A stretch of 64,000 nucleotides of DNA from NCBI RefSeq assembly GCF_963675165.1, contig NC_087387.1, positions 3,275,501 through 3,339,500 of the forward strand, written 5' to 3'. The stretch is from Halichondria panicea (taxonomy: Eukaryota; Porifera; Demospongiae; Suberitida; Halichondriidae). Below are positions 1-64,000 of this stretch, one piece after another (the stretch's first letter is position 1; each line of letters opens with the position of its first letter). The notes beneath the pieces are model-generated. The model searched no databases and was not told the origin of the DNA. It worked only from the letters and a program-made list of their open reading frames with translations. A program made the translations under genes and the position numbers.

Positions 1-276
1 AATGTTGCTAGAGTTTGTTCTTGTTTTTAAATTTACTATAAGTAATCTTTAAAACGTCACCTATACACTTTTTGTCTTATAAACATTTGTGTGATACGAT
101 TCCCACAGTGGGTGGCTCTCACATGTTTTTCTACTCTAGGTGCATACAGACAGTAAGAAGCAATAATTATGGGGTGCCATTGATTTGTGTCACAATAGAA
201 GCGTGTATACAATGTTCGTTGGTGCAAAATTTTCGTATAAGCTAAGCTATCCATTCGTATTTTAAATATTTGTACA

Positions 277-1012
277 GCTCAGGATAGTGACGTTGAATCT
301 ATTGCGGTATAATTTCGTAGTTTTATGAACTACATGTACCAATTTAAATATCAAATATTTGTATATACAGCTCAGGATGAGTCTAATTTTCGTGTGTGTA
401 CAGCTCTAGCCTCGATTCTAGGCCGCAAAGAGAAAGGCGGCCTGGTATACTTTGTATGCGTAGAGCTACCAGCTAGGAAGAGTAGAATAACTCTTTAATA
501 CATCAGTAGATCTTGAGTGAATATTAAACTTCCTGAGTGTCGAGTTAAAGCTTATTAAAAGCTTTCAGGAGTAATCATTAGCTTCTTTATCTTCAGCAAT
601 GACTTCCTGTCGAACATAAAGGCAAGATTTAGTAGCAGAAGACTTGGCTGGTCTATATTACCACAGCCTCATCAGGAGACCCACAGGAACACATCATGCC
701 TTTCCTATAACATCTGTAGCCTTACAGTGTAGGGTGTCGTTAAGTAGGGACTTGGCTTGATGCAATAAATGGCGTAAGAACTCAGTCATCTTTGCACAAT
801 ACTTCTATGTAACGGACTGTAACTTCAGAATACAAATAGTATACGGTTTATTTTACTGACAGTATCCACAAATACACGGATTACCCCCTTTTTGGGGTAA
901 TGTACGCGCATGCGCATACCAGGCCACTGGAATCGAGGCTAGTACAGCTCAGGATAATGACTTTGAATCTAGTTTTATGAACTACATGTAAATATCAAAT
1001 ATTTGTACAGCT
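277..1012. repeat. Tandem repeat of a roughly 80-bp unit, split by a small transposon
   Basis: The unit starts TACAGCTCAGGAT, continues through a TTTTATGAACTACATGTA stretch and ends in ATCAAATATTTGTA. It is seen at about 277-360, again (partial) at 367-406, and again at 942-1012 after the inserted element. Copies differ by small indels. No coding potential is seen. Positions 1-276 hold nothing I recognise. Confidence 0.7.
407..941. mobile_element. Short inverted-repeat transposon (MITE) with 9-bp target duplication
   Basis: The left end reads TAGCCTCGATTC and the right end reads GAATCGAGGCTA, its exact reverse complement. The match continues imperfectly inward through a GGCCTGGTAT block on each side. 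The 9-base word GTACAGCTC lies immediately outside both ends (398-406 and 942-950), which fits a target-site duplication. A 9-bp duplication is usual for Mutator-like elements, but hAT or P-type is not excluded. The 535-bp interior has no open frame and is non-autonomous. Confidence 0.75.
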
Positions 1013-1940
1013 CGTGTGATGCTCTTCAATGCGAAATATATAAATAAAATTTCGAAATGAGTGCTGCAAGCTGCGCTGTGCTAATGCCTCTCGTGATGTT
1101 TTGTTTTCGCATAGTTTACTTATTAGGCCACTGTTAGTTGCATACTTGTTTCAGATCAACCTCCCTCCTGGTTTTGCTCACCTCCTCAATTAAGTCATTA
1201 TTGCTGATGTCGGCCATTATTTGAGTTTTTTGACTGACATTGCATTATTTTACCATGTGCCATGTGCAAGTTGCAAGTTGCGTTGTGCACCAAAAATCCA
1301 GTGCGTAAAAAAAATTATTGTAAACTCCGTCCTTTTGTGTATTTTCGTCAGTTAAAAAAAACAGGATATGACGTCATCAAATAATGGGATAATGAAGACC
1401 TCACTCCCTCATTGGGGTTGAGCTAGTATTCTCATCGGAACAACTATTATTATAGAATTCCACACAGTCATTATGGGAGAGGATTTAATGGAGCAGGGGC
1501 GGGGCTTCAATGTGCGCCTAACTGCATGGCACTCTTCTGAAATCTTTGTATGCACGTACACTGTACTACAATTGAATATTTCAACAGTTTTAGGAGGTGA
1601 AACAGGTGGTATTATTATATTTAAGGGCCGCTTGCAACAACTTGTGACTGTGTAATTCATCATAAACATATACAACTCAGCTCTTGCTTCTGTGCAACTA
1701 CCCATTGAACTTCTCTGAATAGTCTTACAGCATAAACGAGTGTTGCAAGTGCACTGTTCCCATGATCAAAGGATTGCTTCTATTGGTAATGACCAGACAC
1801 CTCAGTTTCTAGGAATAACAATAATTTTACTAGCTTATAGCCATCACAATTTTTACTCGAGGCACCTCTAGCTACTTCACAATTAATTGCAGGTGATTTC
1901 CTTCAAAATTAGCAGTGAGGTGAGTTTTGAAAAAATAGGT
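1013..1940. other. Gene-free stretch
   Basis: Nothing recognisable. Overlapping short open frames on both strands around 1409-1705 have no family signature, no splice context and low-complexity composition. I treat the stretch as non-coding. Confidence 0.5.
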
Positions 1941-2044
1941 GCTGGCTGTGTTTTATATGGAGCCGTTATATGGAGCCGTTTTGCAAAATAGGTGGTGCAG
2001 ACAGTTGCGTTTCAGAGGAAGCGCGAAGCACTTAACCTTAGCTA

Positions 2045-2277
2045 GGCCACACCAAATTAATCTTATGTTTCACAATTTTCCGGGTCATATTTTTGCAGAA
2101 TGCCCAAAAAAATAAACCAATTATTGGTCCAGGTCAGAGGTCAGAATAGCCATGTGATCTAGCAAAACTTTGTAATGTTTTGCTAAAGTGACTTTTTGTG
2201 GTTTTTTTTGCCTGCCACCCTGGTCTGTTTTTGGAGATTAAAAGTCCGTGAAACACAAGATCAATTTGGTGTGACCC
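2045..2277. mobile_element. 233-bp MITE with TA target duplication, nested in an inverted-repeat arm
   Basis: Ends read GGCCACACCAAATT and AATTTGGTGTGACCC, inverted repeats that continue imperfectly through a TGTTTCAC/GTGAAACA block. TA flanks both sides (2043-2044, 2278-2279). TA duplication suggests a Tc1/mariner- or ISL2EU-type non-autonomous element. It separates two blocks that are contiguous in the opposite arm at 3905-3989, so it inserted later. Confidence 0.6.
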
Positions 2278-2920
2278 TACTTAGGTCTCTAATTGCCGTT
2301 GTGTTAATTGCATGCCAGACTCATGAATTAGCCGCCCTTCCTAGGAAGGGCGGCTAATTCGTGAGACTAACCAACAAGCTGAGAGTACAACATAAGACAG
2401 CCTGGAGCAAAGAGCTTGCCATCAATAGAATCATGTCATGGAACACTCCAAAACAACCATAAGAAGCCATCATCTATGATTAAAAGAAGCAATCTCTGGA
2501 CCATGCATATGCATATACATTCTGAGGCCAACATATATACGTATAAAGTGGACCATACAAAAGTCGACCGTACATGCATGCTACATGCAACAAAGGCCAG
2601 AGCCTGGCCAAAATCTCATTCTCCCTGTGTTTGACTGTGGGAGGGAGCAGCTCAATACTTGACCGCAAAGCAGCTAGGCTAAACGCACACAAGTAAGTTT
2701 TATTCTCTGTTTTACATTTTAATAATCCATTCTCGTTCACACAGTTAATGTGCATGTGACGCTCATTCAACTCCTTGTTGCCAAACCAGTTCAAGATACA
2801 ACAAGAAATGAAGATTTTGATGAGCTCGAGCATTCTTCCTCATTAGTATTCACACCTGAGTTTGCCAATGTGGTCAACGTCGATGGATTGCATGAGAATT
2901 AACGGCAAGGTGTTTGTTAT

Positions 2921-3291
2921 TTGGAAGTGGCAAGTGCTATACATCCACAAGACAAGACGGTAATAATAGTAAGGGGAATTGTTGTTCGTTTTCGGCCAAC
3001 GGAACCCCAGACTATTCAGACGCAGAGTCTGAAACAGTCACACACCATACCTTTCAAGGTGATCGGATGTATTAAGGAAAACTATATCCAGAAGTACTCT
3101 GAAAGCAAGTGTACTTATTGACGAAGTTGTCCTTGTACCTATATAATTATAGAAGTACATGTTGAACCTGACAATCCTGTGACTCCAAATGCAATTGCGT
3201 TTTTGGACGTAGTGAAGGAAGCACGGGATGCTGTGTACGATGCCCTCATAAGGAATGACATTGCTGTTGTAAAATTGAAGTGGGTCAAATA
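2921..3291 (+). pseudogene. Broken fragment of a possible HIRAN-like domain protein
   Basis: Two frame-shifted pieces read as one protein: a first part ending around a PFKVIGCIKENY motif (to about 3110), then after a frame change near 3105-3150 a part containing EVHVEPDNPVTPNAIAFL, ending at a stop near 3290. The pattern (hydrophobic strand, V-x-EPDNP-x-x-x-NAI) resembles the core of HIRAN domains found in some helicases and transposon proteins. Start codon and upstream exons are not visible. The family call is tentative; it could be another small beta domain. It lies inside the inverted-repeat element and may be its cargo or an older relic. Confidence 0.3.
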
Positions 3292-4231
3292 ATTATGTCA
3301 GTGACTGGTATATACCGTATGGGCCCAGGTTTTTTTTTGCTAAAATAACGAAAGGCGTATGGCCAATTAATGTTAATTTAAGTACTGTTGCCGCTTAACC
3401 TAATTTTGCGTTGATCGATTTCCAATGATTGCATTAATTTAATTGTTGATGTAATTTATAATTGTAACACTCGCACGACTATAAACAATCATGTTCTAAT
3501 AGCCGCTCATGTTCATTTTTTGTTGTACATTTCTATTGAAATTCGATCAAGTGCAGCAATAACATGCATCATATAATTATACACATTTGATTAGCTGTTA
3601 GCCATGAATAATTATATTAAATGCTCATGATTATCAATGTCCAAATTAGTTGTGGTCAGTTATATTGCAGTAACTTGTGAGGGAGGATGATCAACTGGCA
3701 CATTGTAGTATATAATCAAATGAAGGCATTTGATAAACAGTAATAATTAATGGCAACGAGGGATCCATTCGTTTGGGACAACTTGACAGTGTAAAGTGTA
3801 AAATGTGCCTCTGAAGAGCATTCCACATCTCATATCTTCAGTTGTGGAAGCTCTTGAATGCTTGATATCTCCTCAGTGCAAGTGAGAGATATCTTTGGTA
3901 ATCAGCTGCCCTTCTCAGGAGGAAGGGCGGCTAATTCATGAGACTGGCATGCAATTAACACAACGGCAGCTAAGGTTAAGTGCTTCGCACCTCCTCTGAT
4001 TGCGTTTTGTATGGAGTTGCATTTTGTAGGACTGAGGTAACTTTTTCAGAGAGGTGCGTTTTGTAGAGGGGTGCATTTTATATACTATAGATGTGTTTTG
4101 TGAAGAGGTGCGTTTTTGCGCATGCTCGCATAGTGGAGACAAAAAAGAAGGAACGTTAAATGTTCTTTCTCCACGGCAAACAAATTTGCTGATCTCTGCA
4201 GACAGACTCGAGTCAACATGCAAGGGTACTC

Positions 4232-4279
4232 AAGCCGCAAAGTTGGAGATGAGCAGATTCTTCTCCAACTTTGCGGCTT
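4232..4279. repeat. Perfect 18-bp-arm hairpin
   Basis: AAGCCGCAAAGTTGGAGA at 4232-4249 is repeated inverted at 4262-4279, with a 12-base loop. It sits just upstream of the Gypsy LTR and may be the end of a foldback element. Confidence 0.8.
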
Positions 4280-4382
4280 AGGTTTGAGAAGCGGAAGCGA
4301 CCAGTTATCAGGGGCTTGCGCCTCTATACTGCTCTGCATGTGTCAAATTCCCTGTACATGTACAAAGTCAAGACTCTTAACA

Positions 4383-4555
4383 TGTCTGTTGTAGTTAGTG
4401 TTGTGTTCTGGACAATGACAATGTATGTATTATGTTATGTAATAGTGCAGCTCCTATATCGACTGAGCATGCGCAGTATTATGATCTTGCATCTTAAACA
4501 CATGTTGAACTTAAAAGAGTAGTTTACTGTAGCTCTCACAATCCTAGCGGCTACA
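4383..4555 (+). repeat. Gypsy-1 5' LTR (approximate) followed by primer binding site
   Basis: The segment starts TGTCTGTTGTAG and ends CACAATCCTAGCGGCTACA; the bases that follow (4556-4573, TGGTGTCAGAAGTAGGAT) look like a tRNA primer binding site of Ty3/Gypsy type. Parts of the same LTR reappear at 13346-13411 and 17184-17230, confirming that it is repeated. The left boundary is uncertain by a few bases (TGT at 4383 or 4387). Confidence 0.55.
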
Positions 4556-4599
4556 TGGTGTCAGAAGTAGGATACTCATCCTCCTTTCAAGTGTAGCAA

Positions 4600-5170
4600 C
4601 ATATCAAGTCAATTTACCTGGAGATTTGAAAGTGCATCTGGGCTATTCGAGAAGAGTCCAGAAGTCCAGGTAAACATGCTGATTTATTCCATGGGTGACG
4701 ATGCCGATGATATTCTCCGATCGTTTGGACTGACTGAAGACGAGAAGAAAGTCTACGCTACGGTAAAACAAAAGTTCGAGTTGCACTTTGTGAAGAGAAG
4801 GAACACTAGAGAAGGAACACTATATTTGAACGGCGAATCAATATGAGGCCTGTGGACGCCTTTGTCACAGATCTGTATGACAGTGCTCTACATGATGAAA
4901 TGATACGCGATCGTTTATGCCAAGTTATCAGAGAAGCTCCAGTTGGATGCGGAACTAACACTAGACAAAGCTGTGAATCAAGTCAGACAAGCTGAAGCAA
5001 TTAAGAAACAACAAATTGGAAGTGGCCAGGCAAGACTTGTAGCTGGTGTGGAAAATCCTGGCATGATCGAACGAGGTGCCCAGCTGTCTGTGGGAAGTGC
5101 CAAAAGAAAGTCGCTCAACCGGGAGCGTAGGCACTGTCGAAGAATGTTGCTGGAAGATCAAGCTCAAAGT
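4600..5170 (+). pseudogene. Gypsy-1 gag remnant
   Basis: Frame pieces contain MLIYSMGDDADDILRSFGLT (about 4677-4736), then QKFELHFVKRRNTRE, then after an internal loss and frame changes KLSEKLQLDAELTLDKAVNQ (about 4926-4985) and a zinc-knuckle-like RCPAVCGKCQKK (about 5075-5110). This is the order of the capsid and nucleocapsid parts of Ty3/Gypsy gag proteins, which package retrotransposon RNA. Several frameshifts and an internal deletion show that it is dead. Confidence 0.7.
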
Positions 5171-5425
5171 CAACGTACTAAGAGGACCGAGCCAGAATAA
5201 ACTGCAGGTACAAGGCATGTTACAAGCAGAACTGATACTGAACAATCAACAAACTGAACAAGTGGTGAAAGAGCTACAACACCCGTTACTACGACAACCA
5301 GCACTGGGGCTATTGTCACGAGTGAGGAGTGTCCAGACAACCCAACCCGAAGTTCTCTTCCCCAAGCGAGGTAGCTCTCGGGAGAATACCGAATTCAGCT
5401 CAAAGAAAGAGCCAAACCTTTCGCT

Positions 5426-6300
5426 TTGAGTACGCCAAGAAGGGTATCTATCCCCTTACTCCCTGCTGTTAAGAAAGAACTGAACAGAATGGAACAGCTA
5501 GGTGTGATCTCTCGAGTTGAGGAACTGACGGAGTGGTGTGCCTTAAGAATACCTCACAAAGCTAAATACAAACGTCATGCCAGCTGTTCCCTTGCACAAG
5601 CTCGATATTTCTCGAAGTTAGATACTAATTCTGGTTTCTGGCAGATACCTCTTGCTCATCCCTACTCACAACGTTTATCACGCCTGCGGGCAGATATCAG
5701 TTCAACAGACTACCTTTCGGGATCGCTTCAGCCCCCGAGCATTTCCAAAGCAGAATGAAAGCAGAATGACAAACTTGCTAAACGGAGTTGTTTGTCTCAT
5801 GAACGACGTGCTAGTTCATGGAAAAACTCAGGATGAACACGATCAGAGACTACACGCTGTACTAAGGACGCTCCTAAACAAAGAGAAGTGTACGTTTTCC
5901 AGTACTAACATTTTCCAGTACTAATGTCAAGTTTCTCCTTTTCGACAAAGGAATCAGCTCTGATCCTGGCAAGATCAATGCAATTCAGAAGATACCAGAG
6001 CCCAAAAATGTACGCAAATTCTTGGGAATGGTGAACCATCTGACCAAATTCACCCCTCACCTGGCAGAAATGACAAAACCTCTGCGGGAACTCCTGCCGA
6101 AGATAAACGCTTGGTGCTGGAGCCACCCCAAAGAGAAGAAGCAATGACCGAGAGCCCAGTGCTAGCTCAAACAGGAGACACAATCGTACCAGACGATGGG
6201 TGCTGTCCTCATGCAAATGGCAACCTCCGTCCCGTGGCCTACATCTCAAGGTCTACCGAGCAAAGATATGCCCAAATCGAGAAAGAGCCATAACATGGGC
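5426..6300 (+). pseudogene. Gypsy-1 reverse transcriptase and RNase H remnant
   Basis: Reverse transcriptase blocks are recognisable: PAVKKELNRMEQLGVISRVE (about 5462-5521), LDTNSGFWQIPLA (5619-5657), a thumb-side VCLMNDVLVHGKTQDEHDQR segment (5791-5850) whose usual Y/F-x-DD motif reads LMNDV, so one catalytic Asp is lost, and KINAIQKIPEPKNVRKFLGM leading into the RNase H region. At least three frame changes and missing blocks are present. It replicated Gypsy RNA into DNA when intact. Confidence 0.75.
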
Positions 6301-6619
6301 CTAACATGGGCCCCTGTGAAAGATTCTCCGATTATCTTACTTTCACGTTGAAACCGACCACAAACAACCGACCACAAACCACTTGTTCCGCTTATCAGTA
6401 CAAAACTCCTCGATGAGTTACCATTACGTGTTGACTAATTCACCATTACCCGGGAAAGATTTGGTGACAGCCCCTGTCTCAGAGTCAGAAAAACATCGGG
6501 AAGCAAGTGGAAATGTATATTCCACAAGCTGTCAGCCAGCTGTTATCCGAAAAGCATAGCAAATGACCCAGCAAGATGACCCTGAGTGGCCAACAACTTG
6601 GTTGGCCAACTAGAGTCTA

Positions 6620-6996
6620 TGGAACACTCATAAAGTGACGCTAGCACCGGGACTAGCAATAGAAGAAGGAATCCTGATAAGAGTCGTAATGCCAGCCGAT
6701 CTCCAGAAAGAAACGCTGCACACTGGTCATCAAGGTATCCGCAATGCAATCGGTTTGGTGGCCAGGTTTATCCACTCAGTTGGAGCAGATCGTGCGAGAC
6801 TGTCAGACACAGAGAGCAGAACCACTCCAACCAACCCCAATTCGACCATGGAAGAAAGTTGCCACCAACTTATTCGAATGGAAAAAGCCACCTACCCTGG
6901 ACTCATTGGATTGAGATGAGTTTACTTCAAAGCCTCACGTCAGAATCTATCATTCTATCATTCAACACATGAAGTCCATCTTTGCACGGCATGGAA
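6620..6996 (+). pseudogene. Gypsy-1 integrase, 5' part
   Basis: Contains a zinc-binding-domain remnant around ETLHTGHQGIRNAIG (about 6708-6752) and the start of the integrase core, ending at HMKSIFARHGI (to 6996). The core continues after the mariner-type insertion at about 9385 with the DEVISDNGP motif. Frame changes occur in between, so the gene was probably already decaying. Confidence 0.7.
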
Positions 6997-7151
6997 TACT
7001 GCGATTTCAGTACATTTTGCAATGTTGTACGTGTGGGTTACCTGCGCATGCGCATGCGTTAGACCTCGTGGTCGTTCACAGTGAAGATTCTGGAAACCAG
7101 TACTAATTTGTACCCTGCTTTAGTGTCTCTCAGTCTGGCTTGCTGATCAAC

Positions 7152-8117
7152 ATGTCTAACTCTCAGTCTAGGTGTGGTACATCTTTTCGTGTTATAACTA
7201 GCAATCAAGGTCAAGTCCTAGCAAATATAGTACAGAATTCTACTTGTCATCAGCCTCCTGGTGTTTCTCAACCTCAAAAGGTATTAAATAATTGTGTACT
7301 GTCTGTAAGATATAGATATAATAATTATGTCATGTTCCCGATAACAGCACCTGTTTATCAGTACAAAGTTAACGTCTTGACTCCTGTAAAGCGCAAGAAA
7401 GCAATAACAAGACAACTACATGATTTCAAAGGAAAATTTGAAAGTGTTTCTCAATTAAAAACACAAATTGATACTGAACTCGGGGATGAGTTACCTAACA
7501 GTTCAGTAGATGTGGGCTACTTCGATGGGCGTCAATCTGCGAAGGTGTTGCTTGTTTCAGCCAAAGATCTCAAGGTTATGTACGAAAAAGCAAATAGTTC
7601 TTGTGAGATATCTTTCTGGGTGCAAACATGTGAAGATATAGATGCTGAAAAAGATAGTGATATAAATCCAGAACCTAGTAGAAAGAAAGGAAAGCAGCAA
7701 TAACGCAGAGGATAAACTTGAGGAGATATATGGCAAGCTTAAGAATCAGCATGACGAATCGACCTACAATACACCTGATTCAGTGTGGTACCCATGACGA
7801 CTACTCCACATGTGCCAATGATTACTGGAATGCCTCAGAAATGCCTGAAAAAGGACTCCCTTGCTGAAACCTTTGCTGGAGCTGCTGAAGCAATTGCCAA
7901 AGCGTTTTCAACTCCTCAAAATCGTCCAGCCGCTTCGAGTTCAAGACCTGATTCGGGAATTGTAGGAGTTTCACCTGGAAAATGCACTGATTTAAGATCA
8001 AAGAATTTACAACAACTACGGTTCCTACAAGAACTTTTTGAGGACAACATTATCTCGGCCTCTCAACTTGCTGAACAAAAGGCTATTGTTTTTGATGCTC
8101 TACGTAACCTTACATAA
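7152..8117 (+). pseudogene. Passenger gene of the mariner-type element, function unknown
   Basis: The first open segment starts at ATG 7152 (MSNSQSRCGTS) and runs to a stop at 7703; a second runs from about 7785 to 8117. Codons 7694-7780 read on in another frame (AEDKLEEIYGKLKNQHDEST), so the two parts were one protein, broken by a small frameshift near 7690-7700. The first part has a PB1-like look (KRK basic strand, later a KVLLVSAKDLKVMYE segment and an acidic tail). The C-terminus, with LQQLRFLQELFEDNIISASQ, resembles a short two-helix SHOCT-like tail. No catalytic motif is seen and I do not recognise the family. Gene order suggests an accessory protein mobilised with the transposase. Confidence 0.55.
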
Positions 8118-8296
8118 TATTCTTTTGTCATTCATGTACAGGTACAGGTATATGTTACAGTAAAGATTAATGTTTTGTAATGATTCATTCATGCAAGTAC
8201 AATGTTATGTGATAAACTTAGAACATACAAAACAGCAAGTGATATAAGTCTGTTCAGTATTTAGAACTGTATATTCCACACGATTCAATCCATGCT

Positions 8297-9271
8297 TCAC
8301 AGTCTTCTTTTGTTATTGTTGAAAATGCAGCTAGTAGTCTCGATATCCATTGTAGCACTCAATTCCAGTTCCATTAGCCTGATTGACGACTTAACTTTAC
8401 TGAAAAGCATCTCAATGGGGTTATAATCAGGGCTGTAGGGAGGGAGATAATGGACCAGACTTCCCATCTCACGAATAACACTGGCTACACCTGTTGCCTA
8501 GCCAGTTACGTGATGTACTGAACAGTTATCCTTTATTACAACGCTATTCGAATTATACCCATCGAAAGTCATGAGGTGTGGTAATAACTGCTTTTCAATG
8601 AAATCGACATAGACATCTCCATTAACAGACCCACGTACAATCTTAAGATCTACAATACCATTGATTGACATAGCTGCAATCGCTGAAACACGCTCGCCTC
8701 TCACAAGTAGTTTTTGGCATTTGACAGGCATGCCTCGCACTCCATATCCATACTTACGGAGAGCATTTCGTCGGTCACAGCCAGTCTCGTCAATGAAAAT
8801 AGGAAAATGATCTTCGTACATTGAAACTTCACTGACATAACTAGCTCTAAGTTCTTCATCTCTCTGTGAAGCTACTAATTGCATCTTCTTTCTACTGAAA
8901 TTATTCTTCTTCAGAAAAGTGCACAGAGATGAAAGGCTGATGCTTAAACCAAACATCCAGCTTAATTCATACTGGATTTCCCACAGATAGATCCCAGGCT
9001 TATCTAAAACAAGCATAAGCACAGTTAGCTGCACTGGCCTTGTCATCTTGATAGGGAGGAGTATAACTTTTTCATAACTGTTCCAGTTGTCTGAAAAGTG
9101 TTCACAATCCTGTAAACAGTAGAAGCATCTACAGACAGATTTAAAGCAATATTTTTCAGGGAAAGCTTTTCAACCTCACGCTGCCACACCATCCTCCATC
9201 CGAAGGTCTTCACTGTAGGCAGATGTCCTCTTTGATTCACATGAAGTTGAACTTCCTCCTCTCACAGCCAT
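8297..9271 (-). pseudogene. IS630/mariner-type DDE transposase
   Basis: Read on the minus strand from ATG at 9271, the protein has an N-terminal helix-turn-helix region (LSLKNIALNLSVDASTVYRI, near 9160) and the three catalytic blocks: IDETGCDRRNALRKYGYGVRG (first Asp, near 8790), VVIKDNCSVHH (second Asp, near 8520) and YLPPYSPDYNPIEM (third acidic residue, near 8430). It should bind the TIRs and cut and paste at TA. One-base frame changes near 9190 and near 9045 and one in-frame TAG at about 8500 break it. The SEDLRW motif that normally precedes the helix-turn-helix is split by the first shift, which is why I place the start at 9271. Confidence 0.8.
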
Positions 9272-9382
9272 CAGCTAAATCTACTGTACTTCGGAGTAAT
9301 CTTTGGCTATATAATTCAGATTCAAACCTTAATTCTGCGCATGCGTTAATTTGCCTTATTGCAAGGTGTAAAAAAATCGCAG

Positions 9383-9890
9383 TACCAGATGAGGTCATTT
9401 CCGACAATGGACCCTCTCAGCAATACACTAAGTTTGCAGAAGACTATGTACACAAGACAAGCAGCCCCTACCACCCAGAGGGCAGTGAAAACTATCAAGC
9501 CCTACCTAGATGCTTACCATTGGATACAGAGTTGAGAAAGTTGAAGTCAACAGTACCAATTATGGTCAACTCGCACCACGCATTAAACTTTGAGACAAAT
9601 TTGATTCTCACCATGGAACTTACCACAACTGTATCCAGGTGACACTGTCTGGGTAATTGATCGTAAAGCCACTGGTACAGTCCGTTAAAGAACACAGCAA
9701 ACGAAACTTCCGGACCTCAGATGGAATCTATACTGGACATACCGGACATACCGAACATGACCATGTCCCCCCAACACGGGAACCAAAACAAGACGAAGGT
9801 GCTGCACAGTCAAATGAACACGGGGAAGCCACCTCCAGATCCAGGTGACACTGTCTGGGTAATTGATCGTAAAGCCACTGGTACAGTACA
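9383..9890 (+). pseudogene. Gypsy-1 integrase, 3' part
   Basis: Resumes with PDEVISDNGPSQQYTKFAED (about 9388-9447), then SSPYHPEG with the glutamate region of the integrase core, and a C-terminal PGDTVWVIDRKATG block. A 47-base stretch coding that block (about 9637-9684) is repeated at about 9840-9887, an internal duplication. Frameshifted and non-functional. Confidence 0.75.
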
Positions 9891-10920
9891 CTGAATCTCT
9901 AGTCTGACCAATTAGTCTGACCAATGGAAATGTTAGTGACATCTGATTTCTCCTGAAGAAAATGATGGGCTCAAATTCGAAATCAAAGATATGGGCTCAA
10001 ATTCGAAATCAAAGATATCTACACCCAAGCTAATGACAGTCTTAGTTCCAAATCCTGGGGAACTAAATCCTGGCCCTATTAATTGGAAATATCCCTGTGG
10101 AAACTGTAGTGGTGCGTTCCACATCTGCATGAGTACAGCAGAGTCTGCAGTGCACAGATGAAAGTTGGTGCTGTGCCTTTCCATTCTATGATGCCTCACT
10201 AACTCAACAACTAGTAACCTACCATGGATCATATGTAACATCGCTATAATGCTAGAAGCAGGGTTCTGCCCATGGGGGAAAATTCGCGGGGTGTGTACGG
10301 GAAGGGGGACACAAATTTGAACATGCATGTGTTGTAAGCATACAGTACATTTTTGTACTTGCAGCTGATTTCTTCATCACAGGGTCATAATCAGTGCTTA
10401 CTCTCTAGCTTCCTTAGCAGGTTCCTGCAGAGTATAACTAGCTAGTCAAGATGCGCAGTAGAGTTCAATTAATAGTTAGCTCTATATAAGGCACATCAAG
10501 ACAGACTAGCAGCTAAACTGGACAAGCCAGTATGTAAAGCAGTGGCTAAGTGGTGGTCGGAAAATATCTAGTGGTGGTCGCAGCTTACCTAAACGACCAC
10601 TGTAGGCAGAACCCTGTAGAAGTAGCGCTGCTAGCAAGTGAACAACTTAACTCCCTCCTCCCTCCTTAGTGATGAAATACTAAACTCAGAATTTATACCC
10701 ATACCCAAAGAATACAATATATACAGAAATAGGCAAGGAGGGTAATGATCCGCTTGAAAACAATATTCCAGCCAAGCGTCGACGTGATCTGGAATGATCT
10801 GGAAACAGAATGCGAACTCCTCCAAAATGCACACCTCTACTTGGGTGCCGTCGAGCATAGAAGATTTCCAGCACCTACACAACTCACATCCTTGTGTTGT
10901 ATGGAAAGACCATAATTATA
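9891..10920. other. Stretch without recognisable gene
   Basis: Contains an exact 26-base tandem duplication at 9965-10016 and a pair of short GTGGTCG words near 10550-10605. No 3' LTR of Gypsy-1 could be identified. Open frames on the minus strand at 9933-10328 and 10631-10882 show no family features. Confidence 0.5.
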
Positions 10921-10921
10921 C

Positions 10922-11350
10922 TAAATGTGACAGGCTCTAGGAAAACCAGACTATTGGAGCAGACTAAAATTTTGGTGATTAATGTACCAAGTGATAGAGC
11001 AGAGCATTGCCTACACAATGATATGCTTAGTGTTCACATACCTAGTTTCATACCCGAGTTATGTGCGTTGGAAACTCGAAGCCGTAAAATGTAGTATCGA
11101 GAAAAACGGCTCTCAAAGATTGCTTAATTAGGAAAAATAAGGTAATAGCAAAAGTTTGGACGAAGCGTTTCGATGGAAAGAGTTGGATTTAGAGCATCAG
11201 ATTTTACAGAGAGGTAGTAAAAGGACTGTAGATACTTATACATCAATAACATTTTATTTGAGATTTTATACTGTAGGCATAAATTTAGCTGTAGCTCAAT
11301 ACTAAATTCTGCTCCAATAGTCTGGTTTTCCCAGAGCCTGTCACAAATAG
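10922..11350. repeat. Inverted-repeat element of about 430 bp
   Basis: TGTGACAGGCTCTAGGAAAA at about 10927-10946 and the following CCAGACTATTGGAGCAGA are found inverted at about 11307-11346. The interior is non-coding. The arms are about 45 bp with small differences. Superfamily not assigned. Confidence 0.6.
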
Positions 11351-11871
11351 CCAAACACGAGAAGGAAGAGTACTAAAAGACCTCCAAGAGGAACATAACC
11401 TTCACCAGATGGCCAACGAGAAAAGACTACTAAAGATCATCTTGAAGTAGTGAACAGTGATGCAATCAATTTCACTGTCAACATAGCCAAACCTAGACAT
11501 AGCCAAACCTAGACACAAAAGGAAAACCTACAGCAGCTTCTTGATATGATCCCATGGGACTGCTGAAAATAGCGTAGACTATAAGTAAGAAAATACAGTA
11601 AGGTCGTTAGGAAACTAACTAGGGAGGAACATCAAGTACGCCATCTACGCCATCTCCACACAGATCAAGCAAACGGAAGACACTCACATCTGCAGTGGAT
11701 AAGTACTTCGTTTGTTTCCGTATTTTTTAAAACAAGCAAACTATCTCTATGGAGGAAGTCACTATTGTAGAAGAGGATGTCCAATGAAGGCCATACCAGG
11801 GAGGTTAAAGAAGGAGCAAAGCAGCTCGCAATACCGTTCTATAACATCTCACTTCTCACTTCAAACCAGTA

Positions 11872-12617
11872 CAGTGCTCCAACCAAAGAGACTGGAACAG
11901 CGGGATGTATTATTTTAGTATAATATTATAAGACAGATACCTTGAGTTATAGCCAGCACAGTACAACAGAAGCAAAGAACCACACAAAACGCCACTTTGT
12001 TTTAACGTTTCAATAGCTTTGACACGCCCTCCATGATGTTTGATTTGACAATTGTGCAGTTGCAGTAGGCATCACAGTAGGCATCACATGAGCGATGATT
12101 TTATGATGTCACAAATCAGGGAAATTAATTGCTTACGTCAGCAAAAGTAGCAAAACAAGAAATTTGTGCAAGAAGGGCTGCTCTAAAGAAGGGCTGCTCT
12201 AGCAAACGAAGAGACTCTTGCAGTTTCTCTAAAGGAAAACTACACGTACAAAACTTCTATGCCTAACACATTTACTACCACATTTATTTCTCAGTACTTA
12301 CTAGTGTCTAAGACTTCCGCTGAGGCTTAAAAGTTGAGCAACATATTGTAGTAGTTTATGCACAAAAAAATTCAGATCTTAACTCAGGCTAGTTCTATGC
12401 CTAACATATTTTCGTCAGTGCTCTTCTTCAGGAAGCCATCTTGTAGTGATGATGTAATATGATGTAACAGGAGGTGGTCCAAGAGAAGAGAAGCGCCAAT
12501 ACTTTATCTTTCAATACCTGTACTCATATTGAACAAAACACTTATACTTTTAAAGCACTTATACTTTTAAAGATATGAACTGAAATGTGAAAAATAAAAT
12601 CTTTGGTTGGAGCACTG
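11872..12617. mobile_element. Tc1/mariner-like MITE with TA flanks
   Basis: The left end is CAGTGCTCCAACCAAAGAG and the right end is its reverse complement, flanked by TA (11870-11871, 12618-12619). The interior shares an AAGAAGGGCTGCTCTAGC-like block and a GATGTCACAAATCA block with the centre of the larger element at 24536-25756, so both belong to one family. Non-coding, 746 bp. Confidence 0.7.
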
Positions 12618-13004
12618 TACTTTACCAGACGACACAAAAATGTATGTCAACCCAGTATTTTACAACTATAATAATACTAGTGTTCAAGCTGGCGCTGTGC
12701 TAATGCCTCTCGCCATGTTTTTGCTTTCGCTCAAGAGTGTTATCTATAATGAATTAAAGTTAGCTTATCAAAGTCACTGACAAGAAAAGACTTATTTACA
12801 TGCAGCTATTGTTGTTATTATGTGGCTTACCACAGGACCTCAAGAAAAAAGAAAATTGATTCTTCCAGGATCTGTAGTTCAGTGTATATAATATCTAAGA
12901 AGAAAAGACCAAGAAAAGACCTGTGTACTTGTTATCTACATGTATGTATTAGTTATTGCCCAGCCAGAGTGCAACATGCCATATATTGCACTGGAGCAAT
13001 ATAA

Positions 13005-13345
13005 TGCTCGAGGGCCGCAGGCCCCGAGGGCATTACGTCATCCAGTGCAATGAGGGCGCCTGCACCCAATGACGTTAAACTCGTCTGACTGGTCATATAA
13101 ATCGTAATAAAAGACATGTGTTTTGAAGGAATTTAGTGGTAAGGTTTTCTTCCCACTAGTAGTTGTAAAAGTAGTATCGGGACCAACTGAGTATGGGTGG
13201 GCCCAAATGGATATCTCTTAAAGAAATCTACTGCATTATTCAGTGCTAGCCATGGCAGTGATGAGCACTGGATTGCTTTGATCTGCCCATCTCATTTGTT
13301 GTGGGGACCTTAGAGAGATAAAATTATTTAATTCAATTCAATTCA
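13005..13345. repeat. Dispersed repeat, copy 1 (copy 2 at about 46745-47055)
   Basis: Shares a series of blocks with the second copy: CCCCGAGGGCA, CTCGTCTGACTGGTCATATA, TTTTGAAGGAATTTAGTG, CCCACTAGTAGTTG, AAATGGATATCTCTTAAAGA and CCATGGCAGTGATGAGCAC. Each copy carries its own small internal duplications. No coding. A weaker relative of its ends lies around 20205-20590. Confidence 0.7.
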
Positions 13346-13411
13346 ATGTTGTGTTCTGGACAATGACATACTACTATGTATTATGTTATGTAATAGATCT
13401 TGCATCTTAAA
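13346..13411 (+). repeat. Gypsy-1-type LTR fragment, left of insertion
   Basis: The GTTGTGTTCTGGACAATGAC to TCTTGCATCTTAAA portion matches the LTR at 4383-4555. It continues beyond the inserted transposon at 17184 with AGTAGTTTACTGTAGCT and CTCACAATCCTAG. Confidence 0.7.
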
Positions 13412-13590
13412 ACGAGAAGCGTGGGTATAAAAGGGGAAGGGCCCGGCCAAAAAATGGCAACCAGGACGCGTTTATTTTTCTCTGCGAGCACTAAGAAAGT
13501 CACTTCATAGCTGCCTTGTACAGCTCTGCCACACTTATATGGGCGTATAGATGCGCTTCTCATCATTGCACACGTAGCGTTGAGTTAAAA

Positions 13591-15870
13591 ATGGCAACTA
13601 CTTCTTTGAGAAAGCGTGTGAGATACACTCTTGATATGGACCAAGTGGAGAAAGAAGCTTTCCAGCAGAGGCTATTGAGGCTATTGACACCAGCACAACA
13701 CTCTGTTTCTCCATCTCTGGCTCTCATCCCACCCCCCCTGTTATTAGTGATTGCTCAGCTGTGAAATCTTTCATGACGACTAAGAATAGCAGCTAAGAAT
13801 AGCAAGAGTAAAGAGTATCGTTCTTATAGGCGTGTACAAAGACGAACCAACCTGTACCCCAGACAAGGATTTGGTGAAAGGGCTTGCCACGCCATGTCAG
13901 TGTGGTGCGGCAAGAAGTACCTGGGAGCTTGAATCTGTTAAACAAGAAACTGTATATTTTATAGAAAGGGCGAGCTCTCTTCCATTGTCGACAACGACGT
14001 GGTCGAGTTCTCGTGTATTTGCAGGCCATTTTAGTGAACCAAAAGTATGATTTACCCAATATTTTCTTCGCCAGGTGTGTTAATAGTATCTTTGTGTGCG
14101 GAGGATGGTTCATGGATTTACATGTGCTGGGCTTCTGCCATCCCAATATACCAACTTTACTCAGTTTTGTCGGTTAGGAAACGTTGGGCACAGTTACATT
14201 CGACAAGCAGTTACATTCGACAAGGTCTGTTCTGCTAATACTTGTACTGACAGTACATTTCACATACAATGTATTTTCCGTAGTGTACCAAAAGCTGGGG
14301 TACATTGAGCACAAGATGTCTGCTGTGTATGTCTGCTGTGTATGATGTGATGCAACACCCAGAATATATCGCCAAAGGGGGAGAGGTGTGTTCCTTTGCT
14401 GTTGATGCCTCTTTGATATAGTGGGTCATCACTGATGCCCTACATGAGTCAACAGCCAATGTGTACCACACCACTGTACTTGCTTGTCTGGAAGGTAATG
14501 TAATGTGTCTTATTCATACGTATTTTGAGTGAACGCGTTTTCGCAGTACCAAGAAGATACTTGGTATCAACTCTTTCCCGGAATGATCACTCTACTGCTC
14601 AGACAAGGGAACTAGCGTGTACCAAGCTTGTTCTCCTTCAAGTGCATTGTTATTACTTGAGCGTACAATGTACATGACGTAGGTCTCAAAGTCCTTGAGG
14701 TAGCCCATGACATGCAGGCACAGGTGTCCAAATATGTGACAAATGAATTGGGGCTCATAAATTCCTACGATACTTGGCACGGTAAGATCAGTGTATACAT
14801 TATTATGCTGTAGTACATGTACGTACATGTGTATAATTCTGGTGTGTAGGTACAAAAAATAAGGCCTAGTTAGGGACAGAGGGAAGACGTGGTTCCCAGA
14901 ACTCACTGACAAACGTAAGTCGAATACTTGTATGCACGTCACAATTCAATTGTACATACACGTAATTATAGGGAAGAGTATCAAGATTTACCTCTACTGG
15001 TCAATGAAGAATTGTGAGGCCTCTCCTGATCAACTGCAGGATTTGATACTTAACATTCCAAATCACTATAAGCCAAAGGTAAATTGGGTACGTGTGTAAT
15101 GATATAATTATGCGTAACGAGTTCTCATTGTACATGTACATGAATTTGTGTAGGGAGAACACACCAATTGCCACACAACTTCGTCTTGCCACATGACGGC
15201 TCTACACCCCCAGCAAAGACAAGCTAACCTGTAGTAAGGCCACACAAGTAAGGCCACACAAGCTTTGATCAAGCACTTGAAGGCAACATACGTCTACCGA
15301 AACGCCCAATACTTTTGCAGAGTAAGTATTATGATTGTACATGTACGTATAATATACACTGTCACAACACACATACATGTGAGTATTGTGGTCATTGTTT
15401 TGTATTCAGTGTCGCGATACATACTGGGTCGAGTCCTTCAATCACCAGATGCTAACACCAGATGCTAACGTAACGTATTCACTTTTCGTCGAAGACATTT
15501 TTAATGCGAATGAATTTGGCCGTCCTGGACTGGGTAAGTACAACATTTTTTTTGTACTGTTACTTCATATCCTTGTGTCATTATAGAATGAGAATGTGAA
15601 TCGTTCGTACACTAGTATGAAAAAGGTCCGAGATCTACGCCGACCTGCAATGAAGGTGTTGGTGAAGAAGACCTACAATTTTGTTGATTTACTGTGGGCT
15701 ATGTATATTACCCAAAAGATACATGTAAGACTTTACACTGTATACGTTTATTTACGTACATTTTTTTATGTTAGAGAATTAGAGGACGAGAGTGACTATG
15801 AAAAGGACAGCTCAGATATTGAAGATGGGCTCCCGATTATTCAGACGATGACAATTTTGATGATAATTAA
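13591..15870 (+). pseudogene. Multi-exon transposase-like gene of a metazoan repeat family
   Basis: Starts at ATG 13591 (MATTSLRKRVRYTLDMDQVE). Later exons can be seen with splice signals: about 14971-15078 (IKIYLYWSMKNCEASPDQLQ), about 15154 onward (HTNCHTTSSC, a Cys/His pair), about 15410 onward (CRDTYWVESFNHQMLT), about 15590 onward (NENVNRSYTSMKKVRDLRRP then KVLVKKTYNFVDLLW) and an acidic last exon ending at 15870. The C-x-DT-x-W-x-ESF block and following W-NENV-R pattern recur in proteins of repeated elements in sponges and cnidarians; I recall the family but not a firm name. Short tandem duplications (for example CACCAGATGCTAA repeated near 15450) and frame changes break it. It is probably the transposase, as it is the larger gene of the element. 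Confidence 0.5.
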
Positions 15871-15931
15871 TTCTGAGTTTACATGTACATAATTATACAT
15901 GTACTTCTTCACTACTACATGATACGTACAG

Positions 15932-16600
15932 TCACTCAGTGGGGGTGGATTCGTTCTCCATATCTGACGGGTAGTCCGTCTCAGCCTCGAATGTTGACCG
16001 ATCGATAGTCCCGATAGGTGCTAGGGTACCTCGACCTAATCTCCTACAATGTGTGAAAGGTACAGTGTAATTATGTAATTGCCAATATAAGAGTTCACGT
16101 ACTGTAATGACACATTTTGGAATTATTTCCCGCCTATCTTGTATCGCTGTCCTGCGCTCCTTCCTTTCAAGGTATTCGTCGTCTACCCACACTCGTAAGT
16201 CACTCAGTAACCTCTTGTATAGCCTATGTCTCTGTATAGCCTATGTCTCTTCTCGTCATTGGCAGGATGAGGACCACAAGATCCTCGCAGGAAGTCTGGA
16301 CGCAACTGAGTGACACACGGGCAGTGATTCATGAACTGGGACCTCTGGGTTGTGTCGGTATCCACGAGGGTGGCCAGAGAAGTTTTCTAATGTTGAATAT
16401 CACATTTCTAGGACTTGATCTTGCTGTGACTCCGAGTCTGGGGTTTCTGGGTCGTCAGTAGTAATGGCTCAACTGGACAGAACAATTTGTCACGAAAGAA
16501 CTCGCTAGACTGGAAACCACTCTGGGCTCTGGGGACTGGCAAGTTGCCGTGTTGAGAGTTGTCCCGTTGGAATGCAATTAGAACAAACCACAAAATGAGT
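15932..16600 (-). pseudogene. Second, convergent gene of the 3.8-kb transposon
   Basis: The last minus-strand exon (16192 to stop at 15932) reads LERKERRTAIQDRREIIPKC, then LLYWQLHNYTVPFTHCRRLG, and ends in an acidic tail. Upstream minus-strand frames (16600-16250) give another stretch containing GFQSSEFFRDKLFCPVEPLL, interrupted by an exact 17-base tandem duplication at 16217-16250. I do not recognise the domain; the basic, Cys/His-containing segment could bind nucleic acid. Tail-to-tail arrangement with the plus-strand gene suggests cargo. Confidence 0.4.
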
Positions 16601-17183
16601 AATGCGTGGGTGATATTATTTCAGCCTCGATAACAGACCGCCAGTGATGTACTTATACTCGAGGCCGATAATATTTTTGTGCAGTAATACAGTCATGTAG
16701 TTAGCGCGTGGGCGGTGTGTGACGTTTACATTCTTGTGGCAGCGTGACATTCTTCACGCACTGGGACAACTCTCAACACAGCAGCCCTTTTTCCTGAGAG
16801 AAGGGGAGTGGTTTCCACTCGCGGAGTCTCCTAACAAATGTGTCAGGAAGTTGCTCACCTGTACGGTTCAAATGAATTATTTTGACTTTTTGTATTGTTT
16901 TACTCATGTATTGTTTTACTCACTGTCGTTCCATTGCTACTTGAACTACCTGAAGCCATTTGTAAAAAAACTTTTTGTCTGCCATGTGTTCTGGCCGGTA
17001 TTTTTTTTATAATATGTGTAAGTTAATCTATGTTGCGTATGTTGGGTGTATGTAGGTGAGCAAAGAGAGTTTGAATAAGCTGCCATTTGCAAAGCGCATG
17101 CTATGAATTACCCTTTTATACGCGTAATCAGGTACTAAACAATCGCGAACGTAGAGCAATACTTTAAAACCCACGCTTCTCGT

Positions 17184-17260
17184 TTAAACAGTAGTTTACT
17201 GTAGCTACTTATTCTCTCACAATCCTAGTGGTGACGGTAACAATCTGCAATTCAGAAATC
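17184..17260 (+). repeat. Gypsy-1-type LTR fragment, right of insertion
   Basis: TTAAACAGTAGTTTACTGTA and CTCACAATCCTAG match 4510-4550 of the first Gypsy LTR, so this is the right half of the LTR split by the element at 13412-17183. From about 17260 to 17835 nothing else is recognised. Confidence 0.65.
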
Positions 17261-17839
17261 ACTCTGCCCACTATACTATGGCCGTTATGTCGGCCACTCA
17301 GAGAGTCATGTGTTATCTTAAAGATAAAAGGGGATAAAAGATTGTCTTCTTTTGCTACATTATGCGCTATATGGACAAAGTGATGCTTCATCATACAGCG
17401 AAGTCTCTCAACACCATTCGGTATGTTTCGATATTGATATTGAAATACGCATGGATAGACTCCGCTCCTTGCTCTCCTTGCTCTCCCATCAGTCACTCAA
17501 CAATGTGTTTTTCTAAGATGTGCATCTTCGGTATAACTGATGCACATGAATGTTGGGATGTGGGGATGTGCGTATCTGGGATGTGCGTATATGTGCGTAT
17601 CTGTACAAAAGATATATTATTAAAACTTGGCAAGCATTGACTAAACACTAATTTAAACACATTTTCTTTGAATCTTCTGTAAGTTAATAATACGAACCTG
17701 GAGAGTTAGATTTCCAACGAATGGAAAATTGTCGAGAGCTGGGCCATCCTCTTTCTTGAATCCTTTGATGATGGCTAAATCATTGGTGTGCACATACCAG
17801 TTTGTTTGCTTGCAGAGCTTTCTCCCGTGCGTCATGTGA

Positions 17840-18050
17840 TGATTTTATATCTTGAACATTCATGCCCTGGCAAGAATTTACGGTGTTAGTGGTGAATTAT
17901 GCTTACTGTAATGATGATGTAATGTCTGTATTCTATTTAATTTTTTTATGTTTAGTTCTCTTTCTAGAACATTCTTTGAGTTTTCGTTTGTGTATAAATA
18001 CCCTGTATGAATCAGAGTTGAATTAAATTGAATCTTCTCAAGATATCACA
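17840..18050 (+). repeat. Gypsy-2 5' LTR
   Basis: Begins TGATTTTATATCTTGAAC and ends CTCAAGATATCA(CA). A TATA box (TGTATAAATA, about 17991-18000) and an ATTAAA-type signal are inside. Directly after it, TTTGGCGACGAGGATTG resembles a common Gypsy primer site. The same LTR occurs on the minus strand at 39835-39989. Confidence 0.75.
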
Positions 18051-18078
18051 TTTGGCGACGAGGATTGTGGCTCACAAT

Positions 18079-18710
18079 GGCAACCCCTGTGCTCGGAACT
18101 CTCACTGAATTCAATCCTGACACTCGTTGATCTCTAGCTACAAAAGAGCCCCTGCACTCTTGACCACTATTGGTCCAACTACGTATACTCTATTGAGTAA
18201 ACTGTTCGCACTTGCGGAAATTACTGCTGCTCTAACCAAGCACTTTGAACCAACTCGCCAACTCGGTCTGTGATCGCTGAACGATTTCATTTCCACAGAC
18301 GGAACCAAACCGCATCTAACTCGCCGCACTCCGGCAGGCTGCACTTCTTCATTGCAACTTCGAGGCATTCCTGGACGAAGCACTACGTGACAGGCTCCTA
18401 CGCACAGAAAAGAGACTACTGTCTGAAACTGACCTTGGCTCAAGGAATGGAAGCTGCAGATCGCAACACTCGCTCATTAAAAGGCATCAACTTACTAGTC
18501 GTACTGGTGGGAGGAAGCAACCCTGCTCACAATGTGGAAAGACTACCTATATACCATCATATACCATCTGAATGCCGTTTTAAAGATGCCGAATGCTATG
18601 CTTGTGGGCAAGAAGGGACACATCACTTCACTTCCCTGAACATAATTTCTGTTACAAGTTTACATCGAATGTGCATTAATAGTCTCTGTACCATGACTGT
18701 AGTATAATCA
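18079..18710 (+). pseudogene. Gypsy-2 gag remnant
   Basis: Starts at ATG 18079 (MATPVLGTLTEFNPDT), is soon frameshifted, then gives LIAERFHFHRRNQTAS and LAQGMEAADRNTRSLKG in the capsid region, and a CCHC zinc-knuckle remnant around CRFKDAECYACGQEG (about 18570-18614). This order is usual for Gypsy gag. Internal losses and stops show that it is inactive. Pol does not follow; the sequence changes to unrelated DNA after about 18720. Confidence 0.7.
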
Positions 18711-19029
18711 ATGAAATTTGGAAGCAAAGCATATGTTTCAAATGTTTATGCATGCCTCCTCCAACATGCAAGATGATCAACACTGAAACCATAATTATGA
18801 ACCACTAACTCAGCCATGATGTATTTAATAGGATTGGCTTACATACAATAAATTTATAAGGCTCTTCATTGATAGCACCAGGGGCACTCCAGAGGGCCAG
18901 GGAGCACTCTTGTGCTCCTGATAGCACTCTTGTGCTCCTGATAGCACAAGAAAATATATAGAGGGCGATCATAATTCGAAAGTGCCAAGTCAGCATATGG
19001 AAACCTTCCTGTTAATATCACCATTCGAT

Positions 19030-22000
19030 TTTAGTATGGCGTCTATGTCCTCCGTCTATGTCCTCTTCATATGAGCATCGATCTTTCAGTGAGAGATCCA
19101 GAGTCAGAAAAACGTCATGTGGACACTGCGATCAACAACTTTCTAAAACACAGTTTTATAAGCTCTACTTTGACAGAAAAAAACGTGTTTGGCAGTGTGA
19201 AAGTCTGCAATACAAAGGTGATTTGGATCAGATAGTGAAGACTTCCATTTCTCTGACTCAAGCCAATCTTCATTTTCATCCCAGGCCCAGTCATCCCAGG
19301 CCCAGTCATGCCATGAAATGGGTTAGTTGCGTAGAACCTTCAGATCTGTATTGTATGGATGCAATAGAGCTACTTCAATAGAGCTACTTCAATAAGTTTT
19401 TTGACAAATCGTTCATGTTTCTTCAGACGATTCAACAACTCCTGAAGTAGAAGTTGATACAGAGGATATGGTAAGCATTTTAAGTTGTCAGTTAACTGTG
19501 TACTAACATTGCTAAATTCAGGATAATGTTTCTAGAACAGAGATGTTTCTAGAACAGAGATTTTGTTTGAAGATGAAGAGGAAGAGCACTTAACGAAATA
19601 CTCATTGCTTGTGGAAGGGTGTTTGAAATTCATTTTTTTATGGCAGTATGCTTTCAAGGTCTCGGATGTTGGACTATCAATTCTTTTTGCATTTGTAGCA
19701 CAGTCAATTGATGTCTTCGCAGCCTCTTAAAGACGTTGCTGCTCAGCTTCCTAAAACTGTATCGGCTGCTCAGGCAAGAATAGGAAAGACTGCTGATAAC
19801 TTCAAAAAATATGCCTGCTGTCCTTCTTGTAGTGAAATAGACCGATGTACAGTTGTCATTGGAGGCTTAGCCAAATCAATGAAATGCCCATTTCCAGATC
19901 ACCCTCAAAGATGGCAAACTGTAAGAACATCATCCGGTAGTACCATTCTTAAGATATAATTGACTACCTTAAAAAATTTTTGTCTCAGCCTGATTTCCAT
20001 AGAAAGTGTGAAGAGTGGCGACCACGAAAAACGGAAGCAAATATATTGGCCGACATATATGATGGTACCATTTGGAACCAGTTTCAAATAGTTAATGGTG
20101 TTAATGGTATCCCTTCCCTTTCTTATCGTTACCATACAACTATGCACTTAGTTATAGTTGTGACACATGCACGAGTGCCACATGGGATATATTGTCTCAG
20201 CCGCAGGCCTCGAGGGCAAAGGCACTACTGAGCCAATATATCCAATGTGCGCACGAGTGAGCTGTGTAACAACTGATTTATTGCATTCCTTGTGCATTCC
20301 TTTCCGTGTACACATCACTCCTTTTATAGGACAACTAGTTTCAACTACTTGTGGTGGCTGTGGAATGCACCCAGACGCATGAAAAACGTTTTTTGCCTAC
20401 CACTGAATCAGTGTTTATACTATAAAAGGGACAGTTTCAGGTTACTGGGTGCAGGGTTACTGGGTGGAGGGTGGGCTTTAGGTAACTTCAGCCATACTAT
20501 GCCAGTATCTAGGATAGTGGCACAGTTCAAGGCTTGACCTGTGCCATATGGCAGATATTGTCACAGTGTTTCCTTTGATCTGCCCACTCAAAATGCAACA
20601 ACTTTAAATGTGGACTGGTTTAGAATGTGGACTGGTTTAGACCGTTAAACTTGGTGTCCTTTACATTGCAATCAATAATTTACCAAGGAAGGATCGTTTC
20701 TTGCCTAACAACATAATGATCGTGGGAATTATTCCTGGACCACATGAACCTTCAAAGAATATTAACACATTTTTGTATCCGCTAGTAGAGGAATTAAAAC
20801 GTTTGTGGTCGGATGTTGTCCTTGAGATTGATAGTCCGTGCTGCTCTAATATGTGTTGCCTGCGACATCCCCGCGGCATGCAAAGTATGCGGATTTGTTG
20901 GCCATAAAAGGCTGCTCGAAGTGCTTAAAATCTTTTTCTACGGAACATTTTGGCGAAAAGGCCGACTTTTCCGGTTTTGATAGAGAAAACTGGGAATTAA
21001 GGAATGCGAACTCACACAGGCGTTTTGCAGAAAAACACGTTGCTGCTAAGACACAAGCAGCTCAAACTGTCATTGAACATGGTTGTAGGTACAGTTGCTT
21101 ACTTGAGTTGCCATTATTATTTGGATCCTGTTGCTGTGTGTCATTGACCCAATGCATAACCTTCTTTTGGGTACTGCTAAGCACATGGTACAAGCACATG
21201 GTACGCATTTGGAAAGAAAGAGAAGAGAAACAAAATCAGTTTGAAGAAATTCAATCACTTGTGGATTCCTTTGTAGTACCCAATGATGTTGGAAGGACAC
21301 CATCTAAAATATCCTCAGGATATTCTGGTTTTACTGCTGAACAATGGCGCAATTGGACTGTATTGTTTTCATCGCATTGTTTAAAGGATCTGCATGATTT
21401 CAACTGCTGGCAATTGTTCACCAAAGCTTGTTCACTTTTGTGTCGTCGCTTGCAACAGTTGCAGGAAGCAGATGAGCTGTTGATTAATTTATTTGAGCAG
21501 CTATATGGAAAGGAATACTGCAATATTAATCTTCATCTACATGCACACATGAAGACTTGCAGTACGGACCAGTTTATTCTTTTTGACTAAATGGAATTCT
21601 CGAGGCATACAAAACTAATAGCCACCAACTAATGCGTCGTTTTCTTAACTCTTGTGATTGCTCTGTACAATTTTGGCCGGAAGAATTCAAAAGTCAATGT
21701 TATCTTATTCCCCTGTCACATGAATCTTTACCTATCTTACTAAGCCTAAGTGGTAACGAAATTATTGAGCCATTGTCACCAGCCTTTGAAAAACATGTTA
21801 AAGATGACGTAAAGCAGATAATTGCTGAAACAGAATCTGTACAAACTTTTGAAGTTCTTACTCTGTTTCTCAAGTGCAATGCTCTGCATCCTTGATGAAA
21901 GTAAAGAACACGAATGGGATCGTTACTTTAGCTAAGTGCAACATTACGCAAGGTGTACAGCTTTTAATGAACAGCTTTTAATGAACGTAGTATGGTTGGT

Positions 22001-22224
22001 TGCTGTCAACTTCTTTGAAAGTCATGTTTGTAAAGTTTGGTATGGCAAACCCAAACCCATGGAAGTTTGGCCTGCTATACCTGTGCCAAACTTGTGTTAT
22101 ATTCCCGTCTCATTTATTGTCAGCAGGATTGCTTATCGTGACTGCTTATCGTGACTGTTGGGTAAATTTTGGAAGAGAAATTGGAACTGATCATGTAGTT
22201 GTTTGTTCACCAGTAGACCAGTAG
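19030..22224 (+). pseudogene. CACTA/EnSpm-type (Tnp2) transposase pseudogene
   Basis: The N-terminal zinc-binding motif CGHCDQQLSKTQFYKLYF lies at about 19120-19173. Then VGLSILFAFVAQSID (19670-19710), CPSCSEIDRC (about 19817), FHRKCEEWRPRKTEANILAD (about 19993-20052), the hallmark VGIIPGPHEPSKNINTFLYP (about 20720-20780), a Cys-rich CGFVG/CSKCLKSF segment (20880-20935), VCVIDPMHNLLLGTAKH in pieces (21130-21200), and a C-terminal block ending near 22224 (GREIGTDHVVVCSPVDQ). This is the Transposase_21/Tnp2 architecture, a DDE-type enzyme of CACTA elements. Many frames are broken by short tandem duplications, for example at 21181-21203 and 21960-21980, and by a foreign insertion at about 20150-20600. 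TIRs of the element were not located. Confidence 0.8.
20150..20600. repeat. Inserted hairpin-containing repeat inside the Tnp2 pseudogene
   Basis: CACATGGGATATATTGTCTC near 20180-20200 and CTGAGCCAATATATCC near 20228-20243 form an imperfect hairpin around a CCGCAGGCCTCGAGGGCA centre. The segment separates transposase blocks that are adjacent in this family. Its start and end words (CTCGAGGGCA, GATCTGCCCACTCA) recur in the dispersed repeat at 13005 and 46745. Confidence 0.5.
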
Positions 22225-22583
22225 ATTAATTTAATTTGACCTTTTGTATAAATTTTATTGCAGTTGTGGTATAAATCAATAAAACAAGTATAGCACGGAA
22301 TACAATAATACAATGTCATATACAAAATGTATAACAGCCGCGTTCTTCACTCAACATTTCTATGATTATGAATCATATGCAGAATTAAGGTAATACATAA
22401 TTATGACGGTAATACATATGACGTACATGCACAAGCATTATAAGGCACAGTCATGATACATGTTGAATAGTTCAGCTGTTCATTTAGAAGCACATGGCCA
22501 GAACTCTGGTGCGCATGTCTACAAAACATCACATGACATACAATAAGTTCTAAGTACATAGGTCACAGGTTAGAGTCAGTTCA

Positions 22584-23890
22584 TCAGTTCAGCATCTCTG
22601 CTACATCACTCCCTTCTCTTAAGAAAGCTAGTCCTGAGCTTTCGTCAGTCACTCTCATAAGCCGGGTCGGGGCTTGGACTCTCCTTCTAAGAGGGTAGTG
22701 ACGGTTCTGTCTTGTAGTCTCGCGATCACTCATCTCGTCTACTTCATCCTGGTCCTCCCAGCCAAGGTCACCTAGGGTCTCGTGTTCTTCACAGTCATCA
22801 CCTAGATTAAAAATGAAATGATAAAGTCGGGTCACCAACTGATTCATCGACCTTGTGGGCCGGTTCACCACCGGATTCATCGGCCCTAGTGTCTGGCTCG
22901 CACACGGATTCATCAGCCATAAGGTCTGGTTCACGCGTGGATTCATCAGGTACATCTGCTGGTTCACTAGTGGCCTTAAGGTCTGGTTCACACATGGATT
23001 CATCAGCCTGTATGACTGGTTCAGTTGCTGATTCAGCAGCCATACCAATAGGGTCTGGATCTCCATCGGTTTCATCAGTACCCTTCTCTAGCAATGATTG
23101 CACCCACTTCGGGGGTCTACCAACCGAATGACGGCGTCTTCCGTACCAGAAGTACCCAGCAGGGAATTCAGGGGGACAGAAGCACACCCTTTCTTGGTGG
23201 ACTTGAATAGCTCCTTCCTGTGGGTAATGCACCTTGGCAACTGAAACATCAGGGTCATTACGGGTCAATACTCTGTATGGTCCGTGCCATGGGTGGGACA
23301 GCTTCCTCAGTTTGCCTTGTCCCAGTCACCAACACGGTACTCTCGCTGACGGGCTCTTCTGTCAAAGTTAGTCTTGTACCGAGTTTGGGCTTGACGAGTC
23401 GTCTCTTCAGCAAGCTGCCTCGAACTGGCTAGCGTGTATACCAGTTGTTCTCAGCCGATATTAGAGGTCCTCTTTTGGTTGACGGCTCTAACAGTTCTGC
23501 CTCTACTGGCTCTACTGGTGCACGCAGGTCCATCCCGAATAACAGGAACGATGGCTTTTCACCGGTGCTATCGTGTGGGGTGTTCCGATATGCCCAAAGA
23601 ACCCCGTACAGGTTTAGGTCCCATTCTTTGCCAAACCGTGAAGCATGCTTCCTCAGCATGGCTTTCAACGTACGGTTAAAACGTTCCACCAAGCCGTCAC
23701 ATTGGGGGTGGTAAGTGGTTGTGTTCAGTTTCTTGATCCCAAGTGCTTTACAAACGTCTGTCATCTTAGTTCCTCTATCGGAAAGCAGGCACTCAGGTAC
23801 GCCAAAAACAGGAACAATTTCTCTAACCAAAATATCCACAATCCGATGCGTCTTCTGATCAGGGATAGCATACACCATGGGCCACTTCAA
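22584..23890 (-). pseudogene. Gypsy-3 integrase with acidic repeat C-terminus
   Basis: The minus-strand integrase core shows KWPMVYAIPDQKTHRIVD, VFGVPECLLSDRGTKMTD with the second Asp, and TTYHPQCDGLVERFNRTLK with the catalytic Glu, followed by LWAYRNTPHDSTGEKPS; frame 23890-23429. After frame changes near 23430-23270 the C-terminal part runs to a stop at 22584. It has 6-7 degenerate copies of an A-DES-x-x-EPD unit of about 15 residues (23030-22820), an acidic tail and a PLRRRVQAPTRL segment. The integrase inserted Gypsy DNA; the repeat tail is unusual and may have bound chromatin or host factors (inference). Confidence 0.75.
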
Positions 23891-24550
23891 TTGCGCTACC
23901 TAGGCATACGCCCTTCTCTACCTGGCACGACACTCCGCTAGCGTTATTTACGACTACGCGGGCTAGACAATTGCTACGAGCGTTAACTAAAGCTTCTTCC
24001 ACCTGAACAGCAGCATCTATGAATGGTTCTACAAGCAGAGTAGCTTCATTTGGGTATTGTCTATCAATTTTCACAGCTACCTCGAGGCTCTGATGAGGCA
24101 ATACATTGATAGATTCAACTAACAGTACTCGTACCATAGGTACTTCTGCTATTGCTGGTTCTGTGCTATCACAGCTACTTATCAACCCCTGAGGGTTTTA
24201 GATTAGCTGCTTAAGCAGTCCTACTTCTGGGTGGTACTTAATAATACCTAACTGTCTGCACACCCCTTCTGACAGGAGCAACTGGTCCTTAGCTGCGGTC
24301 CTCAAATACACAGGGGTACGCATACTTTTTCCTGCATATTCTGTTCATCTTCGGAGTCAGACAGAAGCAAGTCTAATAGGTCGCCCACATCGGGGGTGTC
24401 CCCAGATTCTGAGCCCTCGGCAGTCAGGAGTTTTACAGACCCACTGGGCCTACTATTACTACCCGGTTTCCGGAAGCTAGGTTTACCTCTACCGTTGCTC
24501 ATGTTGGATAGGCGAGGCCACTTTAATAAATGATACAGTGCAACAACCAA
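23875..24550 (-). pseudogene. Gypsy-3 gag-side, protease and protease-RT linker remnant
   Basis: Reading the minus strand: MSNGRGKPSFRKPGSNSRPS and an acidic SDSEDEQ linker (24500-24340), then a protease C-terminal segment LRTAAKDQLLLSEGVCRQLG (about 24305-24245), then VRVLLVESINVLPHQSLEVA (about 24138-24080), typical of the linker before RT. It runs directly into the integrase at about 23880 with RT and RNase H missing. The active-site DSG of the protease is not seen. The gag-side reading frame continues across the foldback element to about 25800. Confidence 0.65.
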
Positions 24551-25756
24551 AGAGAGTAGAACTTTTGATTTTTTATGTTTTTGTGAATATCTTATAAACT
24601 AAATGTGATTGGAACAATTTGATTGCAGGTACTGAAAGTTCAACTCTTGGCGCTTCCATTGGATCACCACCTGTTACATTATATGACATCATCACTCCAA
24701 GATGGCTGCTACAATATGTGTACATTGAAAATATGTTAGGCATGAAACTATCTTATATGTTTGAGTTAAGATCTGAAATTTGTTATGCAAGTACTTCATT
24801 ACCTTGCGCATCTTTTGAGCTCTTACGGAAGTGCAGGCTACTAGTAAGTTCTGAGATATACAAAGTTTTGTAAATTTATAGTGCCAAATGTGTTAGGCAT
24901 TGATTTTTCGAGTTCATGCTAGTTAAGGTCTGATTTTTGGAGAGCATGTACTCCAATAGTATACTTTTCATTTGTACTAACTTACAGGAGCTAGACCAGT
25001 CTCTTCTTTGCTAGAGCGGCCCTTCTTGTCAAAAATGGTGATTTTAGCTGATTTTCTTGGTTTCTGTTGCGTAGTAGTGTAAATTGCCACGCCCCTGTGA
25101 CACATTATGACTGATTAACTGGGTGTAGTTGCAGGTTAGACATCACATGAGCTTGGATGTAGCAAATAAAGACAAGATGATTTGTGATGTCACAAATCAA
25201 TGAATAATTATCATTGTTTACGTCAGCAAAAATGGGCAAAATGGAGCAAAATCACCATTTTTGACAAGAAGGGCCGCTCGAGCCAAGACAGAACTCTTTC
25301 AGCTACTGTGAGTTAGTACACACGAAAAGTATACTATTGGAGTACATGCTCTCCAAAAATCAGACCTTAACTAGCATGAACTCGAAAAATCAATGCCTAA
25401 CACATTTGGCACTATAAATTTACAAAACTTTGTATATCTCAGAAGTTACTAGTAGCCTGCACTTCCGTAAGAGCTCAAAAGATGCGCAAGGTAATGAAGT
25501 ACTTGCATAACAAATTTCAGATCTTAACTCAAACATATAAGATAGTTTCATGCCTAACATATTTTCAATGTACACATATTGTAGCAGCCATCTTGGAGTG
25601 ATGATGTCATATGATGTAACAGGTGGTGGTCCAATGGAAGCGCCAAGAGTTGAACTTTCAGTACCTGCACTCAAATTGTTCCAATCACATTTAGTTAGCA
25701 GATATTCACAAAAACGTAAAAAATCAAAAGTTCTACTCTCTTTGGTTGTTGCACTG
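24536..25756. mobile_element. 1,221-bp Tc1/mariner-like foldback element with TA flanks
   Basis: Ends are CAGTGCAACAACCAAAGAG and its reverse complement, flanked by TA (24534-24535 and 25757-25758). The arms are about 450 bp, nearly identical and inverted, so each shows the same apparent peptide (from GTESSTLGASIG) on opposite strands; these are not genes. The centre, near 25010-25280, has GAAGGGCCGCTC and GATGTCACAAATCA blocks also found in the related 746-bp element. The Gypsy-3 frame reads through if one TA is kept. Confidence 0.8.
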
Positions 25757-25883
25757 TATTCATTGCTGATATTCAAGATACTATTGCGTAACTCCTTCAA
25801 GGAGCGCTCGACTAAAAAAGGACCACCCCCACTGATTAATTAGTGGGTGGGGCTTCATTTAAGCCTCGTGTTGTATGCACAAA

Positions 25884-26290
25884 TCATAAGGTAAGCCAGA
25901 GTTGGAGTTGATACTTTCCACGTAGTCGGCCGACTACGGCACGTTCTACTTCTTGCTCTTCCTCTTCACATACTTCTTTCAATAAGTCAGGTAGTTCGTT
26001 TTGCACAGCCTCACTGGCGTTAGTGTAAAACTTGTCTGGTGGTGATCCAAGACCGGCTTGAGCATTGAGCGACGAATTACGAATTGCATCCACTTTGCAT
26101 TGCACTTTTACCAACTGCAGAAAGGAGCACACAATTCCAATTCAGATTCAGATCACTTTTCAATAAGCATGTCCACTTTTTCCTTGAAGTCACAATCGTC
26201 ACTCGCATCAACAAATTACCAAACACATCTTACCAAACACATCATCCAGTATGATCTCTCTGACTTTTTGTGGAACACCACATCTCGATA
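25884..26290 (-). pseudogene. Transposase-like C-terminal fragment
   Basis: The minus-strand pieces read DFKEKVDMLIES, then KVQCKVDAIRNSSLNAQAGL, GSPPDKFYTNASEAVQNELP and EEEEQEVERAVVGR, with frame changes and an internal loss after the TNASE motif. The GLGSPP-x-x-x-TNASES pattern is found near the C-terminus of Mutator-like transposases in marine invertebrates. The call rests on that motif only. The downstream catalytic part is not visible here. Confidence 0.35.
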
Positions 26291-26507
26291 GCTCCTCTTT
26301 GATAGTACGACGAACATGGTGATTTCGCGAAGTTTAACCAGCTCTTTTTTCTGACCAACTAGAGGCGACGCAAAAAAGAGATACGTTTCTTGTAGTGTAT
26401 TAGAATTGGACCAATCAAAGTTTCTAGTAGCAAACTAGTGCAGGTATACATGGTATATGCATATCTGGTATATGCAACTTACATCTGTTTGGGAATTAGA
26501 CTTATCC

Positions 26508-26882
26508 TCAAGTGGTGTCGTATCCAAATTCCTCTGAATCGGACATATGTATACATATGTATACCTTTGACCTTCCAACACGTTCTTGTGTGGCCTTCAG
26601 AGCATTTGAAGAGATACACTCTAATTCTCGGCAGCATCGCATTAGCTCATACCCTCCACCCTCAGAGAGCTTGGGGAAATGGTCAACCAGTATCTCCTTA
26701 TACTCATCGGCGCTGCATTCCATGTCAGTAAAAGTGATTTTCTGTTCCCCTAATCCACCATCCAAAAGCGCTTCACGCTCCCACATAGTCCCTGGAATTT
26801 TGGACTGGTCACTTCTAGCAAGACAATAGAATGCATGTGTCCAGCATGTGCTTGCTTTTTGCTTCTTTTTGCCAGAGCCCAC
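26508..26882 (-). pseudogene. Paralogue of the HECT gene's N-terminal domain
   Basis: A 124-codon minus-strand frame reads a basic KKKQK start, then CWTHAFYCLA, a GLGEQKITF motif, HFPKLSEGGGYELMRC and RSKVYI near the end. The same order (WTH-x-F-x-CL, LGEKK, FPLL-x-GGF, A-RVYI) is found in exon 2 of the HECT ligase gene at 37317-37773. No finger or HECT exons follow downstream on the minus strand; instead the transposase-like fragment lies there. It may be a truncated relic of a second HECT-type gene or a different user of the same domain. Confidence 0.5.
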
Positions 26883-27334
26883 AGAAAATAATTTACGCTT
26901 CTTGCCAGCGTTTTAAGGTGCAAAATTGAATTTTTGCTCTTGGCCTATCTCTTCCTTCACATTCTTTAGAGTTTTGAGAGCCTTTTTCTGTAGGTCTCCT
27001 ATGACGTCATCTATATAATTAATTATAGGGACGATTTAGCAAGGTAGTTTAGGCTAAAGTCTAGTCTATGGGAAACAGGTATTTGGTTGGTTTTATACGT
27101 TACAATACTCCTTGAAGTAGAAGTCTGCCCTACTGGATGATGATGGATTGCTCTGTAGAGAACTAAGGAGCTTAACAGCCTCCGCAACTTTATCGAGATC
27201 TTGTTTAGAGGTAGACATGAGGTAGGTACCAAACAGTAAGTATTTACTCTGATTTGACCCTTGCACTTTGAACCTTTTACTCTAAATAAAGTCCTTGCAC
27301 TTTAACCTTTTGCTCTAAATAAAGTGTGTGTTCC

Positions 27335-27680
27335 CTGAGCGCGTTATCTAACCGTGTATTGCTTGAGCGCGTCTTCTGAGCGCGTCTTCTGAGCGCGTTG
27401 CCTGAGCGCGTTCAGAACGCGTCTTCTGAACGTGTGTTGCCTCAGCACGTTTACTGAGCGCGTCTTCTGAGCGGGTTTCCTGAGCACGTTTTCTGAGTGC
27501 GTTGCCTGAGCGCGTCTTCTGAACGTGTGTTGCCTCAGCACGTTTACTGCCTCAGCACGTTTACTGAGCGCGTCTTCTGAGCGTGTGTTGCCTTAGCACG
27601 TTGCCTGAGCGCGTCTTCTGAGCGTGTGTTGCCTGAGCGCGTTGCCTGAGCGTGTCTTCTAACCGTGTGTTGACATGAGT
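27335..27680. repeat. Minisatellite, 13-15 bp unit
   Basis: Consensus units are TGAGCGCGTCTTC and TGAGCGCGTTGCC, with longer TGAACGTGTGTTGCC variants and CTCAGCACGTTTAC. About 24 units alternate, giving higher-order groupings. The array lacks stops in one minus-strand frame, giving a spurious open frame. CpG-rich compared with the surroundings. Confidence 0.9.
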
Positions 27681-27699
27681 TTATATTCCCTTATTTTTG

Positions 27700-29125
27700 A
27701 CCCAAATGGCCCTCCATACAGGCAAGGCTATTACATTTTCCATATGAACAACGAGCAAGTGTGAGATTGCATCGCCACGAAATCCACAACACAACCTCCA
27801 CAACATGGAATTGAATTTTGATGGAGCGTGGCGGTGGATTAAGACGAGAGCTGCTTCTGGAGCAACTGCTTCTGGAGTTGCATACTGGACTGAATATGGC
27901 GCTTTAATAGATGGTGCCCTGGACCATGTGCCAACATTGGGAGATTTATTTGTTACGTTATGACTGTCCATTGTTTCAGTAAAGACTATAATTTGTGGAC
28001 AAAGTGTGGACAAAGTGTGATTTGTGATGAAGAGCTCCGGAAGTCTTTTCCAGATTTATTGACCCGTTCGAAGTGCAAGCAGTAAAAGCTCCTAATGAAG
28101 AGGCTCTAGTAGGTTCAATGCTTTGCATGTACTTGCCCTTCTACCTTTGTGTGAGGAGTTGTTGATCATTTGTACGATGCCGTCTGTCCCTCGTGTTTTG
28201 AGGAGCCTACCATTACCAAGTTACGAGAAGATGCCCCCTGAAATGCTTGCCCATTCACAAGCAGGTTTTTCTCGTAGGCCTACGTCAAACACTTGCTCAA
28301 CTGTGCTTTATCACATATGAGTCTCACCTTACCATGTGCAAAGGGGTTAAAGGTTAAATTAATTCAGCATAAGTCAGGTATAAGTCAGTAAGTCAGCATT
28401 CTTCACTTGTGTATAAGTCAGCACACTAGTCAGCAGCATACTTGTGTATAAGTCAGCTGCATATCGTGTGGATCGTGTGGTGGTGGAAATATCCCACCAA
28501 AATTATGCCGTCCCACTGTGCCGAAATCGTCATTGCATGCAAGTTTATATTTATACTACATGCTGCATGTGTTCGTGTTCATGCCTCATCAAGCGAACAG
28601 TACCCTCGCGAAAATAAGCCCATCCCCTCTTTTGCTTCAAAGTTCTTGCACGAGGGTATTTGTATTTTCACTTGATTATAAGCCCACCCAGAATAAGAAC
28701 TGAATGCCACATGTTTACTATTAATTTTAGTGAAGAAAGGAAGTTTTAGGTAGTAGCTAGTAACTCCTTGCTGGACCAAGATCAGACATTATAACTTTCT
28801 CTTTCTCTGTATGGATCTGTTTGCCCCTGAAGATGTATATGCGTAGTCCTATATGCTGAGAAAGGAAACACAAAGTCTAAGAAAGTTATTACATAGGCTA
28901 ATTTTGCAGGTTACCTTGCCTTGGTTTTCTGAAACAGTATGACCTACCATCCTTCGAGAAGTTTCTGCTACATCTAACATCAACAGCAACAAATAGAGTC
29001 AGACTCAGAGTCCACTTCTTCATGTTCATTCTCTTTAATCATACTCATGCATTAGTCATACTCATGCATTAGTTTATAACTTGTCAATAAAAATAATGTT
29101 CATACTATGTATTAAAATGAAAGTA
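27700..29125. other. Stretch without recognised gene
   Basis: Plus-strand frames near 27820-28260 give short protein-like pieces such as VVDHLYDAVCPSCFEEPT around 28150-28200, in several frames, which may be a decayed exon of unknown type. Repeated GTATAAGTCAG words occur at 28370-28455. Nothing firm. Confidence 0.4.
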
Positions 29126-29129
29126 TTAA

Positions 29130-30024
29130 CCCTTTCCCCGTTGAAGCCGTCATATGACGGCCACTCTAGTGGTCATTTTCAAAAATTTGTTGTGCCCGCT
29201 GTGTTGGAGCTATGCACACGCTGTAGGTACCAGCACATGCGCATTGAGCTGCTCTTTCATGTGGTATATTTAATATCTTGCCTTGAGGTACGCTTTGCAC
29301 AGTACTGCTCAAAGAAAAGTGACCACATGTGACTAATCGATAATGGCTTCGAGATCTTCTTAGTACAACCTCAGTGAGGTTCTAGGGCAGCTAGACAGTG
29401 AGGAGAACGATGCTTATGGCCTTGTTGAGTGAGAGGACAGTGACTGGGATCATAGCTAGATAAGAAACTACCTCAAGCTAGAAAATATAGAGCCTGAGGA
29501 ACCTGATGAAGAAGCTCTTGGGATGGACTGAGTTCCTGGATCTGGTAAGTCTAGAGTAGCATATGTAGTCTCAATAGCTTCAGTATAACTGTTTAGGCTA
29601 GTTAGTATACAGTAGTGGGCATCATGAGCCACCATTGAACTTGTAAACTTGTGTGTAGGCGAAGAAAACATTTCCCGGGAAAATGGCGTCTGCCGATGTG
29701 ACCTCACAGACAAGTTTCTGCTGATCCTGCTTGAACCATGTCTCCGTGAGAACATTGAGAACACTTATTCAGTGTCTTTAGTCACTTTGTGCCTTCATAC
29801 AATATTGTTTGTGTACATAATTGTAAATGTTTGTAAACAATCGCTAATTAGGGGGGTGGTCAGTTGCTAGGTAACGATGATGGTGTCAAGATACCTCTGG
29901 GGTCTGCGCTACCTGTAGGAAATAGTTACAAGTCATTTCAATGTATGGTTCATGATATATGAATTTTTAAAGAAAAACTGTATTTATTCTGTATTTTCTT
30001 TTTTTAATTAAAACGGGGAAAGGG
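29130..30024. mobile_element. piggyBac-like element, copy A
   Basis: Ends are CCCTTTCCCCG and CGGGGAAAGGG, flanked by TTAA on both sides (29126-29129, 30025-30028), the target of piggyBac transposons. Next to the left end is a 16-bp palindrome GCCGTCATATGACGGC. A coding relic reads from 29343 (MASRSS, stop, NLSEVLGQLDSEENDAYGL, ... EPEEPDEEALGMD), an acidic N-terminus like that of piggyBac transposases, ending at a GTAAGT donor near 29545. The catalytic core is missing, so it is a deletion derivative. Opposite orientation to copies B, C and D. Confidence 0.8.
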
Positions 30025-30028
30025 TTAA

Positions 30029-31169
30029 AATGAAAATACAATAAGAATTGGCATAGAGCAAAGTGTACAATTGGCTCTGGTTTGTGAGATTACTGGTGTA
30101 TAAAACTATAGGCATCCTAATTCAATCCCTATCACTAAGGCCCTCCAATTCAATTCTCTTGGGCAAGTTGGCATGGAACTAGGAGTGGCACAGGCTTCAG
30201 GTAATGTGTTTGATAGTTGTGATACTCAGTCATGCAATCTGTTAGACATTGCAGACTTATTATTATTAGTATTGTGCAGTTTTTGTGGCTTTGGATTAGC
30301 ACCCAAGAGGTCATGCTTCAATTAACACTAAGATAGCAAGGTAATTGACCTTTTGGCAGTAGTAAAATTCTATTTTGGCTTGTATGTACTAGTGTAGGAT
30401 TCTGTTCCAAATGAAAAGCAGCCCAAGCTTTGTGGCTATGTCAAGGTGTTGTGTTTTCTGCTTAGGCATAATGAAGGGTACTGTTTCTTGCTTCTTGCTA
30501 TTCAATTATCAGTGCCTAGATATTGTGCAAGTTGGCTTCCATTTACTATTCCGCCTAGATGCCTCTGTATATACCCCAAAGGTTATTGTAATAATTATAT
30601 CATCGTGTTGATTCTCTATAGCATTTGTTCTGTGCATTTGTTTTGCTGACCAGTGTGCATGGGATTATTATCTTATTGTCTTGCTTAGGCTTGTTAGGGC
30701 TAAGGTAATTAAGGTAATTGTCTAGTCTTGTTTCGTTCCCAATTGTGTAAATGTAATTGATTTGTGTGATTGATTATATATTATGGACACTATGGACACC
30801 AATGGACACCAATTCCCTAAGGTAATGTGCAGTTACTTCATTAGTATGTGTCAGTAACACTGTGGTTACATTACCCACAAAAGGGTGGTAATCCTACCCA
30901 ATGGTGTGAGGTCAGTTTGTTCCTTAGGCACCTCTAGGCACCTCTGCCCACAACATCGTTTTGGTACCATATTGGCTTGCCACAAACGAGCAAAAAGTAT
31001 AGTATTGTGCAGCTGACGCTTTGAAGCGTCAACTGCGGTTACCAGCTATTCCCGTATTGACGCTTGAAAGCGTCAACCGCGCAGGTTGAGTAGGTCGGGT
31101 AAACGAAAACCAAATTTGAAGCCATACGTTCATCCATACGTTTCCCCATCAGATAAAATGTAAGATACT
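30029..31169. other. Gene-free stretch
   Basis: No family signature on either strand. Near 31011-31085 two short hairpins built on TTGACGC/GCGTCAA lie side by side. Confidence 0.5.
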
Positions 31170-32640
31170 TATTGTCATGGGTGCATGGAAAAGAAGGAAA
31201 CAGAAAAAGGAAACGGAAGACGGAAACGGAAAACGGAAATGAAAAAAAAATTTTTCCTTTTCCTAAAAAAATCATCAATCAAAATTGTACCAGCGCGTGT
31301 ATAATAAGACCTGTGCAATCCTTGGTATGGAAGGTACTAGTCCCATGCATACTATACAGTCAGTAATAATTATTATTTATGATTTTGATCATTGTGAGAT
31401 CATAATGCATAGCATAGTTTGAAAGGAAGTATTATTATTATTATTCTGTATGACAAGTATACGACAACAACAAACAACACAAAGTAGTAGTCAAATTAAA
31501 CCTCCAAAAACACTTCTAAGCTCAGTGTTATGACACTCTGGAGGGCTCTCTAAAATAAGATCCTCCTGTGAGCCTAGCTTTTAGTATTCAAATCTCTTCA
31601 TGTGACATTGTTAAATTGTACCTCGTAAAATCCACCGTTACCATATTTTTTTGTTTTGCTTTAATATAATAAATGAGCAAGGGAGTCCAAACTGCCTATG
31701 AATAAAATAAATAAATGAACATGAAAGCAAGAGAGTCACTATAATTATGTGGGACAAGTCCAAATCGCAAGAATGAATAAATGAAATGAGAACGAACATG
31801 AAAGAAAGTGAGTCACTTAGAGAACAAAGTCACTTAGAGAAACAAGTCCAAATTCGGTGTTAAGATGGCTTACATGGGTAACGTTGAGGTTTTGCCTGAC
31901 ATCGTCTCTTATATACAAGCATTTCCGAAGAGCTGAAATGAACACTGCATTGCTTCCACACCAACAGGCTGTGTATAGTGGCAACAACATTTTGATCAAG
32001 CTCAGGGTCCAACAACGTTTCAATTATCGCAGTTGTGGTCAAATGTTTCTTTTGCTGAGAAAAAAAGCTCAATCATCTTGGGCCTTTGTTCAACTCGTTC
32101 CCTAAAGGTGCAAGAGATTACATTATTATATACAGTTGATTGACGCCGTACAAAAGCAACTTACTTCTTTATTGGGGATTGGGGATTGGGGATTGGACAT
32201 CACAACACAAAAATGATCCATTATAATTATCATCACTACTACATAAAGTATGAGTCCAGTAAGACAAAGTATAATTATTAGCTACATAATTATATAAACG
32301 CAAGGGCATGCTACCATGCATGGTCTTAGCCTCTGTACACAAGCTTACCTTTCTCCACTTTCGCTAATACAGAGAGAGAGCTATGTCTATACATATTTTA
32401 GTTGGTAAGCATGCTACCACTGGCCAACATCTTCAGAATCTTCACTACTGACTAGTATGGGACTATACCAAGGATTGCACAGGATAAAAGCCTTATTTAT
32501 ACACGCGCTCGGTTGGCACACGTTATTAAAAAAAAAAAAATCATTTCCGTTTTCTGTTTCCGCCGTCCGTTTCTGCTTTCTGCCTTCCGTTTCCGTTTTC
32601 CTTTTCCATGCACCCCAGTGTCATCAATTCTTTGATATTA
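31170..32640. repeat. Purine-rich inverted-repeat (foldback) element
   Basis: The left arm at about 31175-31360 has GGTGCATGGAAAAG, a GGAAACGGAA-rich tract, a poly-A or poly-T break, CGCGTGTATAA, then TGCAATCCTTGGTAT and ACTAGTCCCAT. The right arm at about 32440-32615 has the same blocks inverted, in reverse order. The interior (about 1.1 kb) shows no recognised gene. The 13-base poly-A at about 32527 is inside the right arm. Confidence 0.65.
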
Positions 32641-32821
32641 CTCAGTGGCTTGAAAATGATTTTTTAGCCTACTTTCAAGAGTACTTTCATGAGTGGGAGG
32701 ACCACCAAATGAAAAGAACAAAATGAAACACTGGTAATTAAACACTGGTAATTAAGGCAGTCACTCACACACACTCACTCACACACACTCCTCACACTGA
32801 TAAGTTTTTATTTATTTATGT

Positions 32822-32857
32822 AGTCAAGTCTTTTGTGGACAACAAGTACGTGAGACG
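32822..32857 (+). pseudogene. Gypsy RT fragment left of the integrase/HECT transposon
   Basis: A short coding piece (VDNKYVRR) in the RT region that continues in frame at 38444 after the transposon. It ends with the target word gagacg at 32852-32857. Confidence 0.55.
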
Positions 32858-33110
32858 TATGGGGTGTTATCTGTGTCAAAATTACTATGCCAGTGTGCAT
32901 ATGCCGGTGTTCAATGTGCATATGCCGGTGTGCAATGTGCATATGCCGGTGTGCAATGTGCATATGTCAACATGCATGTGCATATGCCAGTGTGCAATGT
33001 GCATATGTCAACATGCATATGCATATGCCAGTGTGCAATCAATGTGTGCTGCACATTTATATAATTATGTCAGTGTCCAATGTGTATATGTCAGCATGTG
33101 AATTTACATG
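32858..33110 (+). repeat. Left TIR with 21-bp subrepeats
   Basis: After the 30-bp terminal block, a unit close to GTGCATATGCCAGTGTGCAAT repeats about six times with variants carrying GTCAACATGCAT. The inverted partner is at 38100-38443. Stop-free frames across it give meaningless Cys-rich peptides. It may hold transposase binding sites and the promoter of the transposase gene (inference). Confidence 0.85.
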
Positions 33111-33213
33111 CATGTATCTATGATGTATGACATCGCAAGTTCACGATACGTACATGTCATGCGGAGGTCAAAGGTGAACATGCTAGGTGTGCTCTAAATG
33201 CAAAGCCCACCAA

Positions 33214-35026
33214 ATGGAAGGAGTTGTAGCTTCACTTGCGAATAGGCTTGATGCACTTGTTGTTAGTATACAGCATGTTGATGTAGATGACACTGACGAG
33301 TTAGAAAACTTTTGTGTTCGCCTGGAATCACTATATGCTGACTTGATCGAAACTGATTTAAGTTTTGGTGGTCTAATTCCTTCTCAAGTAATACAAAATG
33401 TATTTGAGTGCTGGAAGCAATTTCAAGATGTTGAAGTATCCATACCAGGCCGGCCTGCATTCGAAATTTCCCCTAGTGCACTTGAGAGTCTCATGGACCT
33501 CCAGTTCACGTCTCAAGACATTGCCACAATTCTTGGTGTGTCTAGAAGTACTGTTTGTAGGCGAATGAGGCAGTATGGCCTCTCATATGAAACTAACTAT
33601 TGCTGTATCAGCGACCAAAACCTCGATGAGATTGTGACAACAATATCTGCACAACATCCAGGATGTGGTAGCAAAATGATGAACGGTCACCTTCGGGCAC
33701 AGGGAATAATTACTCAACAAATTCGAATAAGAGAATCTCTACGACGGACTGATCCTGAGGGTATAGCTAGTAGGCTTCATACCAGTGTACGTCGACGAGT
33801 CTACAACGTTCCTGCACCCCAATATTTATGGCACATAGATGGAAACCATAAATTAGTAAGGTATGATGCTTTTTTATGTAGCCTATAATAGGTATGGCCG
33901 CCTATTTAAGTATGTGTGCACAATACATAATTATGTGGCCACTAAGTTTTCTGTATAATTATATACATGCATGCAGCTGTATAAACCAGTTTTTTTTAAC
34001 CCAGATGGAGATTTGTGGTGCATGGTGGAATAGATGGTTATTCAAGGTTGCCTGTGTTTTTGAATTGTTCTACTACCAACACTTCCGAATTGGTTTTTCA
34101 GTATTTCCTTGAAGCAGTTAACACGTACGGATGTCCACTACGAGTGAGATCAGATATGGGAGGAGAAAATATTAAGGTAGCCGAATACATGTGGTCTCGC
34201 CAGCACACTGGATTAGGTGAAGGTATGATTATGGGTCGATCGGTTCATAACCAAAGAATCGAGAGACTTTGGAGAGACGTGTATCAAGGTTGTCTTGGTC
34301 TATACTACAACATCTTCTCTTATCTCGAAACGTGTGGACATCTTGATCCATGCAACGAGCTTCATTTACTTGTTCTCCACTATGTCTATAAACCGAGAAT
34401 TCAACAGAGCCTGGACAGTTTTAGATATGCTTATGCTCACCACCCACTGAGCTCCTGTGGGAATCGAAGTCCGATACAATTGTTTGTTTCTGGTGCTATT
34501 CGCTGTGCACAGATACACCAACAAAACTATGTAAGTTTTAAGTGAACTTTGTGATTTATTTAGGGCAAATAGGCGAAATAAAAAATTGGGGGGAGGGGGG
34601 GTGCGTACATATGCACAAGGTGCATTGCAAACTATACAACTATACAAACTATAGGAGGATCGGGGTCCGGGACATATATTCCTTCCCAGAACATTTTTAG
34701 CTCAGCTTGTATAAATAATTATAATTATGTCCATACTACTACTGTCAAAAATCAAATTCCCCTCAATGATGTAATCACTTAGTTGTTGGTGCTTGTTCTA
34801 ATACGTTGTTTTTCTATAGGGGTCTGTATCTGTAAGTGATGGAATCGACCTCAGTGCTCCACTACCGTACTCGCTTGATGACCACACTGTAGTTGTACCA
34901 CAGGTGACAATGCCAAACCCTGAACTATGCTTACAACAATTACGTCGGTGCAATATTGATCCTACTGGAGATGATTCCAACTATGGTATAAATTTGTATC
35001 GACAAGCTATTGATATACTAGTTTGA
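33214..35026 (+). CDS. DD35E integrase-type transposase, three exons, 459 residues
   Basis: Exons 33214-33860, 34005-34530 and 34820-35026 join with GT..AG introns (144 and 289 bp) into 1,380 nt without stops. The start is ATG 33214 (MEGVVASLANRLDALV); an upstream ATG at 33179 stops after five codons. A helix-turn-helix lies at about residues 95-125 (TSQDIATILGVSRSTVCRRM). The integrase core has LWHIDGNHK (Asp 209), VRSDMGGEN (Asp 266) and HNQRIERLW (Glu 302), with 35 residues between the last two. A C-terminal domain ends NYGINLYRQAIDIL. This is the metazoan integrase-core family found in cnidarians, sponges and fish, often annotated as uncharacterised. It should bind the TIRs and catalyse transposition in the nucleus. 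All three acidic residues are kept and the frame is whole, so it may be active. Confidence 0.87.
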
Positions 35027-35039
35027 GATTGTTTATTTT

Positions 35040-35240
35040 ATTTTTATAATCAATGAATGAAAAAACAAAAGTGGTTCTGCAATCAAAATGAAGTGGCTCT
35101 CACAGTGATTAAAATACGTGATTGCAACCAATGAAAAAGAAAAAAACAAAAGTGGTTCTGCAATCAAAATGAAGTGGTTCTCACAGTGATTAAAATACGT
35201 GATTGCAACCAAATGAAAAACAGAAGTGGTTCCTTCAACT
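35040..35240. repeat. Two-copy 86-bp tandem repeat between the convergent genes
   Basis: A unit containing AAAAGTGGTTCTGCAATCAA, then GAAGTGG(C/T)TCTCACAGTG and TACGTGATTGCAACCAA occurs twice, with the start of a third copy at about 35215. It fills the 222-bp space between the two stop codons and so forms the 3' ends of both transcripts. It may carry the poly(A) and termination signals for both genes (inference). Confidence 0.8.
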
Positions 35241-35248
35241 ATGAACAG

Positions 35249-38005
35249 TTAGGCTTGTCCAAAACCAAAACCGCTTACTAGTCCTTCAATCATGCCAGTT
35301 TTAAATTGGTCATAAGACATCATAGTAGTGGCCATGGGCAGGTACATCGTCAGAGAACAAGTGGAGGCAGTAGGGAATATGTTTGATCGGTCAAAATCGA
35401 TCGTCACCATTTTATGGAAGCCCATTGGAGGAACTCGGTCAGCTCCAGTTGCAAAAACAAGTATATCTTCCAAGCTGAGTGTGTGTTCCTCATTCCCTCC
35501 ATCAATAGAATGAACGGTGCACACTGTAAAGATAAGAATCACAGATATCTTGCACACATACTCTTAGAATGTCTGGTTTACCTGCTAGTCCATTTTCTAT
35601 TTCCGCCAGAAATTCAACCCAGTTCATAGTGGTAGACTCTTCTGCCTCTCTGTCATTTGAACCATTGACGGAGTAGTTATACTCAGTGAGTGCCATAAAC
35701 TCCGCTAGAGAAAGGCGAGCTGGTGAGCCACATACCACAAACAGCTTCTTCATCTTGGCTGGATATTTCTTGAGGAGTCCGTCAACGTTAAATAGACGCA
35801 AACCTTCTTTCATTTGATCCAACTCGGCTTTGATTGGCACCAAACACGAATTGATGGCTATCGCCTTGTGCAACATTGGGACATCTTCTAAGGACACTTG
35901 TGTGATAGGTTTCGAGAACCCACACTCAAAAACAACATCAGCTGGATCTTCACGCAAGAGCTCACGAAGGGTGGTGACGTCAGTGCAACCTGTATATCAA
36001 CATAATTATAGTCTGAATCATGTTAGGTGTATAGCGTACCTTTCCCAAAAAATCTTTCACTGAATCAACAAGTACATCACTGACATTGATCACCACACCG
36101 TCCAACCCTTCGGCTAAATAATCATATACCCAACTTGAAAAACACATGGGTCCAGGTCCACCTTGCACTATGGACATTGCACAAATGTGCCCAACATATT
36201 TATAATGCTTTTGGAGGAGAGCAGTGGTATTATGCAAGAGCACTTTTTCGTATGTGGAATATGTGGAACCAGTGAACAAGGATGAATTACCAATACAAGA
36301 CTCCAATGCAAGTCGAAAGAATTCTCGTTTGGGTCCACCTTCATCAGCTCCAGATTCACCGACAAAGGTGACTCGTAGTGGCAGTAACACATTTGTGTAG
36401 GGCTTCGAAAAACACCGTTTGATGTCCTCCCAGAGGTGCTTACGTCGCACAGTTAGCTGTTGGTGTGGGTCTTCAACTCCACATTTAATGTTCAGTTCTG
36501 AGACATGTTGCTTGACTATTTCAGGGGTGTCAACTTCTTGCCTATGATAGTTATATTATTATATTAGCTGTACATGAAACACTTATTATTACATTGAAAA
36601 ATCTCTTTCAGCAGTAGCAAGACTAGCTTCTAAGGCCATCTGTAGTTCCGGCTCGTATTCGGCAGGGAGGTCTTCCTCGAGGAGATCGACGTATGCCCTA
36701 TCGTATAATAAATAATTGAGTCTATGACGTTTGTTTGACTTACGAATAACCAGTGGATGAAAAACGAACAGGCTGCTCAGAGCGGGTTGTTGAACAAGCT
36801 GATGTTTCAGCCAATGTTGGAGGTGTAGGGTCAGGGAGGCCTTCCTCAAGGAGATTGATGTATGCCCTATCGTATAATAAATAATTGAGTTATCACGTTT
36901 GTTTGACTTACGATGCAAAACGACCAGAGCGGGTTGTTGAACATGCTGATGATGTTGGAGGTGTAGGGGTCTGGTCAGGCTGCCCAGAGCGGATTGCATT
37001 CCTTGCTGATGACCGTAGCAATTCAGCCAATGTTGGTGGTGTAGGGGGCAGGCTGTCACAAGAATCCCTAACACAAAAAGCCGTTGCAAATTGATACAAA
37101 AGTAAAGAATACCTACTTTCCCTTTTCCTTCTCTTTTTTGCACAAGGCGCTTGCTTCTTTGCACACTTCAATATGTGTTTTTAAGTAAGAGATTTCCACT
37201 TCTTTTCCGCATTCCAAGCACCTCTCTTTGGGTTCTGTACCCTACATTTAATTTATTAAGGAGAACATACATAATTATAGCACTGTGCACATTATTTTGT
37301 CAGTTGTTCCATTTACCTCTCCAGTCTCACATGGTAAGCCGAAAATGTCCATAATGTCAGCTTGAACTGGGCGAATGTACACCCTTGCTTGCACCACATA
37401 CGACTTGAGTTTAGCAACTGAGGTGAAGAACTTCTGTTCTATTGGGATCAATGCCCTGGAGTATGGGCCGTCTGTTCGGTGTAGCTCAAAGCCACCAGCC
37501 TTAACCAATAACGGAAATGATTGCAAAATCACTTCTTTAAGATGAACATAATCCCCGTTTAGCTTGAACACAAGTTTCTTCTCACCGAGGTCAGCTTGTT
37601 TCAGTGTATACTTATCTTGAGGATTTGGCACACTTTCAACAGCAGTTTGACCAAGACATACGAATTTGTGTGTCCATGTCATTCCAGCTCGACCCTTTTT
37701 CTCGTAAGGGGTGCTTCTAGCGTTTCTTCTTCTGCCAGTTGCCCTTGGCATGAACTCTTGGACATTGAAAACACTGAATGGATGGATTGCATAACAGTAC
37801 TATAATTATTCTCAGGAATGCACTCCTGTTATTCTACATGCACACGTACATGCAGGCTCACGTACCTAGATATGACAGACGAGCTGCCGGTACCGGTAGG
37901 CCTAGATGCAGTAGATGGACCTGGAGGTGAATCTTCATCAGTAGGGTTCAATAGCTCTGCAGCCTCTTTTAAGAGGCTGTTTGCTCTGCTAATTTTGTCA
38001 GCCAT
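35249..38005 (-). CDS. HECT-type E3 ubiquitin ligase carried by the transposon, nine exons
   Basis: Minus-strand exons: 38005-37866, 37773-37317, 37241-37117, 37067-36912, 36866-36744, 36697-36593, 36541-36040, 35989-35582 and 35523-35249; introns 45-92 bp. Exon 1 starts MADKISRANSLLKEAAELL. Exon 2 has FNVQEFMPRATGRRR and a WTHKFVCLG domain. Exon 3 has a C2HC finger (C207, C210, H222, C226). Exons 4-6 are proline/threonine-rich, with partly duplicated segments. Exon 6 ends in a UIM-like helix (EPELQMALEASLATAE). Exons 7-9 form the HECT domain, with RVTFVGESGADEGGPKREFF in the N-lobe and FPTASTCSLTMYLP in the C-lobe; the catalytic Cys codon is at 35357-35359. It would transfer ubiquitin from E2 to substrates. 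The nearest known type is G2E3-like HECT proteins. One oddity: exon 7 ends in phase 0 while exon 8 needs one more base, so the total is 2,291 nt. Confidence 0.85.
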
Positions 38006-38099
38006 GATGATGATGCTGTGCTTTATTTAAAATCCAGACCATGTGGATGTTACATTGCCAGCAAATATTTTCATAAAAAAATGCCTACACTGGCATAAT

Positions 38100-38443
38100 T
38101 ATGCATAATTATTGTTGTCAGTTGAGGTATATACATATTGCACACTGACATACGCAAATTCCCATATGCATATGCATGTTGACATAGCATGTTGACATAT
38201 GCATGTTGACATATCCATATTGCACACTGGCATATGTGTTGACGACGTGTGCACACATTGCACACGCACACTGGCATATGCACATGCATGTTGGCATATG
38301 CACATTGCACACTGGAATATGCACATGCATGTTGACATACGCACATTGCACACTGGCATATGCACATGCATGTTGACATATGCACATTGCACACTGGCAT
38401 ATGCACACTGGCGTAGTAATTTTGACACAGATAACACCCCATA
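38100..38443 (-). repeat. Right TIR with 21-bp subrepeats
   Basis: The inverted partner of 32858-33110. GCATATGTCAACATGCATGT and GCATATGCCAGTGTGCAAT units repeat about ten times on the minus strand, so this arm is longer than the left one. It lies 95 bp upstream of the ligase start codon and probably contains that gene's promoter (inference). Confidence 0.85.
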
Positions 38444-38830
38444 GAGACGAGAGCGGTATCCCTCCACAACACCAGCAGAAGCTGTCGCTGACATAACACA
38501 GACCCAGGCTAAGCTCTTTACCGTCTTAGATGCACTCAAGGGATATCATCAGTGCCCACTTGATGAGGAGAGCCAAAACCTCACCACCTTCATCGTACCT
38601 GCGAGCCCCCTATGGAATTTCGTCCATCAGTGAACACTATAACCGACGCATGGATGAAGCACTAGCAGGCATGCCGTTATCATCTTCGACAGTAATCAGC
38701 AAGAACACATTGTTCATGTACTACGGGAGTTACTTCGTCGCTGCCAAGAAAAAGGCATCTCCCTTAATCGAGAAAAATTCAACGTAGCATGTAGGTACGC
38801 TGTCATCGAACTCGAATGCCTCGAAAATAT
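38444..38830 (+). pseudogene. Gypsy RT fragment right of the transposon
   Basis: Contains TQAKLFTVLDALKGYHQCPL (about 38498-38557), then DEESQNLTTFIVP, an RRMDEALAGM block, a VIIFDSNQQEH stretch standing where the catalytic DD motif belongs, and ELLRRCQEKGISLNREKFNV. This is the palm and connection of Ty3/Gypsy reverse transcriptase with frame changes. It is the disrupted target of the integrase/HECT transposon. Confidence 0.75.
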
Positions 38831-39353
38831 ACTCTGACCTTGTATTCATTGCTTTACGTAAGGCTCAGCTCTCGTTTAGACTAACACTGGAACGAGTAGC
38901 CGCTTTTGCAGTGTTCTACTGAAAAACACTGCTGTAAACAAAATTATATAAAATTTTCTATGTCTCTCGCAATCACTTGCCATGAATCAAGGAAGATTGA
39001 AGATTGTTGCTCTCAGATTGTTGCTCTCAGAAAGAATACACGACTTGGGCATGCGCAAAAATAATTATATAGACGCCCTTCAGTTTTCGCTACGTGTGCA
39101 GCTAGTCTTGCAGAGCTAGTAGCTACTAGCAACATTCGGTGAACAAACTTTGCTACGCACTCTTCTGCAATGGCATTCCAAATTATTTTGCAAATCCACG
39201 AATTAAAATCCAAGTAAATATGCCTCTTACTTACACTTGAAGCAGACACACAGACACAACCGTATACCTCACACTACCGTTAGTAATACATGCCGGCGAA
39301 GATACGGCTTTTATGATAAGTTTGTACAGTGGAAAGACAATCAGGGTGTTCTT

Positions 39354-39742
39354 TAGTGGGCCGGCTCTGGCAAAGTCGTTTACATAGTGGGATATCCTGT
39401 TTTCCTCTAAGTGTCCGGTGGGTGGGTTGTTAATTTTACTAGTTTCCCTCCAGCTGCAGAACATTGGCAGGTGGATCACACAGCTGTTCCGATTTAATCA
39501 CACACCATTAATTTTTAATTTTTATTTCACTTTCACACACCATTTTATTTAGTGAGCCGGCTCTGGCAAAGTCGTTTACATAGTGGGATATCGTGTTTTC
39601 CTCTAAGTGTCCGGTGGGTGGGTTGTTAATTTTACTAGTTTCCCTCCAGCTGCAGAACATTGGCAGGTGGATCACACAGCTGTTCCGATTTAATCACACA
39701 CCATTAATTTTTAATTTTTGTTTCACTTTCACACACCATTAT
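39354..39742. repeat. Direct repeat, two copies at about 197-bp spacing
   Basis: The block starting GCCGGCTCTGGCAAAGTCGT at about 39359 and running through TTCCCTCCAGCTGCAGAACA to CTTTCACACACCATT is repeated almost exactly from about 39556. Differences are very few, which suggests a recent tandem duplication. No coding. Confidence 0.85.
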
Positions 39743-39834
39743 TATTTTCACCGTCACGGATGAGCAATATTTAATTACATTATTTTGTAGGGCAAAGGAA
39801 GTAGTTGATCAACTAGATAGACTAGGATGACCTG

Positions 39835-39989
39835 TGATATCTTGAGAAGATTCAATTTAATTCAAGAATATGGAACTCTGATTCGTAGAATACAGACATT
39901 ACATCATCATTACAGTAAGCATAATTCCACCACTAACACCTGATATAGTCAGTCAAGTAAATTCTTGCCAGGTTCAAGATATAAAATCA
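39835..39989 (-). repeat. Gypsy-2 3' LTR, minus strand, shortened
   Basis: On the minus strand it starts TGATTTTATATCTTGAACC just after a polypurine tract (AAGAGGGAA, 39998-39990) and ends AAGATATCA, as in the LTR at 17840-18050. It is about 55 bp shorter because the middle, including the TATA region, is missing. Confidence 0.7.
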
Positions 39990-40269
39990 TTCCCTCTTAA
40001 ATGTGTACATCCATTAAGTGGCATCCGATTGCGAAGAGGGTATCGTAGACTAGCCTCTTGATCGATTTGGGGTGTGGGGTGAGGAGGGCAATTCAGGATA
40101 TTCGAATTCCGAAATCATTTCTGCGTCAGGGTATCCTCGTTTGGCTCGGTAGATGGGAATCTAGGTTGGATGTGGTCAACATGTCTGACTCGACCGTCGT
40201 CTAATTCAATTTCATAAGACACAGGTCCTCCTTAATGGTTCCTTAATGGTTCCTGGCATCCATTTCAGT

Positions 40270-41905
40270 TTACATTTATAACCGGTTGAGAATTGGAGTG
40301 CTTGTCGTGACTCTCTTTTTATCAAGCTTGTTCTTTATCGACTTTGTCCGGTTTGAGTAAGTCGAATCGAGTTCGTACTTTCCGTTGTAGGAACAACTCG
40401 CTCGGGGTCGAGTTAGTCGTGGCAGAGCGGTAAGTGAGCAGAAACTGTGACAAACGTGCACTCAATGATGGCTCGTCCCTTTCTCCAGCCAATCGTTCTG
40501 CTTGTCCGTTTGATGACTGATGATAGGGTGCTGTACGGATATGCTTCACACCATTAGACTTCATGAACTGAGCAAACTCGTCTGAGGTCACTGACCACTT
40601 GTTCGGGTAGTACTAGGATAACCTCCGGCCACTTGGAGTGAGCATCAACTTAGGAATGGTCCTGCAAAATCAATGTGTATCCTTTTGCACGGAATTGTTG
40701 GCCATACCATTTGACTTTTAAGATTTAGCCACTTCTTCGATGGCTTTGTCAATCCCACTCCACCAGAAGTAACTATCGCTTTCATCCGAGTAATACCAGG
40801 GTGATTCTCGTGAAGTGAATTGAGTAGCATTGAGTAGCATTAGATTGTGGAATGATGACACGGCTAATTTCATTTTGTCTGGCCTTGAATGGTTTGAGAT
40901 CATCCATAGGCCAACCATTGAAAACTGATCGTCTTCAGCACAGGGTCATGCAAAGTTTCGGTTTGGATCTGCTGGTAGTCAACTGGTAGCGATTGTACTT
41001 GAGCAACATTTGTACTTGAGCAACATTAAACACACTTGCTGAATCCTGACTTTGTTCAACTGTTTGAGTGGTCAGCGGTAACCGGGACAATCCATCTGCA
41101 TTACGATGAGCTTGAGTGGGTTTGAATTGGATTTCGTAGGAGTAAGCGTAGGAGTAAGCGGACAATAGTAATGCCCAACGTTGCAGGCATGCTGCAGCCA
41201 GAGAGGGGAATGCCAGAGAGGGGAATGCAGCCAGAGAGGGGACTCCTTTCTTTGAGCCAAAAATTGTGGCTTGTGGTCTGTAACGAGGGTGAATTGTCGA
41301 CCGTACAAGTACTGGTGAAATTTTTTAACACCAAAAATCAGACTTATTTTTCCAGCTGAGCGTAGTTCTTTTCGCTGGGGGCTAGAGTGGGGGTTAGAGT
41401 ATGAGACGCAAAAGAGATAGGTCTCTCACTGGTAAGTGTGCGAGACCACTGCTCCAATTCCATAGGCTGAGGCATCTGCAGCCATCGTCATCGGGACTTT
41501 GGGGTCATAATGTGTCAGTACACTCGCGGAGTCTTTAGCTAGCTGGAAAGCTTGGTCACATTCCTTGCTCCATTCCCACTTTTGCTTGTCTTTCAGCAGC
41601 TGATTGAGAGGGTGGAGGAGGTTTCGAACAAATTTGCCATAGTAATTGAGTAGTCCGAGAAAAGATCGTAGCTCTTGCATTCGTGATAGCTTTGGGAGTG
41701 CTCGGATTCTGTGCTGATCAACTTGATGACCCAAATACTCAACTGATTTGGCCATGAAATTGCACTTCGGCCTAATTCCTCAATAAGTTGCAGAGATGGT
41801 CCTCCGGGCACTCCTCCGATGTGCCCGTAACAAGTATGTCATCGATATAACAGATCACTCTGGGGATGCCTCGCAGTATCGTGTCCATCAATCGTTGAAA
41901 AACAA
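40270..41905 (-). pseudogene. Gypsy-2 RT, RNase H and integrase remnant
   Basis: Reading the minus strand: RT with CYIDDILVTG (about 41850), the EYLGHQVDQHRIRALP and RSFLGLLNYYGKFVRNLLHP blocks (41755-41600), RNase H with PMTMAADASAYGIGAVVS (about 41480) and LVTDHKP (about 41285), an integrase zinc-binding remnant with LLNSLHENHPGITRMK (about 40825-40780), CKRIHIDFAGPF, and the core end VKHIRTAPYHQSSNGQAERL (40545-40485). Order and motifs are those of Ty3/Gypsy. Frame changes, stops and small duplications break it. Confidence 0.8.
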
Positions 41906-41929
41906 CTGTCATGGACGACTGTCATGGCT

Positions 41930-44540
41930 GTCAGTGTTCCCCAACTCTATCTCATTACGTCGTCCGAGTGATGCACTCAAAAATCAATTCGAGAGAGGAA
42001 CTTTAGCCAACAAGCTGATGTTGAAGAAGCAGTACTTCAATAACAGAGAACACTACTGTTGAGTCACACCTTAAAACCATGAAAGAACTTACCGACAGAT
42101 TGGCAGCAATTGATGCGCCAATATCAGAAGAAGACCAGGTCCTAGGAAGTCTGCCCAAACCATATGCTCTTGAGACACAGTTGGAGCTAGGAAATGTTCA
42201 ACAGTCGATACTTCATGAGGAGAGAAAGCTAAGCGACACAAAACGACTGCCCTTATCGGATTCTCTAGTGAGAGGCAAAAACAGAAACGCACTGTAACAT
42301 GTTTTGAATACACTTTCGACGAGATTGAATTTAAACAACGAATGGCTGCAAGAAAGAGATACACAGAGCCAAGCCAGCAGAGGAACAAGAGTCTGACTCC
42401 GAGGAGAGCTGCAACCACGCCTGACAAGAGGCTCTGGGGCATCGAGCCACATGACACCCAGAAAAGATTTGCTGAAAAAGTACGAAGAGTTCAAAAAACC
42501 TGAGAAAGTCTGTTTAGGAGATGGGCGCACTGCGCTTTTGGCGCCATTTAACAATGAAATTCAAAGTAAGCAACCCAAAACCAAAACCATCAGTCATGTA
42601 TCGTGTTCTCTATGTCTCGTGTAATCTGTTTTCCGTGAGCAGATCGAGGAAATGTTGTAAAATTTGGCAAGACAAGATGTTGGATTCGAAATCGAAGTGG
42701 TAATGGGCAGCTTAGAAGACAAGTTGTACTGTCTGCATGCATCGCTCGCTAAACAATGATATGAACATTTGGCATCAACGATTGGGACATACTAGTGAAC
42801 AAAGACTCAAAGAGATGGACCTTGTCGAAGGAATGAACGTCTCAAAGAAGTCACAACTTTCGTTCTGTGAAGGATGTGTTCAAGGCAAACTCAGTCGTAA
42901 GCCCTTCAAACCAGTGGGAGGGCTACAGATTGATGTTTGTGGACCAATAGCAACCGAATCAATTGGCAGATGACTACAGCAGATGTACCAGAGTGTATTT
43001 CATGAGAAACAAGTCGGAACGGCCTTCGAAAAATTCAAAGAATTTGAAGCTGTAACTACCAATGATTGTGGACAGAGAATAGGAACCTTACGTACCGATA
43101 ATGGAGGCGAGTATGTTTCAACTGAGTTCAAAGACTATCTGAAACAAAGCGGCATAAAGCAAGAGTTGACCGTTCCGTATTCTCCTCAACAAAATGGAGT
43201 TGCGGAAAGAGTAAATCGCACTCTAATGGAATCAGCAAGGTCGATGTTGGCTCACGCAGATCACTTATGGGTTGCAGCAGCAGCATATGTAAAGGATCGC
43301 ACACCAACTGCCTGAAGACAAAAACTGGACAAAAAGGCTGAAAAGTTTCGTTTTGTTGGATACAGCTGGATACAGCTGGATACAGCATGGAGCTACCGTC
43401 TTCTAGACGACAAAGCTCTGACGTTCGCAGAGATGTGGTTTTCAATGAGAAGGACTTTAGTCAGCAAGAAGAACCCCTGAGGAAAGTGAAGTGAAGTTGA
43501 TGCCCCTGAGGAGAATACGCCAACTCCAGATGAGCACAGACATCCAGTCAGGGAAAGAAGACAACCACCGATACGATACGGCAGAGATGAGTTTGCCAGT
43601 TTGGGAACTGAAATCGACGAAAGTTCCGGCTAAGTACCAAATAATTTGAAGGAAGCCCTCGAAAGTGACTTAACAAAAGAATGGCAAGCAGCGGCAGATT
43701 CTGAGTACTTATCACTTGTTGAAAACAAGATTGGATGCAAATGGATTTTCAAGATGAAGTACGAACGCTACGAAGGAACCAAAGGATATTCACAAAAATA
43801 TGGGGTCGACTACGAAGAGACCTTTGCACCTGTGGTGCGTTTTTCATCCATCAGAGCTCTCCTTGCCCAAAATGATATGTTGGTACATCAAATGGACGTT
43901 CAAACTGCCTGGTACTCTGGAAGAGGAAATATTCATGCAACAACCAGAGGGATATATACTTGTATGCCGACTGAACCGTTCATTATACGGGTTGAAACAG
44001 GTACCTCGATGCTGGAACATTACGTTCAAGGACTTTATGGATCTAACTCAGCAGATCCTTGTGTTTTCATCAAGAAAGAAAATGACAGAACGACCATTGT
44101 GGCAGTATAATTATGTCGACGACCTGATTATTTTAACGAACAGCATACTAAGGATATGTTTGCCAACCAGTTTGAAAACTACGCTACTGTCTCGGGATTA
44201 GTGTTGAACAGGATGAAAAAAATAGTCGAATGTGGATCCATCAAAAGCAATACATAACGTCGCGGTACGAGTGGCAACACCAATGGACTCCAATGTCACA
44301 CTTATTAAAGACGATAGCAAAAGCAATCAGGTCGATCAAGCCCAGTATCAAAGCATGGTTGGAAGCTTGTTGTATGCAAGCACAGCCTTTGCCGTTGGAA
44401 GGGTGTCAAAATTCAGTTCAGCACCAACCACAGCACACCTCACTGCAGTCAAGAGGATCTTTCGTTATTTGAAATGCAAGACAGTAAATGTAGACTTGAT
44501 TGGCTACTTGCTAGAAAACAGTTTCGAGCAATGTAGGTAG
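41930..44540 (+). pseudogene. Copia-1 polyprotein remnant (gag, integrase, RT, part of RNase H)
   Basis: Gag: ERGTLANKLMLKKQYF and MKELTDRLAAIDAPISEEDQ (about 41990-42140). Integrase: a GAG-pre-integrase finger with IWHQRLGHTSEQRLKEM and FCEGCVQGKLSRKPF (42764-42910), then the core with QIDVCGPI (Asp), RTDNGGEYVSTEF (Asp) and YSPQQNGVAERVNRTL (Glu) at 42925-43225. RT: CKWIFKMKY, KYGVDYEETFAPVVRFSSIR (about 43797-43856), LNRSLYGLKQVPRCW and YVDDLIIL (about 44111-44134). RNase H: a partial YQSMVGSLLYAS block at about 44345. Many frame changes; a protease was not found. Order (integrase before RT) shows Ty1/Copia. Confidence 0.82.
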
Positions 44541-44544
44541 GTAA

Positions 44545-45515
44545 TGAGTCGACTTGTAACCATCCACTGCTACAAACCCCCCAGCGTATCAAACTCATGT
44601 TTCCATCCACATGCCACAGATATGATACATTACAGATATGATACATTGTACCTGCGTCGATCAACAGTACCTTGTCTGTACGCCAAGTCGCATAGACTCG
44701 TCGTTCAGGGACTCTGTGTCCCATACACATGTACCCAGCACTTGGAAATTGATGGTTTATCCTCTACACTAGCTGTGTATCAGTGATGTCTGAGTACATC
44801 TGCCTTACACTTACGTGAAACAGATACTCCTAACAGCTTGGCCATTTGGGGAACAGTGAACCAAGTAAAGTTTCCAGCTGGTGACGAGATATGACGACTG
44901 AAGGCCTGTCCTACAAATAGTACAGTATACAGCATGTCATACGTTTACATATTGATCTGTACGGGTAGTTTCTGCTGTTTCTGCTGTCTCTGAGCAGAAT
45001 AGATAACATTTCAGACAAAGAACTTATTAGAGTCAAAATTCCCAGCCTGTTTGTAGTAAATGTCCCGTCCCGGTAAACGTCCCAGTAAATGTACACGTCC
45101 CGGTATGCCTTTTTCCTGTGGGCGAGGTCGACCAGCCTCCCAAATTTGGGGTGTGGTTGTCACAGCCCAGCAATTACTGCTGTATCCGCTCCCATGTGTC
45201 CCGGCAAGTGTCCAGGTATTTGTCCCAGTACAGTATTGCCTATTGCCATGAACGTGTGATTTTTGGGAGTGGTCACTAGGTGCTCTTTATTAAAAATCTA
45301 AAAGCAATGATGGCAAGAAAGCAATGATGGCAAGAAGAAGCGCCCTTCACAAGAATAGTGATTCTGGCAGCTGTCTGTGGAGGAACGTTTACACTTGCGT
45401 TTGTGCTCAAATCTGTCTGAGGTGCTTGGATCACACATACACCAAGAAATTATTATACCATACCATCTCATAAGACTCTGTGTCACTGGGCTGTGAAATC
45501 GAAGTGGTAGCTACA
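44545..45515. other. Stretch without recognised gene
   Basis: Tandem words such as ACAGATATGATACATT (44628-44650) and CGTCCCGGTA/GTCCCAGTA (45064-45235) occur. Open frames are short and featureless. Confidence 0.5.
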
Positions 45516-45519
45516 CGTG

Positions 45520-46608
45520 GTAGCCGTCTCCTAGTCAAGCGATTACGTCTCCTCAATCTTAGATTACGCAGTCTTTTTAAATGTCTAGGAATTCTCTAAT
45601 TGTTTCGTATGTACGTCCGCTTGATTCATATTCCTGCATATTCCTGCTTGATTCAGTATAGTACTAACAGTGCGTAGTACTAATAATTATCTATGCCCAA
45701 AACGGATGGGTCAAAGGTCAAAGTTGCTTGTGCACTGGATTGGAACCTGGAGAAATTTAAAGCTAATTAAAGTGGTAGCTACACGTGGCCTTGACTATGC
45801 AAATTTGACTAAGCTGAAATGATCTTACCAGGAACAATTGCTACAGTCAAACTGGGTTGTGTGTAGTGCCTGATATGTTTTGCAGGGGGAACTAAATCCC
45901 AGCCTGTTAGAATGCATGCTGTTAGAATGCATGCATGCGTTGTGTACCCTCGTGTGTCCTAGTTTGCTGACTTTGTACTGGGCTGTGTGCATTTAAATTC
46001 CATCTTACACTTAGTAATTACAACGTTAATTGCTAACGATAATTATTACAGCTTTACACAGTCGTACATTTGCTGGAATATACGAAAACTTGGCATGTGC
46101 GTGCTTTTACTGTGTACAACATGCAATGCACAACATGCAATGCATTTACAGAGGAAATCTCCTAGTGAGGCATGTAGTTTTTTCTCGCACTTACAACAAA
46201 CTTACAACAAACACTGGTGCTATACAGAGGTGGACCTGGGTCTAAGCAGCCAAATAAGGCCGCCTACGCTAGATTGCAGTAATACGACGACTACGGAAGC
46301 ACATCCCCAGGTCATTAATTCTCAAGGTTCAAGCTTTAAATTTCTCCAGGTTCCAATCCAGTGCACAAGCAACTTTAGTGCACAAGCAACTTTGACCTTT
46401 GACCCATCCGTTTTGGGCATAAGCGCGCATGGCTACTATAATTATTAGTACTGCGCACTGTTAGTACTATACTGATTCAAGCAGGAATATGCAGGAATAT
46501 GAATCAAGCGGACGTACATACGAAACAATTAGAGAATTCCTAGACATTTAAAAAGACTGCGTAATCTAAGATTGAGGAGACGTAATCCCTTGACTAGGAG
46601 ACGGCTAC
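45520..46608. mobile_element. 1.1-kb foldback element
   Basis: The left arm (about 45520-45770) starts GTAGCCGTCTCCTAGTCAAG; the right arm (about 46330-46608) is its inverted copy ending CTAGGAGACGGCTAC. Shared internal blocks include TGTCTAGGAATTCTCTAATT, CGTATGTACGTCCGCTTGAT and GGGTCAAAGGTCAAAGTTGC. TA at both tips may be the target duplication. The centre is non-coding. It is a non-autonomous DNA element. Confidence 0.75.
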
Positions 46609-46744
46609 TGGCTGAAGGTTGACCTTGTATAGGTACATTCGCAGAAAGAGTTGCAGGGTTCAGGAAGTCTACTAGGATATAGACAGGAGAGTGGTGCGAA
46701 AGTATAAGCTGTAAGCTGCCTATAATTATCGCATGCTTGTCTAC

Positions 46745-47055
46745 CATGCAGCCCAAGGGCCCCGAGGGCAATATGTCATCCAATAACTAATTTGTTGCCC
46801 AATGACGATAACGATAAACTCGTCTGACTGGTCATATAAATCGACTGGTCATATATGTTTTGAAGGAATTTAGTGTATTCATTACTTTTGCTGAATTCCA
46901 TAGTAAATTTTTTTCCCACTAGTAGTTGGTGGGGCATAAGTCCCAAATGGATATCTCTTAAAGAAATCTACTGCATTTACACACAGTGCATATAATCCAG
47001 CAGTATGGTAGCCATGGCAGTGATGAGCACTTTGATCTGCCCACTCACTGGGCTA
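46745..47055. repeat. Dispersed repeat, copy 2 (copy 1 at 13005-13345)
   Basis: Same block order as copy 1, with CTCGTCTGACTGGTCATATA followed by an extra partial copy of itself, and an insertion between the GAATTTAGTG and CCCACTAGTAGTTG blocks. Non-coding. Confidence 0.7.
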
Positions 47056-47550
47056 ATAGTAATAGAGTGCTACACATGGGGATTTGAAGTGTTCTTGCAA
47101 AGAGATGTACCTTTGTAACTGCCTATTTTGAGGACATTGGTTGGAGGCTGGAGAAGTTAGCAAGAAACCCTATCGAGGGCTCATCGAAAAATCACTGCAC
47201 CTGTTGATACAACAAATTTTTCAGCTCATTCTTTTACGTGAAATTCAAAGTGAGCTAGATCACAGTTGTATTTAAATGTGAGATTCTTACATGCCAATGG
47301 CTACAAACATGTGCCAATGAGTTGAAACTGGTACAGACAGCGAAGTAACCATTAAATATTGCGGACAGATAGAGTTTCGTACATGCCCACATGCCCACAG
47401 CCATTTGATGGCCACACTCCGTTGTGGTAATGGACAAGGAGGGCAAGTAAATACGGTATGTGATTCAGTGTGCATGAGTGTTAGTATATAGTATACATAT
47501 AATTGTGCAGTATAAGTGTGTATAAATTTATAAAATTAATTATCTATCAC

Positions 47551-47676
47551 AGGGCGTAGTTTACAGCTTGTAAACTATGTTTGTACTTGCGAGTGTACAT
47601 CATAGTTTACAATGTTGTTGAATTTTAGTTCATCTACCTTCATAGTTTACAAAGAAAGTTGTATACTACGGCCCTG
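47551..47676. repeat. Small hairpin element
   Basis: CAGGGCGTAGTTTACA at the left and an imperfect inverted copy ending TACGGCCCTG at the right enclose a GTAAACTATG/CATAGTTTAC inner pair. CAGGG tips recall hAT MITEs, but no clear 8-bp duplication is visible. Confidence 0.5.
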
Positions 47677-47867
47677 TGTATTATCTATTAATTACTATTA
47701 TTTATACAGGAGTAACCTAACCTTCAGCACAGCTCTGCAAAAGTTTTGGAGGATACATAACAATGAACGCCCTCTTTAATCAAGTAATTATTACAAAACT
47801 GAATCAATTGTATCTTAGATTAAAATATTTCACGTTCAGTCAGATCACTCACACACCAGCAGGATGA

Positions 47868-48200
47868 GCAACTTGCTCTCCGACCGAGGCTTTATCATTA
47901 CCGCTAGTAAAAGGTTTAAGTGATAGCTGTTGTGATAGCAACAGCTACCCTTTTTGGCACAATACCAGAGAAAGCAGGGATAATCATCATGCAGTTTGGA
48001 GCATATCATCCTGGGTGTGTCAAATTTGCTGTCATGCCTACCTTTGAAAATAGAGTCAACATCTTCAACATCTTCCTCTTTCTCTTGCCGCTTCGTTTTT
48101 ATAGATCCACATCTCATCTGACTTAACACGTGTTCGTTCAATTGAAGCGATTCAAACTTGCGTGTGTAACCCACGGGTGACTTTGTATGAGTAGCCTGAA
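47868..48200 (-). CDS. Candidate exons of an unknown gene
   Basis: A minus-strand exon begins after a good acceptor (CTCCTTTGTTTCAG, about 48197), reads ATHTKSPVGYTRKFESLQLN, a QEKEEDVEDVDSIFK end, and meets a GTAGGC donor at about 48053. Open reading continues to a stop at 47845, so the end could also be terminal coding. I do not recognise the protein. The splice context and lack of repeat similarity make it one of the few candidate host exons, but evidence is thin. Confidence 0.25.
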
Positions 48201-48298
48201 ACAAAGGAGTCATTACATAATAAACGTGATTGTCAGACAAGTGTTCCAATAAGGTCAGCAGTAAACAGTAAAACTAAGTTGAGCTAGAGGTAAAGCAA

Positions 48299-48340
48299 GG
48301 GGGGAGGTGTGGGTGTGTGGGTGGGTGGGTGTGTGTTATA
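48299..48340 (+). repeat. G-rich tract with G-quadruplex potential
   Basis: Four GGG runs separated by 1-4 bases (GGGTGTGTGGGTGGGTGGG) follow a GGGGGG run. A similar G-rich tract is at about 34585-34602. Confidence 0.6.
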
Positions 48341-48658
48341 GTTGGGGGATGTTGGCTTTTCTCCCGCTATCTTCTACATGAATATTCTGTTGTAACCTCG
48401 TCCATTTGATTTTAATGAAGGACAATCAATTGACAGTTTTAATTAATTATAGTTTTTCTAGTTTTTTCGGTCTTCAGAGAAGCCAGTCCACAAGTTTCGG
48501 TCCCGCTCGGGGACCACTCGGAACAGTGGTGAACACCTCTGGCTCTGACTGTGGCACAACAGGCGCACGGTTTTTTAGCCACGCCTATCTATTTTTGCCT
48601 AAGAGGTACCGAAGATGGCTAACTTACTCACTTACATCGAAATAGTGCAATAAGTTAA

Positions 48659-49513
48659 CCCTTTCCCGGCTTTAATTAAAAAAACAAAATACAGAATAAA
48701 TACACATTTTTCTTTAAAAATACATATCTCATGAACCATGCATTTTAATCACTTGCAACTATTTCCTACAGGTAGCCCAGATCCTGGGGGTACCATGACA
48801 TCATCATTGTTACCTAGCAACTGACCACCCCCCACTAATTAACGATTTTTTTACACATTTCACAATTATGAACATAAACAATATTGTATGAAGGTATGAA
48901 GGCATAAAGTCATAAAGTAACTAAAGACACTAAGTAAGTGTTCTCAATGTAACATGGTTCAATCAGGATCAGCAGAAACTTCTCTGCGAGGTCGTATCGG
49001 CAGACGCTCTTTTCCCGGGAAATCCTACACACAGGTTTACAAGTTCAATGGTGGCCCACTTGTGTACTAACTAGACTAAGCATACCATACTGAAGCTATC
49101 CAGACTACATATGATACTCCATACTTACTTACAACTTTGGTTCATGCTCAGGAGCTTCTTCCTCCGGCTCTATATTTATAGCTCGACCTCTGAAAAGTAG
49201 TTTCCTCTCTTGGTATGATCCCAGTCACTGTCCTCTTACTCAACAAGGCCTCGTTATTCTCACTGTCTAGCTGCCCTAGAACCTCGCTGAGGTTGTACTA
49301 CAAAGATCTTGTAGCCATTATCAAACGGTCACTTTTCTTTCGACAGTATTGCATGAAGCGTACCTCGAGGCAAGATACCACGTCATACCACGTCAGCCCA
49401 ATGCGCATGTGCTGGTACCTACAGCGCGCTGTAGCTCCAACACAGCACCCACAACGATTTTTTGAAAATTATCACTACCGCTGCGTCATATGACGGCTAA
49501 AGCCGGGAAAGGG
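48659..49513. mobile_element. piggyBac-like element, copy B
   Basis: Ends CCCTTTCCCGG and CCGGGAAAGGG with TTAA on both sides (48655-48658, 49514-49517). The CGTCATATGACGGC palindrome is next to the right end, so it is inverted relative to copy A. Acidic N-terminal relics are on the minus strand near 49200-49320. 855 bp, non-autonomous. Confidence 0.8.
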
Positions 49514-49517
49514 TTAA

Positions 49518-50615
49518 TTGTTATGTCATTGTCATTGTCAAGCGTCAAGCTATATGGTATATGCTCCAGAGGTGGGGCTCAATCTTTGCGATCTTTACCA
49601 GTTGGGTCCAGCACTACTTGTTTAGGTGATTAGGTGATGGTCTATCTGAAGGAAAGAAAAAAGGTGCGAATGTCTAAAGGTGCGAATGTCTATTTTATCT
49701 CCACCACAATTAATATACCAAAGGAATGGCTATCTATATAGTCTAGATCTAGTATCCGATTCCCTAGCACAATATTCATCTAATCAGGAGGACTTGGGTG
49801 TGACATGTGAATGCATCAAGTAAAGAATTAGGAAAAGGAATTAGACATTGTTGTTAAGCAGGATGGCTTCTTGGAATTTTTTGGGAACCATTTTACATTT
49901 ACAATTAGAAAATAGTAACTCTAATCGAAACATGTAAACACTTTAAATTAGAATTTGGGTCAAACTCAATTGCGAAGTCCATCGACCATCGACGTAGCAA
50001 GCTACATATATACATTCTAGCTTGCATCAGATGCACTAACTAGTTGATGAGTTCCACCAACCCATATTGAACTAATTTGACTAATTTGTCTCCTAGTAAC
50101 AACTTTGGAAAGTCAGAAAAAACCCTTCTGGCAGAGTTGAGTTGTAGGTACGTGTTATATAATTATTGTGGTAAACTAGCATTACTTAGAATAGAGTAGT
50201 AGATTACATCATTTTGTATACGTAATAGTTATTCTTATTTTAGTTACATTATTCCTGTTTTACTTGCTTATCCTGGTTTCTATGTTATAACCTGTTTTTG
50301 TACCACGTGGAGTTCAGTTGAATCATAAATGTATATCCTTGAAAGTACAAATACATGACAATTATGAATTTCATTAACAATGTTTTTGTTAGACTTGCAA
50401 CCCACTCCCTTTTCTTTGATCGGACGGGGCGGGAGAAAAGGGACTGGTGATTCTGGGCAGAATTTATTCAAAAATTGCATGAGAATTGCGTAGCCTGCAA
50501 AAGTGATCGCGTGCTGGGCACACCGTTTGTAATTAGCCGGACGAAGGAAGTGACGTCACGGGGGCATGTCAATACCTTTGTGTGACCCATGTACTGTAGA
50601 TTACATCCACGTGTT
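49518..50615. other. Gene-free stretch
   Basis: No recognisable family. Small duplications such as AAAGGTGCGAATGTCTA at about 49661-49692. Confidence 0.5.
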
Positions 50616-50619
50616 CAAA

Positions 50620-52060
50620 ATGGAAGTCAGCCGTGAAGAAGTAGTTGTGGACATATCTAGCATGAGAACGTGGCCTTCGGCTATATCAGAAGCCTGCAGA
50701 TTGCTCATGAAAACTCTGATGATTTAGAGGAAATAATTGGTTATGTAAACGAGCTTGCTGACATTTTAATGGTGGTAGTTATGAGGAGGCCATGAAGAAT
50801 ACCTCGGTGGTACAACGAGTACCACCTACTGAAGGCCACGGTTTGACATAACACAGGAACAAATTGAAGCTATGCTGGAGTTCAAAATTTCCTCGTTGTT
50901 AGGAGTATACACTTTACCGGAGAAAAAAAAAATTTGGCATTTCTTCTACTCTGAGTTGGACGAGCGTATTCGTGAGATCCGTAGAGAGCAGTGGTGGATT
51001 AAGGATTCTGTATTCCGCGTAAGCGTGTCAGGGAAAGTATCCGACGAATTGACCCACTGAACACTCCTCCCACTGAACACTCCTTTACGATGCCTTTACG
51101 ATGCCTTTATGATGGGGAAGGAATCGACATCTGTTCCGGGTCCTAATTATAGTACGAGTGTTTATATCCTTCATGTATGCTTCATGTATGCCATGTAGTA
51201 CCATGGATGCAGTACATGTAATACTTTTTAACAAGCTAGACAAAATTAATTATCTGACAAAATTAATTATCTGCAAGATTTTGTACCAAACATGTCTAGT
51301 CTAGGGGATACCCTAGTCTAGGGGATACCACATTTGCAGCCAGGGGAGATCGTTTATAGTGCTGAGTCGGCGCTATTATTAGTCATACTTATTAAAAAAA
51401 AGATCCAGAGGAGCACCTACACGCCATACACGCCAGACTGCTGTCCAGGAAGAGAAGTCCGTAGATTTTTAAATCATGAATTGATGTCCAGTAGTTGAAA
51501 CTGTTGACCAGACACAAAAATAGCGCATATTTTTTGCATGTGATCCTAATTCCTTAAATCGGTTGGCAGCACTGTGTATTTGCATTATGTATATTATTTC
51601 CTTTCCAGATGGTCATCATAAGCTGATTGTCTACCTCTCAAACAACAAGGCATCAACGATTTATAAGTCAGCAGAACGGTCTCCCATCACGTGTGCGTAC
51701 AGATTGTGGATTGGAGAATTTTGAAGTCACTTGTCACATGCTACAACATCGTGGTGAGGTAGCATAATCACTGGTAGTTCCACGCATAATCGAAATTGTA
51801 TTATGGAATAATGGACTAATGACTCTGTATGTGTATGTCTTCATTATGTGTACCGGCCCTGGGAGCGTGCTTGGAACAATCACACGCTATTCACGGAAGG
51901 TGCCCACATTTCTGGTGCCCACATTTCTGGATTGAACCCAGTTGAATATCGATGAAAGTTATCGATGAAAGTGATTATAACTCTGACTTGGAAGATGATT
52001 TGTGAGCAATCAAGTCAATCCACTTGCTGAAAGTGAGCTATTGACATTTACCAGCGTGTG
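50620..52060 (+). pseudogene. Decayed second copy of the integrase-type transposase
   Basis: Pieces in changing frames follow the intact gene at 33214: MEVSREEVVVD (50621), RFDITQEQIEAMLEFK with the helix-turn-helix region (about 50835-50890), SELDERIREI, RKRVRESIRRIDPLNT (about 51015-51062), DGHHKLI with the first Asp position (about 51610), NGLPSRVRTDCGLENFEV with the second Asp (about 51678-51730), ITGSSTHNRN (about 51768), LHYVYRPWERAWNNHTL (about 51840-51890) and a C-terminal NPLAESE (about 52017). The catalytic Glu region is lost. Sequence differs throughout from the intact gene, so it is an old, separate subfamily. Confidence 0.65.
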
Positions 52061-52729
52061 CTTTACCAGCGTGTGCTGCGAACAATTGAACAATCTATTA
52101 ACAATATAACCTTATACTCGACATCACTTGTTTGTCAGTTTGTATGATCCTTCCAGACGGGAGGCTAGTATGTATAATTGAAAGCAGGGCTACATTATAA
52201 TTTTCATATTATAGCGGCAGAATCTCGATCATTATTGTTGTTAACCGAATATACGCCATGACGTTACGTTGCGGGAACACCCCCGCAGCCATATTGATTT
52301 TTAAAAAATGCACAAATTAATCAGTTCTGTTCGTAACTTGAAAGCGCTTCGACTTTTGATTGTGCAAGTTAGACTAGGAAGAAAGAGATCTACAAGATGA
52401 TGCCCGAATCGCTTACTATCTCGCTGTGATCTACTTCTGTCAAGCGGTAAGTAGTAGTTGCGTATAATATTACTTGCTTTTTTGATTCGCTAGAAGCTCC
52501 TATGTAGCTGTAGAGTTTGTAGTGCTGAGAAGCGTTGCTTAGCCTCTACTGAATGTTTAGAGTCTACTGCATCACGACTTCAATTTATTTAAAATCAGGC
52601 GCATAAAATCATAGATTGAGGGATTGGTCACGTGCGACAATGACTCCAACGTTGCCTCTTGAAACCATCCGTGTTACGGTTCAGAGTGCAATAGGCAGTG
52701 GGCGTTAACACCATGCTAAACTCCTCTTC

Positions 52730-53060
52730 AGGTGTTATCTGTGTGGGTGTTATCTGTGTCTGTGCACATGTCAGTGTGCAATGTGCATATGTGTGCAATG
52801 TGCAGTGCATTTGTCAGTGCATTTGTCAGTGTGCAATGTCACTGTGCCTGTGCCTATGTCTATGGGGTGTTATGTCAGTGTGCAATATGTCAGTGTGCAG
52901 TATATGTCAGTGTGCAGTGACCTATGTCAGTGTGTATATGTCAATATGTAGTTATAAAATCTACACTTGTAGTGATTCCTCTGAGATCTACATGTATATG
53001 TGGAGGTCAAAGGTGAACACGATTAGGCTAGGTGTGCTATCTAAATGCAAAACGTGGACT
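52730..53060 (+). mobile_element. Solo left terminus of an integrase/HECT-type transposon
   Basis: GGTGTTATCTGTG, TATGGGGTGTTATG and many TCAGTGTGCAATGT units match the TIR at 32858. Further in, GGAGGTCAAAGGTGAACA and GCTAGGTGTGCT-TCTAAATGCAAA match the leader just before the transposase start codon (about 33164-33204). Similarity stops before coding, so this is a truncated relative. Confidence 0.7.
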
Positions 53061-53230
53061 CATGGAAGCAGATGATTCTAAATGCCTTTTATAAATTGAA
53101 GTCAAGGCTATTATAAGTCAACCGCTAAGTCAACCATGCGAATGCATAATTAAACATAATGAATATGAACTGCATATAGAGTGAGTCGCCAAACTCCGTC
53201 AGACATCAAAGTGCGTCAGGTAAAAGGGCA

Positions 53231-53887
53231 CAAACAAAACAAGACTGATTCAAACTAATTACACACACTAACAGATGGCCATGGGCCTATTATCCAGCGA
53301 AAACTTGGATAGGCCAAGTCGCTTCCAGTCTGAGCAGTGACTACCGAATTTTTCGATTTTCGTAAACTACACAGCTAGTGCTAGCTGAGTACAATCTAGA
53401 TAAGAGTGCAGTACAGAGTGGAGTACAGAGTGGAGCAATTCCCAGAATCAGGCGACCCTGGAGCTACACTTGTTTCTTTCTGAGGTTGTAAAGTGCTGAG
53501 TCAGCAATATTCTGGCTATAAGCGCTAGTATATAGCGCCTAAACTTATAGCTAGAATAGTGCTGAGTCACAACCCTCACAAACTTTACAACCCTCACAAA
53601 GAAACAAAGTGTAGCTCCGCTTTGCAGGGTCGCCTGATTCTGGGAATTGCTCCACTCTGTACTGCACTCTATCTAGATTGTACTCAGCTTGTGTCAGTTA
53701 GCTCTAGCTGTGTAGTTTGGCAAAAACGGCGATCGGTACGTTCTGACGAAAATCGAAGAATTCGGTAGTTTTTTTTATCACTGCTCGGACTGGAAGCGAC
53801 TTGGCCTATCCAAGTTTTCGCTGGATAATAGGCCCATCGCCATCTGTTAGTGTGTGTAATTAGTTTGAATCTATCTTGTTTTGTTTG
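53231..53887. mobile_element. 657-bp foldback element
   Basis: The left arm starts CAAACAAAACAAGA and the right arm ends with its inverse. Long shared blocks: GCCTATTATCCAGCGAAAAC, GATAGGCCAAGTCGCTTCCA and GATTCTGGGAATTGCTCCAC, with arms of about 300 bp. It lies directly upstream of the Copia-2 fragment. Non-coding; the facing open frames are shadows of the arms. Confidence 0.8.
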
Positions 53888-53897
53888 GGCGTGTATC

Positions 53898-55068
53898 AAT
53901 GAGAAGTCAGCAAGAAGAAGCTGATGCCCCTGAGGAAAGTGAAGGTGATGCCCGCCCCTGAGGAAAGCGAACAGAATACGCCAACTCCAGATGAGCACGG
54001 ATATCCAGTCAGGGAAAGACGGCAGAAGCCAGTTTGGGAACTGAAATCGACGAAAGTTCCGGCTCAGTACAAGCAGCGGCAGATTCTGAGTACCTATAAC
54101 TTGTTGAAAACAACACATGGGACTTAGTGACCCTGGCGATTGGATGCAAATGGATTTTCAAGATGAAGTATGGAGATGATGGTTCAGTGGCACGCTACAA
54201 AGGAAGACTAGTGGCCAAAGGATATTCAAAAAAATATGGGGGTCGACTACGAAGAGACCTTTGCCCCACCTGTGGTGCGTTTTGCAGTACAAAATGATAT
54301 GTTGATATGTTGGACATCAAATGGACGTTCATGAATGGTACTCTGGAAGAGATATATACAGGCTCACCTTGTATGCCGACTGAACCGTTCAGGCACCTCG
54401 ATGCTGGAACATTATGTTCAAGGAGTTAAATTCTAACTCAGCAGATCCTTGTGTTTTCATCAAGAAAGAAAATGACAGAACGACCATTGTGGCAGACGAC
54501 CTGATTATGCATACAAAGGATATGTTTGCCAACCAGTTTAAGATGAAAGCTACTGTCTCGGGATTAGTGTTGAACAGGATGAAAAAAATAAAATGGGATC
54601 CATCAAAAGCAATACATAACTGCAATACATAACTTCAATGCTGTCCCAGTGGCAACACCAATGGTCATACTTGTTAAAGACCTGACATCGCCTTTGCCGT
54701 GCCAACCACAGTGCAGTAATTGTGCTATGAGATGCTGACTGGGCAGGAGATAATGATGATAGAGTGGTCAGGTATTATTGATGGGAAATGGAGCAGTCAG
54801 TTGGAGTAGCAGAAAGCAATCTGGCACTTCTTCAGAAGCGGCACTCAGCCTTGCAACTCAAGAAGCGATATGGTTGAGAAGATTGATGTATGAATCTGGA
54901 TACTAATCTGTTTGAAGACAACCAAGGAACACCAAGGAACAATTGCTATGCCGGTGTCTCATTCTCGCACCAAACATAAATTATTGATATCAAGTACCAA
55001 CTGAAAATGTTAACCAAGTCATTTCCCGAGTACGTGTTCGAAAACAAATGGAACTTTCATTAAGGGAG
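53898..55068 (+). pseudogene. Copia-2 polyprotein remnant (RT, RNase H)
   Basis: Shares SQQEEADAPEESE-like linker repeats, CKWIFKMKYGDDGSVARYKG (about 54147-54206), ARLVAKGYS-type and DPCVFIKKENDRTTIVADDL blocks with Copia-1. Further RNase H pieces (ESNLALLQKRHSALQLKKRY-like) reach to the polypurine tract TAAGGGAG at 55061-55068. Several deletions relative to Copia-1; dead. Confidence 0.75.
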
Positions 55069-55220
55069 TGTTGAACATATAATTTCAAGGTTGAACTATA
55101 ACGACTTATTAGTTTTGCATCATTTAGTCTATATTTAGTAACTATTCTAAAACATTCTGACAGGTTCTTATTTAACCATGTGTATAATTGTTTTTGTCCA
55201 TTAAACAAACAATTCTGACA
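55069..55220 (+). repeat. Copia-2 3' LTR
   Basis: Starts TGTTGAACATATAATT right after the polypurine tract and ends AACAATTCTGACA. 152 bp with TG..CA tips, the usual size and form for Copia LTRs. The matching 5' LTR was not found. Confidence 0.65.
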
Positions 55221-55989
55221 CCAGCGTGTTGCTTGCGATTGATTGCGAGCCAGATGCAAAGACAAAAGAGAAGAAAGTGAAGAAAACTGCAGTAAGCACT
55301 GGGGCAGACATGTGTAAATATATGGTTTACCTAATTTATTTGATCATCAGAGCTCCTGTTTTACATGTATTTAGCTAAGATTGGTAAGTAAGAAACTGGA
55401 TATCTTGAGCTAGGAAGTAGTCATGGTTGCTTGAGAGTGAGCATTGAAATATGCAGTAGGCATAGCGCTAATTAGGCATAGCGCTAATTGATCATGAATA
55501 ATTCATAAGATATTTATTTTCTTTATTTCATTGTTTTTGTAACTTGCAATGATTATCAATGAAAAGATAACATGAAACAATGCTAGCTATTATTGTAGTA
55601 TTATTGTAGCTAAAAGTATCTATGTCTTGTAATCCAATGGAGGTCAGCTGCAAAAAACTGAGTATTTTGTCGTCAAATTGTGTTGGCTGCATAGCTTCTA
55701 GGTTGTCTTTCTGACCAGTATTCGATGCCTAAAGACTTACTGGAGGGCCAAAAATAGTCGCCATATTAGCCCACAAAAACAGCTAGAAATGGTTTGTTTC
55801 AACTTACTCTCTTGGGAAAAACTCTTCGAGTCACCCTGCCCCTTTATTCGTATAATAGAGAAACAGCAGACTATACGGTAAGGAGGGGTTTCTTGATGCT
55901 TAGAATTGACGACAAGTGACCATTGCCAGATGAGAGCATTGAACACTACGCAAATTTGAGGAACTGTATACCGTAACCTTAATGTAGTG

Positions 55990-56809
55990 TGAAAACAAGG
56001 GATCATCATCGTTGCCTAGCAACCAACCAACACCCCACAAATAACAATTGTTAACAAAAATTCACAATTATGTACAATTATGTACACAAACAATATTGTA
56101 TGATGTTACTAAGTGACTGAACTTACTAAGTGACTGAACACATGATATAAGTGTTCAGAATATTCTCACGGTGACATGGCTCACTCAGGACTCAATCAGG
56201 ATCTGCAGAGACTTGTCTATGAGTTTCTATCGGCAGACGCCCTTTTCCTGGGAAATAATTTCTTCGCCTACTTTCTTCACCTACACACAGGTTTACAACA
56301 CACAGGTTTACAAGTTCAATGGTGGCTCATGTTGTCCACTGTTGTACTGACTAGCCTAAACAAACCTATAGTGAAGCTATCAAGACTACAAATGCTACTC
56401 TATAGTGACTTACCAGGTCCAGGAAGATGGTCCACCTCAAGTGCGCCTTCATCAGGATTCTCAGGCTCTTTCTTTTTAGCTTGACCTCTGAAAGGAAGCT
56501 TCCTACCTAGCTATGATCCCAGTCACTGTCCTCTCACATCGATATTCTCACTCTCTAGCTTCCCTAGAACCTCCCTGACATTGTACTACGAAGATCTTGT
56601 AGCAATTATCAAATGGTCACTTTTCTTTCGAAGATTCTGATCGAACTGTACCTCGAAGCAAAATATTAAAAATACCACGTGGAAGAGCAGCTCAATGCGC
56701 ATGTGCTGGTACCTGCAGCGTGTGCATAGCTCCAGCACAGTGTGCACAATGATTTTTTGAAATTTATCAGTAGCCATGCCGACTATAGTCGGCTAAAGCG
56801 GGGAAAGGG
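55990..56809. mobile_element. piggyBac-like element, copy C, left end missing
   Basis: The right end CGGGGAAAGGG is followed by TTAA (56810-56813). Similarity to copy B starts only at CATCATCGTTGCCTAGCAAC (about 55995), so about 140 bp of the left end is gone. The subterminal palindrome has changed to GCCGACTATAGTCGGC. Same orientation as B and D. Confidence 0.7.
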
Positions 56810-56813
56810 TTAA

Positions 56814-59800
56814 TTCTGCCAAGAAGAGTACACAGTGGTGACGTCAGATGGTCAAGGTAAAAAATTGTTGGTTGCTTTAGTAACAGAGTTCTGGTTACAG
56901 CGCCACTGGAAAACACTCCCTTTCCTTTACACTCCCTTTCCTTTGAACTGGTCAGCTGCCCAAGATTCTCACAAAAAGGGGAGAACACACAATACAATGA
57001 GTCGACTTTTACTTCGGGTGTATAATAAAATAAATTTGATAACAGTCTCTGTATCTAACTGTGGTTTCCCCTTTCTCCCCTTTCTCTTGTGTAGGGCTTA
57101 AATTGGATTAAGAGACGACTTAAAGAAATTGTGCACAGCTTGCTAATTATGGGTGTCACATGCCATGCATAGAATTTATTATATACAGCACCACTTGTAG
57201 TATACATACTTGTAGTATACACATCTACTACAACAAATCTACTACAACAACATAATAATTATACAGAGCGTCACACATTATGAAACACACATTATGAAAC
57301 ACATGGTGTTATACAGCCAGCAGATTCTCTCCAGTCTCCGTCACATTGAATAGACAACTCGAGGGATAAAAATATGTCCGGACACCTACAGGTTTTCCTC
57401 GTGTTTCGTACCAAGACACACTTGCAAATATCCAGATAAATCCAGATGAAAAGTTGCAGCACCTTCTGACTTTACAGGAGTTTGCTGGAATTGCTGGAAT
57501 TGCGACACTTTCTCAGTTAGCCACTTTCTCAGTTAGCCACTTTCTCAGTTAGCCATAATTATATGCTTCATAACTATCCCAGAATGCTTGGGTGTAGAAC
57601 TTACAACTTTCATCCCATTTAGGAGCACATACTTGTACTTGCGGAAGAGTAAATTCAACCGTACATTAGCTTGTTGCTGATCAGAAGAAAACTTGTGTCA
57701 TCATCAGCAACGAGCCGGTAACTTTTTGCCGAAGATTGCACAGAGTTCTGTTTGATATTCACTAGGTGGCTTGTGAAATAATATTGTCCTGCAAAAAAGT
57801 GTGCTGTGCTCAAAATCCTGGCCTAAATAGATTTGTGAAAGCATCACTCTTCTACTATATATTATAATAGTTGATCAGGTGATCAGGTAAGTTCTGATCA
57901 GGTAAGTTCTGTCATGCAGTTCATAATTAATTTGGATATCTTATATATTGTAGACATTTCCAGAGTAGAAAGATCCTACAAAAAAAAGCATTTCACTTGA
58001 TGGGCCCACAGAGCAAAGGGCCCAACTATACCCAGAGCAATCATACCCAGCAACACAGATCTATAATTATCTAATGCTTCCGTCTAACACGGACAGTCCA
58101 TGAAATTGTGTTCACGTGATCTCGTTTCCAATCCCCACACCCCACACTGGCAAAAGCCAGTGGACTTTGGCAGTGGGTTGTGTAGGTCTAACCATGTATG
58201 AGGTCTAACCATGTATGTAACCATGCATACATGTACACCCGACGACTTATGTCCTATGGCTCGTTGTGACTAAGAATTATAACTGCACTGCACTGTGGTA
58301 GTAACTGTTTTATTTGACCTCGATGGGATGTGTTTTTCACATGTATTAGACCGACACGACACAGGTGCTAGTATTGTGGCATGGACAAGACAAGAACTTG
58401 CGTTATCCGAGAAATTTTCAGCCTCATGTCAAGCGAAAAATTTATCACAGAGGCGCTATCCAACTCAAGAGCATGTAGCGCATCAAGGAGTGAGAAAATG
58501 AAAGTTCCTTGAGACTAAAATAGCATGTCAGCACTACGCCATATATTGCCCTAGGGTTAGCATACCCAGATGGCCAGAAAACAGCCGGCAATGCCCCAAC
58601 CAACCTCATCATCTAAATTTCCTAAAGAAAGATGCATTAACACAAGGTCCATTCTAGTCAATAATTTATGGATCTATAATTATAGATCGTGTAATTATTA
58701 TTCATGAAACATCCTTGTCCATACTTCTTCACAACACAGTCTGAAGCAACAAAATTATATTAGTTGATTACATTTTGCTTGATTACATTTTGCAACTTAT
58801 GCTTACCGCTTACCACTGATCTTAGTCACTCGGATCTGATCCAACACACTTTTGTGGCAGTTGGATTTCTTGCTCTCAAAAGCAAGAGAATTTTTCAGTT
58901 CCTCAGAGCACATCCATATATCCATAATTATATGCATACACATCTCTCGCTGGAATGGTTTCTTCTGTGAAATTAAATGGTCATGCATGTAGTGTGATCC
59001 AATGTGATCCGTTCCACCTCCACCTTGACTCCACTTCTTTTCTGATAACCCTCGAAACCGAAACCTAACTCGTCCTTTTTCAACATCGAAACAATGAGGT
59101 CTAGCTTTTCTTCAATCCGTATTGCTCGGTCCTATTTATTTTCCAGTAATACAATAATAATTATTGTCTCTACCTTGGTGTACATAACTCGTAGCTCATC
59201 TCCATCCTCCTGATCTCTCCACCCTCCTGATCCTACATAATTCATAAACTTGAAATCTGTATCTCATGTACAATGATGTATATGAATCTGCCAACAAAAT
59301 TAATGTGGTATATACATGTCCTTACTTACGCTTAGATATTTGTTGTCAGTAGTGACTCAGTCTTGTCACTACTGTCACTACTGTCAAACAATGATAAAAT
59401 AATTACTTAAAGCTTCCACCTTTGCTGTTTGAGCTTAATCTATCTCGTTTCGGCTATCTCTCGGCTCTTCTCGGAATCTATCGTCTCCATCTTAATTTGA
59501 GGTTTCTTCTGGCTTTTTTTTCACGTATTCTACATGATTATACCATAATCATTTTGAGAAAGTGAATAATTTTATACGCACTTCTTCATAGTTAGTTCCA
59601 CGTTTTAGGGGAAGCATTAAAAGTAGACAACTTTCCTACTGCTGTGCACAATTGTTTCCCAGTTTGAGAACACTTCACTACCACTGGTTCTGCATGATAG
59701 ACATTTTAGAATACTACACATTTTAGAATGCATGCTACAATTAAAGGAACAAATATGCTGCCTCCACAACGACGCTTTCACTAGTGCATATAATTATGAA

Positions 59801-61370
59801 ACGCTTATGCATAATTATAAATACTGCATAATTATAAATACCGTATTATTCGAATTGTGCATGTAACCATAGATAGAAGAAGGAAAGGGATTGACATGAT
59901 GCTCTATCAATTGTACGTGTGACGTCATAACATGATTTTAGAGGCTTGTTGAGCTACTGGAAAGCTGGTAAGCTGGTAACTCGCCCACAGTCTGAAGCGT
60001 TGATTGTTTTATGAGAAACTCCAGCTATGTATTGGGTAGTCAACACCCACAGGGCTATGCTGAGCCATAGCAGACTACCTACAGACTCCTAGCTACTGAG
60101 TTTCTTGGATTTCTGCTGTATTGTAAGTTTTGTTCCTATATCATCACCCCTGGTTTGTGTAATAGGCTGTATTTAGTATGAGGAGAAAGCCTATAGTGTA
60201 TAGAATGGGAATAGCTACTTTGTAAAGTTTTCCTAGGTACATTAGCAAACATATTGTACAAATAGAAGTACAAATAGAACAAAATATGGCAGCATGTTTC
60301 CGTTCCTCTTACCTTATCCAGCGATGAGCAATAGCACTATAGTTTTACAGTAGCATGCGTTATTAACAGTAGAATGGGAATAGCATAGTTAGATAGCTAT
60401 ACACTTATTTATGAAGGCTCAATCACTTGTTTTACAATTGTGCAATTATTGTGTATTTTATATTATTCCCATATTAGTACTGTGTATAATACACAAGATA
60501 CAAACTTATTATCAGCAGTTCAAACACAGGACATGGGGAACCTGAAGAGGGAATATGGAATGCTAGACAAAGATAGAAGTGGTCCTTTCAAGTAAACTTG
60601 TGATAAATCAAGCATTTCTGTAGTATTATAGCTATATCCAGATCAATCTTTACCAACATACATGTACTAAGTACATAGTATAAGAGTATAAGCATTGTTC
60701 AATGTCACACATAAATGATAAAATTGTTGCATAATTATAGTGTTGTCTTCTATCCATGGTGTGTTTACATGGTGTGTTTATCGTAGAAATCACAAAGCTC
60801 TAGAAGACTCCCAGAAGCTTTCAGAGAGTCTGGACCGTCTCTCTGGCAGTCAACTTCTTCTCTTCTTCACAAACTTGATACTATCCACATAATTGCCTCT
60901 TCTTGTGTTAATAATTATTATCCTCGTTTGTTCTTTTTTTCAAATGATAAATTCCATGTGGATGGTGTTAGGGGTTAAGTATGGCATTTCCTGTCACATG
61001 ACGCAACTAGCCTATAGTACAAGATTCTATTGCGTTTCCAATCCCTTTCCCTATGATGTAACACATGCACACTTTCTAAAGTCTTCTCTAGCTGTAATTA
61101 TAGCGCAGCATAATTATATATAATTACTAGGAACATGCACTATAATTATACTGAGCGGCGCATAATAATCATTACACATAAATTATATACAGCATCACGT
61201 ACATGCATGTACAATGTACGTATACTGCACTGACAATTAACTTACTATTTGTCAAACTTCAAACTTTCTTCGACAGAAGATACATTTAGAGTGTAGTCAT
61301 TGTATCTGCTTGGGATAACAGATCTTGATCTTGCTATCTTGGATGGCACTGCCACTTTCCTCAGAAGATA
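56814..61370. other. Long stretch without recognisable gene
   Basis: No protein family signature on either strand over 4.5 kb; ATAATTAT words are frequent. There are small tandem repeats: CACTTTCTCAGTTAGC three times at 57506-57553, and TCACTACTG words near 59365-59390. This is the longest part of the window without detectable transposon coding. Non-coding or too decayed to read. Confidence 0.5.
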
Positions 61371-62208
61371 CTTTCCCCGTTTTAATTAAAACATGAAAAT
61401 ACAGAATAAATATTCAAAATTCATACATTGAAATCACTTGTAACTATTTCCTACAGGTAGCGCAGGTTACCTAGCAACTGACCACCCCCACTAATTAGCA
61501 ATTGTTTACAAACATTCACAACTATGTACACAAATAGTATTGTATGAGGGCACAGGGCACAGAGTGGCTAAAGACACTAAATAAGTGTTCTTAATGTTTT
61601 CACGGTGACATGGTTCAATCAGGATCTGCAGAAAGTTCTCTGCGAGGTCATATCAGCAGACGCCCTTTTCCCGGGAAATCACCTACACACAGGTTTACAC
61701 ACAGGTTTACAAGTTCAATGGTGGCTCATGATGTCCACTGCTGTACTAACTAGCCTAACTAGCCTAAACACAGTTATATATATACTGAAGCTATCAAGAC
61801 TACAAATGCTACTCTAGACTTAACCAGATCCAAGAAGTTGTTCCATCGCAAGAGCTTCTTCTTCAGGCCTTCAGGCTCTATATTTTCTAGCTTGAGGTAG
61901 CTAGCTATGATCCCAGTCATTGTCCTCTCACTCAACAAGGCAGGCCATAAGCATCGATATTCTCACTGTCTAGCTATACTTTAGAACCTCACTAAGGTTG
62001 TACTACGAAGATCTTGAAACATTATCAAACGGTCACTTTTCTTTCTACATTACTGTACCAAGCGTACCTCGAGGCCTCGAGGCAGCATATTAAAGATACC
62101 ACGTGAAAGAGCAGCTCAATGCGCTGGTACCTACAGTGTGTACACAGCTCCAACACTGAAAATGACCACTAGAGTGGCCGTCATATGACGGCTTTAACAG
62201 GGAAAGGG
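61371..62208. mobile_element. piggyBac-like element, copy D
   Basis: The left end CTTTCCCCGTTTTAATTAAA has lost its TTAACC; the right end CAGGGAAAGGG is followed by TTAA (62209-62212). The GCCGTCATATGACGGC palindrome is intact at about 62178-62193. Interior blocks match copy B. Confidence 0.75.
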
Positions 62209-62726
62209 TTAAAGTCAATCAGTGTACACATTCTATTATGGACTTCCTGTTTACTTATCTTTATTCTTATTCTTCATTTATTGTTATGTAATCATTTATT
62301 GTTATGTAATGAATGTCACATGATCTTTTGTGTAGCTGTAGCATTTTCAGTCCTTGCTTTTTGTTCGATTCTGATTGATAAAACTTGAATTCTACTCTCT
62401 TAGTGTCAATCAGAACAGTCAATCAGCAGCAGGCAAACTATAGCTTTTGAACCACTACAAAATGTCTGCCAACTGATGTGTGAATTCTATCACCAAGGTG
62501 CACAAATTATATATACAGCCAGCATTAAGATGGCAGGAACAAGGAGGACCTATATCAAGATACAAGAAATATGTACAAGATGCTCTTGCTCCAGTACCTC
62601 GAATGACACGCTTAGTGCTTAGCCGGTAAATAATTACCATGCATGGCAAGAGTACTTTCGATTTCTACTTTCTTTCTAGCGCTAACCAATTACCCACAAC
62701 TTCACTTCACTGATGGCCCCCTATCA

Positions 62727-62825
62727 CAAACGGATGACGATCCCTCTCAGATGCATCAATGCCAAACGGATGACGATCCCCTCTCAGATGGATCAATGCC
62801 CACGGATGACGATCCCATGGAGGAT
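62727..62825 (+). repeat. Acidic-coding tandem repeat
   Basis: ACGGATGACGATCCC followed by TCTCAGATG recurs three times at 18-39 base spacing. On the plus strand it codes TDDDP-x-SD units. It probably belongs to the acidic region of the transposase remnant that follows. Confidence 0.6.
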
Positions 62826-62939
62826 TCTGGTTGATTCTGGTTAGTGCATGCACATCATACGTACCATCCCTAATAAACCACTGGGTGGGGGCGCTGGGCA
62901 TAGTTACGTACTCAATTATGTCACATGCAGTGATACACT

Positions 62940-63972
62940 TGGCATGGACTACGGCGATGACACCTCCTCTGATGACATCTCAAGTACGGAAACTCCATCG
63001 TCGGAGAAGCTACCTGTGTGGTGCATACTGCATTTTGCCTCGAGTGCAATCGAGGACCTAGCGTGTTGTTTGCCCAGAACCAAATTCCGAAAATATTTTA
63101 CTAGGTGTACTGTGAACGTTCCTGTCAAAACGAATCGTGCCAAAACTCTAAGGAGTACAGCTATATGGTATCAGCCTCTGAAAACTATTGTCACTGGTAA
63201 GTGTATCTATATATCATGGTTAACTATCTATTAATTTTATGTAGATCAATGGAGCCATTACCCACTTTCAAACTGTACCTGTACCGAGGAGCTGTGAGTG
63301 ATGTGTGGAACGGACAAGTGCACTCTTCTCGTATCCAGAACTTTCAATGAACGTCCCTTTATTCAAGTACTCATCAACGAGCTTTTGGCCGGTTTACCTC
63401 GTAGTACACAATTTGCCCCCTTTTGCCCCCTGATATCAGAATGAACTCACTGCTATCTGGGGTGCGGAGAAGGCGCACTACTCAAAACGATCAAGTCACT
63501 GTGCAACGTTGGCGTGGAAGCCGAAAGTTCTAAGGGCTATTTGACATGCCTGCAAAAGCTGGACCAAATGGAGAATTTGCTCACTTGAAGCTCACTCTGA
63601 GTTGAGCTTCTCTTCTACTCACTTCCTCTTCTCTTGGACTTCTCTGTACATATTTTATCTGTACATATTTTATTGCAAGATTCGTTCACTAAACAGCAAA
63701 TTGATGCGATGACTTTGTGAAGCTGCTTCCAGATTTATACGGTTTACGTAGTTGTACTGCAAATGCTCATGCTTTATCTCACGGGTCCACTCTGGACACA
63801 TTCTGCCTTTGGTCATCTGAAGAATATGATACATGGGAAATGCTGTGTACTAGACCAACTTGCTCTCACCCTGCAACAGGAGTTAGCTAATGAAACCGAT
63901 GCTGTGTGCTGTGAGGAGTGCAGGTTGACAAACATGACGGAATGGCAATGTACAGAATTGGCCTTAAGCTAA
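62940..63972 (+). pseudogene. Second CACTA/Tnp2-like transposase fragment
   Basis: Plus-strand pieces: an acidic MDYGDDTSSDDISSTETP (62944-62997), NERPLFIQVLINELLAGLPR-type residues near 63350-63400, then a C-terminal block with VKLLPDLYGL (near 63720) and GPLWTHSAFG, HLKNMIHGKCCVLDQLALTL (63787-63875), typical of the region after the catalytic core in Tnp2 proteins. Frame changes and deletions abound; the hallmark GIIPGP motif is absent. It probably continues past the window edge. Confidence 0.5.
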
Positions 63973-64000
63973 TACGCTCAGGAGAATTGACTTTCAGTCG

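Follow-up and report, generated by a model that had tools for sequence, protein, structure and literature searches.

IS3EU transposons, as characterised in the available part of one survey, have TA..TA ends, usually 6-bp target duplications, and no HHCC zinc finger ahead of their integrase-like core (PMC10045372), and for rust fungi the termini are given as TAYGG..CCRTA (PMC12730594). Fungal members of this superfamily carry extra enzyme genes, namely a TET/JBP dioxygenase and an alpha-kinase, the latter oriented opposite to the transposase, and the TET/JBP gene is linked by the author to an escape from silencing (PMC12730594). A second enzyme, a nuclease or helicase, is also kept by Kolobok lineages, in KolobokP downstream on the complementary strand (PMC9587614), and RAG-like transposons likewise hold two convergent genes, RAG1L and RAG2L, in one transposon (PMC7204232). 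The element of the sponge Halichondria panicea described here fits the same superfamily as the fungal elements but differs from them in its host and in its enzyme, a HECT ubiquitin ligase; no ligase is mentioned in the available portion of the fungal account (PMC12730594), from which the words 'ubiquitin' and 'HECT' are absent, and 'ubiquitin' is likewise absent from the main text of PMC10045372. Kolobok is a different superfamily, and its accessory enzymes, as far as the accessible text describes them, act on DNA (PMC9587614), whereas that of the sponge element is predicted to act on proteins. Among the papers listed by searches of the openly licensed PMC literature, we recognised none on a HECT gene paired with a DNA transposon. 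Two candidate papers were rejected: in the available text of PMC8195603 'HECT domain', 'DNA transposon' and 'transposase' occur in unrelated places, and 'hect' in PMC3946583 stands for hectares.

The window, i.e. the whole stretch of 64,000 nucleotides that was analysed, contains at 32858-38443 a complete DNA transposon, with 5,586 bp between two copies of GAGACG. Its features are given below with strand and, in brackets, the evidence for each.

32852..32857, no strand: left target-site duplication GAGACG (sequence)
32858..32887, +: left terminal inverted repeat, first 30 bp equal to the right end (sequence)
32888..33099, +: subterminal tandem and inverted repeats, units of about 21 and about 41 bp (sequence)
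33214..33860, +: transposase exon 1, helix-turn-helix-like region (below Pfam cut-offs) and first catalytic Asp (gene model, Pfam)
34005..34530, +: transposase exon 2, second Asp and Glu, rva_4 integrase core, E 1.7e-61 (gene model, Pfam)
34820..35026, +: transposase exon 3, tail and stop (gene model)
35249..35523, -: HECT ligase exon 9, C-lobe; catalytic Cys codon at about 35357-35359 (by eye), here out of frame with the N-lobe (gene model, Pfam)
35582..35989, -: HECT ligase exon 8, with the frame-breaking 7-bp deletion near 35978 (copy comparison)
36040..36541, -: HECT ligase exon 7, N-lobe (gene model, E6AP alignment)
36593..36697, -: HECT ligase exon 6, UIM-like motif ELQMALEASLATAE (by eye; no Pfam match) (gene model)
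36744..36866, -: HECT ligase exon 5, Pro/Thr/Ser-rich repeat unit (gene model, repeats)
36912..37067, -: HECT ligase exon 4, Pro/Thr/Ser-rich repeat units (gene model, repeats)
37117..37241, -: HECT ligase exon 3, C2HC-type finger RCLECGKEVEISYLKTHIEVC, zf_C2HC_14 at E 0.086, below cut-off (gene model, Pfam)
37317..37773, -: HECT ligase exon 2, N-terminal domain recurring in other families (gene model)
37866..38005, -: HECT ligase exon 1 with ATG (gene model)
38414..38443, -: right terminal inverted repeat (sequence)
38444..38449, no strand: right target-site duplication GAGACG (sequence)

The terminal inverted repeats, TATGGGG...CCCCATA, agree over 30 bp without mismatch. Further in, each end continues with longer subterminal repeats, both imperfect inverted and tandem, those of one end being for the most part inverted versions of those of the other. 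When the flanks are joined with a single GAGACG, they form one continuous reading frame that resembles a Gypsy-type reverse transcriptase (label given by eye), so both borders of the element are supported independently of the repeats. The coordinates, inverted ends and 6-bp duplication reported by the first-pass annotation are exact, and the two genes that it had placed inside, a transposase and a HECT ligase, are found there. The H. panicea genome, searched for the empty insertion site with up to 3 mismatches allowed, yielded no match, and Rfam at gathering thresholds gave no match in window 32500-38900. Retrotransposon pol-like reading frames (by eye) occur around the insertion at 38450-41324, one of which the element appears to split. 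Elsewhere in the window, a degenerate sequence related to the left end and 5' region of the element (68% identity) lies at 52731-53047 (+), with an end-like motif at 52861, and the end-like sequence TATGGGGTG stands at 168, close to the window start.

The transposase gene, modelled with three exons and GT-AG introns on the strand opposite to the ligase, encodes 459 residues. The open frame that contains its exon 2 matches Pfam rva_4 (E 1.7e-61), and the triad D209-D266-E302, with 35 residues separating the last two, is DD35E, the integrase type to which it had first been annotated. Among 7,141 candidates from the protein database, 2,866 are relatives at E 0.001; the best 120 of these include Porites, Ephydatia, Oculina, Dendronephthya, Actinostola and Amphimedon, and also fish, Mytilus galloprovincialis, Priapulus and Ptychodera. 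Viral and prokaryotic contigs scanned with the transposase yielded no relative. The structure predicted for the Ephydatia relative (mean pLDDT 79.7) has IstA (rank 1), retroviral intasomes and TnsB among its structural matches, and the Mu transpososome at rank 27.

By its ends and its duplication the element fits the IS3EU type, as far as sequence features can assign it. The terminus TAYGG..CCRTA is found as TATGGGG..CCCCATA, as TATGGAACG.. and as TATGGCGG..; one end of the own-type element on contig C7 reads TATGT. The 6-bp duplication is exact at 11 of 14 gene-bearing elements and at 9 of 11 short own-type copies, and the transposase is an integrase-like DDE enzyme by its rva_4 match, its DD35E triad and the IstA and intasome matches of its modelled relative. 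Ahead of the core the sole Pfam matches are to helix-turn-helix domains, every one under cut-off, and the invariant or nearly invariant columns of 17 sequences hold no His/Cys pattern of an HHCC finger. Ginger1 and Ginger2 were considered and ruled against by the 6-bp duplications, their own being given as 4 bp and 4 to 5 bp, respectively, in the available part of PMC10045372.

The ligase gene model comprises nine exons with GT-AG introns on the - strand, and the window frame with the C-lobe exon matches Pfam HECT at 3e-8. A second copy of the element, on contig C15, has an open ligase of 767 residues (Pfam HECT, E 1.1e-10) with Cys732 35 residues before the end; both lobes align with E6AP, including the Cys, the score of this single-sequence comparison being led by the N-lobe. 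A ligase profile covers both lobes of solved HECT domains (TOM1 3.2e-23, E6AP 5.9e-20). The predicted structure of the Amphimedon relative (P0122) agrees, with Smurf2, Smurf1 and HUWE1 as top Foldseek matches. The active-site Thr-Cys is invariant across eight ligase sequences of two classes (one row being a composite of two loci). These comparisons show, at the level of sequence, that the encoded protein is a HECT-fold ligase with a conserved catalytic Cys, for which ubiquitin transfer is a prediction. N-terminal to the HECT part lies a conserved domain, whose structure prediction is of low confidence, followed by a C2HC-type finger and a UIM-like motif, these last two named by eye. RAG1 also has a ubiquitin ligase part, of the RING type, which is fused to the transposase, whereas the sponge ligase is a separate HECT gene.

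Over 5,555 aligned bases, the C11 (window) and C15 copies of the whole element are identical at 5,547 positions and have 8 substitutions, besides indels. They sit at different sites, with the target duplications GAGACG and CATCTG, respectively, and each holds both genes; the small number of substitutions argues for recent movement. Four of the indels lie in ligase exons, three of these in frame. Compared with the C15 copy, the window ligase lacks 7 bp near 35978 in exon 8; the frame is shifted in consequence, and a stop codon comes up ahead of the exon that encodes the catalytic Cys. As the undeleted arrangement is common to the C15 copy and the related C7 element, the state of the window ligase is derived. 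Domain and Cys are present as annotated, but the break in the frame before the Cys exon had gone unnoticed; cryptic splicing may restore the frame in this copy. In the C15 copy it is the transposase that is damaged: 8 bp are duplicated where exon 2 ends, exon 3 is thereby put out of frame, and the protein is truncated. With the window ligase and the tail of the C15 transposase both broken, neither copy is open for both genes.

A transposase search of the same genome gave at least 150 matches, and after fragments of the same locus had been merged by hand 113 places resulted, the 71 best of which have E <=1.1e-32. HECT places were located with four protein queries and Pfam PF00632. At 52 of these 71 transposase places a convergent HECT match lies downstream within 6 kb; six have a downstream HECT match on the same strand only, and 13 have none within 6 kb. 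Among all merged places the convergent arrangement is found at 72 of 113. When the 71 places were set at random on their own contigs, the mean over 2,000 trials was 0.47 and the maximum 3. The count was followed by HECT set: the first query with PF00632 gave 38 convergent pairs among the 113 places, three protein queries merged with PF00632 gave 48/71, and addition of the fourth query, with 41 PF00632 rows (neighbouring exons) omitted, gave 52/71, which remained 52/71 with these rows restored. From the third and fourth queries, only rows that added places or exons entered the final count (6 of 35 and 34 of 106). The places without a HECT match and those with a same-strand match only suggest that some families may do without the ligase, or that it has diverged there beyond recognition. 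At C4:2654347, C4:3499370, C15:5971523 and C7:4194523 the downstream HECT match is 3.4 to 3.5 kb away and on the same strand, in contrast to the usual convergent order. Seven dispersed loci of one family are 98.7 to 99.97% identical over about 3.4 to 3.5 kb including the transposase core and the HECT C-lobe.

Seen from the ligase side, and for this genome only, two of the protein queries gave 60 HECT loci of the transposon type. A transposase place lies within 6 kb of 49 of them, in agreement with a ligase that travels in the element, whereas the other 11, which have none, speak against it. Pairing of this kind had initially been called unusual, a description that needs to be changed, since within this genome the pairing is the common state of the superfamily.

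Two-ended elements were collected by genome-wide searches with end patterns, the ends being paired by eye, and ends of further families were recovered (TATGGAACGCC and TATGGCGGTAG). Fourteen such elements, including the window and C15 copies, are gene-bearing and represent four end types: 13 hold both genes, one the ligase only and none the transposase only. Copies with the same ends that never contain the ligase would have told against its being a part of the element; they were looked for, and its presence in 14 of 14 gene-sized two-ended copies strongly supports that it travels as such a part, as first proposed. The 6-bp duplications that had been expected at the flanks of other copies are exact in 11 of the 14, match in 5 of 6 positions in one (C11:3527910-3533768) and do not match in two (C5:4097706-4103060 and C23:12431-16445). 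At C5:4097706-4103060 the word ATAATC abuts the right end and is separated from the left end by one base. The two-ended C12:4328925-4331803, with an exact 6-bp duplication, has the ligase as its sole gene match.

The gene content of these elements bears on the idea that the ligase restrains the level of transposase and hence the damage to the host. Convergent gene order and frequent partnership would suit such dosage control. Selection acting on the element should, however, tend to lose a brake of this kind, and among the 14 gene-bearing elements one has kept only the ligase and none only the transposase, though 13 of the 71 places are without a downstream HECT match. We consider this role improbable.

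In addition, 21 short end pairs of 0.6 to 3.2 kb have no match of either gene in the match lists, these lists being lower bounds. Among the 11 whose flanks were read, the duplication is exact in nine, matches in 5 of 6 positions in one and is lacking in one. The short gene-less copies would have been moved in trans: since they have the same ends and duplications, transposase and ligase may act on any copy that carries the right ends.

The pairing does not look like a single capture, and its recurrence in many related elements of the genome makes the ligase look like a working part of them. The window element is a real, recently mobile transposon of IS3EU type, in which a HECT ligase is a stable second gene, and the two-gene arrangement is found in many families of this sponge's genome.

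When the window family is compared with the C7 element, the HECT gene has a pS of 0.753 (saturated) and a pN of 0.258 over 616 aligned codons, the latter if anything too high as some intron codons lie inside the alignment; for the transposase, pS is 0.718 and pN 0.151 over 222 codons. No dN/dS value is given for the ligase because the synonymous sites are saturated. Distances of the transposase core and the ligase C-lobe correlate across 13 families (r 0.49, P 0.0001), and within ligase class A alone (r 0.59, P 0.002). Class B ligases accompany two transposase clades (in trees of moderate support), which suggests at least one swap of ligase class between transposases and a partnership that is old but not strictly fixed. 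Class B ligase fragments, 51 and 66% identical to the C3 family, are also found in the window at 27784-28144 (+), the nearest transposase match being that of the studied element, about 6 kb off. A further class B ligase, at C3:4745600-4748200 (L088, 62-1135 and 1588-1848, -), has its HECT part in one open 357-codon frame with a UBX-like stretch upstream.

One reading of these data would be a HECT gene that was taken up from the host and does nothing for the element: transposons do capture genes, and a swap of ligase class probably took place. Such a passenger is nevertheless very unlikely in view of the ligase in four end types, the conserved Cys, the constraint at the protein level and the pairing at 52 of 71 places.

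The correlated distances also bear on an alternative in which the ligase would ubiquitylate the end-bound transposase, so that a segregase such as p97/VCP extracts it and repair proceeds. Comparable complex removal is performed for phage Mu by the ClpX unfoldase, and the machines that the Ephydatia transposase model matches (IstA, retroviral intasomes, TnsB and the Mu transpososome) remain attached to their product. UBX domains bind p97, and one ligase family of this genome has a weak UBX-like stretch (E 0.0012); this match, at 19.5 bits, is below the curated cut-off of 21 and was looked for in that family only. Many related transposases, moreover, function without a ligase-type partner. We rank removal of the transposase complex second and consider it rather doubtful.

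A profile of eight ligase sequences retrieved 41 proteins at E <=0.001 among 7,995 candidates scored in the protein database. Seven of them carry an organism name: Amphimedon, Halichondria panicea (P0123), Mytilus trossulus, Oculina, Actinostola, Dendronephthya and Coemansia, the match from the last, a fungus, being TOM1, an ordinary HECT ligase. A single full-length ligase found nothing at E 0.001 among 7,996 candidates scored, which, given the 41 profile matches, we attribute to the word prefilter. All five other animal genera with ligase relatives also hold transposase relatives, Mytilus via a different species, and ligase-bearing IS3EU-type elements are probably present in other animals, judging from these protein matches. 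The N-terminal parts differ: the Mytilus trossulus HECT relative (P0124) begins with TDP-43_N (2.7e-11), that of Dendronephthya, a sequence which ends before the Cys, has a weak CUE match (0.041) and that of Amphimedon a weak UBZ match (0.02), beside the UBX-like stretch of one H. panicea family. Variable N-terminal parts joined to a constant HECT part are what is expected if the targets change. Targets might also lie among other mobile elements, which the ligase would attack, or in chromatin, which it would mark to steer insertion; both have a general plausibility, and we regard them as the least likely of the roles considered here.

Our first choice, ahead of removal of the transposase complex but given slightly less than an even chance, is that the ligase removes host silencing factors. 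The transposase would cut and rejoin the ends at a 6-bp stagger, while the N-terminal parts of the ligase would direct it to a host protein, bound to chromatin, by which the element is silenced or blocked, and this protein would then be removed via ubiquitin. The element would have retained the ligase as an aid to its spread, a strategy corresponding to that proposed for fungal IS3EU elements with a DNA-demethylating enzyme. More tentatively, there may be a widespread animal branch of IS3EU with HECT as its standing second gene, in which constant catalysis is combined with exchangeable N-terminal recognition that tracks host silencing proteins in an arms race; it is possible, though we would not expect it with any assurance, that these ligases point to transposon-defence proteins in sponges, corals and molluscs.

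In the openly licensed PMC papers searched, we found no cut-and-paste transposon that has a ubiquitin ligase as a stable gene of its own, separate from the transposase. The animal proteins named 'G2/M phase-specific E3 ubiquitin-protein ligase-like' are annotated as genes, unlike the ligase inside the sponge transposon, yet proteins of this name from Oculina and Dendronephthya are among the ligase relatives. Some 'E3 ligase-like' annotations in marine invertebrates may accordingly denote transposon genes; for another family, the available text of PMC10641963 documents transposons that were similarly misnamed as genes. If the ligase clears the transposase, it would do in animals what ClpX does for Mu. 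If it attacks host silencing, its targets would reveal the transposon defences of early-branching animals.
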